Positions 1 to 64,000 of a DNA stretch of 64,000 nt are shown piece after piece. Each line of letters opens with the position of its first letter. Position 1 is the stretch's first letter. The notes beneath the pieces are model-generated. The model was given only the letters and a program-made list of their open reading frames with translations. It did not search any database and was not told the origin of the DNA. The stretch comes from Ralstonia sp. NFACC01 (lineage in GTDB: Bacteria; Pseudomonadota; Gammaproteobacteria; Burkholderiales; Burkholderiaceae). The position numbers were made by a program, and so were the translations under genes. The DNA lies in assembly GCF_900115545.1 (NCBI RefSeq), contig NZ_FOWV01000009.1, forward strand, positions 124,001 through 188,000. Reading direction: 5' to 3'.

Positions 1-580
1 TGACGAGCATGCGGCGGTCCTTCGCTTCGGCAAACGAGGAGCCGATCCGGATGGCGACCGTCTCGATGCCATAGCGATCGAAATAGAAGCTGGCGAGCTG
101 TTCGCCGAATACTTTGCTGAGCCCGTAGTAGCCATCGGGCTTGGTGGGCACGGTGCTGTCGATCACCTCGCCCTGCTTGTAGAAGCCGATGGTGTGGTTC
201 GAGCTGGCAAACACGATGCGGCGCACGCCGTGGCGACGGGCAGCTTCGTACAGGTTGTAAGTGCCTGCGATATTGGCCGGCAAGATCTCTTCAAACGGCC
301 GCTCGACCGACACGCCGCCCAGATGCACGATCGCATCCGTGCCGGCAACAAGCGCATCGACGGCCTTCGCATCAGCCAAGTCACACGGTGCGAGCTCCTC
401 GCCGGTGCGCGCTTCGCCGAGATTTGATATATCAGACAAGCGCAAAAAATCGGCGTATTTGGGCAGACGCTCGCGCAGCACCTTGCCGAGGTTGCCGCCT
501 GCGCCAGTGAGCAGCAGGCGGTGGCAACGCGTGGTCACACCCGCGAGCGGGTCGGGTTGAACGTGGACTTCAGTGGTCAT
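1..580 (-). CDS. udh: Uronate dehydrogenase, NAD-dependent epimerase/dehydratase family (partial, C-terminus off the window)
   Basis: The visible 193 codons read without interruption from ATG at 580 to the window edge. A Rossmann glycine motif GAGGNLGK lies near residues 26-33, and the SDR catalytic pair appears as YGLSK, with a SSNHTIG serine strand before it. Uronate dehydrogenases oxidise D-galacturonate or D-glucuronate to the aldaro-lactone in the cytoplasm, feeding the galactarate and glucarate dehydratases. The start codon lies one base after the garD stop, so the gene is last in that operon and probably translationally coupled. Other short-chain epimerases share the fold; the assignment rests mostly on the aldarate context. 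Confidence 0.85.
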   Translation of the reverse strand, partial: MTTEVHVQPDPLAGVTTRCHRLLLTGAGGNLGKVLRERLPKYADFLRLSDISNLGEARTGEELAPCDLADAKAVDALVAGTDAIVHLGGVSVERPFEEILPANIAGTYNLYEAARRHGVRRIVFASSNHTIGFYKQGEVIDSTVPTKPDGYYGLSKVFGEQLASFYFDRYGIETVAIRIGSSFAEAKDRRMLV

Positions 581-581
581 A

Positions 582-2183
582 TCAGGTCACCGGGGCGGGG
601 TTGAACAGAGCCAGCGCATTATGCAGGCCCAGCTTGTCGGCGCAAACTTGCTTGCGGCCGCTCGCCACGTCAAGAATCAGGTGGAACAGCTCCCAGCCGA
701 TGTCGGCAATGCTCGCTTCGCCCGTGGCGATGCGGCCTGCGTCGAGGTCGATCAGGTCATGCCAGCGCTCGGACAGCGCCTTGCGCGTGGACACCTTGAT
801 GACGGGCGCCATGGCCAGTCCATACGGCGTGCCGCGGCCGGTGGTGAAGACCTGCAGGTTCATGCCGGAGGCCAGCTGCAACGTGCCGCACACGAAATCG
901 CTCGCGGGCGTTGCCGCAAAGATCAGGCCCTTGCGACGCACTTTCTCACCGGGGCCAAGCACGTCGACGATGGGCGTGCTGCCCGACTTCACGATCGAAC
1001 CCAGCGCCTTTTCCACCACGTTGGACAGGCCACCTTTCTTGTTGCCAGGCGACGGGTTGGCGCTGCGGTCAGTCTGGCCGCCGCTCAGGTAGTCGTCGTA
1101 CCAGGCCATCTCGCGCAGCAGCGCACGGCCGACGTCTTCGTCAATGGCGCGCGGCGTGAGCAGATGAATGGCGTCACGCACCTCGGTCACTTCCGAGAAC
1201 ATCACGGTGCCGCCTGCGCGCACGATCAGGTCCGCCGCAAAGCCTACCGCGGGGTTGGCCGTGACCCCCGAAAACGCATCGCTGCCGCCGCACTGCACCC
1301 CGACCACGAGATCGGATGCCGGGCAAGTTTCGCGCTGGCGCTTGTTCAGGTGTTCCAGACGGCGCTCGGCCATCTCCATGATGGCGTCGGTCATGCCGAT
1401 AAAGCCGTCGAAGGCTTCGTCCTGCAGACGCAGCACGGGCGAATCTGCGGTGCCGGCAACTTCAATGGGAATGCGGCCGCCCGGCGCGAGCTTTTCCGGC
1501 ACGAGGCGCTCGGGCACAAGCTTTTCGCAGCCCAGGCCGATCACCATGATCTCGCCGCCAAAGTTCGGGTTGAGCGCCAGGTTTTGCAGCGTGCGAATCG
1601 GCACGATGGCGGCCGGCGCATTGATGGCGACGCCGCAGCCGTACACGTGGTTAAGCGCCACCACATCGTCAACGTTTGGGAAGCGCGGCAGCAACTCGCG
1701 CTTGATGCGGCCAACAACGTAATCCGTCACGCCGGCCACGCACTGCACGCTGGTCATGATGCCGAGCACGTTCTTCGTGCCAACCGTGCCGTCTGCGTTG
1801 CGATAGCCCTCGAAGGTGTAACCCTCAAGCTTGGCGAGCTTGGGGTCGGGGCGCGTGGCCAGCGGCAGCTCATCCAGCGCGGGCGCGGACGGCAGCTTGA
1901 CGGCATGCTCGTTGACCCAGCTACCGCGCGGTAGCGGCTTCACGGCATAGCCGATCACCTCGTTGTAGCGGATGATGGCGTCGCCTTCGGCCAGGTCGAC
2001 CAGCGCCACCTTGTGACCTTGCGGCACGCCCTCAACGAGCACGGTGCCATCGACCAATGCCGTGCCGGCCGGCAAGCCGCGTGCGTTGACGGCGATGGCG
2101 ACGTTGTCACCGTCGTGCACGCGAATCGTCAGCGCCTTTTCAGTTGCGTTGCCGGCCTCAGGGGCCAGCGTCGGTTCAGACAT
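582..2183 (-). CDS. garD: Galactarate dehydratase
   Basis: This is a 533-residue protein of the UxaA/GarD hydro-lyase family, close to the usual length of GarD. It dehydrates galactarate (mucate) to 5-dehydro-4-deoxy-D-glucarate. Typical stretches are [24 protein letters not shown] and [14 protein letters not shown] chose ATG at 2183 because CACGGAG sits just upstream; a longer frame from a TTG at 2222 overlaps the gudD stop and has no better ribosome site. It lies between gudD and udh in one operon, so two epimeric aldarates converge on one product. Confidence 0.93.
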
Positions 2184-2218
2184 CACAGACTCCGTGATTG
2201 ATTCAAACGGGTTTTGCT

Positions 2219-3628
2219 TCAACGCCCCAGGCTCGGACGTTTCGGGTCATACGTCCAGCCCGGCACGAGGTATTGCATGGCCATGGCGTCGTCACGCGCG
2301 CCAGGGCCCAGGGTGTTGTAAAGCGCATGGGCCGCCATGACGCGCTCCATGTCGATTTCGATGCCAAGGCCCGGACGCTCCGGGACGGCCACGTGGCCGC
2401 CCTGGATGCGCAGCGGTTCGCGCGTCAGGCGCTCCTCGGCTTCCTGCCAGATCCAGTGCGTATCGATGGCCGTGATGTTGCCCGGCGCGGCGGCAGCCAC
2501 ATGCGTGAACATCGCCAGCGACACATCAAAGTGGTTGTTGGAGTGCGAGCCCCACGTCAGGCCCCACTCGTCGCACAACTGCGCGACGCGCACGGAGCCT
2601 TGCATGGTCCAGAAATGCGGATCGGCCAGCGGAATATCGACCGCGTGCAGTTGGACGGCGTGGCCCATCTGACGCCAATCGGTGGCGATCATGTTGGTAG
2701 CTGTCGGAATGCCGGTGGCGCGCTTGAACTCGGCCATCACTTCACGGCCCGAGTAGCCGGCTTCGGGGCCGCACGGGTCTTCGGCATAAGCCAGAAGATG
2801 CCCTTGGCCCTTGCACAGCGCAATCGCCTCGTTGAGCGACCATGCGCCATTCGGGTCCAGCGTCACACGGGCCTGCGGGAAGCGCGCCTTGATGGCGGCA
2901 ATCGCTTCCATCTCATCGGCACCGGGCATCACACCGCCCTTGAGCTTGAAATCGGCAAAGCCGTAGCGCGCGGTGGCGGCTTCAGCCAAGCGTGCGATGG
3001 CGTCGGGCGTCATCGCGGCTTCGTGGCGCAGGCGCAGCCAGTCGTCGGCGCCGTTGATGCCATCCAGGTACGGCAAATCAGTCTTGCGACGGTCGCCCAC
3101 GTAGAACAGATAGGCGAGCATCGGCGCGCTATCGCGCTGCTGGCCGGCACCGAGCAGTTCGGCCACCGGCACCTCCAGAAACTGGCCAAGCAGATCGAGC
3201 AACGCGGCTTCCACCGCCGTGATGACGTTGTCCATGCGCAGGTTGATCTCGTGCGGCTGGCGCAGCACAGCGGCCTCCGAAGCGGAGGTCACCTGGTGCA
3301 CCGTCGCCGGGTGCGCCGCATTGCCCCCGCCCGCAAGCACCCGGCGAATGCTGTTCAGCACGCCATTGGTACGACCGATCGATTGACCAACCACCAGCGG
3401 AATCACGCGTTCCAGCGCCTGACGGATGCCCTCCCCGCCCGGCACCTCGCCCACGCCGGTGCGCCCGGCGTTGTCCTTCAGGATGACGAGGTTGCGCGTA
3501 AAGAACGGAGCATGCGCGCCGCATAGGTTCAGCAGCATGCTGTCGCGGCCAGCGACAGGGATCACCTGCATCTCCGTCACACGCGGTGTGTGGGTGCGCG
3601 CGCCGGATTCGATCGATTGCAACGTCAC
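2219..3628 (-). CDS. gudD: Glucarate dehydratase
   Basis: A 469-residue enolase-superfamily enzyme that dehydrates D-glucarate to 5-dehydro-4-deoxy-D-glucarate. Seen in the sequence: the N-terminal capping domain with [21 protein letters not shown], the barrel KLKGG lysine motif, the metal-binding stretch [10 protein letters not shown], and GSHSNNHFD near the C-terminus carrying the catalytic histidine. The start is GTG at 3628 with AGGAG about 10 bases upstream. It lies 18 bases after the MFS transporter, and its stop is 35 bases before the garD ATG. Confidence 0.94.
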
Positions 3629-3646
3629 TTCAAAGGCTCCTGTGGC

Positions 3647-4999
3647 TTACAGCGGCTTGAGTTCCACACGCTTGATCTCACCCACCATGAACAGGTAGCA
3701 GACGATCGCAACGGCGGCATGGATACCGACGTACACCAGCGCACCGTTGAACGAACCCGTGGTGTTGACGATGTAACCGATGGCGATGGGGGTCGTGATG
3801 CTCGACAGGTTGCCGAACGTGTTCATCAGCGCGCCAGACAAACCCGCGATCTGCTTCGGAGCCGTATCCGAGTTCACCGCCCAGCCCAGCGCGCCGAGGC
3901 CCTTACCGAAGAACGACAGCGCCATCACGGCCACCACGACAGTCTGCGCATCGACGTAGTTACAGATCACCATGGTCATGGAGAGCAGCATGCCCAGCAC
4001 GATGGGCACCTTGCGCGCCACCGACAACGAGGCGCCACGGCGAAGCAGTGCATCAGAAATGATCCCGCCCAGAATGCCGCCGAGGAAGCCGCACACCGCG
4101 GGAATCGACGCGACAAAGCCCGCTTTCAGGATCGACATGCCGCGCGCCTGCACCAGATACACCGGGAACCACGTGATGAAAAAGTACGTGAGCGCATTGA
4201 TGCAGTACTGCGCGATGTACACACCCATCAGCATGCGGTTCTGCAGGAGCTGCTTGACGTAGCCGAGTTTCGGCCCTTCCGTCTTTGCCACGCCGGCACG
4301 GTCCATGTTGACCAGGCCGCCGCCAGCTTCGATGTACTCGATTTCGGCACGGTTGACGCCCGGGTGGTCCTTCGGCTCGTGCACGAAGGCTCTCCACACG
4401 ACCGCCATGACGATGCCGATCACGCCCATCACGATAAACACGTGATGCCAGCCGAATGCGTGCACCAGCCAGGCCATCAGCGGGGCAAACACCACCGTGG
4501 CGGCGTACTGCGCAGAGTTGAAGATCGCCGCTGCGGTGCCGCGCTCATTGGCGGGAAACCAGGCTGCCACGATACGGCTGTTGGCAGGGAAGGACGGCGC
4601 CTCTGCCGCCCCTACCAGGAAGCGCAGGCAGAACACCATGATGATGGCGGTGGCCCCGGTAAAGAAGCCGATCGCGCCTTGCGCCAGTGTGAACAGCGAC
4701 CACAGCAGAATGCTGAAGGTGTACACGCGCTTGGAGCCAAAGCGGTCAAGCAGCCAGCCGCCTGGAATCTGCGCAATCACATAGGCCCAGCCAAACGCCG
4801 AGAAGATATAGCCAAGCGACACGGCATCGATGCCGAGCTCCTTCTGCATGGCCGAGCCGGCAATGGAGATGGTCGCCCGATCAGCGTAGTTGATGGTCGT
4901 CACGATAAACAGCATCGCGAGGATCACGAAACGCACGCGGCTCATGCGCTCAGCGCGCGGCACGGCCTGTGCTCCCACTGCGGGGGCTTTGATGTCCAT
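3647..4999 (-). CDS. gudP: MFS sugar-acid transporter (glucarate/galactarate type)
   Basis: A 450-residue, twelve-helix major facilitator of the anion:cation symporter branch. The N-terminal stretch RFVILAMLFIVTTINYADRATIS is typical of GudP/GarP and hexuronate carriers, and LSGALMNTFGNLSS lies in the C-terminal half. It probably imports glucarate, galactarate or uronates with protons across the inner membrane. A very strong ribosome site, AAGGAGGAG, precedes ATG at 4999. It sits in the operon between the semialdehyde dehydrogenase and gudD; exact substrate preference is inferred from context. Confidence 0.88.
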   Translation of the reverse strand: MDIKAPAVGAQAVPRAERMSRVRFVILAMLFIVTTINYADRATISIAGSAMQKELGIDAVSLGYIFSAFGWAYVIAQIPGGWLLDRFGSKRVYTFSILLWSLFTLAQGAIGFFTGATAIIMVFCLRFLVGAAEAPSFPANSRIVAAWFPANERGTAAAIFNSAQYAATVVFAPLMAWLVHAFGWHHVFIVMGVIGIVMAVVWRAFVHEPKDHPGVNRAEIEYIEAGGGLVNMDRAGVAKTEGPKLGYVKQLLQNRMLMGVYIAQYCINALTYFFITWFPVYLVQARGMSILKAGFVASIPAVCGFLGGILGGIISDALLRRGASLSVARKVPIVLGMLLSMTMVICNYVDAQTVVVAVMALSFFGKGLGALGWAVNSDTAPKQIAGLSGALMNTFGNLSSITTPIAIGYIVNTTGSFNGALVYVGIHAAVAIVCYLFMVGEIKRVELKPL

Positions 5000-5097
5000 C
5001 GTCTCCTCCTTAAGCCGACACCCGTCGTGCCGGTGGTTCAGGTTGCCGGGTCCTGTGCGGCCCGGCGTGTAGTTTTTGCTATTCGAGCGCTACGGCT

Positions 5098-6669
5098 TCA
5101 GGCCCAGCGTCCATCTACCAGTCGGCGCAGCTTGAGCGGGTTGGCGTCTTGCAGCGCTTCGGGCAGCAGTTCGGCCGGCAGATCCTGGTAGCACACCGGA
5201 CGCAGGAAGCGCTCGATGGCTGCCGTGCCGACCGAAGTCGTGCGTGCATCCGTCGTTGCCGGCCAGGGACCACCGTGCACCATGGCGTGGCACACTTCGA
5301 CGCCGGTCGGCCAGCCGTTGGCCAGAATGCGCCCCGCCTTGCGTTCCAGAATCGGCAGCAGCGAACGCGCGATGGCTGTATCACCCGCATCCAGATGCAG
5401 CGTGGCGGTCAACTGGCCTTCGAGCGATTCAGCCAGCGCGCGCAGCTCTTCTGCATCGCGGCAGCGTACGACCAGGCCGGTGGCACCGAAGATCTCGTCG
5501 TGCAGCGTCGGTTGCGCCTGGAAGCTTTTCGCATCGGTGATGTAGAAGCCGGCTTGCCCCCGGTTGGGTTGGTCGCTGCCTTGCCCGCGCGCGACACAGC
5601 GCACGTTGGCTTCGGCAGCCAGCTTGTCGACGCCGCGCGTGTAAGCGGAGTGAATGCCCGCCGTAAGCATGGGCTGCGCAGCCACGTCGCCCATGGCAGC
5701 AGCGGCGGCAGCTTCAAAGGCATCCAGTTCCGGCCCGTCGATGGCGAGCAGCAAGCCCGGGTTCGTACAGAACTGGCCCGCGCCCATCGTGAGCGATGCC
5801 ACGTACTGCTGGCCCAGCGCAGCAGCGCGCTTGGCCAGCGCATCGGGCAGCAGGAAGACGGGGTTGATGGCACTCAACTCGCCATACACCGGAATCGGCT
5901 GCGGGCGTGCCTGCGCAATGCGCAGCAGCGCCTGACCGCCTGCGCGCGAACCGGTAAAGCCAACTGCCTGGATATGCGGATCGGCCACCAGTGCACCCGC
6001 CGCGTCGTTGTCCGCCAGGATGAGCGAGAACACGCCCTCCGGCAGCCCGCACTGGGCAACCGCAGCTTGAATGGCACGACCCACCAGTTCGGACGTACCC
6101 GGGTGCGCCGGATGCGCCTTCACGACCACCGGGCAACCTGCAGCCAGCGCCGATGCGGTATCACCACCCGCCACCGAGAACGCCAGCGGGAAGTTGCTCG
6201 CACCGAACACCGCCACCGGGCCCAGCGCAATGCGGCGCATGCGCAGATCCGAGCGCGGCAGCGGCTTGCGCTCCGGCAGGGCCGAATCAAGACGGGCGCC
6301 CACGGCATCCCCGGCACGCACCACGCTTGCAAACAGGCGCAGTTGGTTGCACGTGCGGCCACGCTCGCCTTCCAGGCGCGGACGCGGCAGTGCCGATTCG
6401 GCCATCGCGCGTTCGATCAGCGCATCGCCCAGCGCTTCGATCTGGCTGGCGATGGCTTCCAGGAAGGCAGCGCGGGTTTCCGGCGAGGTCTCGCGGTAAA
6501 CGTCAAAAGCCGCGGCGGCCAGTTCAGCGGCACGTGCGGCATCGGCCTTGGAGGCCAGGGTGAATTCGGGTTCGAGCCATTCCCCGGTGGCGGGGTTCAT
6601 GGCGCGAACCTTGCCGGCACCACCCGCCACGCGGGCAGCACCCAACAACAGTTCGCCGCTCAATTGCAT
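5098..6669 (-). CDS. 2,5-dioxovalerate (alpha-ketoglutarate semialdehyde) dehydrogenase
   Basis: A 523-residue NAD(P)+-dependent aldehyde dehydrogenase. It shows the cofactor region [15 protein letters not shown], the GFTGSRAGG loop, a glutamate in [11 protein letters not shown] and the catalytic cysteine in [10 protein letters not shown]. This subfamily oxidises alpha-ketoglutarate semialdehyde to 2-oxoglutarate, the last step of the aldarate route. The start ATG at 6669 has AAGGAATC upstream and lies 27 bases after kdgD. The 98 bases before the next gene (MFS) show no clear terminator, so co-transcription is likely. Confidence 0.92.
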
Positions 6670-6696
6670 ATCGATTCCTTGTGTTTTCGGTTGCGC

Positions 6697-7635
6697 TCAG
6701 GCCGCCAGCTTTTCCACTTCGGCAATGCGCGACACCAACGCAGACAGTTCTGCCATTTCGGCGTCGGTCAGATCGGTCAAGGGGGCGCGGACCGGACCTG
6801 CGTCACGACCGATAACCTTCATACCGGCCTTGACGATCGACACCGCATAGCCGCGCTTGCGATTGCGCAGCTGGATGTACGGCAGCACGAACTCGTTGAG
6901 CATCTTGTAGACCTTGGCATTGTCGAACGCTCGCACGGCGGCGTAGAACTCTAGCGCGAACTTCGGCACAAAGTTGAAGATGGCCGACGAATACGTCGAC
7001 ACACCCATCGTCAGGTACGGCAGCGCAAAGGTCTCGGCGGTCGGCAGGCCACCAACGTAGGTAAAGCGGTCGCCCAGGCGGGCGTAGATGCGCGTCATCA
7101 GTTCCAGATCGCCCACACCATCCTTGAAACCGACCAGGTTCGGGCAGCGGTCTGCCAGGCGTTCGAGGTGGTTTTCGTCGAGGATCTGGTTGGCGCGGTT
7201 GTAGACGATCACGCCCAGCTTGGTCGAGTTGCAGACCTGCTCCACGTGCGCGGCCACGCCGTCGGCGGAGGCTTCGGTCAGGTACGGCGGCAGCAGCAGG
7301 ATGCCGTCGGCGCCGGCAGCTTCAGCGGCCTTGCAGTATTCGATCGATTCGGCCGTACCGCGGCCCGCCGGGGCGATCACCGGAATCTTGCCGCCGGTTT
7401 CCGCCACGGCAGCGCGCACCACGCGGTCGGTTTCTGCCGCGGTGAGCGAGAAGAATTCGCCGGTGCCACCAGCGGCAAACAGGCCAGCGGCATCGTGGCT
7501 GAACAGCCAGTTCAGGTTGGCGCGATACGCTGCCTCGTCGAACGACAGGTCCGACGCCTTGAAGTGCGTGACCGGAAAGGACAGCAGACCAGAGCCGATC
7601 TGTTGGGCGAATTCTTTGGGGCTGTATCGGGACAT
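6697..7635 (-). CDS. kdgD: 5-dehydro-4-deoxyglucarate dehydratase
   Basis: A 312-residue member of the DHDPS/NAL aldolase superfamily. The Schiff-base lysine is in [10 protein letters not shown], the GTGEFFSLT motif replaces the usual GTTGE loop, and VIVYNRANQ carries the tyrosine. The family decarboxylates and dehydrates 5-dehydro-4-deoxyglucarate to alpha-ketoglutarate semialdehyde. It is the first gene of the minus-strand aldarate operon; an inverted repeat about 90 bases upstream (7722-7738) is a probable operator. Confidence 0.94.
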
Positions 7636-7721
7636 GTCTCGCTCGCGATGAATGCGTGTTGTTGATGAACGAATTCTTGCACCCGCATCGATTCAAGTCC
7701 AAGCCAACTGCTGTCTCGATT

Positions 7722-7738
7722 AATACAAAACTTGTATT
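7722..7738. promoter_or_regulatory. Inverted repeat upstream of kdgD, candidate LysR operator
   Basis: A perfect 7+7 palindrome AATACAA-AAC-TTGTATT lies about 90 bases upstream of the kdgD start. Read on the minus strand, its core ATACAAGTTTTG differs at one base from ATACAGGTTTTG at 8982-8993, which overlaps the lysR start region. A LysR-type dimer binding both is a reasonable inference. Confidence 0.6.
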
Positions 7739-7818
7739 GATACAGGGTCTTCCCTAAGTCTCCGATTTCGATGCTGCAGCCGCACGTGACGGCGCGGCCG
7801 CGTTTGGTCATTGGCGCG

Positions 7819-8880
7819 TCACACCGCGCCCTCGGCCTCCACATAAAGGGCGTACAGGGAATGCGAACTGGCCATGTACAGACGGTTGTTCTTCGGCCCG
7901 CCGAAGGTCAGGTTCGGGCAGCGTTCCGGCAGGTGGATGAAGCCGATCGGCTTGCCGTGCGCGTTGAAGATCTTCACGCCGTCGTAGTCGGCAGAATTGA
8001 TGCCCAGGCGCCCGTCCGAGCCCCAGCCGCACCAGAGATTGCCGTCCTTGTCGACGCGAAAACCATCCAGCGCCCCCGCGCCGTTGGCGTCGATCAGCTT
8101 GGTCTTGTTGGACGCCGTGCCGTCGGGTGCGATGTCGTAGCTCCAGATGCTGCGCGACGGTGTGCCCTTCCACTCGACCACGTAGAGCTTCTTCTCATCG
8201 GGCGAGAACGCCAGGCCGTTCGGGTTGACGAGGTCGGTGATGATCGCGCGGATGCCGCCGTTCGGGTCGATCCGGTAGACGTTGGTCGTGGCCTGCTCAG
8301 GCTGCGCCTTGAAGCCCTCCCAGTTGCCGTTGATGCCGAACGTCGGGTCGGTGAACCAGATGCTGTCGTCGGACTTGACCACGATGTCGTTGGGCGCATT
8401 CAGCCGCTTGCCCTGATATTGATCGGCCAGCACAGTGATGCCGCCGTTGAATTCGGTGCGCGTGATGCGGCGCGTCACGGAGTGCTCGCACGTGACGAGG
8501 CGCCCCTGCCGGTCGCGCGTGTTGCCGTTGGCATAGTTCGACGGCTCGCGGAACACGCTGAACGCGCCGTTCGTCTCGTCGTACTTCATGATGCGGTTGT
8601 TCGGGATGTCGCTCACCAGCAGGTAGCGCCCGGCGGGAAAGTACACCGGCCCCTCCGCCCAGCGCATGCCGGTGGCAAGTTGCTCTACGGAACTGCTGTA
8701 GAGCCGGTATTTCAGGAAGCTCGGATCCAGCACTTCTACCGCCACGTCCGGGTAGCGCGCGTTCGGCTTGAACCCTTCGATCTTCTGTGCGGCTGCAAGG
8801 CCGCTGGCCGCCGCAAGCCCTGCGCCTGCCACGCTCCTGAGAAACCTGCGGCGGTCGACTTCCGCGCTTTCCATGGACAT
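7819..8880 (-). CDS. SMP-30/gluconolactonase-type lactonase with Tat signal
   Basis: A 353-residue six-bladed beta-propeller of the SMP-30/Gnl/LRE family. The N-terminus carries a twin-arginine motif RRRFLR at residues 10-15 followed by an alanine-rich hydrophobic stretch, so export to the periplasm is likely. Propeller signatures include RWAEGPVYFP, NDIVVKSDDSIWFTDPTFG and NPNGLAFSPDEKKLYV, with the acidic and asparagine metal ligands expected for lactonases. CAGGAG lies upstream of ATG at 8880. Next to an aldarate operon it may open sugar-acid lactones, although a periplasmic enzyme could not act on the cytoplasmic product of Udh. Confidence 0.85.
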   Translation of the reverse strand: MSMESAEVDRRRFLRSVAGAGLAAASGLAAAQKIEGFKPNARYPDVAVEVLDPSFLKYRLYSSSVEQLATGMRWAEGPVYFPAGRYLLVSDIPNNRIMKYDETNGAFSVFREPSNYANGNTRDRQGRLVTCEHSVTRRITRTEFNGGITVLADQYQGKRLNAPNDIVVKSDDSIWFTDPTFGINGNWEGFKAQPEQATTNVYRIDPNGGIRAIITDLVNPNGLAFSPDEKKLYVVEWKGTPSRSIWSYDIAPDGTASNKTKLIDANGAGALDGFRVDKDGNLWCGWGSDGRLGINSADYDGVKIFNAHGKPIGFIHLPERCPNLTFGGPKNNRLYMASSHSLYALYVEAEGAV

Positions 8881-8981
8881 GCTCGTCTCCTGATGGTTGT
8901 CATTGGCCCTTCAAGACGAAGGGGCGAGCCGATTCTTGCACCGGCGATCTTTCCCATCCAAGATAAGCACTGACTCAATCC

Positions 8982-8996
8982 ATACAGGTTTTGAAT
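8982..8996. promoter_or_regulatory. Candidate LysR operator between lactonase and lysR
   Basis: ATACAG-GTT-TTGAAT is an imperfect palindrome matching the kdgD upstream repeat in core and spacing. It ends two bases before the lysR ATG, where binding would repress lysR, and lies about 100 bases upstream of the divergent lactonase gene. Confidence 0.5.
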
Positions 8997-8998
8997 CG

Positions 8999-9895
8999 AT
9001 GTTTGAACTCAGCCAACTTCGCTGCTTTGTTGCCGTGGCCGAAGAACTGCACTTTGGGCGCGCAGCGGAGCGTCTGCACATGACGCAGCCACCGCTGTCA
9101 CGCCAGGTCCGCCTGCTGGAACACCAAGTCGGGACAGAGCTGCTGGAGCGCAACAGCCGTTCGGTCAAGCTGACCGCTGCGGGGCGCAGTTTCCTGCCCG
9201 ATGCGTCGCGCATCCTGCGTTTGGCGGACGAAGCGGCCGCCACGGCCCGGCGTGTCGCGACGGGCGCTGCCGGACAGTTGGCGATCGGGTTTACCGCATC
9301 GGTTGGCTACGGGAAGTTGCCTTCGCTGGTGAGCGCCGTGCGGGCGGCTTCACCCGGCGTGCGATTGACGCTCAAAGAAATGGTGAGCGGCGCGCAGCTC
9401 TCGGCGCTGGATGCGCGCGAAATCGATGTCGGCCTGCTACGCCCGCCGGTGGAGCACGGCGAGCTGATTGCCGTGCCGTGCTCGCAGGAAGCGCTCGTGA
9501 TCGCCCTGCCGGAAGCCGTGGCCGATAGTTGGCCGCAACGCCCCAGCCTGCGCGACTGCGAAGGCCAGCCGCTGCTCATGTATTCGCCATACGAGGCGCG
9601 CTATTTCCACCAGATGGTGAGCGGCCTGCTGGAACGCGCAGAGGTGCTGCCCGACATCGTCGAATACGTCAGCCAGATCCACTCGATGCTGGCGCTGGTG
9701 CGTGCAGGCATTGGCGTAGCGCTCATCCCGGCGGCGGCGGCCATGCTGCACTTCGAGGGCGTCGTCTATCGCCCGGTGCGCACCACGCCGGCCAAGCCGG
9801 TTGAACTCTGGATGGCCTATCGCAAGGACAACGACAACCCCGTGTTCAACGTGCTCAAGACGGTGCTGCACAACGCGCTAGCCGAGGGGCGCTGA
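8999..9895 (+). CDS. LysR-family regulator of the aldarate cluster
   Basis: A 298-residue LysR protein. The N-terminal winged helix-turn-helix reads FELSQLRCFVAVAEELHFGR then LHMTQPPLSRQV, followed by a periplasmic-binding-protein-like effector domain from about residue 90. It is of the BenM/CatR-like branch (LHFGRAAERL, SRQVRLLE). Divergent orientation to the lactonase and the operator-like repeats shared with kdgD suggest it controls the sugar-acid operon. The effector is unknown. The start is ATG at 8999; an upstream in-frame start at 8897 would run through the promoter region. Confidence 0.88.
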   Translation: MFELSQLRCFVAVAEELHFGRAAERLHMTQPPLSRQVRLLEHQVGTELLERNSRSVKLTAAGRSFLPDASRILRLADEAAATARRVATGAAGQLAIGFTASVGYGKLPSLVSAVRAASPGVRLTLKEMVSGAQLSALDAREIDVGLLRPPVEHGELIAVPCSQEALVIALPEAVADSWPQRPSLRDCEGQPLLMYSPYEARYFHQMVSGLLERAEVLPDIVEYVSQIHSMLALVRAGIGVALIPAAAAMLHFEGVVYRPVRTTPAKPVELWMAYRKDNDNPVFNVLKTVLHNALAEGR

Positions 9896-9950
9896 ACTCA
9901 CGCGGCACCGCATTTGCTGGAGCCACGGCGATCCCCACCCGGAGACCGCC

Positions 9951-10316
9951 ATGCCCCAGACACCCAACAACATTCCACGCTCGGCCCTGTGGCTCGCCGC
10001 ATCGGCCATCGGCTTGACCGTGGTTGCGCTGCCGCATCCCGCTCACGGCAAACTGCCGCCGCCCACGCCGGCTGAGCAAGCCGCCGCTGCCCAGCAGGCC
10101 GAGACGGAGCGCGCCCAGAAAGCGCAGGAGCAGGTCCAGCTGACCGCAGTGCAGGACCGTTTGGCAGCGCGTTTTGGCAAGGGCGGCAACAACGCGCCAG
10201 ATGCCGTCACGCCGGCCACCAACCTGCCCAAGAACGTCGCAGAAGCGCCGGGTACTGCCGGCCCGCATGGCGGCTCTCGGCCCAGTGCGGAATCCCATTC
10301 GGGCAACACCCGCTAG
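9951..10316 (+). CDS. Small exported protein of unknown function
   Basis: A 121-residue protein with a ribosome site (CCCGGAGACCGCC) before ATG. Residues 12-33 form a hydrophobic segment ending in PAHG, a plausible signal peptide. The mature part is rich in Ala, Gln and Glu (residues 38-70, probably helical) and then Gly, Pro and Ser, so largely disordered. I do not recognise the family. Its TAG stop overlaps the convergent TAG of the ABC binding-protein gene by four bases (CTAG). Confidence 0.6.
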   Translation: MPQTPNNIPRSALWLAASAIGLTVVALPHPAHGKLPPPTPAEQAAAAQQAETERAQKAQEQVQLTAVQDRLAARFGKGGNNAPDAVTPATNLPKNVAEAPGTAGPHGGSRPSAESHSGNTR

Positions 10317-11254
10317 GCGATCAGCGGAAACCCCGTGTCAAACGTGGTGGCCACCTCCAGCCGCTGTTTGAGCAGGCCCACCTTCACGTAGAAATCGGCC
10401 GTGCGCTGCTGTTCCGCAATGAGCTGCGGATCGATGGCGCGCCACACGGTCTGCCGCCGTGCGAACTGCAGCCGCGCGGCCTCCGGCGCGATGCCGATGA
10501 TGCGGGCCAGCGTGGCCGAGAAACTGTCGACATGCTGGTACGACCACACCTGCGCGCGCACCACGCGCTGCAGGAAATCGCGCAGTGCGTCGCGCTTGAC
10601 CGCCAGCGCAGCGTCGGTCGCTGCCAGGTAGCTGAGGCCCGACCACAACCCTCGTCCGTTGACGAGCACGCGCGCATGTTTGGCCGTTTCGGCCATCGCT
10701 GTGTAGGGCTCCCACGTTGACCACGCATCGATCGACCCGTTGACCAGCGCAAGCTTGGCATCCGCCGGCGGCAGGAAACGGAAGTTGGCATCGTCCGGAC
10801 CCAGCCCTGCGGATTCCAACGCCTTGAGCGCAACGAAATGCCCAATCGACCCCCGGTTGGTGCCGATTGATTTGCCCCTCAGATCTGCCGCGGTCTTCAA
10901 CGGAGAATCGGGCCGCACCAGCACCGCCGTGCCGTACGGGTCCGATCGGTTGGCGCCGATGAGCTTGATGCGCGTACCCGCCGCCAAGGCAAAGATGGCT
11001 GGCGCATCGCCTATCGGGCCGAGGTCGACAGCGCCCGCATTGAGCGCTTCGGCCAACGGTGCGGCCGCCGGAAACTCGGTCCACTGGATGTCGTACGGCA
11101 CGCCCTTGAGCGCGTCGGCCGCTTCCAGCAGCGCGCGCAGGCCACCCTTCTGGTCGCCCGCCTTGAGCACGAGACGGGGTTGCGCGATGGACAAGGCAGG
11201 CGCGGCAGCAAGTGCCAGCGTGGATTGCAGAAAACGTCGGCGATGGTGCGGCAT
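10313..11254 (-). CDS. ABC substrate-binding protein, SsuA/TauA-like (second copy)
   Basis: A 313-residue periplasmic binding protein of the aliphatic sulfonate/nitrate type. It starts with HRRRFLQSTLALAAAPALS, a signal with an arginine-rich n-region. Family stretches include VLKAGDQKGGLRALLEA, EALNAGAVDLGPIGDAPA and DLRGKSIGTNRGSIGHF. It ends the minus-strand transporter operon, 25 bases after the cytochrome c gene. The operon holds a second, divergent binding protein (14328-15335), suggesting two related substrates share one permease. Confidence 0.88.
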   Translation of the reverse strand: MPHHRRRFLQSTLALAAAPALSIAQPRLVLKAGDQKGGLRALLEAADALKGVPYDIQWTEFPAAAPLAEALNAGAVDLGPIGDAPAIFALAAGTRIKLIGANRSDPYGTAVLVRPDSPLKTAADLRGKSIGTNRGSIGHFVALKALESAGLGPDDANFRFLPPADAKLALVNGSIDAWSTWEPYTAMAETAKHARVLVNGRGLWSGLSYLAATDAALAVKRDALRDFLQRVVRAQVWSYQHVDSFSATLARIIGIAPEAARLQFARRQTVWRAIDPQLIAEQQRTADFYVKVGLLKQRLEVATTFDTGFPLIA

Positions 11255-11279
11255 GGTGATGGAGCGATGCGGTCGAGGG

Positions 11280-12446
11280 TCAGTGGATGAAGCCGCCTTT
11301 CACATAGCGCACGGGTTCGGCGTCCATGCGGGCGATCAAGGAATCGAGGCCGCTTGTGCTGCGAGCGGCGCCCCGTGCGGCAGAGGTACACAGGAAATCA
11401 GCGTCGGACCACGTCGCGCCCCGCGCACCGCGCGCGCGCAACCAGCCGTTGCGGTCAGCCAGCAACTGCGTGCCGGAAAAAGCTTGTGGCTCGGCGCCGG
11501 CAATAGCGGCGAACACGTTCCACGCGTCTGCCTCTGCTGCCACGCAACGCGCCTGGAAAGCGCCCGGGTGCGATGGCAACGTGCCATCCGGCGTGATGAG
11601 CAACGTCTGGAAACGCGGATCTTCCAGCGGGATGCCGTTTGTCGATGCAACATCCACCGCCACCACGCGCACACGCTGGCCGTTGCGCCACGCCGCCAAT
11701 GATTGAGTCGGCGCATCGCCGCAGCGCACGGACAACGCGGGCAGCGCCACCGGCAGCGGCCAGCCGCCGGCGCGCACGCCGCCACGCGCGGCCAGCACCT
11801 TCATGGCGTCGAGTACCGCCCAGATATCGGCGTCGCTCAGTCGACCGGCAAATGCGGGCATGGTCGACGCACCTTGCGTGTCCTGCATGCCGTGGGCGAT
11901 GTGCCAGAACAGCTCGCCATCGGCATGACGGCCGAGCAACGGGCCGACCACCGTGGGGGGCCAGCGCGTGAGCGTGGCGGCCAACGGGCCTTCACCTCGG
12001 CCGTCTGCACCGTGGCAGCTTGCGCAGGCGGCGCTGTAGAGGCGCGTACCGTGCGTGATCGACGCCACCGAAAACGCCGTTGGGCTGACATGGAAACTCG
12101 TCGGCACGGCGGGCGCCAGCACAACCGCCGACGGCCACGGCGCCGCCACCAGAAGGCCTACCGCGGCACCAGACAACACCGCCCGCCAGCGGCGCACCAG
12201 CACGGCCATCACGATGGCCAGCAAAGCCAGCGTTACGGCGATGAGCGTCAGGCCAAGTTGCCGCGCTTGCCCAAGATCGATCAGCAGGGTTTCGCCGGCG
12301 ATGCGCACGTCCCACGGCCATGCCGGCTGCCCGTGCACCTCGCCAGCGAGCCCAAGCGTGTGCAGCAGCACCAGCACGCCATGCTGCGCCCATTGCAGAA
12401 AGCCAAGCAGCGCGTTGAGCCAGACCGTCGGTTCCGGTCCGCTCAT
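11280..12446 (-). CDS. Membrane-anchored cytochrome c protein within the ABC operon
   Basis: A 388-residue protein starting at ATG 12446, fifteen bases after the ATPase stop. Hydrophobic segments lie near residues 12-34, 63-85 and 90-112; then comes a class I cytochrome c domain with the heme motif CASCH near 141-145 and a probable methionine ligand in TMPAFAG. A further domain of about 180 residues follows, with several cysteines, that I cannot name. The heme domain should face the periplasm. A cytochrome between ssu-like ATPase and binding-protein genes is unusual and suggests periplasmic oxidation or reduction of the imported sulfur compound. Confidence 0.75.
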   Translation of the reverse strand: MSGPEPTVWLNALLGFLQWAQHGVLVLLHTLGLAGEVHGQPAWPWDVRIAGETLLIDLGQARQLGLTLIAVTLALLAIVMAVLVRRWRAVLSGAAVGLLVAAPWPSAVVLAPAVPTSFHVSPTAFSVASITHGTRLYSAACASCHGADGRGEGPLAATLTRWPPTVVGPLLGRHADGELFWHIAHGMQDTQGASTMPAFAGRLSDADIWAVLDAMKVLAARGGVRAGGWPLPVALPALSVRCGDAPTQSLAAWRNGQRVRVVAVDVASTNGIPLEDPRFQTLLITPDGTLPSHPGAFQARCVAAEADAWNVFAAIAGAEPQAFSGTQLLADRNGWLRARGARGATWSDADFLCTSAARGAARSTSGLDSLIARMDAEPVRYVKGGFIH

Positions 12447-12460
12447 GATGGTGCCGCCAT

Positions 12461-13261
12461 CTACCAGGTCTCGCCCAAGCCGAGATGACCGAGCGCCTCG
12501 TGCCGCAACGCGCTTAAGCGCGGGTCGCCGCGATGGCGCGGGTAAGGCAGATCCACCGTCAGTTCCGCCGTGATGCGCGCCGGGCGCGGGCTGAAGATGA
12601 CCACCCGCTGCGCCAGGAACAGCGCCTCCTCCACATCGTGCGTCACCAGGACGGTCGAGAAGCGCGCGCGTTGCCACAGCGTCACCAGCTCGCTCTGCAT
12701 GGCCAGCCGCGTGAGTGAATCCAGCTTGCCCAGCGGCTCGTCCAGCACCAGCAACTGCGGTTCGTTGACCAGCGCACGCGCCAGCGCCACACGTTGCGCC
12801 ATGCCGCCCGACAGCTCATGCGGAAACGCCCGATGAAAGCCGCCCAGGCCCACGCGTTCCAGCGCGTCGTCCACGCGGTCAAGCTCTGCATTGAGCACGC
12901 CGCGCGCTTGCAGGCCCAGCGCGACGTTGTCCCACACGCGCCGCCATGGGTAGAGCGTCGGGTCCTGGAAGACGACCACACGGGATGGGTCCGGCGCGTT
13001 GATAGGCGCATCGTCCTGCAGAATGCGGCCGCGCGTGGGTGGCTCCAACCCCGCAATCAAGCGCAGCAGCGTGGACTTGCCGCAACCGCTTGGCCCCAGC
13101 AGCGCAACGAACTCGCCCGGCTGTATGGTCAGGCTCACACCGTCGAGCACCTGCAGCGGATTGGCGCGGCTGCCAAACCAGTGGCTGACGCCCTGCACGT
13201 CGATACGCGCCCCGGCTGTGGCCGCAGATGGCGGGGCCTCGCGTTCCAGCACGGCTACCAT
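12461..13261 (-). CDS. ABC transporter ATPase, SsuB/TauB-like
   Basis: A 266-residue nucleotide-binding subunit. Walker A is GPSGCGKST, the signature is LSGGMAQRVALARA, Walker B is LLVLDEP, and the H-loop is in VLVTHDVEEA. The family energises uptake of sulfonates, taurine or nitrate. Its start overlaps the end of the permease gene by seven bases, showing translational coupling. Confidence 0.92.
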   Translation of the reverse strand: MVAVLEREAPPSAATAGARIDVQGVSHWFGSRANPLQVLDGVSLTIQPGEFVALLGPSGCGKSTLLRLIAGLEPPTRGRILQDDAPINAPDPSRVVVFQDPTLYPWRRVWDNVALGLQARGVLNAELDRVDDALERVGLGGFHRAFPHELSGGMAQRVALARALVNEPQLLVLDEPLGKLDSLTRLAMQSELVTLWQRARFSTVLVTHDVEEALFLAQRVVIFSPRPARITAELTVDLPYPRHRGDPRLSALRHEALGHLGLGETW

Positions 13262-14292
13262 TTCAGCGTCCCCTTCTGCCAGACCAGCGCGCGGTCACGC
13301 ACCTTGAAGAGCAGCGTGATGATGCTGGAGAACAGCAGCGCCATGACGATCAGCGCGGCATACATGTTGACGTACGACGCCCAGCCTTGCGCCCAGGTCA
13401 GGTACCAGCCGAGGCCCGACTTCACGCCCATCATCTCCGCCGTCACCAGCACCGTGAACGACGCGCCCAGCCCCATGAACAGACCCACGAACACCTGGGG
13501 CAGCGCTGCCGGAATCGCCACACGCAGCACCAGGAATGCGTTGGATGCGCCCAGCGTGCGGGCAACGTCGTAGTAGCTTTTGCTCACGCCCGCCACGCCG
13601 GACCACGTGAGCACCGCCACCGGAAAGCCGGCCGCCAGGGCGATCAGGAAAGCCGCCGCCGAATAGCTCGACGGGAAGAAGTAGAACGTGAGCGGCAACA
13701 GCGCCGTCGCCGGCAGCGGGCCCAGAATGCGCAGCACCGGATGCACCCAGTAGCCCACCGCCCGCGACCAGCCGATCGACACGCCTACCAGAAAGCCCGT
13801 CAACGCGCCGAGCAGATAGCCGATGCCGAGCAGCTTGAGCGTATTCAGCACGCTGTCGCCCAGACGCGGCCAGTCTTCCAAATAGACCTCGATCAACGCC
13901 TGCGGCGGCGCAAAGAACGGTGTGGGCAATGCGCCGGACTTGGCGGTCAGCACCTCCCACAACGCCAGCACCGCAGGCACGGCGATCAGCCATGGCCCCG
14001 CCGGTTGCAGCGCTTCCTGCACGGGGCGCAACGGGGTCACAAGACCCGCCGCCAACGCCACCACGAACAGCGCAATGCCGACGATCAACGCGGCAACGCC
14101 CAGCTCCGCCGTGAATGCCCAATCGCTGAAGCCGACCACGTGGTTGGGCCAGCGCCACGTCAGCAGGCCGAAGGCGGCCCAGGCCAATGCGGCCACGGCG
14201 CCGGTGCGCCATGCCCCTCCGCGCTCGACGGCATCGGCAAATGGGTTGGAGAGCGCGGCGGGCGCCTCCAGTGTTTGCGGGATGGTGCTCAT
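13255..14292 (-). CDS. ABC transporter permease, SsuC/TauC-like with extended N-terminus
   Basis: A 345-residue inner-membrane permease. The C-terminal 230 residues match the binding-protein-dependent transport family, with the EAA-type loop around YYDVARTLGASNAFLVLRVAIPAALPQ. SsuC is normally near 260 residues. The extra N-terminal stretch adds hydrophobic segments (AVAALAWAAFGLL, and VAALIVGIALFVVALAAGLV) ahead of the usual first helix. It belongs to the sulfonate-type operon. Confidence 0.9.
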   Translation of the reverse strand: MSTIPQTLEAPAALSNPFADAVERGGAWRTGAVAALAWAAFGLLTWRWPNHVVGFSDWAFTAELGVAALIVGIALFVVALAAGLVTPLRPVQEALQPAGPWLIAVPAVLALWEVLTAKSGALPTPFFAPPQALIEVYLEDWPRLGDSVLNTLKLLGIGYLLGALTGFLVGVSIGWSRAVGYWVHPVLRILGPLPATALLPLTFYFFPSSYSAAAFLIALAAGFPVAVLTWSGVAGVSKSYYDVARTLGASNAFLVLRVAIPAALPQVFVGLFMGLGASFTVLVTAEMMGVKSGLGWYLTWAQGWASYVNMYAALIVMALLFSSIITLLFKVRDRALVWQKGTLKW

Positions 14293-14327
14293 GTCGATGT
14301 GTTCCTCATCTGCTTACGCGCCATGTA

Positions 14328-15335
14328 TCAGGCCAGCACATTCACGTACACGTGCTGCGCCAGGCGCTGCGGATCGGTGGTCTTCTTGATGACGCCGATG
14401 CGGCGGAAGTCTTCTGCGTAGAAGGCGATCTCGTCGCGCAGGTCGATGCCGGTCGGGTGATGCGTGTACGTGAGCGTGGCGTAGAGCTTGCGCAAGTCGT
14501 CCAGCGCCACCTTGGGCGAATACTTGGCAAACACCTTGGCGGCCTCATTCGGGTTTTCGTTGACGAAATCCGTGGCTTGCACAATCGAACGCGCCAATGC
14601 GGATGCCGTCGGGCGGTCATTGCGGACCAGCTCGCCGCGTGCGCCGATCACGCAGCAGACCTTGCGTGCGTATTCACCGGAGAGGTTCGTGGCCAGCTCC
14701 ACGTAGGCCCCGTTCGTGCGCTTCTCCAGCAGGAAAAGGTTGGGGTCGCCATCGGCAATCGCCTGAATCTCGCCCTTGTCCACCGCCACGCCCAGCAGGT
14801 CGGCCGGGTACTGGCGCCAAGTGATGTCCTTGTCCGGGTCAATACCGTTCTTGGCAAGCAGGATGGTGAAGAAGTGCTTGCCCGGCGCGGCAAGATCGCT
14901 CACGCCCACGGTCTTTCCCTTGAGCGCCGCCAGGTTCGTGACACCTGCCGCTTTGGAGCCGACAAGCCGCACACAGCCGCCATGCGAGCTGCCGATGATC
15001 TTCACGTCAAAACCCGCTTCCAGCGGCTTGAGCCAGCGGTGAATCATGCCGACTGCCGCATCAGCCTTGCCGGTGGCGATGGATTCGAGCAGTTGATCGG
15101 TCGACCCGCTGTAGTTGATCAGGTCGACGTGCAGCCCGTTCTTTTCGAAGAAGCCGCGCTCCTGCGCCACCACGATGGGCGTCAGGCAAAACGAGTTCTG
15201 GTTCCACGCGAACGTCAGCTTGCGCTGTTGCGAGTAGGCCTTGCGGCCCAGGATCAATGCCGGTGCAGCCAGCGCGGTGGCGGCTGCTGCGTGCAATATC
15301 TTGCGGCGCGAGATGCCCGCAGTCTCTTCGCTCAT
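14328..15335 (-). CDS. ABC substrate-binding protein, sulfonate/nitrate/taurine type
   Basis: A 335-residue periplasmic binding protein. The N-terminus SRRKILHAAAATALAAPALIL is Tat-like. KLTFAWNQNSFCLTPIVVAQERGFFEKNGL and SIATGKADAAVGMIHRWLKPLE are typical of the NrtA/SsuA group. A GGGGAG site precedes ATG at 15335. It is 35 bases upstream of the permease and is probably its primary partner. It is only distantly like the second binding protein at 10313-11254. Confidence 0.88.
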   Translation of the reverse strand: MSEETAGISRRKILHAAAATALAAPALILGRKAYSQQRKLTFAWNQNSFCLTPIVVAQERGFFEKNGLHVDLINYSGSTDQLLESIATGKADAAVGMIHRWLKPLEAGFDVKIIGSSHGGCVRLVGSKAAGVTNLAALKGKTVGVSDLAAPGKHFFTILLAKNGIDPDKDITWRQYPADLLGVAVDKGEIQAIADGDPNLFLLEKRTNGAYVELATNLSGEYARKVCCVIGARGELVRNDRPTASALARSIVQATDFVNENPNEAAKVFAKYSPKVALDDLRKLYATLTYTHHPTGIDLRDEIAFYAEDFRRIGVIKKTTDPQRLAQHVYVNVLA

Positions 15336-15387
15336 TGAATGCTCCCCGTGATGATGTATTCGATCTGTTTTGTCAGGCGACGGCTTC

Positions 15388-16227
15388 TTAATCGAGCACA
15401 TCCGGCTCGGCCGCGACCAGGCCGGCGTAAAGGCTCTCGAATGCGTGCAGCGCACCCTCCTGCCCGCCCACCTGGCTGTGCGTGTGGCGCGCCGTGGCGG
15501 GATCGATGGGCTGTGGTGTGCCCGCGGCCTCGGCCAGCAGTTGCGTGTGAGCAGCGTTGTCCAGCGCGATGTACCACCACGCTGCGGCTTCCACCGTCGG
15601 GCCGGCTGTGAGGATGCCGTGGTTCTTCAGGATCACGCCCTTGTGCGTACCGCCGTCGGGCTTGATGAGCGCTTGCGCGATGCGCTCGCCCTCGCCGGAA
15701 TCGACCACCATGCCGGTGAAGTCGTCGAACAGCGCATGGTCTTCATGGAACGAGCACGCGTCCTGCGTGAGCGGATCCAGCGGCCGGCCCAGCGTCGACC
15801 ACGCCTTGCCGTAGGTCGAATGGGTGTGCGCCGCAGCCACGATGTGCGGATGCGCTTCGTGAATCGCCGCATGAATCGCAAACGCCGCCTTGTTGAGCGG
15901 CCGGTTGCCGACAACGGTCTCGCCACGCGCGTTCACAAGCAGCAGGTCCGACACCTTGATGCGCGAGAAATGCACCCCCAGCGGGTTGACCCAGAAATGG
16001 TCCGTCAACTCCGGATCGCGTGCGGTGATGTGCCCCGCCAGCCCGAGGTCGAAGCCGTGCCGCGCAAACAGGCGGAACGCGCCCGCAAGGCGCTCCTGCC
16101 GATGGCGCCGCTCGGCCTCGAGCGTCGGCCGCGGGGCGGGCGGATCAAACCAGAATTTCTGCTGCGGCGTGCTGTTCAGCTTGAGCGTGGACGATGCCGG
16201 GCGCTCGATGGAAAGGACTGCGCTCAT
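15388..16227 (-). CDS. Class II aldolase/adducin-family protein
   Basis: A 279-residue protein of the class II aldolase/adducin fold. It has the histidine zinc ligands in AAAHTHSTYGKA and a distal histidine in ILKNHGILTAG; FARHGFDLGLAGHITARDP opens the domain. Members are aldolases, epimerases or decarboxylases acting on phosphorylated or short hydroxy-acids. Between an LLM monooxygenase and a sulfonate-type importer it may process the carbon product left after desulfonation. The reaction is not known. Confidence 0.82.
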   Translation of the reverse strand: MSAVLSIERPASSTLKLNSTPQQKFWFDPPAPRPTLEAERRHRQERLAGAFRLFARHGFDLGLAGHITARDPELTDHFWVNPLGVHFSRIKVSDLLLVNARGETVVGNRPLNKAAFAIHAAIHEAHPHIVAAAHTHSTYGKAWSTLGRPLDPLTQDACSFHEDHALFDDFTGMVVDSGEGERIAQALIKPDGGTHKGVILKNHGILTAGPTVEAAAWWYIALDNAAHTQLLAEAAGTPQPIDPATARHTHSQVGGQEGALHAFESLYAGLVAAEPDVLD

Positions 16228-16236
16228 GCCCGGGCC

Positions 16237-17328
16237 TCACGCGGCCTTGCGCTGCGCATCACGCTGCGCGACCAGCTCGCGCACGCGCGGGATGAGCGTG
16301 CGGCCGTAATCCACCACGTCTTCCAGCGGATCAAAACCGCGGATCAGGAAGGTGGTGACGCCCAGGTCGTAGTAGTCGAGCAGCGCATCGGCCACCTGCT
16401 CCGGCGTGCCGACCAGCGCGGTGGAATTGGAACGTCCACCAGTTTCCTTGGCGATGGCCGTCCACAAACGTTTGTCGACGCGCTCGCCTTGTTCGGCCGC
16501 CGCGAGCAGGCGGCGTGCGCCCTCGCTCTGTTGCGGGCCGCCTCGGCTGTAGCCCTGCTGCACACGCAGCGCGCGGGTCCGCTCAAGGATGCTCTCTGCC
16601 CGTGCCCAGGCGGCGTCTTCCGTTTCGGCCAGGATCGGGCGGAACGACACCGAGAACCGGATGCTGCGCCCGTGCTTGGCGGCCTCGGCCCGCACGCGCG
16701 TCGTCAGATCGCGCACCTGGTCGAGCGATTCGCCCCACAGCGCATACACGTCGGCATGCTTGCCGGCCACTTCGACGGCTACGTCCGAAGCCCCCCCGAA
16801 GTAGATCGGCACGTGGGGCTTCTGCGCGGGCTTCACTTCAGAGAAACCTTGCTCGAAGCGATAGAACGCGCCCTCGTGGTCGAACGGTTTCGACTCTGTC
16901 CAGATGCGCCGCAGGATGCCGAGGTATTCGTCGGTGCGCGCGTAGCGTTGGTCGTGGTCAAGGTAGTCGCCATCGCGACGTTGCTCGCTGTCGGAGCCGC
17001 CCGAGATGAAGTGCACGCCCAGGCGGCCACCGGTGAACTGATCCAGCGTGGCGATCTGGCGCGCGGCCAGCGTCGGATTGGTAAATCCGGGCCGGTGCGC
17101 AAGCATGAAGTGAATGCGCTCCGTCAATGCGGCTGCATACGAAATCGTGAGCGTGGCCGACGGCCCCGTTGAATGATGGGGCACGAGGATGCGATCAAAG
17201 CCGGCCTGCTCGTGCGCCTGTGCAAAGGCACGTACGTAATCGCGGTCGATCACGGGCCCGTTTGGTTCGGGCGGGTGAATTTCAGATTGCTTCTGGCTTT
17301 GGATCATGCCGATGAAATCGACGCTCAT
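16237..17328 (-). CDS. LLM-class FMNH2-dependent monooxygenase, SsuD-like
   Basis: A 363-residue bacterial-luciferase-like monooxygenase. GFDRILVPHHSTGPSATLT, AHRPGFTNPTLAARQIATLD and GGRLGVHFISGGSD are characteristic of alkanesulfonate monooxygenases, which cleave C-S bonds using reduced FMN from a separate reductase. No flavin reductase is adjacent; one lies far away at 58019. CGGAGCC precedes ATG at 17328. It is the first gene of the minus-strand operon, divergent from the flavoprotein at 17526 across a 197-bp shared promoter region. Confidence 0.9.
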   Translation of the reverse strand: MSVDFIGMIQSQKQSEIHPPEPNGPVIDRDYVRAFAQAHEQAGFDRILVPHHSTGPSATLTISYAAALTERIHFMLAHRPGFTNPTLAARQIATLDQFTGGRLGVHFISGGSDSEQRRDGDYLDHDQRYARTDEYLGILRRIWTESKPFDHEGAFYRFEQGFSEVKPAQKPHVPIYFGGASDVAVEVAGKHADVYALWGESLDQVRDLTTRVRAEAAKHGRSIRFSVSFRPILAETEDAAWARAESILERTRALRVQQGYSRGGPQQSEGARRLLAAAEQGERVDKRLWTAIAKETGGRSNSTALVGTPEQVADALLDYYDLGVTTFLIRGFDPLEDVVDYGRTLIPRVRELVAQRDAQRKAA

Positions 17329-17525
17329 GCTGGCTCCGTTCTACATATCGTTAGAAGGTGGGCAAGGCGTCACGCCCCGCCGTGAATGCGAATGAAGTTA
17401 CGTCATCACCAGCGCTGCACTAACGAATAATTTCAACGCTGCATATTCGGCATCGATCGTTCGCGGCGCTCCGCAACATCGATACGCTGTGCGGCAACAT
17501 CACCTGCTTCGCACATTTCACCGTC

Positions 17526-18734
17526 ATGTCGTCTGCGCCCTTGCATCGTCTACCTACGCCGCCCGACCGGCTTGCTGAAGTGCTGGCCGCTGTTAGTCCG
17601 CAGTTGGCCTCCGCCGCCGCAGAGCACGACCTGCAGGGCAGCTTCCCGCACGACAACTTTGCGCTGCTGCATGCATCGGGCTTGATCGCGCAGGTCATTC
17701 CACAAACGCATGGCGGTGGCGGTGCAAGCTTGAAGGCCGCACGCCAGATCATTGCGTCCATTGCGCACGCCGATGCGGCCACCGCGCTGGTCCTGGCAAT
17801 GACGTACCTGCAGCACCGCGCCATCGCACGTGCCGATACACGCTGGCCGGCGCATGTCAGGCAACAGGTGTTTGCCACCGCCCTGAATGAAGGCGCGCTC
17901 ATCAACGCGCTGCGTGTGGAGCCCGACCTGGGCACGCCCGCACGCGGTGGCTTGCCCGCCACCGTGGCAACGCGTGCGGGCACCACCTGGCGCATCCGGG
18001 GCCGCAAGCTCTACAGCACCGGAAGCCCTGCCCTGCGCTGGCTGGCCGTGTGGGGCCGCACCGATGAAGCCGAGCCGCGCGTGGGGATCTTTCTCGTGCC
18101 GCGCCCGCTGCCGGAAACACCGGGTATCCGCATTGAAGAAACCTGGAACCACCTCGGCCTGCGTGCCTCGGGCAGCCACGACGTCGTCCTGGAAGATGTG
18201 GAGATTCCGCTCGACCATGCCGTCGACATCCGCCCTGCTGCCGAATGGCCGGTACACGGCGCCGCACAAGCCGACACCAGCGCGCAGCTCGACCAGCAGG
18301 CGTGGATGACCGTGCTGCTCGGCAGCCTGTACGACGCGGTGGCGCAGGCCGCGCGCGACTGGCTTGTCCAGTTTCTGAACACGCGGGCACCGGCCAACCT
18401 GGGCGGGCCGCTGGCCACGCTGCCGCGCATGCAGGAGGCGGTGGGCGAGATTACGGCTGCGCTGCGCACCAACCGCGTGCTGCTCGATCATGCAGCCGAG
18501 GCAGCGGATGCGGGCGCCCCGCTTTCCATCACGGATAGCGGGCTCCTCAAGTACACGGTCACCACCAACGCCATCCGCGCAGTGGAGCTGGCGCTGCAGC
18601 TGTCCGGTAACCACGGCCTGTCGCGCCACAACCCGCTGGAGCGCCACTATCGCGATGTGCTGTGCAGCCGCATCCACACGCCGCAGAACGATTCCATCCT
18701 GCTGGCAGCCGGCCGCACTGCCCTCGGGGTTTAG
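17526..18734 (+). CDS. Acyl-CoA dehydrogenase-family flavoprotein (SfnB/DszC-like)
   Basis: A 402-residue acyl-CoA dehydrogenase fold. GLIAQVIPQTHGGGGASLKAAR and the middle domain with WRIRGRKLYSTGSPAL are visible. Near the C-terminus QLSGNHGLSRHNPLERHYRDV is typical of the SfnB/DszC monooxygenase-like branch rather than fatty-acid enzymes. Divergent from an SsuD-like monooxygenase and upstream of thiol dioxygenase and rhodanese genes, it probably oxygenates an organosulfur substrate. That role is inference. Confidence 0.82.
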   Translation: MSSAPLHRLPTPPDRLAEVLAAVSPQLASAAAEHDLQGSFPHDNFALLHASGLIAQVIPQTHGGGGASLKAARQIIASIAHADAATALVLAMTYLQHRAIARADTRWPAHVRQQVFATALNEGALINALRVEPDLGTPARGGLPATVATRAGTTWRIRGRKLYSTGSPALRWLAVWGRTDEAEPRVGIFLVPRPLPETPGIRIEETWNHLGLRASGSHDVVLEDVEIPLDHAVDIRPAAEWPVHGAAQADTSAQLDQQAWMTVLLGSLYDAVAQAARDWLVQFLNTRAPANLGGPLATLPRMQEAVGEITAALRTNRVLLDHAAEAADAGAPLSITDSGLLKYTVTTNAIRAVELALQLSGNHGLSRHNPLERHYRDVLCSRIHTPQNDSILLAAGRTALGV

Positions 18735-18794
18735 CTGGACGCCGCCCATCAAGTCCAGCAAGATGCACCGAAACCCCACATCAGGAACCCGCCG

Positions 18795-19451
18795 ATGAGC
18801 ACGCCCGCCCTCGCTGCCGCTTCCGCTGCTGCTTCCTCTGCGGCACCTGCAACCCAGTCCATCGCGCCGCTGCGTGATTTCGTGACCGCGCTGTCGCGCC
18901 TGCTGGATCAGCAGCCGACCGAAGCCGAGATCCTCTCGCGCGCCGGCGCCCTGCTCGGCGCGCTGGTCGCCCGCGACGACTGGCTGCCTGCTGAATACGC
19001 GCAGCCGCACCCCGAACACTTCCAGCAGTTCCTGCTGCATGCCGATTCCGGCGAGCGCTTTTCCATCGTCAGCTTTGTCTGGGGCCCGGGCCAGCGCACA
19101 CCCATTCACGACCACACCACGTGGGGTCTGATCGGCATGCTGCGCGGCGCTGAATACTCGCAGCCGTTCAAGCTCGACGCGCAAGGCAAACCGCAACCCG
19201 ACGGCCCCGCCATCCGCCTGGAGCCGGGCGCTGTAGAACACGTCTCGCCGCGCGTGGGGGACATCCACCGCGTGCACAACGCCTTTGACGATCGCACGTC
19301 GATCAGCATCCACGTCTACGGCGGCAACATCGGCGGCATCCACCGCTCCGTCTATACGGAAGACGGCGAGCGCAAGCCTTTCGTCTCCGGCTATTCGAAT
19401 ACCCATCTGCCCAATCTCTGGGACCGCTCCAAGGACACGCCTGCATCATGA
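18795..19451 (+). CDS. Cysteine dioxygenase-family thiol dioxygenase
   Basis: A 218-residue cupin. The iron-binding histidines lie in PIHDHTTWG and in the later HRVHNAFDD strand. The family adds O2 to cysteine or 3-mercaptopropionate to give the sulfinate. It lacks an obvious eukaryote-like crosslink cysteine. An Ala-rich stretch at residues 4-20 precedes the fold. Its stop overlaps the rhodanese start by four bases (ATGA), so the two are coupled and the sulfinate or its sulfur is likely handed to sulfurtransferase chemistry. Confidence 0.88.
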   Translation: MSTPALAAASAAASSAAPATQSIAPLRDFVTALSRLLDQQPTEAEILSRAGALLGALVARDDWLPAEYAQPHPEHFQQFLLHADSGERFSIVSFVWGPGQRTPIHDHTTWGLIGMLRGAEYSQPFKLDAQGKPQPDGPAIRLEPGAVEHVSPRVGDIHRVHNAFDDRTSISIHVYGGNIGGIHRSVYTEDGERKPFVSGYSNTHLPNLWDRSKDTPAS

Positions 19452-21088
19452 GCACCACCATCGACGCCATCGAATCGCCGGTCGCTGCACCGCTGGCCGA
19501 AACCCATGTCCCCGCGCTCACGTATGCCGAGGTGCGTGCCGCGCTGCTGTCCCGCAAGGAGATCGCGCTGATCGACGTACGCGAAGAAGACCCGTACGCG
19601 CAAGCGCATCCGCTGTGGGCAGCCAACCTATCGCTCTCCCGGCTAGAGCTGGAAGCGTGGTCGCGCATTCCGCGCCGCGATACGTTGATCGTGCTGTACG
19701 GCGTGCACGACGGCGTGGACCTTGCTCCGCGCGCGGCGGCCAAGCTGGCTGAACTGGGCTACACGCGCGTGTACCTGCTCGAAGGCGGCCTCGATGGCTG
19801 GCGCGCTGCCGGTGGCGAAGTCTTCCAGGACGTGAACGTGCCCAGCAAGGCCTTTGGCGAATACGTGGAGGCGCACCGCCACACGCCCTCGTTCAGCGCG
19901 CAGGAGGTCAAAGCGCTGCTCGATGCCAAGCGCGACGTGGTCATCGTCGACGCACGCCGCTATGAAGAGTTTCAGACCATGAGCATCCCCACGGCGACGA
20001 GCGTGCCGGGCGCAGAGCTGGTGTTGCGCATCCGCGAGCTGGCGCCGGACCCGAGCACGCAGGTCATCGTTAATTGCGCAGGCCGCACGCGCAGCATCAT
20101 CGGCACGCAATCGCTCGTGAATGCCGGCATTCCCAACCCGGTGGCGGCACTGCGCAACGGCACCATCGGCTGGCTGCTGGCCGATCAGGTGCTGGACCAT
20201 GGCGCCAGCCGCCGTCACCCGCAGGACGTGTCTGCCGAAACGCGCGCGCAGGCCCAGGCCGATGCACGCGCCGTGGCCGAACGCGCCAACGTGCCGCGCA
20301 TTGCGCTGGCTGAGGTTGCCAAACTCGAGACACCGGACCGCACGGTCTACAAGCTCGACGTACGCACGCCCGAGGAATATGCCGCCGGCCACCTGCCCGG
20401 CTTTGCCAGCGCGCCCGGCGGCCAGCTCGTGCAGGAAACCGACCACACGGCTGCCGTGCGCGGCGCCCGTATCGTCCTGGCCGATGACGACGGCGTGCGC
20501 GCCGACATGTCCGCCTCGTGGCTCGCACAGATGGGCTGGGAGGTCTATGTCGTCGATCCGGTCGACGCCAGCGAGCGCAGCGTCACTGGCACGGGGCAGA
20601 CGCCCGCTCCACAACCTCCGGCCGTGCGCACGGTCGACGCCCGCGCCCTGGCCGGCTGGCTGGAAGCGGGGGACACCGCCGTCATCGACGTCACACGAAG
20701 CGCCAACTACGTTGCGCGGCATATTCCGGGGGCGTGGTTTGCCGTGCGCTCAGACTTGCCCGCAGCGCTGGCGCGCATCCCGGCGGCACGCCGCTACGTG
20801 CTCACGTGCGGCTCCAGCCAGCTCGCCCGCTTTGCCGCCGCCGACCTTGCCAAGCTGACGCAGGCCGAGGTGTGGGTGCTCGACGGAGGCACCGCGGCAT
20901 GGGTGGCCGCCGGCCTGGCCGTTGAAACCGGCGAGACCCATCTGGCCTCAGCCCGCATCGACCGCTATCGCCGCCCGTATGAAGGCACGAGCGCCCCGCG
21001 CACCGCGATGCAGGCCTATCTCGACTGGGAGTTCGGTCTGGTGGAGCAGTTGCGGCGCGACGGAACGCACGGGTTCCGGGTCATCTGA
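19448..21088 (+). CDS. Four-domain rhodanese (sulfurtransferase)
   Basis: A 546-residue protein with four rhodanese repeats at roughly residues 20-120, 130-240, 280-380 and 400-505. Repeats 2 and 4 keep an active-site cysteine loop (VNCAGRTR and LTCGSSQL). Repeats 1 and 3 have lost it (VLYGVHDG and LADDDGVR). Each has the DVR/DAR substrate arginine region, for example LIDVREEDPYAQ. The alternation of dead and live domains resembles two fused tandem rhodaneses. It is cytoplasmic by the lack of a signal and is translationally coupled to the thiol dioxygenase. Confidence 0.9.
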   Translation: MSTTIDAIESPVAAPLAETHVPALTYAEVRAALLSRKEIALIDVREEDPYAQAHPLWAANLSLSRLELEAWSRIPRRDTLIVLYGVHDGVDLAPRAAAKLAELGYTRVYLLEGGLDGWRAAGGEVFQDVNVPSKAFGEYVEAHRHTPSFSAQEVKALLDAKRDVVIVDARRYEEFQTMSIPTATSVPGAELVLRIRELAPDPSTQVIVNCAGRTRSIIGTQSLVNAGIPNPVAALRNGTIGWLLADQVLDHGASRRHPQDVSAETRAQAQADARAVAERANVPRIALAEVAKLETPDRTVYKLDVRTPEEYAAGHLPGFASAPGGQLVQETDHTAAVRGARIVLADDDGVRADMSASWLAQMGWEVYVVDPVDASERSVTGTGQTPAPQPPAVRTVDARALAGWLEAGDTAVIDVTRSANYVARHIPGAWFAVRSDLPAALARIPAARRYVLTCGSSQLARFAAADLAKLTQAEVWVLDGGTAAWVAAGLAVETGETHLASARIDRYRRPYEGTSAPRTAMQAYLDWEFGLVEQLRRDGTHGFRVI

Positions 21089-21100
21089 GCGACCGCCCAG

Positions 21101-21369
21101 GTTCGGAACGTCAGGCTTGGCGTTCTGAACTCGACACTTGGGGCTCCAACACTCCACGCTTGAGGTTCCGGACGCCGCGCTTGAGGTTCCGAACTCCACC
21201 GTTGGCGTTCGGAACGTGACCGGTGGCGTTCAGAACCTCGATATCTCGTAGTCCCAACGCCGACATTGAGGTTCTGAACCCCATGCATGGGGTTCCAAAA
21301 CCCCGCACGCCGGGTTCGTAACCCCGAACGTGAGGTCTGGAACCCCGTGATTGGGGTCTCAAACTCCAC
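21101..21369. repeat. Degenerate 21-bp tandem repeat array built on GTTC-N-GAAC palindromes
   Basis: About a dozen 21-22 bp units fill most of the space between the rhodanese and eamA genes. Clear cores: GTTCGGAAC at 21101 and 21207, GTTCTGAAC at 21122 and 21271, GTTCCGAAC at 21186, GTTCAGAAC at 21228. Weaker cores begin at 21143, 21165, 21292, 21314, 21335 and 21356. The second half of each unit ends in CTTGAG, CTTGGC or ATTGGGG. Since 21 is a multiple of three, open frames of 86 and 117 codons run through on the minus strand with a 7-residue period, but no start site supports them. Confidence 0.85.
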
Positions 21370-21483
21370 ATACGCCTCCGCTCACTTGCTTGCTAACGCC
21401 GCTCACAACGAGCGATAACAAAACTCGTTTTGCGCATAAGCCGGCGTTGAGTAGCATCGGGACTTCCTCGCAGAGGTTCCGTC

Positions 21484-22371
21484 ATGTCCCCCTTCATCGC
21501 CCTGTGCCTGCTCATCACCTACGTGGTGTGGGGCACAACGTATCTCGCCATCCGCTTTGCGCTGACCGATCTGCCGCCCTTTCTGATGATGGGCTCGCGA
21601 TTTCTGGCTGCTGCGGTGCTGCTCGCCCCGCTGGTCATCCTGCGACAGCGCAAGCAGCCCGAAGAGCGGCCGACCTTGCGCCAGGTCCGCAACTGTGCAT
21701 TGATCGGCGCGTTCATGCTGGTGGGCGGCATGGGCATGACGGCGGTGGCCGAGCAGACCATCTCGTCGGGTGCCACCACGGTGATGATCGCGTCGATGCC
21801 GCTGTTCTCCACGCTGTGGACGCTGCTGGCCGGCGGCCGCCTGCGTGCCTATGAGATTGGCGCCATCGCGCTGGGCAGCATCGGGATTGCGGTGCTGTTT
21901 CGCGGAGCGGAGTTTCAGGCCAGCACGGTCGGCGTACTGGCGCTGACCACCGCCATTGCGTCATGGTCGTTCGGCTCGCAGCTCTCCAAACGTATCGACA
22001 TGCCCAAGGGCATGATGGCGTTCGTGCTGGAGATGGCCTTTGGCGGTGTAGCGCTCGTGCTGCTCAGCCTGATCACCGGCGAAGCGTGGCCGAAGCACAT
22101 CGGCATGCATGCCGCGCTTGCATGGGGCTACCTCGTGGTGTTCGGCTCGGCCATCGCATTCACGGCTTACATGGCGCTGGTGGAGCGCGTGTCCACCGTC
22201 ATGGCGACAAGCTATGTGTATGTGAACCCACCCATCGCGCTGCTGATGGGCGCCTGGCTGGCCGATGAAGTGGTCGCGCCGCAGACGCTGGGCGCGACGG
22301 GCATCATCCTGGCTGCGGTGGTGGTACTGACGGCCGGGGCTACGCGGGCGGCGCGGCGGGCGGCGGCCTGA
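21484..22371 (+). CDS. EamA/DMT-family transporter (YedA-like)
   Basis: A 295-residue, ten-helix drug/metabolite transporter made of two EamA repeats. The first starts with CLLITYVVWGTTYLAIRFAL; the second includes MMAFVLEMAFGGVALVLL and TSYVYVNPPIALLMGAWLADE. Such carriers export metabolites or amino acids across the inner membrane. AGAGG precedes ATG at 21484. A strong terminator follows at 22395. Confidence 0.9.
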   Translation: MSPFIALCLLITYVVWGTTYLAIRFALTDLPPFLMMGSRFLAAAVLLAPLVILRQRKQPEERPTLRQVRNCALIGAFMLVGGMGMTAVAEQTISSGATTVMIASMPLFSTLWTLLAGGRLRAYEIGAIALGSIGIAVLFRGAEFQASTVGVLALTTAIASWSFGSQLSKRIDMPKGMMAFVLEMAFGGVALVLLSLITGEAWPKHIGMHAALAWGYLVVFGSAIAFTAYMALVERVSTVMATSYVYVNPPIALLMGAWLADEVVAPQTLGATGIILAAVVVLTAGATRAARRAAA

Positions 22372-22394
22372 GGGCCTCCCCGATGGCGCCCAAC

Positions 22395-22424
22395 AAAAAG
22401 CCCGCGCATTGGCGGGCTTTTTCT
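22395..22424. terminator. Rho-independent terminator between eamA and mqsA
   Basis: AAAAAGCCCGC (22395-22405), a six-base loop, then GCGGGCTTTTT. The A-run and T-run make it usable in both directions, serving the convergent eamA and mqsA genes. Confidence 0.92.
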
Positions 22425-22434
22425 TTTGGGGCGA

Positions 22435-22836
22435 TCAAGCCATCCTGATTTCAGCCAGCAGATCGGGGTGGTGGTCGAGGAGCTTCAAGAGTTTCACCAG
22501 CGCCAAAGACGGCTTCGTCTTGCCAGTTTCATAGCGGGAGAACGCATTGACGCCGCCACCAAAAATCTCGGCGGCCTCACGTTGGTCCAGATTGAGTTTG
22601 CGACGCACCGCGGTGATGTAGGCTGGGTCAACGTAGGTCGAATTCACCTGGCGCTGAAAGGCTGACACCAGTTCGCCATATCGGTCGCCCTGCCCACGTT
22701 CGAGCACGATTTCATCGCATGCCGGACAGAAATCTCCCGTCACGGAGGGGATGACAGTGGTCTCGCCTTTATAGGCATACGGCACATCGCGTGTGTCATG
22801 AATCAGCTCGGCGGCACCACAGCTCGGGCACTTCAT
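22435..22836 (-). CDS. mqsA: MqsA-type antitoxin and repressor
   Basis: A 133-residue protein of E. coli MqsA length. The N-terminal zinc domain has CPSC (residues 3-6) and CPAC (about 37-40); the C-terminal HTH reads LDQREAAEIFGGGVNAFSRYETGK. MqsA neutralises MqsR and represses the mqsRA operon through its C-terminal domain. ATG at 22836 lies two bases after the mqsR stop, with AAGGAG inside the end of mqsR. A TTG at 22842 would start two codons earlier and is less likely. Confidence 0.92.
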   Translation of the reverse strand: MKCPSCGAAELIHDTRDVPYAYKGETTVIPSVTGDFCPACDEIVLERGQGDRYGELVSAFQRQVNSTYVDPAYITAVRRKLNLDQREAAEIFGGGVNAFSRYETGKTKPSLALVKLLKLLDHHPDLLAEIRMA

Positions 22837-22838
22837 GT

Positions 22839-23000
22839 TCAAAGCTCCTTGAAGGAAACGATCAGCACGCCATCAACGACGGTCAGCTTCAGGTAGATGT
22901 CTTGGTCGCTCGCCTTGGCGTGATAGACGTCCTGCCACACGCGATGGTCGGCATGCGTCGTCATGCTCTTGTAGAAGCAGCGTGGCGTAGGTTTTTCCAT
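22839..23000 (-). CDS. mqsR: MqsR toxin with in-frame internal deletion (53 residues)
   Basis: The frame ATG at 23000 to TGA at 22839 encodes 53 residues. The first seven (MEKPTPR) match the MqsR N-terminus, and the rest, from FYKSMTTHADH to LIVSFKEL, matches the C-terminal half of the 98-residue toxin. The middle 45 or so residues are missing without loss of frame. The Lys, Gln, Tyr and Lys positions reported as important in E. coli MqsR (in FYKSM, VWQDVY, IYLKL and SFKEL) are all kept. Whether this mini-toxin folds is unknown; it may now only couple translation of mqsA. Confidence 0.85.
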   Translation of the reverse strand: MEKPTPRCFYKSMTTHADHRVWQDVYHAKASDQDIYLKLTVVDGVLIVSFKEL

Positions 23001-23010
23001 GCACGCCAAC

Positions 23011-23044
23011 TTAACCTAGTTGGTTATGGCACCAAATAGGTTAA
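23011..23044. promoter_or_regulatory. mqsRA operator-like palindromes
   Basis: TTAACCT at 23011-23017 and AGGTTAA at 23038-23044 form an inverted repeat just upstream of mqsR. Inside it, AACCTAGTTGGTT is a second smaller one. MqsA operators in E. coli are AACCT-N-AGGTT palindromes, so this is a likely autoregulatory site. Confidence 0.7.
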
Positions 23045-23075
23045 TTCTGGAAACCGGGCTTTCTGCGGAACAAAA

Positions 23076-25088
23076 TCACCCCGCCAACGACGACGGCAAC
23101 GATTCGCTCGGCACCGCATCCTCTTCGGCACATGCAGCGGTGCCGTTGTCCGCAGGATTGTCCAGCCGGTTGAGCCACGCCAGCAACGCGTCGGCTTGCT
23201 GGGGGCGCGAGAACAAGTAGCCCTGTCCTAGGTCGCATCCGGCCTCACGCAGCAACGCAAGCTGCTCGGGGTCTTCCACGCCTTCGGCCACCACTTGCAT
23301 GCGCAGGCTATGCGCCATGGCGATCACCGCACCGGCAATGGCCTCGCCGTCGCCGGGCATGCGTTGTACGAAGCTGCGATCGATCTTGAGCTTCTGAATG
23401 GGAAAACGCTGCAGATACGCCAGCGACGAATACCCGGTACCGAAATCGTCGATGGACAGGCTGATGCCGGCCGCGTGCAGGGATTCGAGCAGCGCGATAT
23501 TGGTCTCGATGTCTTCCATCAGCACGCTTTCCGTAATTTCGAGTTCGAGCTGATGTGGCGGCATGCCGGTTTCGCGCAGCACGTCCATGACGTTCTCCAC
23601 GAGGGCCGGATCGCGCGTCTGCCGCGCCGACAGGTTGACGGCCACCCGCAGCGTGAGGCCGTCTTCGCGCATCCAGCGCACGGCCTGTTCGCACGCGGTG
23701 CGTAACACCCACAGGCCGAGCGGCACGATCAGGCCGGTTTCTTCCGCCACGGCGATGAACTCGCCAGGGCCGATCAGGCCGATCTCCGGATGACGCCAAC
23801 GCACCAATGCTTCCACGCCATAGACGTTTGCCTTGCAGAGCACCGCATCGTGCGCGTCTTCGGTGCGCAGGCGCACCTGCGGCTGGTAGGCCAGCAGCAG
23901 TTCTTCGCGATCGAGCGCGCGGCGCAGATCGGCTTCCACGCGCAGGCGGCGGCGCGCCTGCTGATCCATCTCCGACGTGAAGCTCGCAGCTGCGTTCTTG
24001 CCGTGGTTTTTGGCGTGGTACATCGCCGTGTCGGCGTTGCGCGTGAGCACCTGAACATCGCGTGCGTCATGCGGATACAGGCTCACGCCCACGCTCGCCG
24101 TTACGTAGATCTGATGCAGGTCGAGTGCAAACGGCGCCGCCAGCGCGGCGAGAATGCGTTTGGCCAATCCGTCGGCCAGCGTTGCCGCTTCCGTGTCGGC
24201 AATCTGCGCCCGGCCGGACAGCTCAGCGATCACCGCAAACTCATCCCCCCCGATGCGGCACAACACGGCACGCAAGTTGGCTTGGTCGATCACGTCGTTC
24301 AGCCGCCGTGCAACCTGGCGCAGCAGTCGGTCGCCGTTGTTGTGGCCCAGCGTGTCGTTGACAACCTTGAAGTTGTCGAGATCCAGCAGGAGCAGCCCCA
24401 CTGCACCCGCCTGGCCCGCGCGCTTGAGCGACACCTGCAGGCGCTCGTTGAAGGCGTGCCGGTTCGGCAGTTCCGTGACCGAATCGATGTGGGCGAGGTA
24501 ATCCAGATGCGCCTCTGCCTGCAGCACCGCGCGGCGCATGCGGGCGATCACCAGATACGCGAGGCCCATCGCGCCGATGCCCACCGACACCGTGAGCACG
24601 GCATAGCCGAGCAGTTGCATGTACAGCTCGGTCAGGCTGGAGCGCACCACCACATAGCCGATCACGCGGCGCTCCGACTCCACCGGTTCCACCACCTCCA
24701 GGGTGGTGAGCGTGGACACATCCGAGTCCCGCAGCATGGTGGCATCGGGCGCGCGCACCGGTGCGGCATCGCCGTGCTGATACAGCGCCAACGGCTTGCG
24801 CAGTGCGCTGAAAATGCCGGCGGCACGCAGCGGCGGCGATGCTTCCAGCGCCGCCAGGGTTTCTTCCGCCGCGCGACGGTCATTGAAGAGCAGCGCGGCC
24901 ACGCTGTTGGCGCCCACGATGCGCGCCTGCACGTGCACGTCGCGCACCAACGCCGCATGCAGCGCGATGAACTGGAACACGATGAGCAGGAAGCCAGCGA
25001 TGGTCAGCGCTGCGCCAGCGCCCGCCATGTTGGCCCGCACCATGGAGTGCCCCAATCGAGGCCGTGGAGTCATGATGGACTCGCTCAT
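23076..25088 (-). CDS. CHASE8-like sensor, GGDEF-EAL cyclic-di-GMP enzyme
   Basis: A 670-residue inner-membrane protein. Helices near residues 22-46 and 155-182 flank a periplasmic sensor domain like that of YfiN. The GGDEF domain (about 195-365) has an intact GGDEF at 280-284 and LDLDNFK. The EAL domain (about 395-650) has EAL at 426-428, NLSARQ, ESVLMED and DDFGTGYSS, so both cyclase and phosphodiesterase activity are possible. The linker between YQPQV and VEAL is longer than usual. It overlaps the yfiR stop by four bases. Confidence 0.92.
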   Translation of the reverse strand: MSESIMTPRPRLGHSMVRANMAGAGAALTIAGFLLIVFQFIALHAALVRDVHVQARIVGANSVAALLFNDRRAAEETLAALEASPPLRAAGIFSALRKPLALYQHGDAAPVRAPDATMLRDSDVSTLTTLEVVEPVESERRVIGYVVVRSSLTELYMQLLGYAVLTVSVGIGAMGLAYLVIARMRRAVLQAEAHLDYLAHIDSVTELPNRHAFNERLQVSLKRAGQAGAVGLLLLDLDNFKVVNDTLGHNNGDRLLRQVARRLNDVIDQANLRAVLCRIGGDEFAVIAELSGRAQIADTEAATLADGLAKRILAALAAPFALDLHQIYVTASVGVSLYPHDARDVQVLTRNADTAMYHAKNHGKNAAASFTSEMDQQARRRLRVEADLRRALDREELLLAYQPQVRLRTEDAHDAVLCKANVYGVEALVRWRHPEIGLIGPGEFIAVAEETGLIVPLGLWVLRTACEQAVRWMREDGLTLRVAVNLSARQTRDPALVENVMDVLRETGMPPHQLELEITESVLMEDIETNIALLESLHAAGISLSIDDFGTGYSSLAYLQRFPIQKLKIDRSFVQRMPGDGEAIAGAVIAMAHSLRMQVVAEGVEDPEQLALLREAGCDLGQGYLFSRPQQADALLAWLNRLDNPADNGTAACAEEDAVPSESLPSSLAG

Positions 25089-25657
25089 TGCACGGTCCTC
25101 GCTAGCCGCAGCAGTTGTGAGCTGAGCTGAAGATGGGCTTGCCGCGCAGCCACGGCATCGATGTCGAAGACCACGCGATCGTCATGCAGGGCCAACGCGA
25201 TCATCGGCTCCGGGTTGCCGGCTGCGCGCTGGCTCTTTGGGCTGTCGGACACTGTCAGCACGGGCGCAGCCGGATCGACGCGCACACCGTTCGGGGTACG
25301 CGCATCAAACACGAGGACATGGCATCCGGTGACGGCGCCGTCGTTGATCTTCCGGATTTCCAGGCGGTGTCCGCGCACGGGTTTTCCTGTCAGTTTTTCC
25401 AATGCAGCCTGCAACGGATGTTGGGCAGTTACGCACACCACCATCGGGGCGTCGGCCTGCATGACGTCGGCCGGCCAGTTGGTGAACAGTGCAAAGTTGT
25501 AGATGAACGCCGCCTTGACCTGCACCTCGCTGGCCTGCATCTGCGCATGCGTGGCGCCCATGCATGCCACGCCCGCCAGCACGGCACCCAACACCGCGCA
25601 GAATCTGCGCGGGCCGGGTCTTCGGGCGCGTCGGACGCTGCCGTGCGGGGTGCTCAT
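25085..25657 (-). CDS. yfiR: YfiR-family periplasmic regulator (DUF4154)
   Basis: A 190-residue protein with an N-terminal signal segment (AVLGAVLAGVACMGATHAQ) and the family opening VKAAFIYNFALFTNWPADV. YfiR in Pseudomonas represses the diguanylate cyclase YfiN from the periplasm. Here it lies directly before a CHASE8-GGDEF-EAL gene with a four-base overlap on each side, so a repressor-enzyme pair is likely. The partner lipoprotein YfiB is absent; a TonB-dependent receptor takes its place in the operon. Confidence 0.88.
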   Translation of the reverse strand: MSTPHGSVRRARRPGPRRFCAVLGAVLAGVACMGATHAQMQASEVQVKAAFIYNFALFTNWPADVMQADAPMVVCVTAQHPLQAALEKLTGKPVRGHRLEIRKINDGAVTGCHVLVFDARTPNGVRVDPAAPVLTVSDSPKSQRAAGNPEPMIALALHDDRVVFDIDAVAARQAHLQLSSQLLRLARTVQ

Positions 25658-27753
25658 CGGAAGGTGTAGGTAAATTTCAGGCGAAAGGCACGGCCATCCT
25701 GCTCGATTGACGACTGCGCTAACTCCGGACCAGCCGGATCCGCATAGCGCCGATCAAACAGGTTGTAGACGCTGGCCGACATCTCCAGATTGGGCGCCAA
25801 CCGTGCCGCCAGCAAGGTCAGGTTGGCGATCCAGTAACCGCCCACTTGGCCAGCGGTCGTCAGCCGATTGCTGATGTACTGCGCCTCCACCCCAGCACGC
25901 CAGTCGCTGCGCCACACAGGCGCGGTGGCGTTGAGCTTGAGCATGTGACGCGGCGAGTTGCTCAGCGCCTGGCCGGTATCGAGATTTTCAGAACGCTGGA
26001 AGCTGTAGCTCGTGCGCAGGCGCGTGCCGCCCGGCCAGTTCTGCTCGTAGCCGAGTTCCGCGCCGCGCGTGCGCACACGCGCTACGTTGCTGAAAAAGAG
26101 CAGCCCGGTGTTCGGGTCTTCGCTCTGGCTGATCAGGTTGGAAACGTTGTTCTGAAACACCGACAAGGTCGCCTTGCCGCCAGCGGCAACTTGTTGCTCG
26201 ACCACCGTTTCATACGTTCGTATACGCTCGGCCGACAACCCATTGGTGACCTGCTGGCCGCCGGGCGCGCTGGTCTGGTAGTTCAGCTCGTAATCGTTGG
26301 GCGCGCGATAGGCCATGCCGTAGATCGCCTTGACGGTGGTCGTTGGGGCGGCATGCCAGATCAGGCCCACACGCGGGCTGAAGATGCCCGATGCGAAGCT
26401 CGTGTGGTCGTAGCGCAGGCCCGTATCCAGCACCCAATCCCGATGGAGCAGGAATTGATCCTGCACATACACGCCCACCCGGTTGTTGCTCCGATGGTCA
26501 TCGAGGTAACTGGCGTACGGCACCGTATCGAAATTGCGCATTGCATCACGGTAGTCGCGTTGCAGCTCCGTGCCGATGACCAGCGTGTGGCGTTCGATGC
26601 GGCGCGTCACGAGCTTGAGTTCCGTGCCGTACCACGCGGTGTCAAAGGTATCGCGGTTGATGCCGACCGGCGGTGGACTGTATGCGTAATCCCCCTGCGA
26701 GACATAGCGCCCCCAGAACAGCCGCGCCGACACATCAGTCGTGTCGTCCAGTGCGTGCTGCCAGGTGCCGTTGAACATCTGCCGCGTGTCGACGGTGCGG
26801 GAGCGCGGGTCGTTGAAGCTCTGGTCGTAAGGCGCCGTCGGCACGCCCTTCGTACGATCGACGTAGCCGAAGGTCAGCCCTAACTCGCCAAAACTGCCCT
26901 TGGCAAACAGGCGCTTGGCGCGGTCGTAGTCCATGCCGCGAGCCACGCCGTCGCTCACGCCGGGCTGGTTGAACTCGGGAAAATAGAGGTCGCGCCCCGG
27001 GGCATCGTTCACGCTGGCCGACAGCAGCCATTCGGCACCGTTCTCTGCCCGCTTGCCCCAGATCACGCGCGCATCGCGCGCATTGGCGCTGCCCGTTGAT
27101 CCGCTGGCCTGCAAGCCGTCAATGTCACGGCCGCGCTTGGTGATGATGTTGATCACACCGAATAGCGCGTTCGATCCGTACACCGCCGAGCCCGCTCCGG
27201 GCACGTACTCCACCCGCTCGATCAGGTCGACGTCCAGGATGGCTTCGGTGCCGACGGACGCCTGGTCGAAGATGGGGTCGTTGGTGCGATGGCCATCAAT
27301 CAGCAACAGGAAACGGGTGTCGTAGTCGCCCGCGCGCAAGAAGCCCCGAGCGCCCAGCGTGGTGTAGTTGCGGTCGTAGTTGGTGTAGAGCCCCGGCAGA
27401 CTGCCCAGGATGTCGGCCAGCGTGCGCCAGCCGTAGGCTTTGATGTCTGCCGCGGTGATGACCGAGACGTTGGCGGGCGCCTCATTTGCGGCTTGCGCGT
27501 ACTTGGACGCCCCGGTGACGACCTGCACCTGCATGAGTTGCTCGATAGGCAACGCGGTCAGATCGGCGACGTCTGTTTGTGCCAGCGCGGGCTGAGAAAG
27601 CAATGCACCGGCCACCGCAAACATTTGCGTGCATCGTTTTCTGGCAAGTGGCACCGCGGCCAAGCGCAGAGGCAACGCGAATAAATGCTCGGCACTCGGA
27701 TGTTTCCGGCAACCAAGCGCAAGCACACGGGCAATGACAACAAGAGGCGACAT
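25654..27753 (-). CDS. TonB-dependent outer-membrane receptor
   Basis: A 699-residue frame with a plug domain (VTGASKYAQAANEAPANVSVITAADI, then GVINIITKRG) and a beta-barrel ending in RAFRLKFTYTFR with a terminal aromatic-rich strand. The start is uncertain: ATG at 27753 gives a long pre-sequence, whereas ATG at 27624 begins a normal signal peptide ending in QPALAQ. The barrel is of the CirA/vitamin B12-like class. Overlap with yfiR suggests the receptor or its ligand signals into c-di-GMP control. The ligand is unknown. Confidence 0.88.
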   Translation of the reverse strand: MSPLVVIARVLALGCRKHPSAEHLFALPLRLAAVPLARKRCTQMFAVAGALLSQPALAQTDVADLTALPIEQLMQVQVVTGASKYAQAANEAPANVSVITAADIKAYGWRTLADILGSLPGLYTNYDRNYTTLGARGFLRAGDYDTRFLLLIDGHRTNDPIFDQASVGTEAILDVDLIERVEYVPGAGSAVYGSNALFGVINIITKRGRDIDGLQASGSTGSANARDARVIWGKRAENGAEWLLSASVNDAPGRDLYFPEFNQPGVSDGVARGMDYDRAKRLFAKGSFGELGLTFGYVDRTKGVPTAPYDQSFNDPRSRTVDTRQMFNGTWQHALDDTTDVSARLFWGRYVSQGDYAYSPPPVGINRDTFDTAWYGTELKLVTRRIERHTLVIGTELQRDYRDAMRNFDTVPYASYLDDHRSNNRVGVYVQDQFLLHRDWVLDTGLRYDHTSFASGIFSPRVGLIWHAAPTTTVKAIYGMAYRAPNDYELNYQTSAPGGQQVTNGLSAERIRTYETVVEQQVAAGGKATLSVFQNNVSNLISQSEDPNTGLLFFSNVARVRTRGAELGYEQNWPGGTRLRTSYSFQRSENLDTGQALSNSPRHMLKLNATAPVWRSDWRAGVEAQYISNRLTTAGQVGGYWIANLTLLAARLAPNLEMSASVYNLFDRRYADPAGPELAQSSIEQDGRAFRLKFTYTFR

Positions 27754-27924
27754 CAGCGGGACCGGCAGAATCGATCACGTCTCTGGAGGGACGTTCAGCG
27801 GGAATTCGATAGTTCTGCTCTAAAACGGAGAGCCAGCGCGGTTCTTTACCCCACCCCGGCTGGGGCGACATGCGGGCGCCGTTGTGGTGTGGCGCCAGCA
27901 CGGGGCATTTGTGACGGCAAAGGC

Positions 27925-28344
27925 TCAGCGGCGGCGCTTGCGCAAACGTTCAATGGCGGCCAGTTGGGCAACGGCTTCAGCCAGTTCAGCCTGCGCACGT
28001 GCGTAGTCGAATTTGCTATTGCTGTTCTGCATGTGCTCTTCCGCGGCCTTGCGGGCTTGCTCGGCCTTGGCTTCGTCCAGATCGTGCGCGCGCACGGCGG
28101 TATCTGCCAGCACAATGACCTGCTCGGGTTGCACATCGACAAAGCCGCCGGCCACGAAGAGGATCACCTCCTCGTCGTTTTCCTGCGTGACACGGACGGT
28201 GCCAGGACGCAGGCGCGTAAGCAGACGTTCATGGCCGGGCAGGATGCCCAGTTCACCCTCGGTGCCGGGGATGACCACAAACTTGGCGTTGCCTTCGTAC
28301 AGCCGTTCTTCTGCCGTGACGACATCGACCTTCAGCACCGGCAT
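27925..28344 (-). CDS. atpC: Orphan F1 ATP synthase epsilon subunit
   Basis: A 139-residue complete epsilon subunit with the N-terminal beta-sandwich ([33 protein letters not shown]) and the C-terminal helical pair ending in RLRKRRR. AGGAGA precedes ATG at 28344. It stands alone: upstream is a divergent LysR gene and there is no atpD or other atp gene in the window. It is probably a second, dispersed copy. Confidence 0.93.
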
Positions 28345-28576
28345 GGTGTCTCCTGTGTTACGCGCGTAGGTTCACACGGTAGCATGATGTGCGCCCGGCG
28401 CCCTCCTCGCAACTTGCTCCCATTCGGCGCACTTTGCGTTGACAAGCGCGTGGCACTTGACCACCGCCCACGCGCGCAGCCTTGGCTGACCGTAAGGTTT
28501 CACAGTATGTAGCGTCACAAACGCTGCCTAGACTGTGCGGCTGACGATCAGAAAGACATATCAGGGAAACACAAGC

Positions 28577-29512
28577 ATGCTGGGCGATCTATTGATGTCG
28601 TTCTTCGAAGTGGCGCGCCAGGGCAGCGTCACCTCGGCTGCCAAGCGCCTGCGTCTGTCGCAGCCGACCGTGACCGGACGCATCCGCCAACTGGAAGAGA
28701 TGTACGGCGTAGAACTGTTCCACCGCCGCGGCAGCCGGCTGGACCTCTCCGACTTGGGCGTAAGCCTCATGCCCATCGTCGAGCGCCTTGCGCAGCAGGA
28801 AGGCGACGTCGATTTTCTCCTGCGCAATGCCGGCGATCTGCGCACCGGCAACCTGCGGGTGGGCGCGACGGGCCCCTACTACATCCTGCCCAGCGTGGCG
28901 GCGTTTCGCGCGCGGCATCCGACCATCGAGATCACCATCGAATTCGGCAATTCGCAGCAGATGCTCGAGGCGCTGTCGGAGGTGCGCATCGACCTGGCTG
29001 TGTCGTCTCATGCGGTGGATGACGAACGCCTGCATCGCATCACGCTGGCCGAAGACACCATGGTGCTGGTCGTGCCGCTGGACCACGCGCTTGCGCGGCG
29101 GCCGAGCATCACGCTGGATGACGTTGCAGGCTGCCAGCTGTTGATGCGCGAACCGGGCTCGGTCACCCGCCGCGTTACCGAAGACGCGTTCGCCGCAGCC
29201 GGCATCGAGCCTGCCAGCACGAGCATCATCGGCAGCCGCGAAGCCATTTACGAGGCGATCAGCCTGGGGCTTGGCTGCAGCATCGTGCCCGCGCGGGAAG
29301 CACCGCGCCGCCCCGACGTGCGCGTGCTGCCGTTTGCAGACAACGCGCCGGTCATCCACGAATATCTGTACTTCCTGAAGGAGCGCAAGGACGCACGGCT
29401 GGTACGCGCGTTCCTCGACTGCCTGAACCCGCAGGTTGCGCAGGCACCGAAGAAAAACGCCAATGCGTTCATCGCCAAAGTTATGGCGATGGACACAGCC
29501 GCGACGCGCTAG
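28577..29512 (+). CDS. LysR-family regulator flanking the phosphonate locus (copy 1)
   Basis: A 311-residue LysR protein starting at ATG 28577 with AGGGA upstream. HTH: SFFEVARQGSVTSAAKRLRLSQPTVTGRIRQLEE. It is clearly related to the second LysR at 36534-37400: both share VELF-RR/GG, FLLRN/FFLRNSGD and GATxPYYxL. LysR proteins with this signature are commonly linked to 2-aminoethylphosphonate genes. It is followed by a HAD phosphatase gene 45 bases downstream and faces the phn operon across that gene. Confidence 0.87.
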   Translation: MLGDLLMSFFEVARQGSVTSAAKRLRLSQPTVTGRIRQLEEMYGVELFHRRGSRLDLSDLGVSLMPIVERLAQQEGDVDFLLRNAGDLRTGNLRVGATGPYYILPSVAAFRARHPTIEITIEFGNSQQMLEALSEVRIDLAVSSHAVDDERLHRITLAEDTMVLVVPLDHALARRPSITLDDVAGCQLLMREPGSVTRRVTEDAFAAAGIEPASTSIIGSREAIYEAISLGLGCSIVPAREAPRRPDVRVLPFADNAPVIHEYLYFLKERKDARLVRAFLDCLNPQVAQAPKKNANAFIAKVMAMDTAATR

Positions 29513-29557
29513 GGCCGTAACCTCGCGGTTTTTCAACCGCCCCTGCCCGCCCGCTGT

Positions 29558-30241
29558 ATGCAATCGCTTGCCCTGTTCGACCTGGACCACACCCTGCTGC
29601 CCATTGACAGCGAATACGAATGGGGCCGCTTCCTGGTCGCCCAGGGCGCCGTGGATCGAAGCGTTTTCGAGCAAGCCAACGAACGCTGGATGCGGGAATA
29701 CCGCGACGGCACGCTCGACTTTGGGCGACACGCGCGCTTCTCGCTCGGCTTGCTGGCCCAGCACCCGCGCACGCGGCTCGACGCCTGGCGTGCCACGTTC
29801 CTGCGCGATGTCATCGCGCCCGCCATGCTGCCGCGCGCACGGCAACTGGTTGACACACACCTGCGCGCCGGCGACCTTTGCTGCATCGTCACCGCCACGC
29901 ACCGCTACCTGACCGAGCCGATTGCCGCCGCCTTCAACGTGCCGCATCTGCTGGCGGTCGAGGGCGAGACCTTCAACGGTCAGAGCGATGGCGCGTTCAC
30001 GGGCAACCCGCTCGGCACCGCCACGTTTGGCGCCGGCAAGATCGTGCGCGTGACGGAATGGCTCGCGCAGCGCGGCCAGCGCATGACGGACTTCTCGCGC
30101 ACTGTGTTCTACAGCGATTCACGCAACGACCTGCCGCTGCTCGAGGCCGTCTCGCACCCCGTGGCCGTCAGCCCCGACCCCACCTTGCGGGCCGTGGCCG
30201 AATCGCGCGGCTGGCCCATCGTCGAACTCTTTGCTGCCTGA
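29558..30241 (+). CDS. HAD-superfamily IB phosphatase, SerB-like
   Basis: A 227-residue HAD hydrolase. Motif I is FDLDHTLLP, motif II the serine/threonine in CCIVTATHR, motif III the lysine in FGAGKI, and motif IV YSDSRNDLPLLE. This group often acts on phosphoserine-like or histidinol-phosphate-like substrates. Its position beside the phosphonate locus may be coincidental. A stem-loop terminator follows. Confidence 0.88.
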   Translation: MQSLALFDLDHTLLPIDSEYEWGRFLVAQGAVDRSVFEQANERWMREYRDGTLDFGRHARFSLGLLAQHPRTRLDAWRATFLRDVIAPAMLPRARQLVDTHLRAGDLCCIVTATHRYLTEPIAAAFNVPHLLAVEGETFNGQSDGAFTGNPLGTATFGAGKIVRVTEWLAQRGQRMTDFSRTVFYSDSRNDLPLLEAVSHPVAVSPDPTLRAVAESRGWPIVELFAA

Positions 30242-30249
30242 AAACAAGA

Positions 30250-30283
30250 ACGCCCGCGCGGCGTGAACCGTGCGGGCGTCTTA
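30250..30283. terminator. Terminator between the HAD gene and the phn operon
   Basis: ACGCCCGC (30250-30257) pairs with GCGGGCGT (30272-30279), with an A-rich leader on one side and TCTTATT on the other. It separates two convergent genes and may act in both directions. Confidence 0.75.
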
Positions 30284-30301
30284 TTGGTGAACGACGCTCC
30301 G

Positions 30302-31522
30302 TCAGGCAGCCACCGTTGCGGGCACGCTTGCCGGCGGCGTCCATTGGGGCAGTTCGGTGCCGTCGACCAGCGCATCCATATGCCGATGCGCCAGCGCCGG
30401 TCCGACGCTCATGCCAATGCCGCTGTGCATCAGCGCGACGGTGGTGCGATCGTCGACGCGGGTGATCGAGAACGCGCCGCTGCCGGGTACATGGCACTTG
30501 GCGCCATATACGCCCTGCCAGCGTTCCACCACGCGCAGCTTGCTGCCGAAGGTGTCACGCGCGAGGTCGAGCATGATGTTGTCGACCGACTCGGCGTTGA
30601 ACGGGCGTGCGTCCTGGCCGTAGTCGTGCGAATCACCAACGATCCAGTCGCCATAGGGCGTCGGGCTCACCAGCAGGTGAATGCCGTGGCGTGCCAGCTC
30701 GGGGCGCTGATGCTCGATCTGCATGGCCAGCGCCTGGGCGGTCGGCAAATCCGCAAATGCACCGTAGTGCGTGCATGACAGGCCGGTCAGCACGGCGTGT
30801 TCCAGGCGGAAGCCGTCTTCAGGCGTGACGCGCAGCATCTGCAGGCGGCACACCTGCGGTTGCAGAGCACGAAGGTGGTCAGCGCACAGGGTCTGGTAAT
30901 CGTGACCGCTGCAGACGACGACGCGCTGGGCGTTGCACACGCCGGCGGTGGTCTCCAGCCGGCCGCCTTCCACATGGCGCACGAGCGTACCGAAATGGAA
31001 GCGCACGCCTTGCGTGGCCAGCCACGAGGCCAACGCCGGAATCGCTTCCCGCGAATAGAGCTGCAGATCGTCAAAGCCCTGGAGCGCTGCACGGTGGCGC
31101 ATGAAGCGTCCATCGTAGAGGTTCGCCAGGTCTGCGCTGCGCAGCAGCTTGACGTTGTAGCCGAAGGCCGGTGCGCGCGTTGCCATGAACTCGTCCAGCA
31201 CAGCTTCTTCTGCGGCATTGCGGGCAAATAGCAGAGCACCGTTGGCGCGCGCAAAGATGCCAGCCTTGTCGGCCCAGTCGAGATACAGCGCGCGGCTTTC
31301 GCGCGCGAGGTCCAGCATGATGCCGAGCGGCTGGCCGGTCACCAGCATCTGGCCGAAATTGCGAATGGATGCGCCGACGGCAATATCGCTGCGCTCGAAT
31401 ACCGTCACGCGCAGGCCGCGTTTGACGGCAGCGGCTGCGTGGGCCAAGCCCAAAATGCCAGCCCCGACAATGGCGACGTCGGTGCTGGCATCCAGGCCCC
31501 CTTGAGTTACGGGAGCTTGCAT
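30302..31522 (-). CDS. FAD-dependent oxidoreductase of phosphonate loci (TIGR03364 type)
   Basis: A 406-residue DAO-family flavoprotein with the dinucleotide motif VAIVGAGILGLAHAAAA near residues 17-33 and the second FAD-binding strand VTVFERSD. Members recur in 2-aminoethylphosphonate clusters and have been linked to oxidation of aminoethylphosphonate or its N-methyl form to phosphonoacetaldehyde, the PhnX substrate. There is no phnW transaminase here, so this enzyme would be the only aldehyde source in the cluster. That inference is testable. It starts four bases after the binding-protein stop. Confidence 0.86.
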   Translation of the reverse strand: MQAPVTQGGLDASTDVAIVGAGILGLAHAAAAVKRGLRVTVFERSDIAVGASIRNFGQMLVTGQPLGIMLDLARESRALYLDWADKAGIFARANGALLFARNAAEEAVLDEFMATRAPAFGYNVKLLRSADLANLYDGRFMRHRAALQGFDDLQLYSREAIPALASWLATQGVRFHFGTLVRHVEGGRLETTAGVCNAQRVVVCSGHDYQTLCADHLRALQPQVCRLQMLRVTPEDGFRLEHAVLTGLSCTHYGAFADLPTAQALAMQIEHQRPELARHGIHLLVSPTPYGDWIVGDSHDYGQDARPFNAESVDNIMLDLARDTFGSKLRVVERWQGVYGAKCHVPGSGAFSITRVDDRTTVALMHSGIGMSVGPALAHRHMDALVDGTELPQWTPPASVPATVAA

Positions 31523-31525
31523 CGC

Positions 31526-32551
31526 TTACTTCTTCTCCGACTTGCCGTCGTAGCGCTTCGTCCACTCGGCCAGGATACGGTCACGATTGGCGCTGGCCCA
31601 CGTAAAGTCGTTCTTGATCAGACGCTTTTCGTAGTCGGCTGGCAGCAGCGGATCCGGCTTGGAGAAGCCCGGCGTGGCGACCACGGCAAAGTTCTTCTCG
31701 TACAGCGCCATTGCGGCCGGGCTTGCGGAGAAGTCGGCCAGCTTCTTGGCAGCGTCCAGATTCTTCGTGCCCTTCATGATGCCGGTGGCTTCCACGTCCC
31801 AGCCCAGGCCTTCGGACGGCAGCACGATGTCGATGGGTGCGCCTTCCTTCTTCGACTTCACGGCACGGTATTCAAACGCGATACCGATCGGGAATTCACC
31901 CGAGGCCGCCATCTTGCAAGGCTTGGAGCCCGAGTGCGTGTACTGGCCGATGTTCTGGTGCAGGGCGTCCATGTAGGCCCAGCCCTTCTGCTCGCCCATC
32001 GTTTGCAGCCATGCGCTCACGTCCAGGTAGCCGGTGCCAGACGAAGCCGGGTTCGGCATGACGATCTTGCCGGCGTACACGGGCTTGGTCAGGTCGGCCC
32101 ACGAAGTCGGTTTCGGCAGGTTCTGCTTCTGCGCTTCAACGGTGTTGAAGCAGATGGCGGCGCCCCAGGCGTCCATGCCCACCCATGCCGGCGGGTTCGC
32201 CTTGTCGCGGTAGGTAGCGCCGATCTTCGACAAATCCGCCGGTGCGTACGGCGTCAGCATGCCTTCCTTGTCCAGGATGGCCAGGCTCGATGCGGCCAGG
32301 CCCCACACCACGTCAGCGCGCGGGTTGTTCTTCTCGGCCAGCAGCTTGGCGGTGACAACGCCGGTGGAGTCGCGCACCCACTTGATCTCGATGTCCGGGT
32401 TGGCCTTCTCGAAAGCCTCCTGGTACGCCTTCACTTGATCAGCTTCCAGCGCCGTATATACGGTCAGCGTGGTCTTGGCAAAAGCCGACGTGGCGAAAGC
32501 CATCGCGGCCGAAGTGACTGCGGCGGCCAGCAGGGAAAGACGTGCGGTCAT
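31526..32551 (-). CDS. phnS: 2-aminoethylphosphonate ABC substrate-binding protein
   Basis: A 341-residue binding protein of the iron/AEP type. The signal peptide is LSLLAAAVTSAAMAFATSAFA, followed by KTTLTVYTALEADQVKAY. VWGLAASSLAILDKEGML and PNPASSGTGYLDVSAW are typical of the putative AEP group. GAGGAAACC precedes ATG at 32551; the longer upstream frame is not supported. Located between phnX and the FAD oxidoreductase in one operon. Confidence 0.88.
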   Translation of the reverse strand: MTARLSLLAAAVTSAAMAFATSAFAKTTLTVYTALEADQVKAYQEAFEKANPDIEIKWVRDSTGVVTAKLLAEKNNPRADVVWGLAASSLAILDKEGMLTPYAPADLSKIGATYRDKANPPAWVGMDAWGAAICFNTVEAQKQNLPKPTSWADLTKPVYAGKIVMPNPASSGTGYLDVSAWLQTMGEQKGWAYMDALHQNIGQYTHSGSKPCKMAASGEFPIGIAFEYRAVKSKKEGAPIDIVLPSEGLGWDVEATGIMKGTKNLDAAKKLADFSASPAAMALYEKNFAVVATPGFSKPDPLLPADYEKRLIKNDFTWASANRDRILAEWTKRYDGKSEKK

Positions 32552-32606
32552 GGTTTCCTCGGTATGGTGTGATGCAGCGGAAAAGACAACAAACAGGACA
32601 ACAAAC

Positions 32607-33485
32607 TCAGATGCACTGCGGGCGCTCACCGCGCGCGAGGCGGCGGTTGATGTCGGCCACGACTTCAGGTAGATCGGCAATCGTGTCGATCTCGTAGTGC
32701 GGACGGCAGGCAGCAAAGCCGGCCGAGATGGCAACGCGATGACGCGCACGCTCATCCGCAGACAGTGCGATGTATTGCTCGTACGGCAGGCCCAGCGCGT
32801 TGCCCGACATGAGCAGCGCAACGGTCCACATGCCGGCGCGGCGACCCTCTTCGATGCCGGGCACCGTGTCGTCGACCTTCACGCAGGCCGCTACATCGCC
32901 AATCGCAAGATCGACCACGCAACGCAAGGCCTGCGCAGGCCACGGGCGCGCGCGGGGCACTTCGTCGCAAGCGACCACGCAGTCCGGCGTGTAGCCGGCA
33001 CTGGCAGCCAGGTCGACTACACGGTCCATCACCACGCGCGGGTAACCCGAGCACGTGCCGATCTTCAGACCCGCTTCGCGTAGTGCGGCGACGGTGTCCA
33101 GGGCGCCCGGAATCATGGCGGAATGCGCGCCGACCTTTTCGATCTGCAGCGGCATGAAGCGGTTGTAGATGGCGGTGACATCGTCATCGGTCGGCATGCG
33201 GCCATGCGCGAGCGAGAAACGTGCGGCAATTGCGCCGTCGTTGCACAGCGTGCGGATGTGGTCCCACTTGCCCAGGCCCATCGGGCCGCGTGCCTCGTCC
33301 AGCGTGATGGCCACGCCAAATTCGGCAAACGCTTCCACGAAGATCTGCGTGGGCGCAAACGAGCCAAAGTCGACCACGGTGCCGGCCCAGTCGAGCACCG
33401 CAGCTTCCAGCCGCAACGGCGTGCTGCCCTGATTGAGGCGGTCTGCGCCCGCCTGGCGCGCCGTGATTGGGGAGGAATCACCCAT
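32607..33485 (-). CDS. phnX: Phosphonoacetaldehyde hydrolase
   Basis: A 292-residue HAD hydrolase. The nucleophile motif is [13 protein letters not shown], and the cap-domain Schiff-base lysine is in MGLGKWDHI, a hallmark of phosphonatases. [14 protein letters not shown] and [13 protein letters not shown] match motifs III and IV. The enzyme splits phosphonoacetaldehyde into acetaldehyde and phosphate. AAAGGAAG precedes ATG at 33485; the same frame stays open far upstream to 34679, but that is antisense-frame overlap with the permease gene. Confidence 0.94.
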
Positions 33486-33541
33486 GTTCTTGCTTCCTTT
33501 CTGCTGTTGCAATGACGGACTACGAATGACGAACTGCGAAT

Positions 33542-35305
33542 TCAATGCGCTGCCGTGCGCCAAGCCTGCGTGCGGCGCACGATGCCGCGCATGGCGAGTT
33601 CCAGCAGCAGCGATACGACGATCGACGTGGCGAGAATGAGCGTGGACATGGCCGCAGCGGGGCCGATGTCGCCGGCGTCGTCCATGTTCAGCACGGCCAC
33701 GGAAGCGAGCACGGTGTCGGGGCTGTAGAGAAAGATCACCGCCGACACGGTGGTCATGGCCGACACGAACAGATAACGCGCGCACGACAGGACGGCGGGC
33801 AGGCACATCGGCAGCGTCACGCGCCAGTACGTGCGCAGCGCCGACACCTTGAGCGAGGCCGACACCGCTTCGAACACCGGATCGAGCTGCCCGAGCGACG
33901 CCACCGACGTAAGGTGCGCCGCCGTGGCGCAGTGCATGATCGTGCAGAGCACCATCAGCGCCATGCCGCCATACAGGCCGTTGAGCGGATTGGCCGGATG
34001 GTTGAAGAAGAAGACGTAGCCCAGACCGAGCACGAGGCCGGGCACTGCCATCGGCAGCAGCACGGCAAAGCGGATGGCCGAGTGCAGCCCGGATTGCAAC
34101 CATCCGGCAGCGCGTGTCTTTTCGACCAGCCATGCGCCGCTGAAGATCAGTACGGTACCGAAAACGGTCGTGAGCGCCGCCAGCTTCAGGCTGTTGCGAT
34201 ACGCCAGCCAGCCGCCGCCGTCCATGTTGTCGAAGTCGTAGTTGCGCAGCGACAGCTCGAGGTTGTACGGCCAGAGTTTCACCAGCGATGCGCCAACGGC
34301 AGTGGCAAGCATCAGCAGAATCCCGCCGACCACCAGTACGCTCAGCAGCAGGAAAAGCCCGTCGCGCAGGCGATCCGGCTGCGGGTGATAGGGTTGTGCG
34401 CGGCTGGCCAGCGCGGCGTGCTGACGGCGCTGCACGAGGCGCTCCACCGCAAAGGTCAGCAGCGCTGGCAGCAACAGCATCAAACCGATGACGGCGCCGC
34501 GCGCAAACTGCTGCTGCCCTACCACCGCCTTGTAGGCCTCCACGGCCAGCACCTGGTAGCTGCCGCCCACCACGGTCGGCACGCCAAAGTCGGTCGCGAC
34601 CAGCGTGAAGACCAGCGCAAAGGCGCCGAACAAGCCGTAGCGTGCGCCGGGCAGCGTGACCGTTCGGAACGTGCGCCACGGGCTCGCACCCATGGCACGC
34701 GCGGCGTCATACAAGCGACCGTCTGCGAGCGTAAGTGTCGCCAGCAGCAGCATCAGTGCATATGGAAAGGTGTAGAACAACTCGCCCAGCACGATGCCCC
34801 AGAAGCCGTAGATGTTGCCGCCGTTCATCCATGCCTTGAACAGGCCCTGGTTGCCGAACAGGTAGACCAGCGCAATGCCGGGCAGCAGCGACGGTGCAAA
34901 CAGCGGCAGCATCGCCAGCGTGCGCATCGTGCCGCGCAATGGCATGCGCGTGCGTTGCACCGCATAGGCAAGCGCAAACGCCAGCGGCACCACAATCGCG
35001 GCCACGGCACTGGATACGGCCAGCGTGCGCCCCACCATGGCAAGAAAATTCGGCGCCTGGACCACGTGGGCTACCAGCGCGAAGCCATGCTCGTCTGTGC
35101 TGCGCACGCTGGCGACGAGGCCCGTGGCCTGCAACAACATCATGGCCGTGGGAAGCAGCAAGCCGATGGTGAGCAACAGCAGCCAGCCAAGCTTCATGCC
35201 AGTCAGCACCGGAGCATCCGTACGCCAGAATGGCCGGCTCGCAGCGCGAACCGGTTCGGATTGCGTGGCCGCAACCACGTGGGTCTCGGGGGGCAGCATC
35301 GACAT
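33542..35305 (-). CDS. Fused two-domain ABC permease for 2-aminoethylphosphonate
   Basis: A 587-residue protein with two binding-protein-dependent permease domains joined head to tail, about residues 30-320 and 340-585, each with an EAA-like loop ([19 protein letters not shown] and [21 protein letters not shown]). In Salmonella the two halves are separate PhnU and PhnV. TGAGG before ATG at 35305 supports this start; an alternative ATG at 35320 overlaps the ATPase stop. It forms the inner-membrane channel of the importer with the adjacent ATPase. Confidence 0.88.
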
Positions 35306-35312
35306 CGTGGCC

Positions 35313-36455
35313 TCAGGCATACACGCGCAGGCCGTCGCGCTCCAGCGCGATCCACAGCTTGCTGTCGCCCAGGCCGCTGCGGCCAACTTGCAGCGCGCTC
35401 GATGCCACTTCGGCCACCAGCGGTGCATCGGCCAATCCATCGATCGACAGCGTCACGCGCGTGCGGCTGCCCAGGTAAATCTGATCGACCACGCGGGCCA
35501 GATGGCGGTTGGGGGCGTCGTCGTCGGGGTGCAGCGTGACGGCTTCGGGGCGGCAGAACAGGCGGCCCGGCGTGGACGCACTATCTGCGAAAGCCGGATC
35601 GAGCAGCAGCGGTTGGCCGGCCAGCGTGGGCGTGCCATCTTCCGCGCGTTCCAGCGGCAGCCAGTTGGCCTGGCCGACAAACCCGGCGACAAACCCGGTG
35701 GCCGGGCGCGAATAGATCTCCGCCGGGGAGCCGGTCTGCTCGATGCGGCCGTTGGACATGACGGCGATGCGATCGGCCATTGCCATGGCCTCGTCCTGGT
35801 CGTGCGTGACCATCAGCGTGGTGACGTTCAGCTTGCGCTGCAGGCGGCGCAGCTCGACGCGCAGGTGTTCGCGCACCTGGGCGTCCAGCGCCGACATCGG
35901 CTCGTCCAGCAGCAACAGCGACGGTGCCGGCGCCAGCGCGCGGGCCAGTGCCACGCGCTGCTGCTGGCCGCCCGACAACTGCGACGGGTACTTCGCCTCG
36001 CTGCCGGCCAGGCCAACCAGCGCGAGCATCTCCGAGACCCGCTCCTGCATGCGCGCACGGTTGCCGTTGCTGGCGTCCAGTCCGTAGCCAACGTTCTGCG
36101 CCACCGTCAGGTTGGGAAACAGCGCATACGACTGGAAGACGATGCCGTAGTCACGCTCGCGCGGCGCCAGGTTGGAAATATCGCGGCCACCGGCGACGAT
36201 CTGGCCGCCGTCGTGCGCCTCCAGCCCGGCAATGATGCGCAGCAAGGTCGTCTTGCCGCAGCCCGACGGGCCCAGCAGGCAGACGAATTCGCCCTGCGCG
36301 ACATCCAGCGACACACCGTCGAGTGCGGTGAACGCGCCAAAGCGGCGCGAGACTTGCCGCACAGACAGGAACGGCGCGGCAGAACCCGCGGTCGGGTAGA
36401 TAACAGGCGGAGAGATGGGCACGGGGGCGCAGACAATGGCAAAAACGGTCGCCAC
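35313..36455 (-). CDS. phnT: 2-aminoethylphosphonate ABC transporter ATPase
   Basis: A 380-residue ATPase of the PotA/FbpC type. Walker A GPSGCGKTT, signature LSGGQQQRVALARA, Walker B LLLLDEP, H-loop VTHDQDEA, then a TOBE-like domain after about residue 250. The annotated start is GTG at 36455; an in-frame GTG at 36422 is possible and would remove a poorly conserved N-terminus. Its stop is upstream of the permease, with near overlap. Confidence 0.88.
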   Translation of the reverse strand: MATVFAIVCAPVPISPPVIYPTAGSAAPFLSVRQVSRRFGAFTALDGVSLDVAQGEFVCLLGPSGCGKTTLLRIIAGLEAHDGGQIVAGGRDISNLAPRERDYGIVFQSYALFPNLTVAQNVGYGLDASNGNRARMQERVSEMLALVGLAGSEAKYPSQLSGGQQQRVALARALAPAPSLLLLDEPMSALDAQVREHLRVELRRLQRKLNVTTLMVTHDQDEAMAMADRIAVMSNGRIEQTGSPAEIYSRPATGFVAGFVGQANWLPLERAEDGTPTLAGQPLLLDPAFADSASTPGRLFCRPEAVTLHPDDDAPNRHLARVVDQIYLGSRTRVTLSIDGLADAPLVAEVASSALQVGRSGLGDSKLWIALERDGLRVYA

Positions 36456-36533
36456 TGTAGCCAGCCGACATGTACCCCTTGTGGCAGTTACCCCAAAAAC
36501 GCCAATGCGCGCATTTCCGGATTTTGGTTCGGT

Positions 36534-37400
36534 CTATGACGCGACGGGCCGGACTTCGCTCAGGAAGGCGGCAATCAAGCGCACATCGCGCCGATCCTGC
36601 AGGCAGTACAGGTATTCGCTCAGTTCCGGCGCGCCACCTTCAAAGGGCAGCACACGCAGATCGGCGTGGCTTGGCACTTCCTGGCGGGCGATGACGCTCA
36701 CCCCCAGATTGCGCGTGATGGCCTCCCGGATGGACTCCCGGCTGCCGATCTCGACCGTGGAAGCCGGCGTGACGCCTGCCTGGGCCATCATTGTTTCCGT
36801 CATGGCGCGGGTGGTCGACCCGACTTCGCGCACCAGCAGCCGGCATTGCGACAGCGCGCTGACCGGCACGCTCGTCTGGCCGGCGAGCGCGTGGCTTCGA
36901 TGCACGACAAGCACGAGCGGATCGCGCGCCAGTTCAATGCGCAGAAAACGCGCGTCGTCCACCCGCTGCGACGACGACGCCACGTCGACGCGGTACTCCT
37001 GCAGCGCTTCGAGCATCTGCACCGAATTACCGGCTTCGATGCTGACGTCAATGCCGGGATGGCTTTTGCAGAACCGATCCACGATGTCGAGCACGTAATA
37101 CGGCGCCGTCGCGCCAATGCGCAGGTGACCCGATCCCATGTCGCCGGAGTTGCGCAGGAAAAAGTCAATCTCGGTTTCCTGGCGCACGAGCTGGTCCACC
37201 AGGGGCATCAGCCGCACGCCCGCGTCCGACAAGGAGAGCCGGCGCCCGCCCCGGTAGAACAGCTCTACGCCGTAGGCCTCTTCAAGGGCGCGGATTTGCG
37301 AAGTCACGGTCGGCTGCGACAGGCCAAGCTGCTTGGCTGCCAGCGTGATGCTGCCCAGGCGGGCAACCATGAAGAACGATTTGAGCTGCGCAACGAGCAT
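36534..37400 (-). CDS. LysR-family regulator of the phosphonate operon (copy 2)
   Basis: A 288-residue LysR protein with HTH SFFMVARLGSITLAAKQLGLSQPTVTSQIRALEE and an effector domain beginning GHLRIGATAPYYVLDIVDRF. It lies 78 bases upstream of the ABC ATPase on the same strand, so it may be the first gene of the operon and regulate it. It is a paralogue of the LysR at 28577-29512 on the other flank. Confidence 0.88.
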   Translation of the reverse strand: MLVAQLKSFFMVARLGSITLAAKQLGLSQPTVTSQIRALEEAYGVELFYRGGRRLSLSDAGVRLMPLVDQLVRQETEIDFFLRNSGDMGSGHLRIGATAPYYVLDIVDRFCKSHPGIDVSIEAGNSVQMLEALQEYRVDVASSSQRVDDARFLRIELARDPLVLVVHRSHALAGQTSVPVSALSQCRLLVREVGSTTRAMTETMMAQAGVTPASTVEIGSRESIREAITRNLGVSVIARQEVPSHADLRVLPFEGGAPELSEYLYCLQDRRDVRLIAAFLSEVRPVAS

Positions 37401-37724
37401 CGGCGGGTGACGTATTGAGCGCGTTTGCGGCGCGGTGAATGAGCGGGCGGCCCATTCTAGCGGACGGTACCGTCGCCAAAGTGGCGCCAGGCGCCCTCCT
37501 CCATTTTCTGCATCTACATCTGGGGGCTACGACTTTTTCAACCTTTTCGACAACGCAAACTTTGCGCACCCCCACATCGGGGGGAATTGGCGCCTGTGAA
37601 GGCGTTATTTCCACGGATCGAATCCGCCACTTCACCTAGAGAATCCGTCGGCATGTTGCGCTTGAGGCAGTCACGAGCCGCCCTTGCGCACGCATTCGGT
37701 ATGTGCGGATTTGGAGAGAAGTGG
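37401..37724. other. Intergenic region upstream of the metalloprotease
   Basis: This 324-bp stretch lies between divergent genes (lysR copy 2 on minus, metalloprotease on plus) and must hold both promoters. I see AT-richer patches near 37529-37565 (GACTTTTTCAACCTTTTCGAC) but no convincing promoter hexamers, palindrome or small gene. An open frame continues upstream of the protease start to 37587 without a ribosome site. Confidence 0.4.
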
Positions 37725-39428
37725 ATGGAACGCAGCAGCAACGTCGTGCGCGGCACGAAGCAATGGACCATCGCGATGATGGTGGCAGCAGCAGGCACCC
37801 TGGCCGCATGTGGCGGGGGCGGAGGCGGCGGCAGTTCAGGGGCCACCCCGGCAGCCACGCAAGGCTCGTCCGCCAATATCACTGTGGCGGCGGCGTGCAG
37901 CGGGTCGAACTGCGGCGCACTGGGCAACACCTACGCCGGCTCCGGCGTGGGCGTGTGGCAAGCGACAAATACGGGCGCAGCGGCCGGCTCGGTGCCGGTG
38001 TCGATCGCGGGGCTCACGGGCCAGAGCGTGACGCTCGTCTACACGAACCAGAGTGCGGCGGCGCAGCCGATGCCATCCGTCTCGCTGACGGGCCTGGGGC
38101 TGCTGAACGCCACGGGCGCGCCGGTCGCCAAGCCTGCCGCCGACGTGGCCGGCAATGACGCCAACGCGGCGTTCGACCGCCAGCTTTCCGATTTCAACAT
38201 CCATGCGCTGGACGGCTACGCCACCGGCGGCAGCCCGCTCAAGACGCAAGGCGCCTCCAACGATACGGTGCTGCGTCCGCAGTCGGTCGCCAGCGTCGGC
38301 ACGCAGCGAACGTGGAACCACCAGCAGCCGGACGGCACCGCCACCGTGCGTACGGCCACGCTGCGCCAGCAAACCACAGCCACCGACGGCCGCATCGTCA
38401 ACCTGTGGGTGGAAAACACCGAATACGGCTCCAGCAAGATCAGCGACGGCATCATCAACACGCTCATCACCAAGTTCGCTTCGGGCACGCAGTCGGTCTA
38501 TACGCTGGCCACTTCGCTGGTCGGCCAGCCGTGGGGCAGCTACTCCAGCTCGGCCAGCCTGATCGACCCGAACCAGGCGCTCGACATCGTGGTGCTGAAC
38601 ATCCAGCCCGACGGCCAGGCCTATGGCCGCGTTGGCTACTTCTGGGCACGCAACAACTTCACCACCAGCTCGCAGCCGCTGTCGAATCAGTCGCTGTCGC
38701 TGTATGTGGATTCGGAAACCATTTACCTCGGCGGCACCGACGGACTGAATACCGTCATCTCGACGCTCGGCCATGAGTTCACGCACATGGCCAACTTCTA
38801 CCAGCGCGGCGTGCTGCACGGCTCGCAGTACATGTACGGCACGTGGCTGGAAGAAATGACAGCGATGACGATGGAAGACGTGCTCTCCAGCCAGATCGAT
38901 CCGACCTTCAACAACGTGCGCGACAGCCGCTTCCCGGCCTGGCTGCAAAGCGCGTACGACTGCTCGCTGACGGCGTTCGATCCGTCGCTGTCTTCGTCGT
39001 GCCCGGGGTATCCGATTTCGGGCAGCCTGGGCGGCTTCCTGCTGCGCCAGTACGGCATTGCGTACTACACGAACCTGCTGCAGAACTTCTCGTCGACGGA
39101 TTCGACTGCGGTATTGAACAACGCCATCCAGGCCGGTGGTGGCGCAGGCCTGGGCGATGCAACGGGCCGCTGGGGCACGGCGGTCGCGCTGCTGCCGGTG
39201 CCGGGCAGCCCGTCGGGCTTCGCGTATCCGGCGCGCTCGGACAGCGGTTTCTCGATCCCGGCGCTGAATGGCCCGAGCTACAGCAGCCAGCGCACCATGC
39301 CGACGTCCGTGCCGGCCACGCTGCAAGGCTTCGGCCAGTTCCCGGTGGCGCGCGGCACGAAAGCCGGCACGTACAGCGAGACGATCACGGTGCCGGCGTA
39401 TTCCACGGTGTCGATCATCATCCACTGA
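37725..39428 (+). CDS. Secreted zinc-metalloprotease lipoprotein (M30/hyicolysin-like)
   Basis: A 567-residue protein. I chose ATG 37725 because GGAGAGA lies just before it and the product then begins with a short basic n-region, a hydrophobic core and the lipobox LAAC followed by a glycine run (about residues 26-36). The zinc motif HEFTH is in STLGHEFTHMANF, and the downstream glutamate ligand lies in TWLEEMTAM, as in M30 peptidases. It is probably anchored to the outer membrane or released. An N-terminal Ser/Gly/Thr-rich domain precedes the catalytic one. Confidence 0.87.
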   Translation: MERSSNVVRGTKQWTIAMMVAAAGTLAACGGGGGGGSSGATPAATQGSSANITVAAACSGSNCGALGNTYAGSGVGVWQATNTGAAAGSVPVSIAGLTGQSVTLVYTNQSAAAQPMPSVSLTGLGLLNATGAPVAKPAADVAGNDANAAFDRQLSDFNIHALDGYATGGSPLKTQGASNDTVLRPQSVASVGTQRTWNHQQPDGTATVRTATLRQQTTATDGRIVNLWVENTEYGSSKISDGIINTLITKFASGTQSVYTLATSLVGQPWGSYSSSASLIDPNQALDIVVLNIQPDGQAYGRVGYFWARNNFTTSSQPLSNQSLSLYVDSETIYLGGTDGLNTVISTLGHEFTHMANFYQRGVLHGSQYMYGTWLEEMTAMTMEDVLSSQIDPTFNNVRDSRFPAWLQSAYDCSLTAFDPSLSSSCPGYPISGSLGGFLLRQYGIAYYTNLLQNFSSTDSTAVLNNAIQAGGGAGLGDATGRWGTAVALLPVPGSPSGFAYPARSDSGFSIPALNGPSYSSQRTMPTSVPATLQGFGQFPVARGTKAGTYSETITVPAYSTVSIIIH

Positions 39429-39503
39429 CGGCGCGCGGCGCAGGGAGCCTCCCTGTAGGGTTCCGCCGAGCGGCGGAATCCAGCGACGCATCCAAAAGAA
39501 AAA

Positions 39504-39537
39504 GGCGCCGGGGGCTGAATGCCCCCGGCGCCTTTTT
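39504..39537 (+). terminator. Strong rho-independent terminator
   Basis: A perfect 12-bp stem GGCGCCGGGGGC / GCCCCCGGCGCC with a five-base loop, followed by TTTTT and preceded by AAAAGAAAAA. It serves the metalloprotease on plus and, because of the A-run, acnB on minus. Confidence 0.93.
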
Positions 39538-39590
39538 CACATCACACATCAGCGCGTCAGGAACGACCCGACGCAGCTGCGACAACGCAT

Positions 39591-42176
39591 TTACATCTGC
39601 ACGGTGTCGGCGACTTCCTTGAAGTCTTCGATCTGGTCGAAGTTCATGTACTGATAGATCTTGTCGCCGTTCGCGGTGAGCACGCCCATGTCGGCCATGT
39701 ACTCTTCCTTGCTCGGAATCTTGCCCAGACGCGAGCAGATTGCCGCCAGTTCCGCCGAGCCCAGATACACATTCGTGTTCTTGCCCAGGCGGTTCGGGAA
39801 GTTGCGGGTCGACGTCGACATGACCGTCGCGCCTTCGCGCACCTGAGCCTGGTTGCCCATGCACAGCGAGCAGCCCGGCATTTCGGTACGCGCACCGGCC
39901 GTGCCGAACACGCCGTAATGGCCTTCTTCGGTCAGCTGCTTCTGGTCCATCTTGGTCGGCGGCGCCACCCACAGCTTGACCGGAATGTCGCGCTTGCCTT
40001 CCAGCAGCTTCGACGCCGCACGGAAGTGGCCGATGTTGGTCATGCACGAGCCGATGAACACTTCGTCGATCTTGGCGCCGGCCACGTCGGACAGCGTCTT
40101 CACGTCGTCCGGATCGTTCGGGCAAGCCACGATCGGCTCATGGATGTCGGCCAGATCGATCTCGATGACGGCAGCGTACTCGGCGTCGGCATCCGGCTGC
40201 AGCAGTTGCGGATCGGCCAGCCACTGCTCCATCGCCTTGATACGGCGTTGCAGGCTGCGCGGGTCTTGGTAGCCCTGCGCGATCATCCACTTGAGCAGCG
40301 TGATGTTGCTGTTCAGGTATTCAATGATCGGTTCCTTGTTCAGGTGCACCGTGCAACCGGCGGCCGAACGCTCGGCAGAGGCGTCCGACAGTTCGAACGC
40401 TTGCTCGACCTTCAGGTCAGGCAGGCCTTCGATCTCGAGAATGCGGCCCGAGAAGATGTTCTTCTTGCCTTGCTTGGCAACCGTCAGCATGCCTTGCTTG
40501 ATGGCGTACAGCGGAATCGCGTTGACGAGGTCACGCAGCGTAACGCCCGGCTGCATCTTGCCCTTGAAGCGGACCAGCACCGATTCCGGCATGTCCAGCG
40601 GCATCGTGCCGGTAGCAGCCGCGAAGGCGACCAGGCCCGAGCCTGCCGGGAAGCTGATGCCGATCGGGAAGCGCGTGTGCGAGTCACCGCCGGTGCCGAC
40701 GGTGTCGGGCAGCAGCATGCGGTTCAGCCACGAGTGGATCACGCCGTCGCCCGGGCGCAGCGCGATACCGCCGCGCGTGCTGATGAAGTTCGGCAGCGTC
40801 TGGTGCGTCTTCACGTCCACCGGCTTCGGGTACGCGGCGGTGTGGCAGAACGACTGCATCACCAGGTCGGCCGAGAAACCCAGGCACGCCAGGTCCTTCA
40901 GTTCATCGCGGGTCATCGGGCCCGTGGTGTCTTGCGAGCCGACCGAGGTCATCTTCGGTTCGCAGTACGTGCCCGGGCGGATGCCTTGGCCTTCCGGCAG
41001 GCCGCACGCGCGGCCAACCATCTTCTGCGCCAGCGAGAAGCCCTTGCCGCTGTCGGCCGGCTGATGCGGCAGGCGGAACAGCGTCGACGGTGCGAGGCCC
41101 AGCGCTTCACGCGCCTTGGCGGTCAGGCCGCGGCCGATGATCAGCGGAATGCGGCCGCCGGCGCGCACTTCGTCGAACAGCACGTCGGACTTGACCTGGA
41201 ATTCGGCGATGACCTTGCCGTCCTTCAGTGCCTTGCCTTCGTACGGGCGCAGTTCGACCACGTCGCCCATTTCCATCTGCGACACGTCGAGTTCGATCGG
41301 CAGTGCGCCGGCATCTTCCATCGTGTTGTAGAAGATCGGGGCGATCTTGCCGCCCAGGCACACGCCGCCGAAGCGCTTGTTCGGAACGAACGGGATGTCT
41401 TCGCCCGTGAACCACAGCACCGAGTTCGTGGCCGACTTGCGCGACGAGCCCGTGCCGACCACGTCGCCCACGTAGGCAACCAGGTGGCCCTTTTCCTTCA
41501 GCGATTCGATGAACTTGACCGGGCCGCGCTTGCCGTCTTCTTCCGGCGTGATGCCAGGGCGCGCGTTCTTCAGCATCGCCAGCGCGTGCATCGGGATATC
41601 CGGGCGGGTGGTGGCGTCCGGTGCAGGCGACAGGTCATCGGTGTTGGTTTCGCCCGTGACCTTGAACACGGTGATGGTCAGGCTTTCCGGCACTTCCGGA
41701 CGGCTCGTGAACCATTCGGCGTCGGCCCAGCTTTGCAGCACGGCGCGCGCGTTCGCGTTGCCCTTGTCGGCAAGTTCCTTGACGTCATGGAACTGGTCGA
41801 ACATCAGCAGCGTCTTCTTCAGCGCCTCTGCGGCGGTGGCACCGACTTCAGCGTCGGACAGCAGCTCGATCAGCGGCTGGATGTTGTAGCCACCCAGCAT
41901 CGTGCCGAGCAGTTCGGTGGCGCGGGCACGCGAAATCAGCGCGCAAGCGGTCTCGCCCTTGGCGACAGCAGCCAGGAAGCCTGCCTTCACGCGGGCGGCT
42001 TCGTCCACGCCAGCGGGCACGCGATGGGTGATCAGGTCGAGCAGCGTCTGCTCTTCGCCGGCGGGCGGGTTCGTCAGCAGTTCGACCAGTTCGGCGGTCT
42101 GCTGAGCCGTCAGCGGCAGGGGAGGAATACCGAGCGCGGCGCGCGCGGCCACGTGAGCGCGAAAGTTTTCAAGCAT
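39591..42176 (-). CDS. acnB: Aconitate hydratase B / 2-methylisocitrate dehydratase
   Basis: An 861-residue AcnB with the HEAT-like N-terminal domain (from [21 protein letters not shown]), the swivelling domain ([15 protein letters not shown]) and the Fe-S ligands in [13 protein letters not shown] and [11 protein letters not shown]. The TCA-cycle enzyme interconverts citrate and isocitrate, and this type can also hydrate 2-methyl-cis-aconitate. Full length and intact. A palindrome lies upstream at 42292-42303. Confidence 0.96.
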
Positions 42177-42284
42177 GGGAGACCTGCTGAGATGACGTTA
42201 CAGGGGATCTTTTCAGGCACCCCGAGGCTGGTCCGGGCGCCGCTTGGGCGCGATTCTAATCGCAATACCCCACACGGTCAAATG

Positions 42285-42303
42285 TCTTATATCTTATATA
42301 AGA
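42285..42303. promoter_or_regulatory. AT-rich palindrome upstream of acnB
   Basis: TCTTATATAAGA (42292-42303) is a perfect 12-bp palindrome. The flanking TCTTATA at 42285 and TATAAGA also pair in another register. It lies about 115 bases upstream of the acnB start in otherwise GC-rich DNA, so it is a likely operator of a dimeric regulator. Confidence 0.55.
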
Positions 42304-42361
42304 GTCAAGCGTGCGACCGGGCACCGACGCCGGCCATTCGGCGATAACGGCCTACCTGCCA

Positions 42362-43309
42362 TCAGCGCGCATCCTGTGGTGGATTCTGCGGATATGCCGC
42401 TTGGCACAGCTCCAGCACTTCAGTGCGAAACCATTGATGCGCCGGATCGTGATCGAGGCGCGGATGCCAGATCTTTGAAATGGTGAAAGCGGGTATGGCC
42501 AGCGGCAGCTCGAAATACTGCAGCCCGTTGGCAGCCGCGTAATCCGTTACAAAGGCATTACCCAAGCAGGAATATGGAACGGCGGCCAATAAGTCCGAAT
42601 GGCGGGCCAGTTGCATAGCGCTCATATAGGACGGCACCACGATTGCCACCTTCCGCCGAAGGTTTGGCGGCTCCAGTGCCACGTCGATCGCATTTTCCGC
42701 TTGCCCCGTACGCGAAACCATGACGTGGCCACATGCGGCCCATTGCTCCAGGCGGATGTGAGCATCGCCCAGGAGAGGATGGCCCACGCGGCACACCCCG
42801 ACATAGCGATCGCGGAAAAGCGGCCGTGTACGGACTTCAGGGGCGGCCGTTCGGACAATACCGATCTCCAGATCAATCGCACCGTCCCGCAGGGGCTGGG
42901 CGTTCCAGTCCGGCTTGGGCGTGAAGCGGACTTGCACGCCCGGCGCCGTACGATGGATGCGGTCCATCAAGGCCGCGCCAAGTAAATCGACGAAGCCTTC
43001 ACCCGCGCGCACGGTGAAGCATTGCTCGAGGGTAGCGACGTCGAACCGATGTTCGGCACGCCCCAGCGCCGCCTCCGCTTCACGGGTCAGTGCAGGAATA
43101 CGTTGGCTCAGTTGCTCGGCATAAGGTGTAAGCACCAGCGCGCGGCCAGCCTGCAACAACAGGCGATCGCCCGTCGCCATGCGCAGGCGCGAAAGCGTGC
43201 GGCTCATGGCAGAGACACTGAGATTCAGACGCCGGGCCGCGCCGGTGACGCTACGTTCACTGAGCAATGCATCCAGCGCAGTCAGGAGGTTGAGGTCGAC
43301 GCGTGACAT
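42362..43309 (-). CDS. LysR-family regulator
   Basis: A 315-residue LysR protein starting at ATG 43309. The HTH reads LNLLTALDALLSERSVTGAARRLNLSVSAMSRTLSRLR, typical of the NodD/LinR-like branch. It is divergent from the SDR gene, with 132 bp between starts, so it probably regulates that gene. Overlong upstream in-frame extension to 43462 is unlikely because it crosses the shared promoter. Confidence 0.87.
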   Translation of the reverse strand: MSRVDLNLLTALDALLSERSVTGAARRLNLSVSAMSRTLSRLRMATGDRLLLQAGRALVLTPYAEQLSQRIPALTREAEAALGRAEHRFDVATLEQCFTVRAGEGFVDLLGAALMDRIHRTAPGVQVRFTPKPDWNAQPLRDGAIDLEIGIVRTAAPEVRTRPLFRDRYVGVCRVGHPLLGDAHIRLEQWAACGHVMVSRTGQAENAIDVALEPPNLRRKVAIVVPSYMSAMQLARHSDLLAAVPYSCLGNAFVTDYAAANGLQYFELPLAIPAFTISKIWHPRLDHDPAHQWFRTEVLELCQAAYPQNPPQDAR

Positions 43310-43441
43310 GCGGCCAGAATAATCGAAAACCGATCCAATTATGGCGTCTGGTGCAATCGTGGATTGTCGACCAGGCGTCTGGTGCAAAGCACGAGCTATT
43401 CCCACAATACACGGCATCCCCTGCGCACAACGGAGAATGCC

Positions 43442-44155
43442 TTGTCCAACGCTCCCACCCACCCGCCCACCGTTTTGCTGATCGGCGCCTCACGGGGCCT
43501 TGGTCATGCCATGGCGGCCGAGTTTCTCAAGAAGGGATGGAACGTCGTGGGCACGGTCCGCGCCGGCAACGACAGGACGCTCTTGCACGATCTTGCCAAT
43601 GCGCATCCAGACCGGATCGCCATCGAAACGCTGGACATCACGCGGCCCGAGCAGATCCGGGCCCTGAGCGAGCGCCTGTCCGGCCGGACGTTCGATGTTC
43701 TGTTCGTCAATGCGGGGACGACCAATCCGGATCCGACGCAGACCATCGGCGAGGTATCCACCGAGGATTTCGTGGCGCTCATGATGACCAATGCGCTCAG
43801 CCCGATGCGCGTGGTCGAAAGCCTGGCCCATCTTGTTCCGCCGGCTGGGCTGATCGGGATCATGTCGTCAGGGCAAGGCAGCATTGCCGACAATGAATCC
43901 GGCCAGCGCGAACTCTATCGTGGCAGCAAAGCGGCACTGAACCAGTTCATGCGCAGCTTCGCTGCGCGCCAGGCGCACACGCCCTTAGCCATGCTGCTGG
44001 TGGCCCCCGGTTGGGTGCGCACCGACCTCGGCGGACCCGAGGGACGATTGTCAATCGAAGAGAGTATTCCGGGCGTCGTGAACGTGATTCTGAACAAACT
44101 GGGGCGTCCCGGCCTCGAGTATCTCGACTACCGCGGCAGGACCGTTCGGTGGTGA
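43442..44155 (+). CDS. SDR-family NAD(P)-dependent oxidoreductase
   Basis: A short-chain dehydrogenase with the cofactor motif GASRGLG, NAG-type strand FVNAGTTN, serine strand GIMSSGQGS and the catalytic pair YRGSK. The likely start is TTG at 43442 with CGGAGA eight bases upstream, giving 237 residues; a longer in-frame version from 43364 lacks a ribosome site. Substrate unknown. It is divergent from a LysR regulator. Confidence 0.85.
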   Translation: MSNAPTHPPTVLLIGASRGLGHAMAAEFLKKGWNVVGTVRAGNDRTLLHDLANAHPDRIAIETLDITRPEQIRALSERLSGRTFDVLFVNAGTTNPDPTQTIGEVSTEDFVALMMTNALSPMRVVESLAHLVPPAGLIGIMSSGQGSIADNESGQRELYRGSKAALNQFMRSFAARQAHTPLAMLLVAPGWVRTDLGGPEGRLSIEESIPGVVNVILNKLGRPGLEYLDYRGRTVRW

Positions 44156-45047
44156 GTGGGTTCAACGCATGTTCGACGACAAACACGCACGCCTGCTAGG
44201 CCTCCTGACGTGCGCCTTAATGGGCGCATACCGCTCAGAGTTGTAGAACGCCAACGCTTTTGGGGGGAGCATCTTCCGGAGAGGCACGCTGTCGGCGGCA
44301 CGATACACAGCACCGGAATCCCCACGGAAGAAAAGGACGGCGCGGTTCTACTGCAAGGTGTTAGCGCAACCCGACTCGTTCACGAAGAAGGCTGACGGCG
44401 CAACGGCGTCCATATCAAAGCCTTTGTCCCAGAGCATGTCCCCCGCCTGCAGTTCGAGCCGAATACTCAACCAGTCGGCGACTCGGCGACACGGGCACCC
44501 AGCTCCAGTTCAGCGGGGCCGCCAGTCTCTTCAATCTGTGCATTCCGCATTGCATCCCCCCGCGTTCCGAAGCAGGACAGGTATCGAATGTGTTCGAGCG
44601 TATCCGAACGTCAACCGCAGTCGCACGGGAAGACTCGGAAGCCTGCGCGGCGCGCGTTCAAAAAAAACGCGCTGTGTAGGCTCCTTTGATTTGCTGCGCG
44701 GGCTTACTGCGATCGTCGCCGCCCTCCTCGGTGAAAACTCGCTGCTTGCGTACGGGCTCGCATTCGCAAGCGGAGAACCTTGGGCAAGCGCGCTGACCCT
44801 TGCTATCTGCACAAACGATTTTCTACACACCCAAAGGCAAGTCAGCGACGCACGCTGCCGCGGCAGAAATAACCGCATCGCGATTCGGTACATCCTGAAA
44901 ACACGCATCCACTCAACACCTCGCGCGATGTACTCAGAAAATCGCTAGACATTGCGTTCAATCGTTCATACCTTGAAGCTGTTGGACGCGCCGCACAGAA
45001 TGGCGCCCGCTTCCGGGAGAAGCGGGGGACACAATAACGAGGGTCCC
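44156..45047. other. Long region without a recognisable gene
   Basis: Almost 900 bp between the SDR gene and a small hypothetical gene. Open frames exist on both strands (for example 44358-44948 plus) but their translations are rich in Arg, Ser and Pro with no domain, motif or ribosome site, so I judge them spurious. It may be decayed coding DNA at the left border of the accessory region. Confidence 0.5.
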
Positions 45048-45284
45048 ATGGAATTAATCGTAAAAGCACAAAAAGGCCACGTCGAAATACGCACCCAGCG
45101 ACGAGCCGACGGCAGATGGGCCAGCGAGTTCCGCTACGCGCCTACCGGGCGAGCACCGTCGGAATGGAAGTCTGCATGCTCCCCCGAAGGCTTCGTAACA
45201 GAAGGCATGGCGTTGAGTGCGGCGATTCTGCTCGGCAAGCAGACCGCTGAAGAAGGCACCGCCGCCCTACCCGCCGCCGCATAG
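45048..45284 (+). CDS. Small hypothetical protein
   Basis: A 78-residue protein starting at ATG 45048 with GAGGG five bases upstream. The sequence MELIVKAQKGHVEIRTQRR suggests beta-strands, and TEGMALSAAILLGKQTAEEG a C-terminal helix. I do not recognise the family. Balanced composition and a good ribosome site make it likely real. Confidence 0.6.
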   Translation: MELIVKAQKGHVEIRTQRRADGRWASEFRYAPTGRAPSEWKSACSPEGFVTEGMALSAAILLGKQTAEEGTAALPAAA

Positions 45285-45418
45285 CGTTGGCCAGCCCGGG
45301 AAGCGGTATGGCGCAACGCCACACTACCGCCTACCGCCTCCCGCCACCAGACCAACACCCTACGCCAACGGCACTGGCAATGCCCCACCCTCCAACCCCA
45401 TGCGGGCGGGCCGCTGCC

Positions 45419-45736
45419 TCAATGATCGCGAATCCCCTCCCCGTTCTGCCGCCGCTGCAGCGCTGCTCGCGTGGTCAACACTTCGTCGAAAAACGCATCG
45501 CTGTATGCGGGCAATGTTCCAAACTCAGCAGCCAGCGGGATCGCCTCTTCAAGACTTGCATTGAATGCATCGAGCGCGCCCTCAGCCGCCGAGGGAGGCA
45601 GGTAAGGCAAGACCGCCTCGCGAAACTTCATCAACACCACCATGCGCGCAGCAATAGCGCCCATGGACTCCAAGTTGCGCCGGAGAACTGCTTTGACTTG
45701 AATGAGCTCGTCGGAATTTTTCGGTTCGCCTGTCAT
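45419..45736 (-). CDS. Hypothetical protein, probably helical
   Basis: A 105-residue protein with AGAGGACCT before ATG at 45736. The sequence is predicted mostly helical (LIQVKAVLRRNLESMGAIAARMVVLMKFREAV, then EGALDAFNASLEEAIPLAAEFG). No motif recognised. It stands alone between non-coding stretches of the accessory region. Confidence 0.55.
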   Translation of the reverse strand: MTGEPKNSDELIQVKAVLRRNLESMGAIAARMVVLMKFREAVLPYLPPSAAEGALDAFNASLEEAIPLAAEFGTLPAYSDAFFDEVLTTRAALQRRQNGEGIRDH

Positions 45737-46023
45737 AGGTCCTCTTCAGTGCAGAAAAGCCGTACGCCGTCAGAGGCGTTCTCCAAACAAACGCCTTCAC
45801 TCAAGTTAAGTACGACTCTCTCTTTTACACAGAGGGTGAGCGCGCGCAGAGTTGATCCTGCTCAAGCGCAGCCGCCGTACGCGGTATCAAAAGAAGCCGG
45901 CTGGCGAGCCCGCGATCATGTCGCGCGCCGACTTCACGAGACCGACGAGGGATAGAGGATCGCTGAGGTCATCGGTGTCCGCTCGCCACGACTTCCGCAC
46001 GTGATTTGCGCGACAGCGTATGG
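45737..46023. other. Intergenic stretch before the first EthD copy
   Basis: About 290 bp. It contains the promoter region of the hypothetical gene on minus and no gene I can recognise. An open plus frame crossing it is antisense to the hypothetical gene and lacks features. Confidence 0.4.
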
Positions 46024-46350
46024 CTAGCGATCCGATCGCTCGACGACGACCTCGCTAACCTGCAGCACCGGTGCGATGTCGGTGTAGTTGGCAATGTCGC
46101 CCAGGATCTCGGCGCCGTGCTCTCGCATGGCGGCCTGGAAGCCTTCGGCCGAATCACAGATCAACGCGCACATCGCCACGAAGGCAGGCGGTGTACCGGG
46201 CGCTCCACCGGCCAAGCCCTTTTCGACGGTGTAGTAAGCGCAGGCGCTGCCCAACCTGGCCTTCACCATCGGCATGTGCCGGTCGCGGTAATAGGTGTGG
46301 TCGAAGCGCGTTCCTTCGGTGTACGGGTACATCACGGTGACCTTGATCAT
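46024..46350 (-). CDS. EthD-family protein (copy 1)
   Basis: A 108-residue dimeric alpha/beta-barrel family protein. IKVTVMYPYTEGTRFDHTYYRDRHMPMV is the classic EthD opening with the HMP motif. AAGGAGAACCGC precedes ATG at 46350. It is nearly identical to 52115-52441 along its whole length, and a third, decayed copy of its 3-prime end is at 49707-49836. EthD proteins are linked to breakdown of ethers and small organics, but the function of this subgroup is unknown. Confidence 0.9.
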   Translation of the reverse strand: MIKVTVMYPYTEGTRFDHTYYRDRHMPMVKARLGSACAYYTVEKGLAGGAPGTPPAFVAMCALICDSAEGFQAAMREHGAEILGDIANYTDIAPVLQVSEVVVERSDR

Positions 46351-46454
46351 GCGGTTCTCCTTGCCATCATTGACGTCGTCGCCCAGCGATTCTCGTGAGT
46401 GCCGATGATCATACCGGCTTGCAGTCGACGGGGCTTAAGACTTCCGTTCCGGGC

Positions 46455-46640
46455 GACCGGACAGACCGTTACATCGGCATGCTCAGTCCTGTAGGTCGCC
46501 AATGCCGCTGGGAGGAGACAGCCGATTACGCCAAAGAGCCGGTCGTCATCTTCGCCGGCAGCTATCGGCACAAGCGCTGCCGCGCGCTGACCGACTTTGC
46601 TCGGGCGTCGGTGCAAATTTCGGATTTGGGCGGCGGCGGT
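46455..46640 (+). pseudogene. Fragment of the small unknown gene, copy 1
   Basis: The frame DRYIGMLS, then AKEPVVIFAGSYRHKR, ALTDFARASVQISDL matches the C-terminal two-thirds of the protein at 63118-63402. The 5-prime part is missing, a short unrelated insert follows GMLS, and the end is altered (GGGGAGQ in place of IEAGV stop). It is divergent from EthD copy 1, in the same arrangement as the copy at 52554. Confidence 0.75.
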
Positions 46641-46719
46641 GCAGGCCAGCGAGGTTGGCCACTATTGGCCGAAGGAAACCATTCGGCCCATGGATGCGCT
46701 TGCACGCAAAGTTGGGCGT

Positions 46720-47601
46720 TCACAGCGATCTGGCAGAGGCATCAAATGCAGAGTTGGCGAGATGCCTGACCGTCAAATCAACGAATGCAGACAAGCGGTT
46801 AAGCCGCCTCAAGTCGCGGTGGTAGCCCATCCAGATCTCGCGATGCGGCGGTTCCACGTCCAGCTCCAGCCGGCGGATACCGTGGGTCTGGTCACCCAGC
46901 GGGCGCGGCAGCACTGCAATGCCCATTCCCATCACGCACATCTGCGCTTTGACGTTCCGGTTGTTCGAATGCAGCGCGACGCCTGCATTCGGAAACATTT
47001 CTCTCAGCCATGCCGTATCCGGAAACGACCCACTTAATACATCCGGCGTAATCAGCCGATATCCGCTGCCGTCGCCAGCGACCGGGGCGGGCCCGGTGGC
47101 AGACACGTAGACGCCATAGCGCATCTGGAGCAACCGCCGCTGGACGATGTCCTGCTCCTCGAACGGCACAATGCGAAACGCCACATCAGCCTCCCGTTGC
47201 GCCAGGTTGAACAGGCGCGTTCCGGTAAGCACCTCAATCTGGACTTGGGGGTATTTGGCCGCATACGCCGCCAGCACCGGAGGCAACACGTAGGCGCCAA
47301 ACCAGTCGGCGGAGGTCACGCGTAGCGTGCCGTCGAGCGCTTGTTGCTTCCCGGCCAGTCGCCGCTCCATCGCCAACGCGCCCTCTTCTATCTGCTCGGC
47401 AAGAGGAAGCACTCCCATCCCTTCTTCAGTCAGAACGAAACCGTCGGCCGTCCGCTGAAACAGCACCTGCCCTGTGGCCTCTTCCAAAGCGCGCAATCGC
47501 CTGCCCACGGTCGGGTGGCTCACGCGCAGAGCCCGTGCAGCGGCACCGAGCGTGCCCGTGCGGGCGACAGCAAGAAAGATCCTCACATCACTCCACTCCA
47601 T
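46720..47601 (-). CDS. LysR-family regulator
   Basis: A 293-residue LysR with HTH VRIFLAVARTGTLGAAARALRVSHPTVGRRLRALEE and an effector domain starting at TLRVTSADWFGAYVLPP. This is the TrpI/GcvA-like short group. It is divergent, with 166 bp between starts, from the dehydrogenase-MBL pair, so it probably controls those genes. Its 3-prime end abuts the decayed repeat module. Confidence 0.87.
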   Translation of the reverse strand: MEWSDVRIFLAVARTGTLGAAARALRVSHPTVGRRLRALEEATGQVLFQRTADGFVLTEEGMGVLPLAEQIEEGALAMERRLAGKQQALDGTLRVTSADWFGAYVLPPVLAAYAAKYPQVQIEVLTGTRLFNLAQREADVAFRIVPFEEQDIVQRRLLQMRYGVYVSATGPAPVAGDGSGYRLITPDVLSGSFPDTAWLREMFPNAGVALHSNNRNVKAQMCVMGMGIAVLPRPLGDQTHGIRRLELDVEPPHREIWMGYHRDLRRLNRLSAFVDLTVRHLANSAFDASARSL

Positions 47602-47767
47602 GTCACCCCTTACAAAACTGAACGGACGGTGTTCATTATATTCAGTTGATGAACAGTATCGAACGTTGCGAGACTACGCTCCATCGCCAGCCGAACGATT
47701 GGCTGCAGTCAACAGCCCGGCTGGCTCCGTTCAAGCTGGGCCTGACTTTCTGGAGAAAGCAAAGCAA

Positions 47768-48616
47768 ATGGAAATCGGAATCATCGGCCTTGGTGCGATG
47801 GGTCGGGAAATCGCACGCAACCTGGCTGCGGCCGGCCACAAGGTTGTCGCATGGAATCGCTCGGGCGGCAGCGTCGCAGGCGTGCGAATGATGGATACGC
47901 CAATGCAGGCATTGCAAGCCGACATGGCATTGACCATGTTGTCCGACGACTCTGCCATTCGCAGCGTGTTGATGGAAGGCGATCTTCTGGCGCAGGCAAG
48001 GCCTGGCTTGGTGCATGTGGTGTCGTCCACGATCTCGGCTGCGTTTTCACAAGAGTTGGCGGATCATCATCGCGCCCACGACATCGCCTTTGTCGCCTCG
48101 CCGGTACTGGGACGGCCCGATGTCGCTGCGCGGGCCGAGCTCAACATTCTTGCCGCCGGTGACCCGGCCGCGATCGATAAGGTCAAGCCCGCGCTGGAGG
48201 TGATTGGTAAGCGCATCTGGCACATGGGCGACGATCCGCGCATGGCGTATGCCGCCAAACTGGCGTGCAACATGATGATCAGCTTCGCGATCGAAGCGAT
48301 GGCCGAAGCGGTGGTGCTGTCCGAAGCGCATGGTGTGCCGCGGGAACGCTTTCTGGAACTGAGCCTCGGCACCTTGTTTGGCTCTCGCCCCTATCAGACC
48401 TACTCCGGCAACATCATCAAGAACGAATATCCGCCAGGCTTCAAGGCGACACTGGGCCTGAAGGATCTGCGGCTGGCGAAAGAAGCCGCACGGGACGCCA
48501 ACGGCGAGCTACCTATGCTCGACATCGTTTATGCGCGCATGCAGGACGCTGTGGATGCCGGCTACGGCGACCAGGATTGGTCGGCGATGGCCAGAGCCAC
48601 CTTGAATGGGAAATGA
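47768..48616 (+). CDS. NAD(P)-dependent beta-hydroxyacid dehydrogenase-like protein
   Basis: A 282-residue protein of the 6-phosphogluconate dehydrogenase/3-hydroxyisobutyrate dehydrogenase family. IGIIGLGAMGREIARNLAAAG carries the Rossmann motif; SSTISAAFSQEL is the substrate-binding stretch; the catalytic lysine is expected in YAAKLACNMM. GGAGA lies 11 bases before ATG at 47768. A longer upstream frame is antisense to the LysR gene. Substrate unknown; other family members reduce imines. Confidence 0.87.
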   Translation: MEIGIIGLGAMGREIARNLAAAGHKVVAWNRSGGSVAGVRMMDTPMQALQADMALTMLSDDSAIRSVLMEGDLLAQARPGLVHVVSSTISAAFSQELADHHRAHDIAFVASPVLGRPDVAARAELNILAAGDPAAIDKVKPALEVIGKRIWHMGDDPRMAYAAKLACNMMISFAIEAMAEAVVLSEAHGVPRERFLELSLGTLFGSRPYQTYSGNIIKNEYPPGFKATLGLKDLRLAKEAARDANGELPMLDIVYARMQDAVDAGYGDQDWSAMARATLNGK

Positions 48617-48705
48617 CGTAGGTGGCCATGTTGCTGCCAACCCAAACCGCACTCCCGCCGCGCCGTTTTGATGCCAATGCGGCCACCGATACAGAAAAGA
48701 CGATC

Positions 48706-49689
48706 ATGAAATATCGACATCCAATGACCAAGCTGTTTGTCCTCTGCAGCCTTCTGGCCATGTCTCTGCTACTGCAGTCTGCAGCCCACGCGGCAGCTCC
48801 CTTTGCTCGTACCTTAGCGCCAGGCTTTTACCGTTTCATGTTGGGTGGTTATGAGATCACCGCACTCAATGACGGCACACTGGAATTGCCGGTTGACCAG
48901 TTTCTGACGAACACCACACCGCAAAAAGTCAACGAAGTGCTGGCCGAGAATTACCTACAAAGTCCGCTCGAAACGTCCTACAACGCCTTCCTGATCAATA
49001 CGGGTGCCAAACTGATTTTGATCGATACCGGCGCAGGCAACATCTTCGGCCCGCACCTGGGGAGGTTGGCAGCCAACATGAAGGCATCCGGTTACGCGCC
49101 GTCCCAGGTGGATGAAATCGACATCACGCACATGCACGCAGACCATATTGGTGGGCTGACGACGGATGGAGACATGCGCTTTCCCAATGCGATCGTCCGC
49201 GTCCATCGTCGTGAGCTGGATTACTGGCTAAGCGAGGCGAACATGGCCAAGGCGCCAGAGGGCAATCGCGGCGACCAAAAGGGCAGCTATCGCCGTGCGA
49301 TGACGATCATGGAGCCCTACATCAGAGCAGGCCGCGTGCGGCCGTTTGACGGCGCGCAAGAGTTGAGCCCCGGCATCCATGCGTACCAGAGCGCTGGACA
49401 TACACCTGGGCACGTGGGTTACATGATCGAGAGCCAGGGGAATCGCTTGATGGTCGTGGGCGACATCGTGCATGTCGCGGCTATTCAATTTGAGGATCCG
49501 ACGGTCACCGTTTCGTTCGATAGCGACAGCCAGTTAGCCGAACAGGAACGCATCAAGGAATTCACCCGCATCGCCAACGACAAGATACTTTTCGCCGCCG
49601 CTCACGTGCCTTTTCCGGGACTCGGGCATCTGCAAGCGGATAAGCATGGCTTCCGTTGGATTCCCATCAACTACTCGGCCGGGAAATAG
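48706..49689 (+). CDS. Secreted metallo-beta-lactamase-fold hydrolase (copy A)
   Basis: A 327-residue protein starting at ATG 48706, with signal peptide MTKLFVLCSLLAMSLLLQSA ending AAHA. The MBL zinc motif is THMHADHIGG (HxHxDH), with later ligands in SAGHTPGH and VGDIVH. Mature proteins of this type include lactonases and other hydrolases. It is a close paralogue of 54970-55953 (shared FYRxMxGxYEITAL, LINTGAKLxLIDTGAG, AAHxPFPGLG). Located in the periplasm; substrate unknown. It follows the dehydrogenase by 89 bp. Confidence 0.88.
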   Translation: MKYRHPMTKLFVLCSLLAMSLLLQSAAHAAAPFARTLAPGFYRFMLGGYEITALNDGTLELPVDQFLTNTTPQKVNEVLAENYLQSPLETSYNAFLINTGAKLILIDTGAGNIFGPHLGRLAANMKASGYAPSQVDEIDITHMHADHIGGLTTDGDMRFPNAIVRVHRRELDYWLSEANMAKAPEGNRGDQKGSYRRAMTIMEPYIRAGRVRPFDGAQELSPGIHAYQSAGHTPGHVGYMIESQGNRLMVVGDIVHVAAIQFEDPTVTVSFDSDSQLAEQERIKEFTRIANDKILFAAAHVPFPGLGHLQADKHGFRWIPINYSAGK

Positions 49690-50100
49690 TCTCAACAGAT
49701 GCAGCGATCCAAACGCTCGACGATGACCTCGCTGATCTGGACCACCGGCGCGACGTCGGTGTAGTTGGCGATGCCGCCCTGGGTCTCGGCGTGGTGTGGT
49801 TGGACAGCGGCGTCGGAACCTTCGGCCAAATCCGACAGACCGTTACATCGGTGCAGATTTCGGATTTGATTGAGGCAGCGGTACAGGGTTGAGCCGGGGC
49901 TCGCATCGCTGGCCGGGTTGGCCTAGCGATGCGGGTCGTTGAGGCTGGCCGTCATTGGCCGAAAGCGGATGTTGACCGCCCGACTTCTGAAGAGCTGTTT
50001 CCGATCCTGAAGAGGCACTCAGGTTATTGGAACCGACGTGATACCTTGCAGCAAGCACTGCCCCTCCTCGACAAGAACGCCTAGCACGCGCCTTCGGCAA
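49690..50100. other. Region of decayed repeat modules
   Basis: No intact gene. It holds the EthD remnant and a joined remnant of the small unknown gene (49707-49893, listed separately), followed by a stretch sharing the phrase GGGGCTCGCATCGCTGG with the sequence after the copy at 52715 and ending near GCCGAAAGCGGA, a phrase also found at 54018. I see no promoter or RNA gene in it. Confidence 0.55.
49707..49893. pseudogene. Decayed EthD (copy 3) joined to the unknown-gene 3-prime end
   Basis: Minus-strand 49707-49836 matches the last 40 or so codons of the two intact EthD genes (CGCTCGACGATGACCTCGCT at the start). It runs directly into a plus-strand tail, CGTTACATCGGTGCAGATTTC to GTACAGGGTTGA, matching the 3-prime end of the gene at 63118. 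Compared with copies 1 and 2, the EthD N-terminal half and about 130 bp of the other gene are deleted; the second deletion sits at a CGG repeat. Confidence 0.75.
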
Positions 50101-50507
50101 TCACGATCGAGCCGGCTCATGGCAGTTCAACATCCATTGCACACCGAAGCGATCCGTCAGTTTTCCGTAGTAGTCCCCCCACGGCTGCATGTCGAGTGCA
50201 GTCGTCACGAGGCCTCCTGAACTCAACGCACTGAACAGCTGATCGGTCGATCGCCTGCTGTCCATCGCCAGATGGTGCGCGGACTCTCGCATCGGCTCTG
50301 CGTCATCGTTGTCCGAAGCATAGAAGGCGATACCATCCCCTTCGAATTTGGCGTGCAGACCTTGCCACGCATTGCCTCGCTCTTGGGCGGCATCCCGTCT
50401 GCGCCGTATCGCACCATCTCTACAATCCGGCCCAGCCCGCATGCCTCATAGCAGCGCAGAGCCTCCTCGCAGGCGTCGGTAAAGAATAGGTAATTTGAAA
50501 GCAGCAT
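50101..50507 (-). pseudogene. VOC-family (PhnB/3-demethylubiquinone-like) gene with a frameshift
   Basis: The first 50 codons read LLSNYLFFTDACEEALRCYE to EAMRGKV and the rest LHAKFEGDGIAFYASDNDDAEP to FGVQWMLNCHEP, but in different frames. A single base appears lost near 50356, between GT and CTGCAC. Both halves match PhnB-like glyoxalase/bleomycin-resistance proteins. AAGGAG before ATG at 50507 is intact. It could also be a sequencing error, but the neighbourhood is rich in broken genes. Confidence 0.8.
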
Positions 50508-50519
50508 CAAGCACTCCTT

Positions 50520-50971
50520 CCTGGCCCTGGGATGCCCACTTCGACTCCAAGGGCGACGTTTTCCGTGAGTCGCTGAGGCAAGGAATGGACGATTTGCGAA
50601 GAGGTGTTCTTCACTTCCAATCAGAGCATGGGCGCGCCTGGTGGCCAGAGTTTGTGCGGTTCTATCTCAGCGCAAAGCGAACCTGCGACCTGTCGGAAAG
50701 CTGCACGCTGCAGACGTTGCCGACTGAAGTGGCTCGCTCCGATCAGGAGTCGCGCGCCGCCTTCGAAGTGGCATTGCGCGAAGTTGCACAGACTGTCGTA
50801 GATGGCCCCGCGTCGCCCCGCGTCCCGCGGAACCTTGAAGCAGCGTATTCAGCTTTGGCTTCCTTAGTAGGCGCGGTGACACTCGCACGTGCGGTTGGAA
50901 GCCCGACCTTTGCAGATCAGATTGCGAATGCGGCCGAGTTGGCGCTGCTGGGCTCAGTTCGACCCAGGTAA
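50520..50971 (+). pseudogene. TetR-family regulator missing its DNA-binding domain
   Basis: The 158-codon frame (GDVFRESLRQGMDDLRRGVL onward, then CTLQTLPTEVARSDQESRAAFE and SLVGAVTLARAVGSP) has the appearance of the ligand-binding C-terminal part of a TetR protein. No helix-turn-helix precedes it; the frame begins inside the VOC gene promoter region. It overlaps the start of the divergent VOC pseudogene, suggesting a rearrangement joined two gene remnants. Confidence 0.65.
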
Positions 50972-51155
50972 GTTTGCTTGCCAGAAAACGGCTGAAACAC
51001 GCAGCGGGCTTCTGGCCCGCGCAGCCATAGAGCTTATGGCGCATGGGTAAGACGGGCGGCCGGATAGTCGCCCTTTTTTCTTGGCGCTGCTCGTCGCAGA
51101 GGTGATTGGCAAGCTCCGCCAATCCGAACCCATGGCCAAAGGCAGACCCGCATTT

Positions 51156-51737
51156 TCATTTCACAAGTGACAGCCGCAAAACTTCGCTAACGTGCCGCCG
51201 ATACGCAGCCGCAGTCCAGCCGCGCTTGACCACCAGATCATCCCAAGTCGCAGATGAGGTGAGTGACCAAATAAGATCCGCAGCGGCAGTAACCGAAATC
51301 CCATCACGGAGTGTGCCGTCTGCTTTGATACGGGCGGCAACGACACGGCAGCCTTCCAGGCGATCGCTTTGCCGGTCTTGCCATGCCTGCTCTGCATCGG
51401 GATCTTGCCGTCGCAGAAGTTCAAAGGCATCTGCAAGCGGCTTGTACGCGGGGCACAGTCGAGCCTGTCGGTCTACAAGGGCCAGCAGTGCTGCAAGACC
51501 GTTCTCAGCCGCCCTGATGCGGGCCTGCTCTTGAACAATCCCCCGCTTGCCGTCTACATATCGAAGCAGCGCGACGAATAGATCCGCCTTGTTCTCAAAG
51601 ATCAGATACAGCGCTTGGCGGGACAGGTCTGCCTGCTTGGCAATCTGACTCATCGTGATGCCGGTAGCGCCGCCCTCGATGAGCGCCAATGTGGCTAGCA
51701 GAATCCGGGCGCGCGTCGTTGGCTCTGGACTTGACAC
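51156..51737 (-). CDS. TetR/AcrR-family regulator
   Basis: A 193-residue TetR protein with HTH ITMSQIAKQADLSRQALYLIFENKADLFVALL. The start is GTG at 51737, which lies inside a perfect 14-bp inverted repeat, so autoregulation is very likely. It is divergent from a small gene at 51813. The effector is unknown. Confidence 0.88.
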   Translation of the reverse strand: MSSPEPTTRARILLATLALIEGGATGITMSQIAKQADLSRQALYLIFENKADLFVALLRYVDGKRGIVQEQARIRAAENGLAALLALVDRQARLCPAYKPLADAFELLRRQDPDAEQAWQDRQSDRLEGCRVVAARIKADGTLRDGISVTAAADLIWSLTSSATWDDLVVKRGWTAAAYRRHVSEVLRLSLVK

Positions 51738-51768
51738 TGTGTAAACTCCAACTTAGTTTACACAGTGT
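51734..51768. promoter_or_regulatory. TetR operator, perfect 14-bp inverted repeat
   Basis: ACACTGTGTAAACT (51734-51747), spacer CCAACTT, AGTTTACACAGTGT (51755-51768). It spans the tetR start codon and lies 45 bases before the divergent small gene, so one bound dimer pair could shut both. Confidence 0.88.
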
Positions 51769-51812
51769 AAAGCGGCGTTCTCCTTTTGAGAATGGCCCAA
51801 CTGGAGAACACC

Positions 51813-52046
51813 ATGCAAGTACACATATTTCGAGGCCAAGGTCGCGTATTCGGTTTCACGTTGGATGAGCGCGGCACGAACCTGCCCGAGCGGCACGGCC
51901 CGTGGAGCCCGTTCAAGGTGCTCGACATGCACCCGGACGAGCCGCACCGTGGCGTCGATGTGAACTCGTGCCTGGACGATATCGAGCAGTACGGATTCCA
52001 CCTCACCGACGCGCACGAGCGAATTACGCACTTGAATGTGGCCTAG
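51813..52046 (+). CDS. Small hypothetical protein under TetR control
   Basis: A 77-residue protein with CTGGAGA eight bases before ATG at 51813. It opens MQVHIFRGQGRVFGFTLDE and ends with a helical-looking stretch with an LTDAHERIT tail. I do not recognise a named family. Its only divergent neighbour is tetR, so it is the probable regulated target. Composition is normal for the genome. Confidence 0.7.
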   Translation: MQVHIFRGQGRVFGFTLDERGTNLPERHGPWSPFKVLDMHPDEPHRGVDVNSCLDDIEQYGFHLTDAHERITHLNVA

Positions 52047-52114
52047 CTGCGATGCTAACGGCAGCCCGCCGGGGTGCAGGCGTTGGGCGTATCGTCAGAC
52101 TCGATCCGTCGCGC

Positions 52115-52441
52115 TCAAAGAGCCAACCGCTCGACGATGACCTCGCTGACCTGGACCACTGGCACGATGTCGGTGTAGTTGGCGATGTCGCCCAGAATTT
52201 CGGCGCGGTGCGGTTGGATGGCCGCCTCGTAGCCTTCGACCGAATCACAGATGAACGCGCACATCGCCACGAAGGCGGGCGGTTCTCCGGGCGCCCTGCC
52301 CGTCAAGCCTTTGTCAACGGTGTAGTAAGCGCAGGCGCTGCCCAGCGCGGCCTTCACCATCGGCATGTGCCGTTCGCGGTAGTAGGTGTGGTCGAAGCGT
52401 GCGCCTTCGGTGTACGGGTACATCACGGTGACCTTGATCAT
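52115..52441 (-). CDS. EthD-family protein (copy 2)
   Basis: A 108-residue close copy of 46024-46350, with the same AAGGAGAACCGC ribosome site and conserved upstream sequence. Differences are scattered substitutions without frameshift. Both copies have the RHMPMVK motif and the DIANYTDI end. Recent duplication with selection to keep the protein is likely. Confidence 0.9.
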   Translation of the reverse strand: MIKVTVMYPYTEGARFDHTYYRERHMPMVKAALGSACAYYTVDKGLTGRAPGEPPAFVAMCAFICDSVEGYEAAIQPHRAEILGDIANYTDIVPVVQVSEVIVERLAL

Positions 52442-52553
52442 GCGGTTCTCCTTGCCATCAATGGCGTCGTCGCCCTGCGATTCTCGTGACAGCCAACGAT
52501 CATACCGGCTTGCGGCTGACGGAGCCCCGGGGCTTCTGTTCCGGTCAAGTCAG

Positions 52554-52715
52554 GCAGACCGCTACCCCGGCATGCTCATCGTCCTGCAGGCTGAGGACGC
52601 AAAAGAGCCGGTCGTGATTTCCGCGGGCAGCCATCGGCACAAGCGCGCCCGCGCGCTGACTGACTTTGCGCGGGCGTCGGTGCAGATTTCGGATTTGATT
52701 GAGGCGGGGGTGTAG
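52554..52715 (+). pseudogene. Fragment of the small unknown gene, copy 2
   Basis: Frame QADRYPGMLIVLQAEDAKEP, SAGSHRHKRARALTDFAR, ASVQISDLIEAGV stop is almost the same as the last 54 residues of 63118-63402. No start or N-terminal half is present. It is divergent from EthD copy 2. The IS30 element begins 78 bp further on. Confidence 0.8.
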
Positions 52716-52792
52716 GGGGTTGGCCTGGGGCTCGCATCGCTGGTCGGGTTGGCGGCGGTGCGGGCAATCTTGACTGGCTGCTTCTGGCTGCG

Positions 52793-54013
52793 GATTCAAC
52801 CGGTCAATGCAACACACTAGAGACTGCATGAGCAGTGGAGGTGTTGCAAATGAAACAACGGCGCCGGATCTATTACACAGAGAGTCAGAAGGCACTCATG
52901 TGGGAGCGCTGGCGTAAGGGCGACTCTCTCCAGCATATTGCCCAACTGTTCGATCGGAACCATTCTTCTGTACAAGGGATTCTCGTGCAGACCGGCGGTA
53001 TCCAGCCGGCACAACGCCACCGCTCCAGGCTGGCGTTGACGCTTGCCGAGCGAGAAGAGATCTCTCGCTCGGTTGTGGCGGGGCTCTCGATACGTTCGAT
53101 CGCCTCCCGGCTAGGGCGAGCTCCGTCCACCATTAGCCGCGAACTCCGGCGAAATGGTGGAATCCATAGCTATCGCGCAAATCGGGCCGATGAACTTGCC
53201 TGGGTTCGAGCACGGCGTCCCAAGCTATGCAAGCTCGTTAGAAACCGGACCCTAGCGCAGGTCGTGGCAGCCAAGCTGCGGCTACAGTGGTCCCCTGAGC
53301 AGATTGCCGGCTGGCTCAAGCATGCATATGCCGTCAACAAGGACTACCCTGGTGTCACACGAGACGATCTATCGCAGCCAGTACATACAGGCCCGCGGTG
53401 CGCTTAAGAAGGAGCTGCTCGAACACTTGCGGCGTGAAAGAGCCATGCGTCCTTGGCGGCACCATACGCAGAAGACGGACGACCATGGCCGGATCTCTGA
53501 GACGCTGCCGATCAGCGAGCGGCCTGCTACGGCGGAGGACCGTGCGGTGCCCGGCCACTGGGAAGGCGACCTGCTCTTCGGCAGCGCTAACAGCCAGATC
53601 GTCACCTTGGTCGAGCGTCAGACTAGGTCCGTGACGCTGCTGAAAGTGGCCAGCAAAGATACGGGGACTGTGATCAACGCCCTGATCAAGAACGCCGTCA
53701 AATTGCCTCAGGAACTGTACAAGTCGCTGACGTGGGATCGCGGCAAGGAGATGGCCGACCACAAGCGCTTCACCGTTGCTACGGACATCAAGGTCTACTT
53801 CTGTGTCCTCATCATCCCTGGCAACGCGGCTCGAACGAGAACACGAACGGCCTCTTGAAACAGTACTTCCCGAAAGGTACTGATCTCTCCATGCATTCGC
53901 AGGCTAAGCTCAATGCTGTCGCCAGACGACTCAACGAGCGTCCGCGCAAGACTCTAAACTTCGATACGCCAGCGGAACGATTCCATCGATCTGATGCATT
54001 GACCGGTTGAATC
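52793..54013. mobile_element. IS30-family insertion sequence, about 1.2 kb
   Basis: Bounded by perfect 18-bp terminal inverted repeats ATTCAACCGGTCAATGCA (52794-52811) and TGCATTGACCGGTTGAAT (53995-54012). The match extends outward with one mismatch through GGCTGCSGATTC. Inside is one transposase gene on plus that has two frameshifts. The right repeat overlaps the transposase stop, as is common in IS30 elements. Confidence 0.9.
52850..54010 (+). pseudogene. IS30-family transposase with two frameshifts
   Basis: Segment 1 (52850 to about 53350) has the two helix-turn-helix regions, including LSIRSIASRLGRAPSTISREL. Segment 2 (about 53355-53810) has HETIYRS, HWEGDLLFGS with the first DDE aspartate and LTWDRGKEMADH with the second. 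Segment 3 (about 53815-54010) has PWQRGSNENTNGLLKQYFPKG with the glutamate. Frame changes lie near 53350 and 53810. Catalytic residues are all present, so the loss is recent. Start supported by GGAGG at 52836. Confidence 0.9.
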
Positions 54014-54048
54014 GGCAGCCGAAAGCGGACGGAGGCCTCTCCATGAAA

Positions 54049-54079
54049 AATGGCCGGTTCTGATGACAGACCGGCCATT
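54049..54079. terminator. Stem-loop after the IS30 element
   Basis: AATGGCCGGT (54049-54058) pairs perfectly with ACCGGCCATT (54070-54079), loop of 11 bases. It lacks a T-run on plus but has an A-run on the left, so it could terminate leftward transcription. Confidence 0.5.
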
Positions 54080-54217
54080 GGTACTTTCAGGGGCGGATGA
54101 TCAGCTTCTTTGCCCGACTACTTCAGCTATGTGATCTTTGCAGACCGTGGCGAAGTTTTCACATAGCGGACACCGCTAGCTTTGCACCACAAGATGTATG
54201 TCAGGACGCAATTAGTA

Positions 54218-54703
54218 CTAATTTGCGCTTTCCTTCTCGTCGTCGGCGCGGAGTTCGTCCAATGCCGAGCTCGCCGGCCGCGGAGCACCGAGATGCAGGT
54301 GACGTAGTTCGTCCATAAGGACACTCCAAAGTGAAGGGCCGCCCTTTTCCAGCACCTCCGCGCGTAAAGACGCCTCTTTGCTCGCTTGCGTATGGCGGAG
54401 GCCCCAGGCAGCCATCTGTGCAAGCACAGGCACAAGCTGTATGGCCGCTTCCGTAAGGCTATAGATCCCTTTCTGCTGATGATTCGGATCCGGAGATCGT
54501 GTCAGCAGGCCAGATGCGGTCAAGTGCTTCAGTCGGCTTGCGAGGATGTTCGACGCGATGCCTTCCTCATTTCGCTCCAACAGGGCGCCATAGCTGCGCC
54601 GGTTCGCGAACATGACATCGCGGATAACGATCAGGCTCCAGCGGTCGCCAATCTGCTCAAGCGTCAAGTTGATCGGGCAGCCCGATCGTCCCGTTTGTTG
54701 CAC
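54218..54703 (-). CDS. HxlR-family regulator
   Basis: A 161-residue HxlR/MarR-like protein. The signature cysteine is in GRSGCPINLTLEQIGDRWSLIVIRDVMF. The start is GTG at 54703 with an excellent GGAGG six bases before it; the longer frame to 54769 runs across the operators. It is divergent from the MBL gene, with two matching palindromes between. HxlR proteins usually sense thiol-reactive or aldehyde compounds through the cysteine. Confidence 0.9.
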   Translation of the reverse strand: MQQTGRSGCPINLTLEQIGDRWSLIVIRDVMFANRRSYGALLERNEEGIASNILASRLKHLTASGLLTRSPDPNHQQKGIYSLTEAAIQLVPVLAQMAAWGLRHTQASKEASLRAEVLEKGGPSLWSVLMDELRHLHLGAPRPASSALDELRADDEKESAN

Positions 54704-54725
54704 AGCCAACCTCCTTGAATTTCTA

Positions 54726-54740
54726 CTTGCATTATGCAAG
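54726..54740. promoter_or_regulatory. HxlR operator site 1
   Basis: CTTGCA-TTA-TGCAAG, a perfect 6+6 palindrome 23 bases upstream of the hxlR start. Same half-sites and spacing as site 2, whose centre is 37 bases away. Confidence 0.75.
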
Positions 54741-54760
54741 AGGTCAGAATATTCTTCAAC

Positions 54761-54779
54761 CACTTGCACTTTGCAAGTG
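54761..54779. promoter_or_regulatory. HxlR operator site 2
   Basis: CACTTGCA-CTT-TGCAAGTG, a perfect 8+8 palindrome including the same CTTGCA-N3-TGCAAG core as site 1. It is about 190 bases upstream of the MBL gene start. Confidence 0.75.
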
Positions 54780-54969
54780 CTTAGAGGTCATGCCACCTCG
54801 AAGAAGGAATCGAACGCACGTGCGGCTTTCATCACGGGTCACCGCAGCAATTCGGTCGCGCGGGTGGCCGAAAAGCTGGCAGCACCGACAAGGCACGATG
54901 AGTTGGCGTTTCGCTAAAGATCATTACGTACAAACGTATCCCACTACACACGCTGGTCAGGAAACCACT

Positions 54970-55953
54970 ATGAAATTCTCCACAATCATTTCGCGGACCG
55001 TGCTCGCGGCATCGCTAGCATTCGCTGGGTCCTTCGTTGTTGTAGCACCGGCCCGAGCTGCTGCGCCGATGCAGCACAAGCAGGTTGCGGGCTTCTATCG
55101 CTCGATGATTGGCGACTATGAAATCACCGCTCTCCATGACGGCAGCGGCAGCATTGACTCCAACCTCCTACATGGCGATCCGGCACTCATCCAGTCCCTC
55201 CTGGCGCGCTCCTTCCAGAACGATCCCAAGAACGTCTCGGCCACCGTCCAAGGCTACCTCGTCAACACCGGCTCCAAGCTCGTCCTCATCGATACGGGTG
55301 CAGGCGGTCACTGGGGCGGCCCCGCCCTGGGCAAGCTCGTGCAGAACTTGAAGGCCTCCGGCTACAAGCCGGAGCAGATCGACCTGGTGCTGCTGACCCA
55401 TCTTCATGCCGACCATGTTGGCGGTATCTACAAAGACGGGAAACGCGTCTTCCCGAACGCGACCGTGATGATGAAGAAGGCCGACGCCGACTTCTGGCTG
55501 TCGAAGGAAATCACTGCCAAGGCCCCGGAAGAAGCAAAAATTTTCTTCGAGGTGGCCCAGGATGCCGCCGCGCCTTACATCGCCGCAGGCAAGTGGAAGC
55601 CGTACGAAGGCATGGGCGAAATCGTTCCCGGCATTGCTCCGTATGCCATTCCCGGCCATACACCCGGTCACACCGGCTACATGATTTCTTCAAAGGGTCA
55701 GTCATTGCTGGTCTGGGGCGATGTCACTCACGTCACCGCCGTCCAGATGCCGCACCCGGAAATCGGCATCGCCTTCGACTCAGACAGTGCGGCAGCCATC
55801 AAAACGCGTGAAGACCTTTTGGTGAAGCTCGCTGCGGACAAGACGATGATTGCCGCCGCCCACATGCCGTTCCCTGGCCTGGGCCGTGTTCGCAAGGCCG
55901 ACACCGGCGTTGGCTACGACTGGGTACCGGCAACCTTCGTAAACCTGAAGTGA
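54970..55953 (+). CDS. Secreted metallo-beta-lactamase-fold hydrolase (copy B)
   Basis: A 327-residue paralogue of 48706-49689, the same length. The signal peptide is ISRTVLAASLAFAGSFVVVA ending ARAA. Zinc motif LTHLHADHVGG and later ligands in IPGHTPGH and VWGDVTH are intact. AGGAAA precedes ATG at 54970. It is the first gene rightward of the HxlR operators and likely heads an operon with the alpha/beta hydrolase (8 bp gap). Substrate unknown; periplasmic. Confidence 0.9.
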   Translation: MKFSTIISRTVLAASLAFAGSFVVVAPARAAAPMQHKQVAGFYRSMIGDYEITALHDGSGSIDSNLLHGDPALIQSLLARSFQNDPKNVSATVQGYLVNTGSKLVLIDTGAGGHWGGPALGKLVQNLKASGYKPEQIDLVLLTHLHADHVGGIYKDGKRVFPNATVMMKKADADFWLSKEITAKAPEEAKIFFEVAQDAAAPYIAAGKWKPYEGMGEIVPGIAPYAIPGHTPGHTGYMISSKGQSLLVWGDVTHVTAVQMPHPEIGIAFDSDSAAAIKTREDLLVKLAADKTMIAAAHMPFPGLGRVRKADTGVGYDWVPATFVNLK

Positions 55954-55961
55954 GTTGAACC

Positions 55962-56855
55962 ATGACCTACGATTCATCTTCCATCCGCAAGCTGCGCGAG
56001 GCGATGTTCGCTTCCGGCTTTGCGCACCCCGTACGCACCATCGAGACGCTCCGCGTCGGCATGGAGGCAATTTCACAAGCGAACCCGCCGGCGGCCGACC
56101 TGACCGTCGAACCGACCCAGCTCGGCGGCGTAGCCGCGGTGGCCATTACGGCGCCCGGCGCGTCCAAAGATCGAGTCATCTACCATTTTCACGGTGGTGG
56201 TTGGGTGGCTGGCTCTCCTGCCTCGCATCTGGGCATGCTCGGAGAGCTGTCGCGAGCAGCAAAGTCCCAGGTCATCGTCCTGGACCACTCCTGGGCACCT
56301 GAGCACCCATTTCCGGCGTCCTACGACGAGTCCATCCGCGGCTACGAGGCAGTGCGTGCGCTTGGCAAGCCGTTCGCCGTGACGGGAGACTCCAGCGGCG
56401 GTGGCATGGCTCTCAACGTTCTTGCCTACGCATCCTCGAAAGGCCACCAGGACGCGCGAGCAGCCCTACTCATTAGCCCCTGGGCAGACCTAACGCTGAC
56501 GCTGCCCTCGTTAACACAGTTGGCCGAACGCGATCCCATGGTCAATACGAGCGCGATGCGGGAGATGGTCAAGGCTTACGCTGGGGGCCACGATTTAAAG
56601 GATCCGCGCATCTCACCCATGTTCGCTGACATGCACGGTTTTCCTCCGCTGCTCATCCATGTCGGAAGCGACGAAGTACTTCTCGACGACGCGCTTGAAA
56701 TTGACCGAAGGGTGCGCGCGGCCGGCGGCGATTCGCACCTCGAGGTCTGGCCCGAGATGCTGCACGTTTGGCACATTCAGACAGGCTCTTTGCCTCAGGC
56801 CCACGACGCGCTGCAGAGAGCCGGCGAGTTTCTCCTCGGGCACCTCGAGAAGTAG
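55962..56855 (+). CDS. Alpha/beta hydrolase, HSL family
   Basis: A 297-residue esterase-like protein. The oxyanion motif is HFHGGGWV, the nucleophile is GDSSGGG, the aspartate is expected in HVGSDEVLLDD, and the histidine in EMLHVWH. It lies eight bases after the MBL gene, so the two are co-transcribed. Probably hydrolyses carboxylic esters in the cytoplasm. Confidence 0.9.
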   Translation: MTYDSSSIRKLREAMFASGFAHPVRTIETLRVGMEAISQANPPAADLTVEPTQLGGVAAVAITAPGASKDRVIYHFHGGGWVAGSPASHLGMLGELSRAAKSQVIVLDHSWAPEHPFPASYDESIRGYEAVRALGKPFAVTGDSSGGGMALNVLAYASSKGHQDARAALLISPWADLTLTLPSLTQLAERDPMVNTSAMREMVKAYAGGHDLKDPRISPMFADMHGFPPLLIHVGSDEVLLDDALEIDRRVRAAGGDSHLEVWPEMLHVWHIQTGSLPQAHDALQRAGEFLLGHLEK

Positions 56856-56902
56856 CACGCGCGCCCCTCAACGAAGACATAGACACTAGATTGGAGATTG
56901 CA

Positions 56903-57313
56903 ATGACTACTGACAACAACACGCCGGCAACGGCATGGATGCAAATCGTCAAAAAGAAAGGAACGAGCGACTTCGCGACGTCGTTCACCGCTGACGCCAG
57001 CCTTCAGACTTCAGCCCTCAGCAAGGCCGTGGTCGGCCCGACGCTCATCGGGGCGTTCTTTACCGCGACGAGCACGATGTATGAACACTTCGTGTTCACT
57101 GCGGAGACGATGGACGGTACGAAGACCTACCTTGAGTGGGATGCCATCCACAGTGGCAAGCCTGTCGCCGGCATCACCATCCTCACTCGAAATGAGTCTG
57201 GCCTCATCAACAACATCAAGCTCTTCCAAAGCCCGTTTCCCGTCGTCCGCGAATTCTCATCTGACCTCAAGGAGCGGCTCGTGGGAACACTCGGTCAGGA
57301 CTTCTTTAGCTAA
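56903..57313 (+). CDS. NTF2-like/SnoaL-fold small protein
   Basis: A 136-residue protein with TTGGAGA before ATG. The pattern DFATSFTADASLQTSAL, EHFVFTAE and YLEWDAIHSGKPVAGITIL is that of an NTF2-like cone fold. Such proteins are isomerases or hydrolases, or bind small polar organics. It sits in the hydrolase operon. Confidence 0.7.
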   Translation: MTTDNNTPATAWMQIVKKKGTSDFATSFTADASLQTSALSKAVVGPTLIGAFFTATSTMYEHFVFTAETMDGTKTYLEWDAIHSGKPVAGITILTRNESGLINNIKLFQSPFPVVREFSSDLKERLVGTLGQDFFS

Positions 57314-57375
57314 GCCGGGAAACAGCCAACTTCATCGCCTCATCCAATCTGAACAACACAACCGAGCAAACGCTC

Positions 57376-57789
57376 ATGCCAATATTTCATGCCCACATTC
57401 CGGCTCAAAAATTCTCTAGCGAAGAGAAGCGGGCTCTGGCGGATGCTTTAAATCTCGCTCTTCATGAAGCCATGGATACGCCTATGGATGATCGCTTCGT
57501 CATCATCAGTGAGCACAAGGACGACGAATTCTTCATCCATCCGACTTTTCCTAACCTGAAGAGATCCGACAAACGCATGATCGTAACGGTGACGTCCGGC
57601 ACCAGCAGGACAGTGGAGCAAAAGCGCAAGCTCGCGGAGTTGGTCACCCGCTACGCCGTAGAAAAGGTTGGCGTCAGCCAGGACGATGTCACCCTGTTGA
57701 TGTACGCCATCCCCCTGGAGAGCATGAGCTTCGGCGGTGGAAAGCTGGTCTCTGACATCGACCTCTCTATGCCTTGGGTCAACAAGTAA
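57376..57789 (+). CDS. Tautomerase-family protein
   Basis: A 137-residue protein with an N-terminal Met-Pro, so Pro1 would be the catalytic base after Met removal. FVIISEHKDDEFFIHPTF and PLESMSFGGGKLVSD are typical of the longer 4-oxalocrotonate tautomerase-like group. It is part of the gene string after MBL copy B. Likely acts on an alpha-keto or enol acid. Confidence 0.85.
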   Translation: MPIFHAHIPAQKFSSEEKRALADALNLALHEAMDTPMDDRFVIISEHKDDEFFIHPTFPNLKRSDKRMIVTVTSGTSRTVEQKRKLAELVTRYAVEKVGVSQDDVTLLMYAIPLESMSFGGGKLVSDIDLSMPWVNK

Positions 57790-57917
57790 GAAGGACGAAG
57801 CTGCCCTGCTCTTTGGATTCGGGGCAGTGAATGACTTGAAACGGACGTCCCGATCGTTTCTCAGGTGGGGGGCTCATGCCCCCCCGATCCGACACCATTC
57901 TCTGGACGCGTATCGGG

Positions 57918-58022
57918 ATGAATAGAGCCACCACTCCGGCCCTGGTGCTGCCGACGCGCACCGAGCCGGAGGCGTTGGAGGCTGCATTCCTTGCGCCCGT
58001 CCCCCAAGAGGTAAAGCTATGA
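57918..58022 (+). CDS. 34-codon ORF coupled to the flavin reductase
   Basis: ATG 57918 to TGA 58022 encodes a short peptide ending TEPEALEAAFLAPVPQEVKL. Its stop overlaps the flavin reductase start (ATGA). It has no clear ribosome site. The composition looks like a protein C-terminus rather than a leader, so it may be the tail of a lost gene. Low confidence that it is expressed. Confidence 0.3.
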   Translation: MNRATTPALVLPTRTEPEALEAAFLAPVPQEVKL

Positions 58023-58639
58023 CCGACTGGCATTTCTACGAACCGGCGCAGGGGCACTCTTTGCGCCACGATCCCCTCAACGCCATCGTCGCTCCGCGAC
58101 CGATCGGCTGGATCAGCACAGTCTCTAACGACGGCGTGCGCAATCTTGCGCCCTACAGCTTCTTCAACCTGTTCAGCTACAAGCCGCCGATCGTCGGCTT
58201 TTGCTCGCTTGGTGCAAAGGACTCGCTCGCCAACGCGCGAGACACCGGCGAGTTCGTATGGAACCTGGCGACGCGAGAACTCGCCGAGGCGATGAACGCC
58301 TCCGCGGCAATGGTGCCAGCGCACGTCGATGAGTTCGAGCTGGCCAAGCTGCAGACGCTGCCCTCTGCCAAAGTGCGGCCATCGCGCGTTGCGGCCAGCC
58401 CGGTGCAGTTCGAATGCGTGGTCACCCAGATCGTGCAGCTTGAGGCGCAGAGCGGCGCGGCGCTCCCGGCGTGGCTGGTGTTAGGCGAGGCGGTAGCGAT
58501 CCACATTGACCGGCAGTTGATCAAGGACGGTGTGTACCAGACTGCGCAGGCGCGCCCGATCCTGCGTGGCGGTGGACCGGCCGACTACTTCGAAATCGGC
58601 GCGGGGCAGCTCTTCACGCTTGAGCGACCGGGTGCTTGA
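58019..58639 (+). CDS. Flavin reductase-family protein
   Basis: A 206-residue FMN-binding split-barrel protein with the typical opening DPLNAIVAPRPIGWISTVSNDGVRNLAPYSFFN. The family reduces FMN for two-component monooxygenases. Neighbours are hydrolases and an enoyl-CoA hydratase; no monooxygenase is adjacent, although the distant SsuD-like enzyme at 16237 lacks a local reductase. GAGG precedes the start. Confidence 0.9.
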   Translation: MTDWHFYEPAQGHSLRHDPLNAIVAPRPIGWISTVSNDGVRNLAPYSFFNLFSYKPPIVGFCSLGAKDSLANARDTGEFVWNLATRELAEAMNASAAMVPAHVDEFELAKLQTLPSAKVRPSRVAASPVQFECVVTQIVQLEAQSGAALPAWLVLGEAVAIHIDRQLIKDGVYQTAQARPILRGGGPADYFEIGAGQLFTLERPGA

Positions 58640-58685
58640 CTTGGCGACGAGCGCCACCTGACATCTTTCTACAGGGAGAACTCCC

Positions 58686-59582
58686 ATGTTTCAACGTACC
58701 GATATCGCCTTCGAAGCAGAGGGTGGCATCACACTGCGCGGCTGGCTCTATGTGCCCACCAGCGGCACCGGCCCCTATCCCGCCATCACCATGGCGCATG
58801 GCTATGCCGGCGTGAAGGAGCACGGCCTGGAGCCATCCGCCGAGAAATTCGCCTCCAGCGGCTTTGTCGTCCTCCTGCACGATCACCGCAACTTCGGCGC
58901 CAGCGACGGCACGCCGCGCCAGGATATCGACCCATGGCGTCAGATCGCCGATTGGCGGCGCGCGATCAGCTTCCTCGAACACCAGGACGTCGTCGACGCG
59001 AAGCGCATTGGCTTGTGGGGCACGAGCTATTCCGGCGGCCACGCGCTCGTGCTTGGCGCAACAGAACGCCGCTTGCGCGCGATCGTCGCGCAGGTGCCGA
59101 CGATCAGCGGCTTCGAGCAAGGCTTGCGCCGCATTCCGCCCGACGCCATCGCCGCCATCGAGGAGGCCTTCACGGCGGACGAGCGCGCGCAAGCACGCGG
59201 CGCCGCGCCGCGAAGGCAGACGATCGTCAGCGCCGATCCTGCAATCCCTGCTTCGTACCGCGCCAAGGATGCCATTGAGTTCTATCTGCAGCCCGTGCCA
59301 GACGGCGCCTGGGAGAACAGCGTCACGGTGCGCTCGACGCGCGCCGCGCGCATGTACGAACCGGGCACGTGGATTACGCGCGTGTCTCCCACGCCGCTGC
59401 TAATGATCGTCGCGCTGCAGGACACGATCACGCTGACCGATCTGGAGCTGGCCGCCTACGAGCGCGCCCTTGAGCCGAAGCGCCTTGTGACGATCCCAGG
59501 CGGCCACTTCGATCCGTACATCACCAGATTCGATCAATCCAGTGCCGCCGCGCTGGACTGGTTCAAGGAACACCTCGCGTAA
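58686..59582 (+). CDS. Alpha/beta hydrolase, dienelactone-hydrolase-like
   Basis: A 298-residue hydrolase. The GTSYSGGHAL stretch holds the nucleophile serine; TMAHGYAGVKEHG forms the oxyanion region; the C-terminal histidine is in TIPGGHFDPY. It resembles the YcjY/xylan-esterase-like group. AGGGAGAA precedes ATG. It lies between flavin reductase and enoyl-CoA hydratase genes. Confidence 0.9.
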   Translation: MFQRTDIAFEAEGGITLRGWLYVPTSGTGPYPAITMAHGYAGVKEHGLEPSAEKFASSGFVVLLHDHRNFGASDGTPRQDIDPWRQIADWRRAISFLEHQDVVDAKRIGLWGTSYSGGHALVLGATERRLRAIVAQVPTISGFEQGLRRIPPDAIAAIEEAFTADERAQARGAAPRRQTIVSADPAIPASYRAKDAIEFYLQPVPDGAWENSVTVRSTRAARMYEPGTWITRVSPTPLLMIVALQDTITLTDLELAAYERALEPKRLVTIPGGHFDPYITRFDQSSAAALDWFKEHLA

Positions 59583-59612
59583 CCTCAACTTGCGACAATG
59601 CAGGAGCCCGAC

Positions 59613-60401
59613 ATGTCTCATCTCACCCATACCATCGAGCATGGCATTGCCACGATCATTCTTGATCGCTCGCCGCAAAATCGCATCGGCGACCAGATGG
59701 TTGACGAACTGGCCGCGGCAATCAACGCGATCGAACGCAGTGAGGCGCGCGTCGTGCTGGTGCGCGCCGAAGGCGAGAACTTCAGCTTTGGCGGCGACAT
59801 CATGCCCTGGCCCGACGACACTTCCCGCCAGTTGCGTGCGCGCTTCGAAGGTTACATGGACGTCTTCAATCGCTTCGAACGCCTGCCCTTGCCTGTCATC
59901 GCAGTAGTGCACGGCTTGTGCGCCGGCGGTGGTTTGGAACTGGCGCTGCGCGCCGATGTCATCTTTGCCGCCGAAAGCGCAACGTTCTGCCAGCCCGAGC
60001 AGTCGCTTGCCCTCGTGACCCTTCTGGGCGGCATCTACCGCATCGCCGAACGCGCAGGACGCGCACGTGCCATGGAATGGGCGCTGACTTCCGAGCGGGT
60101 CCCCGCCGCGACGATGGAGCGCTTCGGCGTGATCAACCGCGTCGTCGCTGATGCCGAGCTGCTTGCAGAGGCGCATGCCTTCGCCGCGAAGTTCGTGCAC
60201 GGCCCGACGCGTGCCCACGCTGCCCACAAGGCCCTGCTGCGTGCCTGGGCTAACGGCGGTGTCCAGGCAGCCGACGATGTGATGTTCAACATTGCCATGC
60301 CCTTGTTCGAGACCGAAGACGTGAAGGACGGGCTGGCTTCGGCCATCAAGGCCCTGAAGGCCGGCACGCCACGCTCGGTGCTCGAATTCAAGGGCCGCTA
60401 A
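59613..60401 (+). CDS. Enoyl-CoA hydratase/isomerase-family protein
   Basis: A 262-residue crotonase fold. The oxyanion-hole stretches are FSFGGDIMPW and HGLCAGGGLELALRAD; QPEQSLALVTLLGG holds a potential acidic catalytic residue. CAGGAG before ATG 59613 selects this start over ATG 59598. It is last in the string of catabolic genes. Reaction unknown; crotonases also catalyse C-C bond cleavage and dehalogenation. Confidence 0.88.
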   Translation: MSHLTHTIEHGIATIILDRSPQNRIGDQMVDELAAAINAIERSEARVVLVRAEGENFSFGGDIMPWPDDTSRQLRARFEGYMDVFNRFERLPLPVIAVVHGLCAGGGLELALRADVIFAAESATFCQPEQSLALVTLLGGIYRIAERAGRARAMEWALTSERVPAATMERFGVINRVVADAELLAEAHAFAAKFVHGPTRAHAAHKALLRAWANGGVQAADDVMFNIAMPLFETEDVKDGLASAIKALKAGTPRSVLEFKGR

Positions 60402-60610
60402 GGCCCGTCAAGCTCGCCGCCCTGTACGGCCTGAACAGACGGACTGCAACAGCATGGGCGAGTGTTTGGCCCATCTGTTGGCCGCCGTCATTGAACTCAA
60501 GAAAGCAGGCCGGATTCTGTAAGCGCTTCGAGGCGTTGCGCACTCACCTCTTTCCAACGTACCGACAGCGGTTGCCGCTCAGCATCAATGAGATGCAGTG
60601 AACAGCGAGA
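60402..60610. other. Intergenic region between convergent genes
   Basis: About 210 bp. No gene. I see no strong stem-loop with a T-run, so the terminator of the catabolic string is not obvious. Confidence 0.4.
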
Positions 60611-60883
60611 TCAGCTCCGAGCAACGTTCACTTCAGGAGCCAACGAGCACCAACGCTCGGCAATTGCGCATCCTTCAGACATCCCGGCAGAGATGGCTGC
60701 GTCGGTCGAGTCGAAATCGGCGCGAATGTGGTGGAACCGCTCCAGACGCGGATATTCCATCGCCTCAGTCTTGGGGGCGCAGACAAAGCCCGTGTATGCA
60801 TAGGTAAAATCGACACCGCCCCCCAGCATCGCCAGCACGTGGATCGAACAACCTTGGCACTGCTGAATTGCCCATGTTTGCAT
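60611..60883 (-). CDS. Small hypothetical protein downstream of the Fnr-like gene
   Basis: A 90-residue protein with an excellent AGGAGG five bases before ATG at 60883, nine bases after the regulator stop. The N-terminus has CQGC and the centre GGGVDFTYAYTGFVCAPKTEAMEYPRLERFHH. No family recognised. Coupling to the regulator suggests a linked role. Confidence 0.6.
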   Translation of the reverse strand: MQTWAIQQCQGCSIHVLAMLGGGVDFTYAYTGFVCAPKTEAMEYPRLERFHHIRADFDSTDAAISAGMSEGCAIAERWCSLAPEVNVARS

Positions 60884-60892
60884 CTCACCCTC

Positions 60893-61648
60893 CTACGCGC
60901 GGTTAAGGCGGTCGAAATCGAGAATGCAAATTCTCTTACCCTGCACCGAGACTATCCCGCTCGATTGAAGCTTCGAAAACGCCCGGCTGGCTGTCTCGAG
61001 CGTGATGCCGAGATAGGAGCCGATTTCCCCCCGACTCATCTGCAAGCTGAACTCCACCGGTGAATAACCACGAGCCTCAAAACGGCCTGACAAGTTGAGC
61101 AGGAACGCGGCGATACGTTGATCGACCGACATCTTGCCGAGAAGCAGCAGCAGCTCCGATTCCCGCACGATTTCGCTGCTCATCGCCCGATGCACAAGTC
61201 GCTGAATCTCTCTCACCTCACCGGACAAGTGTTCTAGACGCTTGAAGGGAATAATGCGAACACAGCTATCTTCAATCGCGATCGCCTCACATTGGTGATG
61301 GTCAGCAAAGACGCCATCGAGACCAAGCGTGTCCCCAACAAGATGAAACCCCGTAACTTGCGTGAAGCCGTTGATGAGCACAACGGTCGTCTTGAATGAC
61401 CCTGCATGGATCGCGTAGATGCTGCCGAACGGATCGTTCTCTCGGTAGAGGGCAGAGCCCTTCTTGACCATCCGCATCGATGAGGTGATTGCATCGATGC
61501 ACGCAAGGTCCGCCTTCGTCGAAAGGCCGAGCGGCATGCTTGCCGAACGCATTGCCGCCCCGGTGGCACGTAAGCGCGTACGTGAAGAGGAAAGCGTGAG
61601 GCTGAACTCTTTGGCAGGGTCGAACCACTTGACGACGCCGACATCCAT
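60893..61648 (-). CDS. Crp/Fnr-family regulator lacking Fe-S cysteines
   Basis: A 251-residue Fnr-type protein. The cAMP-binding-fold sensor spans about 60-160 and the HTH reads MSRGEIGSYLGITLETASRAFSK, whose ETASR is the FNR-type recognition pattern for TTGAT-N4-ATCAA. In Fnr/Anr proteins this N-terminus has four cluster cysteines; here the CxMRSxC region reads AAMRSAS (31-37) and the internal position is VRIIPF in place of VCEIPF. The first 15 residues (MDVGVVKWFDPAKEF) look like a cold-shock protein start, with GGGAG before ATG. Not oxygen-sensing by a cluster, unless in a new way. Confidence 0.85.
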   Translation of the reverse strand: MDVGVVKWFDPAKEFSLTLSSSRTRLRATGAAMRSASMPLGLSTKADLACIDAITSSMRMVKKGSALYRENDPFGSIYAIHAGSFKTTVVLINGFTQVTGFHLVGDTLGLDGVFADHHQCEAIAIEDSCVRIIPFKRLEHLSGEVREIQRLVHRAMSSEIVRESELLLLLGKMSVDQRIAAFLLNLSGRFEARGYSPVEFSLQMSRGEIGSYLGITLETASRAFSKLQSSGIVSVQGKRICILDFDRLNRA

Positions 61649-62113
61649 GTTTGCGCTCCCAAAATCTCCACAGGACGAGACTTCCAGTGGGCTTGATGAT
61701 CAAGAGCGAACTTGGAATGATGGTCGGCTTGCGAAGGCCGAATACGATTCGTTCGACAGCAACTCGAGGACCCTGCTCAACTCTTATACGCGCCGCAATT
61801 CTTCGAGTCAATCAATGAATTGTGCGCGGTAGCCCTCCCCCCCTGGATCATGAAGCCATAGCTTTATGGGGGGGCATCGCACGCTGCCACGCTTTTCTCA
61901 AGTGATATCTAGCTGCGCTTCGCTGCGCATGTCGTAGCTGTAAGTTGAGCCGTGCAAAAGTCCAGACGCTGCCTGTTAGAGCAGCGTCGAGAAAAGGTGC
62001 TTAGAGGTTAGAGAAGTTAAGCGATGCGCGCATCTGCCCCGCGGTCACGAAGGTTGCGTTGGCACTAGGCGGGCAGCCATCTTAGGCGCCCGGCGAGTCC
62101 GTGAAACTAGCGC
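61649..62113. other. Intergenic region upstream of the Fnr-like gene
   Basis: About 465 bp. It contains a GC palindrome around 61838-61872 (CCCCCC and GGGGGGG separated by 24 bases). No open frame with a ribosome site is convincing. It probably contains the fnr-like promoter on minus and the 3-prime flank of the BON gene. Confidence 0.45.
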
Positions 62114-62770
62114 TCACCCGTCGTAACGCACTGATAGGTGGTTTTCGACCGCGTTCACGCTCGGCGCAGACCAAGCTGCTGCCTCCGCTTCGTCTCGTTC
62201 GGCCACGGATCGCACGGTCCCCTCAAGCCGGGCAATATGTTCGCGCACTCGCACAGAGATATGACTGGCATCGATACGCGCATTGCGTGTCAGTGATTCG
62301 GCAATCCTGTCGCTGACATCCTTTGCATCTGAAAGGTTTTCAACCACGATTGAGTCACTTACCCCTTTGACCCCGGGCAGGTATCGAACCGCGTCGGCTG
62401 CGGCGTCCTTCTGATAGTGCCACTGCACTGTACCCTCGAGCGTGATCCAGCCATTACTGACGATCGGTCTGACCTGATCCTTGGGAACGGCAACATGCCA
62501 TCTGAGCGAGTTCAATGCCATTTCAGCCAAGTCAGTGTCATCCGGCTGCGCACCGCTCAGCGTCACATCCAGATTCTCTGCAATTCCGGTCACGCCACAG
62601 ATGCGCTTGACGTCCTTAATCGCCTGCCATTTATCAAAGTACGTTGGGACTTCACCAGTGAGCGTTACCACACCGTCCTTGGCAAGCACCGCGATCTTAT
62701 GGTGCTCGACTTGCGGATCCCACGCGAGTTGCCTCTCCACATCCTGACGCAGTTCGAGATCGGTCATCAT
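62114..62770 (-). CDS. Three-domain BON protein (OsmY-like)
   Basis: A 218-residue protein with three BON repeats at about 5-72, 78-146 and 150-217 (each with a V-x-L-x-G core: VVTLTGEVPT, WITLEGTVQW, IARLEGTVRS). There is no signal peptide, so unlike OsmY it should be cytoplasmic. BON proteins bind lipids or other proteins under stress. CAGGAG precedes ATG at 62770. A perfect FNR box sits 73 bp upstream. Confidence 0.9.
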   Translation of the reverse strand: MMTDLELRQDVERQLAWDPQVEHHKIAVLAKDGVVTLTGEVPTYFDKWQAIKDVKRICGVTGIAENLDVTLSGAQPDDTDLAEMALNSLRWHVAVPKDQVRPIVSNGWITLEGTVQWHYQKDAAADAVRYLPGVKGVSDSIVVENLSDAKDVSDRIAESLTRNARIDASHISVRVREHIARLEGTVRSVAERDEAEAAAWSAPSVNAVENHLSVRYDG

Positions 62771-62842
62771 GCCAACTCCTGTATCGAGCCCTCCTAAAGA
62801 AAGGGGGACATAAAAAAGCTAGTTTCCAGGAAGGTTTGTGTA

Positions 62843-62856
62843 TTGATGGAGATCAA
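62843..62856. promoter_or_regulatory. FNR/Anr box upstream of the BON gene
   Basis: TTGAT-GGAG-ATCAA is a perfect match to the FNR consensus. Its centre is 79 bp before the BON start, which would place a class II start site near 62808. The cysteine-less Fnr at 60893 or another Fnr/Anr in the genome may bind. Confidence 0.8.
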
Positions 62857-62870
62857 GCATCCGCACAGTG

Positions 62871-62887
62871 AGGCGGGGGTGTAGGGC
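62871..62887. repeat. 17-bp scrap of the unknown-gene 3-prime end
   Basis: GAGGCGGGGGTGTAGGG repeats the stop-codon region of the genes at 52701 and 63389. It has no coding context here and lies about 500 bp before the full copy. Confidence 0.6.
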
Positions 62888-62937
62888 AATCGGCTGCGAC
62901 AGTGTTTGCGTACTGTCGCGGCAACCTCTTCAGCTCA

Positions 62938-62965
62938 AAAAAAGCCAAGCGGGACACGCTTGGCC
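62938..62965 (-). terminator. Leftward rho-independent terminator with no visible gene
   Basis: Read on minus: GCCAAGCG, loop of five, CGCTTGGC, then seven Ts. The plus side lacks a T-run. No minus-strand gene ends just to its right, so the gene it served seems lost. Confidence 0.75.
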
Positions 62966-63117
62966 TCGGAGGACCCGGGTAGTCACACACCGGACCACAC
63001 GACTCCGTGCCAATGGCACCGGCCAGATCGTGCGGCCCATCAACATCACGAGGAATCGCCCGGACGGGCTAGCACGTATTCGCCCTACCGCATCCTCAGA
63101 AGATCACAATAGGCCCC

Positions 63118-63402
63118 GTGCTCCTGGCTCACCGGTTCGACGCCGCGCCGCGCGCAGCCCGCACACCGGAAGAGCTCGCCAGCCTCTACCCCGCCGACGT
63201 CGAGCGCGCGCTGCAACTGCTCAACAAACACATCTACCAGGCGGACCGCTACACCGGCATGCTCATCGTCCTGCAGCACGACGACGCCAAAGAGCCCGTC
63301 GTCATCTCCGCCGGCAGCTATCGGCACAAGCGCGCCCGCGCGCTGACGGACTTTGCGCGGGCGTCGGTGCAGATTTCGGATTTGATTGAGGCGGGGGTGT
63401 AG
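63118..63402 (+). CDS. Small unknown protein, longest copy of the repeated family
   Basis: A 94-residue frame from GTG 63118. RTPEELASLYPADVERALQLL is helical; then QADRYTGMLIVLQHDDAKEP, SAGSYRHKRARALTDFARAS and VQISDLIEAGV. No ribosome site is convincing and the first 18 residues are poor, so the gene may also be truncated at 5-prime. Three partial copies lie at 46455, 49837 and 52554 plus a 17-bp scrap at 62871. Function unknown. Confidence 0.55.
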   Translation: MLLAHRFDAAPRAARTPEELASLYPADVERALQLLNKHIYQADRYTGMLIVLQHDDAKEPVVISAGSYRHKRARALTDFARASVQISDLIEAGV

Positions 63403-63637
63403 GGGCGGCGCTTCGAATGTCGCTACGCGGGGCGGCCGTCTCGGCCGCGCCACACACGCGACCGCATGGTGTTCAGCGCCACAAACCGGCGATTCGACCT
63501 TAGACTCTTCCAAAATTATTGGAGAGCCCATATGCCACTGCCGCTAAAAGATCTCGCCAAATTGAATCAAATCATGACGAGCACGCCGTCTTTTCAAAGG
63601 ACGCCCGGCGGCGCCTTGTCCACCGGATCGCTGCGTA

Positions 63638-64000
63638 ATGGCTGCACGCCCAAGAATCCGCAAGCGCGCCAACTGGCCAGCGAACCTGCACGAGCCACGC
63701 GAGGGCTATTACACGTTCCGCGATCCGCGCAACGGCAAACTGCACGTTCTAGGTCGCATACCCTTGGCGCAGGCCATCTTTGAAGCGCACGAGGCCAACG
63801 CTGCCATTGCAGCCGCGCCGTTCCCTCGTTGAGCAGATTTCTGCGCCCGTAGAAACAGTAGCGGACCTGCTCGACAAGATGCCCTACGACGGCATCTCAC
63901 AAAGCACGCGCAAGACGTGGCTGACGCTTGATAAAACAATCCGCGCTGCGATCGGCGACGTGCCTTGCCACGAGCTAACGACCAAGCAGTGTGCCGCCGT
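63638..64000 (+). pseudogene. Phage-type tyrosine integrase, frameshifted and cut by the window edge
   Basis: The first frame from ATG 63638 (AARPRIRKRANWPANLHEPR, then GYYTFRDPRNGKLHVLGRI) is an arm-binding N-terminal integrase domain. It stops at 63832, but the next frame reads on from about 63813 as RRSLVEQISAPVETVADLLDK, STRKTWLTLDKTIRAAI and ELTTKQCAA to the end, the core-binding domain. A frame change near 63810-63820 joins them. The catalytic domain lies outside. It marks a phage or island edge. Confidence 0.75.

What the first reader, a model, noticed from the sequence alone, without database searches (positions are those of the whole stretch)
21101..21369. Array of about twelve 21-bp units carrying GTTC-N-GAAC palindromes
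The spacing is regular (21 or 22 bp between successive cores), the 9-bp cores are mirror-symmetric with a freely varying centre base, and the rest of each unit is looser. This is the pattern expected if a dimeric protein binds every two helical turns, on one face of the DNA. Palindromes separated by fixed spacing argue against simple slippage. It could be a bank of operators, a chromosome-organising site, or a locus-specific repeat family. A 7-residue-period frame is also open on minus, so a repeat-peptide origin cannot be excluded.
Basis: partly seen in the sequence, partly recalled or inferred. Interest (0 to 1): 0.8.

Follow-up and report, generated by a model that had tools for sequence, protein, structure and literature searches.

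The report
Two-turn-spaced palindrome arrays between bacterial genes
A bacterial chromosome carries about eleven stretches of DNA in which a short mirror-image motif recurs every two turns of the helix, mostly just after genes; the motif is kept between species and similar arrays turn up sporadically in unrelated bacteria, which points to rows of docking sites for an unknown protein.

Summary
The array is real: 13 units (reader: about 12) of GTTC-N-GAAC type at window 21101-21364, nine spacings of 21 bp and three of 22; score 181 against at most 20.1 in 100 simulations. It is one of at least eleven arrays in this genome. All 16 searched genomes of the genus (Ralstonia) have them; exact core pairs occur in 0 of 45 relatives outside it. 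Between species the core changes less than the linkers in 7 of 7 orthologous groups. Linkers do not covary as base pairs, folding does not depend on unit order and 22-bp steps shift any frame. This favours a double-stranded protein site over an RNA or a peptide. Arrays lie mostly at gene 3' ends. Similar arrays occur sporadically in Bacteroidota, Cyanobacteria, Treponema and Acidobacteriota; one reversed control palindrome formed none. REP transposase and phosphorothioate explanations were tested and not supported. Best reading: rows of helically phased dimer sites at gene ends. The protein is unidentified and nothing was tested experimentally.

The parts
21095..21370 (.). whole array, 13 units of 21-22 bp, between a rhodanese-repeat gene and an EamA transporter gene
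   Evidence: dynamic-programming search, score 193.6; 181.0 with held-out matrix
21101..21109 (.). core 1, exact GTTCNGAAC
21122..21130 (.). core 2, exact
21143..21151 (.). core 3, degenerate; followed by a 22-bp step
21165..21173 (.). core 4, one mismatch
21186..21194 (.). core 5, exact
21207..21215 (.). core 6, exact
21228..21236 (.). core 7, exact; followed by a 22-bp step
21250..21258 (.). core 8, degenerate
21271..21279 (.). core 9, exact
21292..21300 (.). core 10, degenerate; followed by a 22-bp step
21314..21322 (.). core 11, one mismatch
21335..21343 (.). core 12, degenerate
21356..21364 (.). core 13, degenerate
19448..21088 (+). gene upstream, four rhodanese-like stretches; its stop codon ends 12 bp before the first core (7 bp before the array edge)
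   Evidence: ORF; Pfam Rhodanese 1.1e-48; gap
21484..22371 (+). gene downstream, EamA-type transporter; start 114 bp after the array
   Evidence: ORF; Pfam EamA 8.3e-26; gap

Best explanation
The array is one copy of a dispersed family of dyad-site arrays. Each 21-22 bp unit is a site of the form YSRN-GTTC-N-GAAC-NYSR for a two-fold symmetric (dimeric) DNA-binding protein. Units sit exactly two helical turns apart, so all dimers would face one side of the helix and lie shoulder to shoulder, coating about 270 bp of double-stranded DNA. Arrays lie in intergenic DNA, mostly at gene 3' ends and between convergent genes, where such a patch could stop or slow RNA polymerase, absorb supercoils or pin the chromosome. 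Shown by sequence: units, spacing, dyad symmetry, conservation of cores over linkers, dispersal, intergenic position, lack of linker covariation. Inferred: that a protein binds, that it is dimeric, that binding is cooperative, and the role at gene ends. Units are gained and lost in whole 21-bp steps.
For: Matrix over 545 units is symmetric around the centre base; G0 and C8 are each 94 %, the centre is flat. Spacing 450 x 21, 51 x 22, 4 x 23, none of 19/20/24; all 20 exact pairs in this genome at 21 or 22 with 11-40 allowed. In-register divergence of orthologous arrays, pairwise sums, 28 of 41 arrays in 7 groups with group B re-oriented: core 0.03-0.14, linker 0.12-0.33, centre 0.21-0.55; core below linker and below centre in 7 of 7 (correcting). 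Window against 10 of the 15 other genomes at this locus: core below linker in 10 of 10. Linker positions pair no better than shuffles, across the core or across the linker, as expected of half-sites read independently. Of 17 array-bearing intergenic regions (one per locus) 10 are 3'/5', 6 are 3'/3' and 1 is 5'/5', against 20, 2 and 8 of 30 other intergenic regions of at least 250 bp in the same loci; in 7 of 17 the array begins within 20 bp of a stop codon.
Against: No binding protein was identified. Core divergence is not below that of the flanking (partly coding) sequence in 3 of 7 groups (W, D, F). At this locus the centre changes no faster than the linkers in the five closest relatives compared. 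Pairwise sums are not independent, alignments can lock onto cores, and many arrays were found through exact cores. Core positions 1/7 and 3/5 covary within a unit, partly through alternative unit types such as GCTC-N-GAGC and A-tract units, which a single protein would have to tolerate. The intergenic comparison is small, without a significance test, and uses home-made gene calls. One genome lacks a recognisable array at this locus (G001) and two keep short remnants (G005, G007).
Confidence: 0.5

Rival explanations
1. A REP/BIME-like dispersed palindromic repeat that spreads and decays with little or no function of its own, or serves as a gyrase or other topological site at gene ends.
For: Intergenic, dispersed, palindromic, biased to gene 3' ends. 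A REP-associated tyrosine transposase (RAYT) gene directly adjoins an array in Treponema L025 and in Flavobacterium L118. A second dispersed hairpin element occurs in 20 of 47 fetched array loci.
Against: Only 1 of 50 fetched RAYT neighbourhoods has an array, and that one is the L025 place again (the RAYT of L118 was not refetched). The single Ralstonia RAYT-like gene is also in 12 of 17 same-family genomes without arrays, and 4 of 12 array-bearing genomes of other groups have no RAYT match. Cores are conserved over linkers and many copies are shared at orthologous places.
Confidence: 0.22
2. The array acts as RNA: read through from the upstream gene it folds into a chain of hairpins that protects or ends the mRNA.
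For: RNA of the window array folds far better than dinucleotide shuffles, z = -8.2 (+) and -5.2 (-). It starts 7 bp after a stop codon. Against shuffles within unit columns some of 48 arrays are still more stable (mean z -1.10 on +, -0.79 on -; 0 of 60 shuffles reach six arrays on +).
Against: The extra stability follows from the palindromic unit: shuffling whole units changes nothing (mean z +0.12, + strand only). Linker positions show no compensatory pairing. RNA does not require two-turn spacing. No terminator-like site was found and no Rfam family reached its cut-off in window 20000-23000.
Confidence: 0.13
3. A relic of ordinary heptamer tandem repeats (3 x 7 = 21) of unknown use, the helical spacing being a coincidence.
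For: In 48 arrays of the genus self-similarity peaks at every multiple of 7 (1.25-1.30 at lags 7, 14, 28, 35; 2.1 at 21 and 42) and dips half-way between. Intergenic TAACTGA heptamer repeats are shared by Beggiatoaceae, Cyanobacteria and some Bacteroidetes (PMC4679880, abstract and passages), and intergenic heptamer repeats are called the most abundant class, without known function (PMC6344855, passages).
Against: Only 21 is strong. Linkers are near saturation in G002, G004 and G013 while cores persist. 51 steps of 22 but none of 20 is not expected of blind slippage; many of the 51 are shared by descent.
Confidence: 0.1
4. It encodes a heptad-repeat peptide on the minus strand.
For: Minus frames are open: 86 and 117 aa.
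Against: Three 22-bp steps shift the frame; no gene is called by codon usage in the window array; substitutions follow unit position, not codon position.
Confidence: 0.02

Closest known systems
REP / BIME repetitive extragenic palindromes
   Same: Intergenic, palindromic, dispersed, often at gene ends; clusters of regularly spaced copies occur (PMC2817692 and PMC3733652: abstract starts in listing and, for the second, passages).
   Different: No GTAG or CGTC tag was seen and no regular RAYT partner; unit is a 21-22 bp symmetric dyad without long stem covariation; strict two-turn tandem spacing. PMC3733652 has no mention of Ralstonia or GTTC.
TAACTGA heptamer direct repeats of Beggiatoaceae, Cyanobacteria and Bacteroidetes (PMC4679880)
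   Same: Intergenic tandem arrays with a sporadic distribution over distant phyla, suggested there to be horizontally spread (abstract).
   Different: Those are 7-bp direct repeats, mostly just before start codons in the main genome; the word 'palindrom' does not occur in that paper. Here 21-22 bp dyad units mostly after genes.
Tandem operator or centromere-like protein-binding arrays (recalled, no call)
   Same: Repeated dimer sites phased with the helix.
   Different: Those are usually tied to one regulated gene or one partition locus; here at least eleven unlinked places per genome, beside unrelated genes.

Membership tests
REP/BIME with RAYT | dispersed intergenic palindrome | tested here: met
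   At least 11 arrays in G000; intergenic
REP/BIME with RAYT | cognate RAYT gene flanked by the repeat | tested here: not met
   1 of 50 fetched RAYT neighbourhoods has an array; two adjacent cases in all, L025 and L118
REP/BIME with RAYT | stem kept by compensatory changes | tested here: not met
   No pairing excess at linker positions
Heptamer tandem repeat | 7-bp unit | tested here: inconclusive
   Secondary 7-bp periodicity 1.25-1.30 against 2.1 at 21
Dimer-site array | dyad-symmetric site with conserved half-sites | tested here: met
   Matrix, orthologue divergence
Dimer-site array | helically phased spacing | tested here: met
   450 x 21, 51 x 22, 4 x 23, no 19/20/24; 20 of 20 pairs in G000
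Dimer-site array | bound by a protein | not testable with these tools
   Needs pull-down or footprinting
Phosphorothioate (Dnd) target sites, GAAC/GTTC (specificity recalled) | dndC in array-bearing genomes | tested here: not met
   Over the cut-off in 3 of 28 array-bearing genomes, 0 of 16 Ralstonia
Structured RNA family | match in Rfam | tested here: not met
   No match at or above a gathering score in window 20000-23000
Repeat-peptide gene | one conserved frame | tested here: not met
   22-bp steps; no gene called in the array
Plasmid or viral element | found on plasmids or viruses | tested here: not met
   No plasmid match to the array region; three three-core stretches in viral contigs, whose printed sequence shows no long degenerate array

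The most novel reading that the evidence does not exclude
A horizontally spread nucleoprotein system of many phyla: an unidentified dimeric protein that assembles on rows of GTTC-N-GAAC sites two turns apart, laid down at gene 3' ends in dozens of places per chromosome in the genomes that carry it and absent from most relatives, acting as a natural transcription-boundary or nucleoid scaffold.
Probability: 0.25. Interest if true: 0.85.

Novelty: new variant of a known kind. Interest (0 to 1): 0.62.

Why it matters
If the arrays are protein-coated patches at gene ends, they are natural, evolutionarily kept counterparts of engineered operator arrays, and would show how some bacteria mark gene boundaries or organise the nucleoid. 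The strict spacing and the orthologous copies with different unit numbers make the idea directly testable: one pull-down with array DNA should name the protein. The sporadic occurrence in unrelated phyla raises the question whether the binding protein, the arrays or both move between lineages.

Tried and rejected
REP transposase partner: looked promising after two adjacent cases (L025, L118), then dropped: 36 of 45 searched genomes have a match, including 12 of 17 same-family genomes without arrays, and 1 of 50 fetched RAYT neighbourhoods holds an array. Phosphorothioation: dndC over cut-off in 3 of 28 genomes. Centre base flipped by inversion: its substitution types resemble those of linkers and flanks. 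Loss of the factor in G005: rejected, since G005 has arrays by the model search although none by exact core pairs. Shared neighbour gene across phyla: clusters from 1272 crude ORFs gave spurious repeat-derived ORFs, a few common families and the RAYT pairs. Specific RNA fold: unit order does not matter. Gene-end position in other phyla: crude ORFs give 19 3'/3', 30 3'/5' and 7 5'/5' of 56 usable non-Ralstonia loci, without a null; loci at edges or inside a long ORF were dropped. MqsA, encoded about 1 kb away, as binder: not tested.

Literature: nine searches listed no paper that I could recognise as describing these arrays; only open-licence PubMed Central papers are searched. Papers: PMC4679880 abstract and passages; PMC3733652 passages; PMC6344855 passages; the others as search listings only.

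Error found on checking: array L178 was aligned in the wrong orientation; one search repeats the comparison with it turned and without it. The result stands (core below linker in 7 of 7 either way); the numbers given here are those.

Full report
What was checked. The window array has 13 units, core starts 21101 to 21356, with nine 21-bp and three 22-bp steps. Six cores are exact and two have one mismatch. Site number alone is at chance; the array score is not (181.0 with a held-out matrix against at most 20.1 in 100 simulations). The strict chain statistic is weaker, 4 and 3 units against 3 and 1.

Where it lies. Between a gene with four rhodanese-like stretches, whose stop codon ends 7 bp before the array edge, and an EamA-type transporter gene starting 114 bp after it, both on +. 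The window is contig C4:124001-188000 of G000. The genus is Ralstonia: G003, reported as same genus, has contigs of the lengths and array positions of records titled Ralstonia sp. UNC404CL21Col.

A dispersed family. A sequence-only model of three units finds matches in 16 of 16 genus genomes, 13 to 103 each, both strands and overlapping hits counted. In G000 they fall into eleven places confirmed by the unit search (eight including the window, three), plus one weak single place on C10; only 150 of 934 first-look candidates were scored, so this is a lower bound. Exact core pairs occur in 15 of 16 genus genomes and 0 of 45 relatives outside, and in the order-level sample G000 was followed by two genomes with one pair each, at spacings 12 and 20 (300 genomes).

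Unit anatomy. Over 545 units the consensus is pyrimidine, G/C, purine, any, then GTTC-N-GAAC, then any, pyrimidine, G/C, purine. Steps are 450 x 21, 51 x 22, 4 x 23, none of 19, 20 or 24, and nine double steps of 42-44; 15 of 41 arrays have 13 units. The search scored 20 and 23 with the same penalty. Some arrays alternate GTTC units with A-tract units such as GCTAAAAGC, or use GCTC-N-GAGC.

Selection. Orthologous arrays at seven loci were aligned (28 of 41 arrays). With L178 turned round, core divergence is 0.125, 0.088, 0.038, 0.109, 0.031, 0.138, 0.083 for groups W, B, C, D, E, F, G, and linker divergence 0.304, 0.306, 0.181, 0.234, 0.115, 0.264, 0.333 (one search had L178 reversed). The centre base diverges more than the core in all seven. 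Against this, core divergence is not below that of the flanks in W, D and F. At the window locus, found through the upstream gene in 16 genomes, 10 of the 15 other genomes were compared: core below linker in 10 of 10; three of these (G003, G012, G015) had also been found through exact cores here. In close relatives the centre is not faster than linkers. The array has at least four recognisable cores (GYTCNGARC) in 13 of 16 genomes, short remnants in G005 and G007, and none in G001.

DNA, RNA or peptide. As RNA the array folds with z -8.2 and -5.2 against dinucleotide shuffles. Against shuffles within unit columns the mean z over 48 arrays is -1.10 and -0.79, with a few arrays beyond all 60 shuffles; whole-unit shuffles on the + strand give +0.12. 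So the stability comes from the palindromic unit and not from a designed fold. Linker positions do not pair above shuffles across the core or across the linker; two core positions covary inside units, partly through alternative unit types. No gene is called in the window array.

Genomic position. One array-bearing intergenic region per locus, 17 usable of 18 (L171 had no right-hand gene): 10 3'/5', 6 3'/3', 1 5'/5'; other intergenic regions of at least 250 bp in the same loci: 20, 2 and 8 of 30. In 7 of 17 the array begins within 20 bp of a stop codon. Neighbour genes are unrelated: rhodanese, short-chain dehydrogenase, PrmB-like methyltransferase, chemotaxis receptor, lactate permease, PelG, UreE, glycogen branching enzyme. 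The sample is small and no test was computed.

Other phyla. Because the search fixes the core, units outside the first three were examined in 81 usable non-Ralstonia loci (loci with fewer than four such units dropped): core less variable than linkers in 64 of 81, centre more variable than linkers in 50 of 81; clear in Acidobacteriota, Treponema, Pedobacter, Kaistella and Tannerella, not in Saccharothrix or Nocardia. Other exact chains in the same array were not excluded. With spacings of 11-40 allowed, 12 of 12 chosen genomes have 2 to 94 pairs against 0 to 4 for the reversed palindrome, and the pairs that were listed are all 21 or 22 apart (the list is partial). Unselected samples show rarity: besides the seed genome, 4 of 246 Bacteroidia and 4 of 99 genomes of the cyanobacterial order have a single pair. 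The control palindrome in six genomes chosen for having it gave 20 pairs at mixed spacings (two at 21, none at 22) and one ordinary identical 23-bp tandem repeat. Common descent across phyla is not shown.

Candidate partners. RAYT genes adjoin two arrays but fail as a general partner. DndC fails. No plasmid match; in viral contigs pairs are isolated and at mixed spacings.

Verdict. A dispersed family of helically phased dyad-site arrays, most simply read as protein docking rows at gene ends. The protein and the effect are unknown.

Noticed in passing
L142 4405-4880, L166 3560-3740 and 4260-4450; CTGAGCGNAGCGAGTT in 20 of 47 fetched array loci: A second dispersed hairpin element of roughly 250 bp often lies beside or on both sides of the arrays; its loop motif is absent from the 64-kb window even with two mismatches, and no Rfam match was listed on the copies in L142 and L166.
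   Followed up: partly
L147 5224-6164 +: Three copies of the C4 antisense RNA family (Rfam RF01695, 56-70 bits) stand next to an array.
   Followed up: no
L162 4013-4420, L146, L175, L165: A-tract units (GCTAAAAGC, GCAAAAAGC, GCTTTTTGC) take the place of GTTC cores, in L162 in strict alternation over most of the array.
   Followed up: partly
48 arrays of the genus: Self-similarity peaks at all multiples of 7 and dips half-way between, as if the 21-bp unit were three heptads.
   Followed up: partly
window 22435-22842 - and 22842-23009 -: An intact mqsA-like antitoxin gene (Pfam MqsA_antitoxin 5.6e-62) next to an mqsR-like open frame that matches only the last half of the toxin profile.
   Followed up: no
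L142 4911-5045: An array lies inside the urease operon, upstream of ureE (Pfam UreE); the upstream gene is taken as ureC because the 5' ureB sRNA family matches inside it on the minus strand.
   Followed up: no
L025 3151-3477 and L118 2827-3582: REP-associated tyrosine transposase genes directly beside arrays in Treponema and Flavobacterium.
   Followed up: yes
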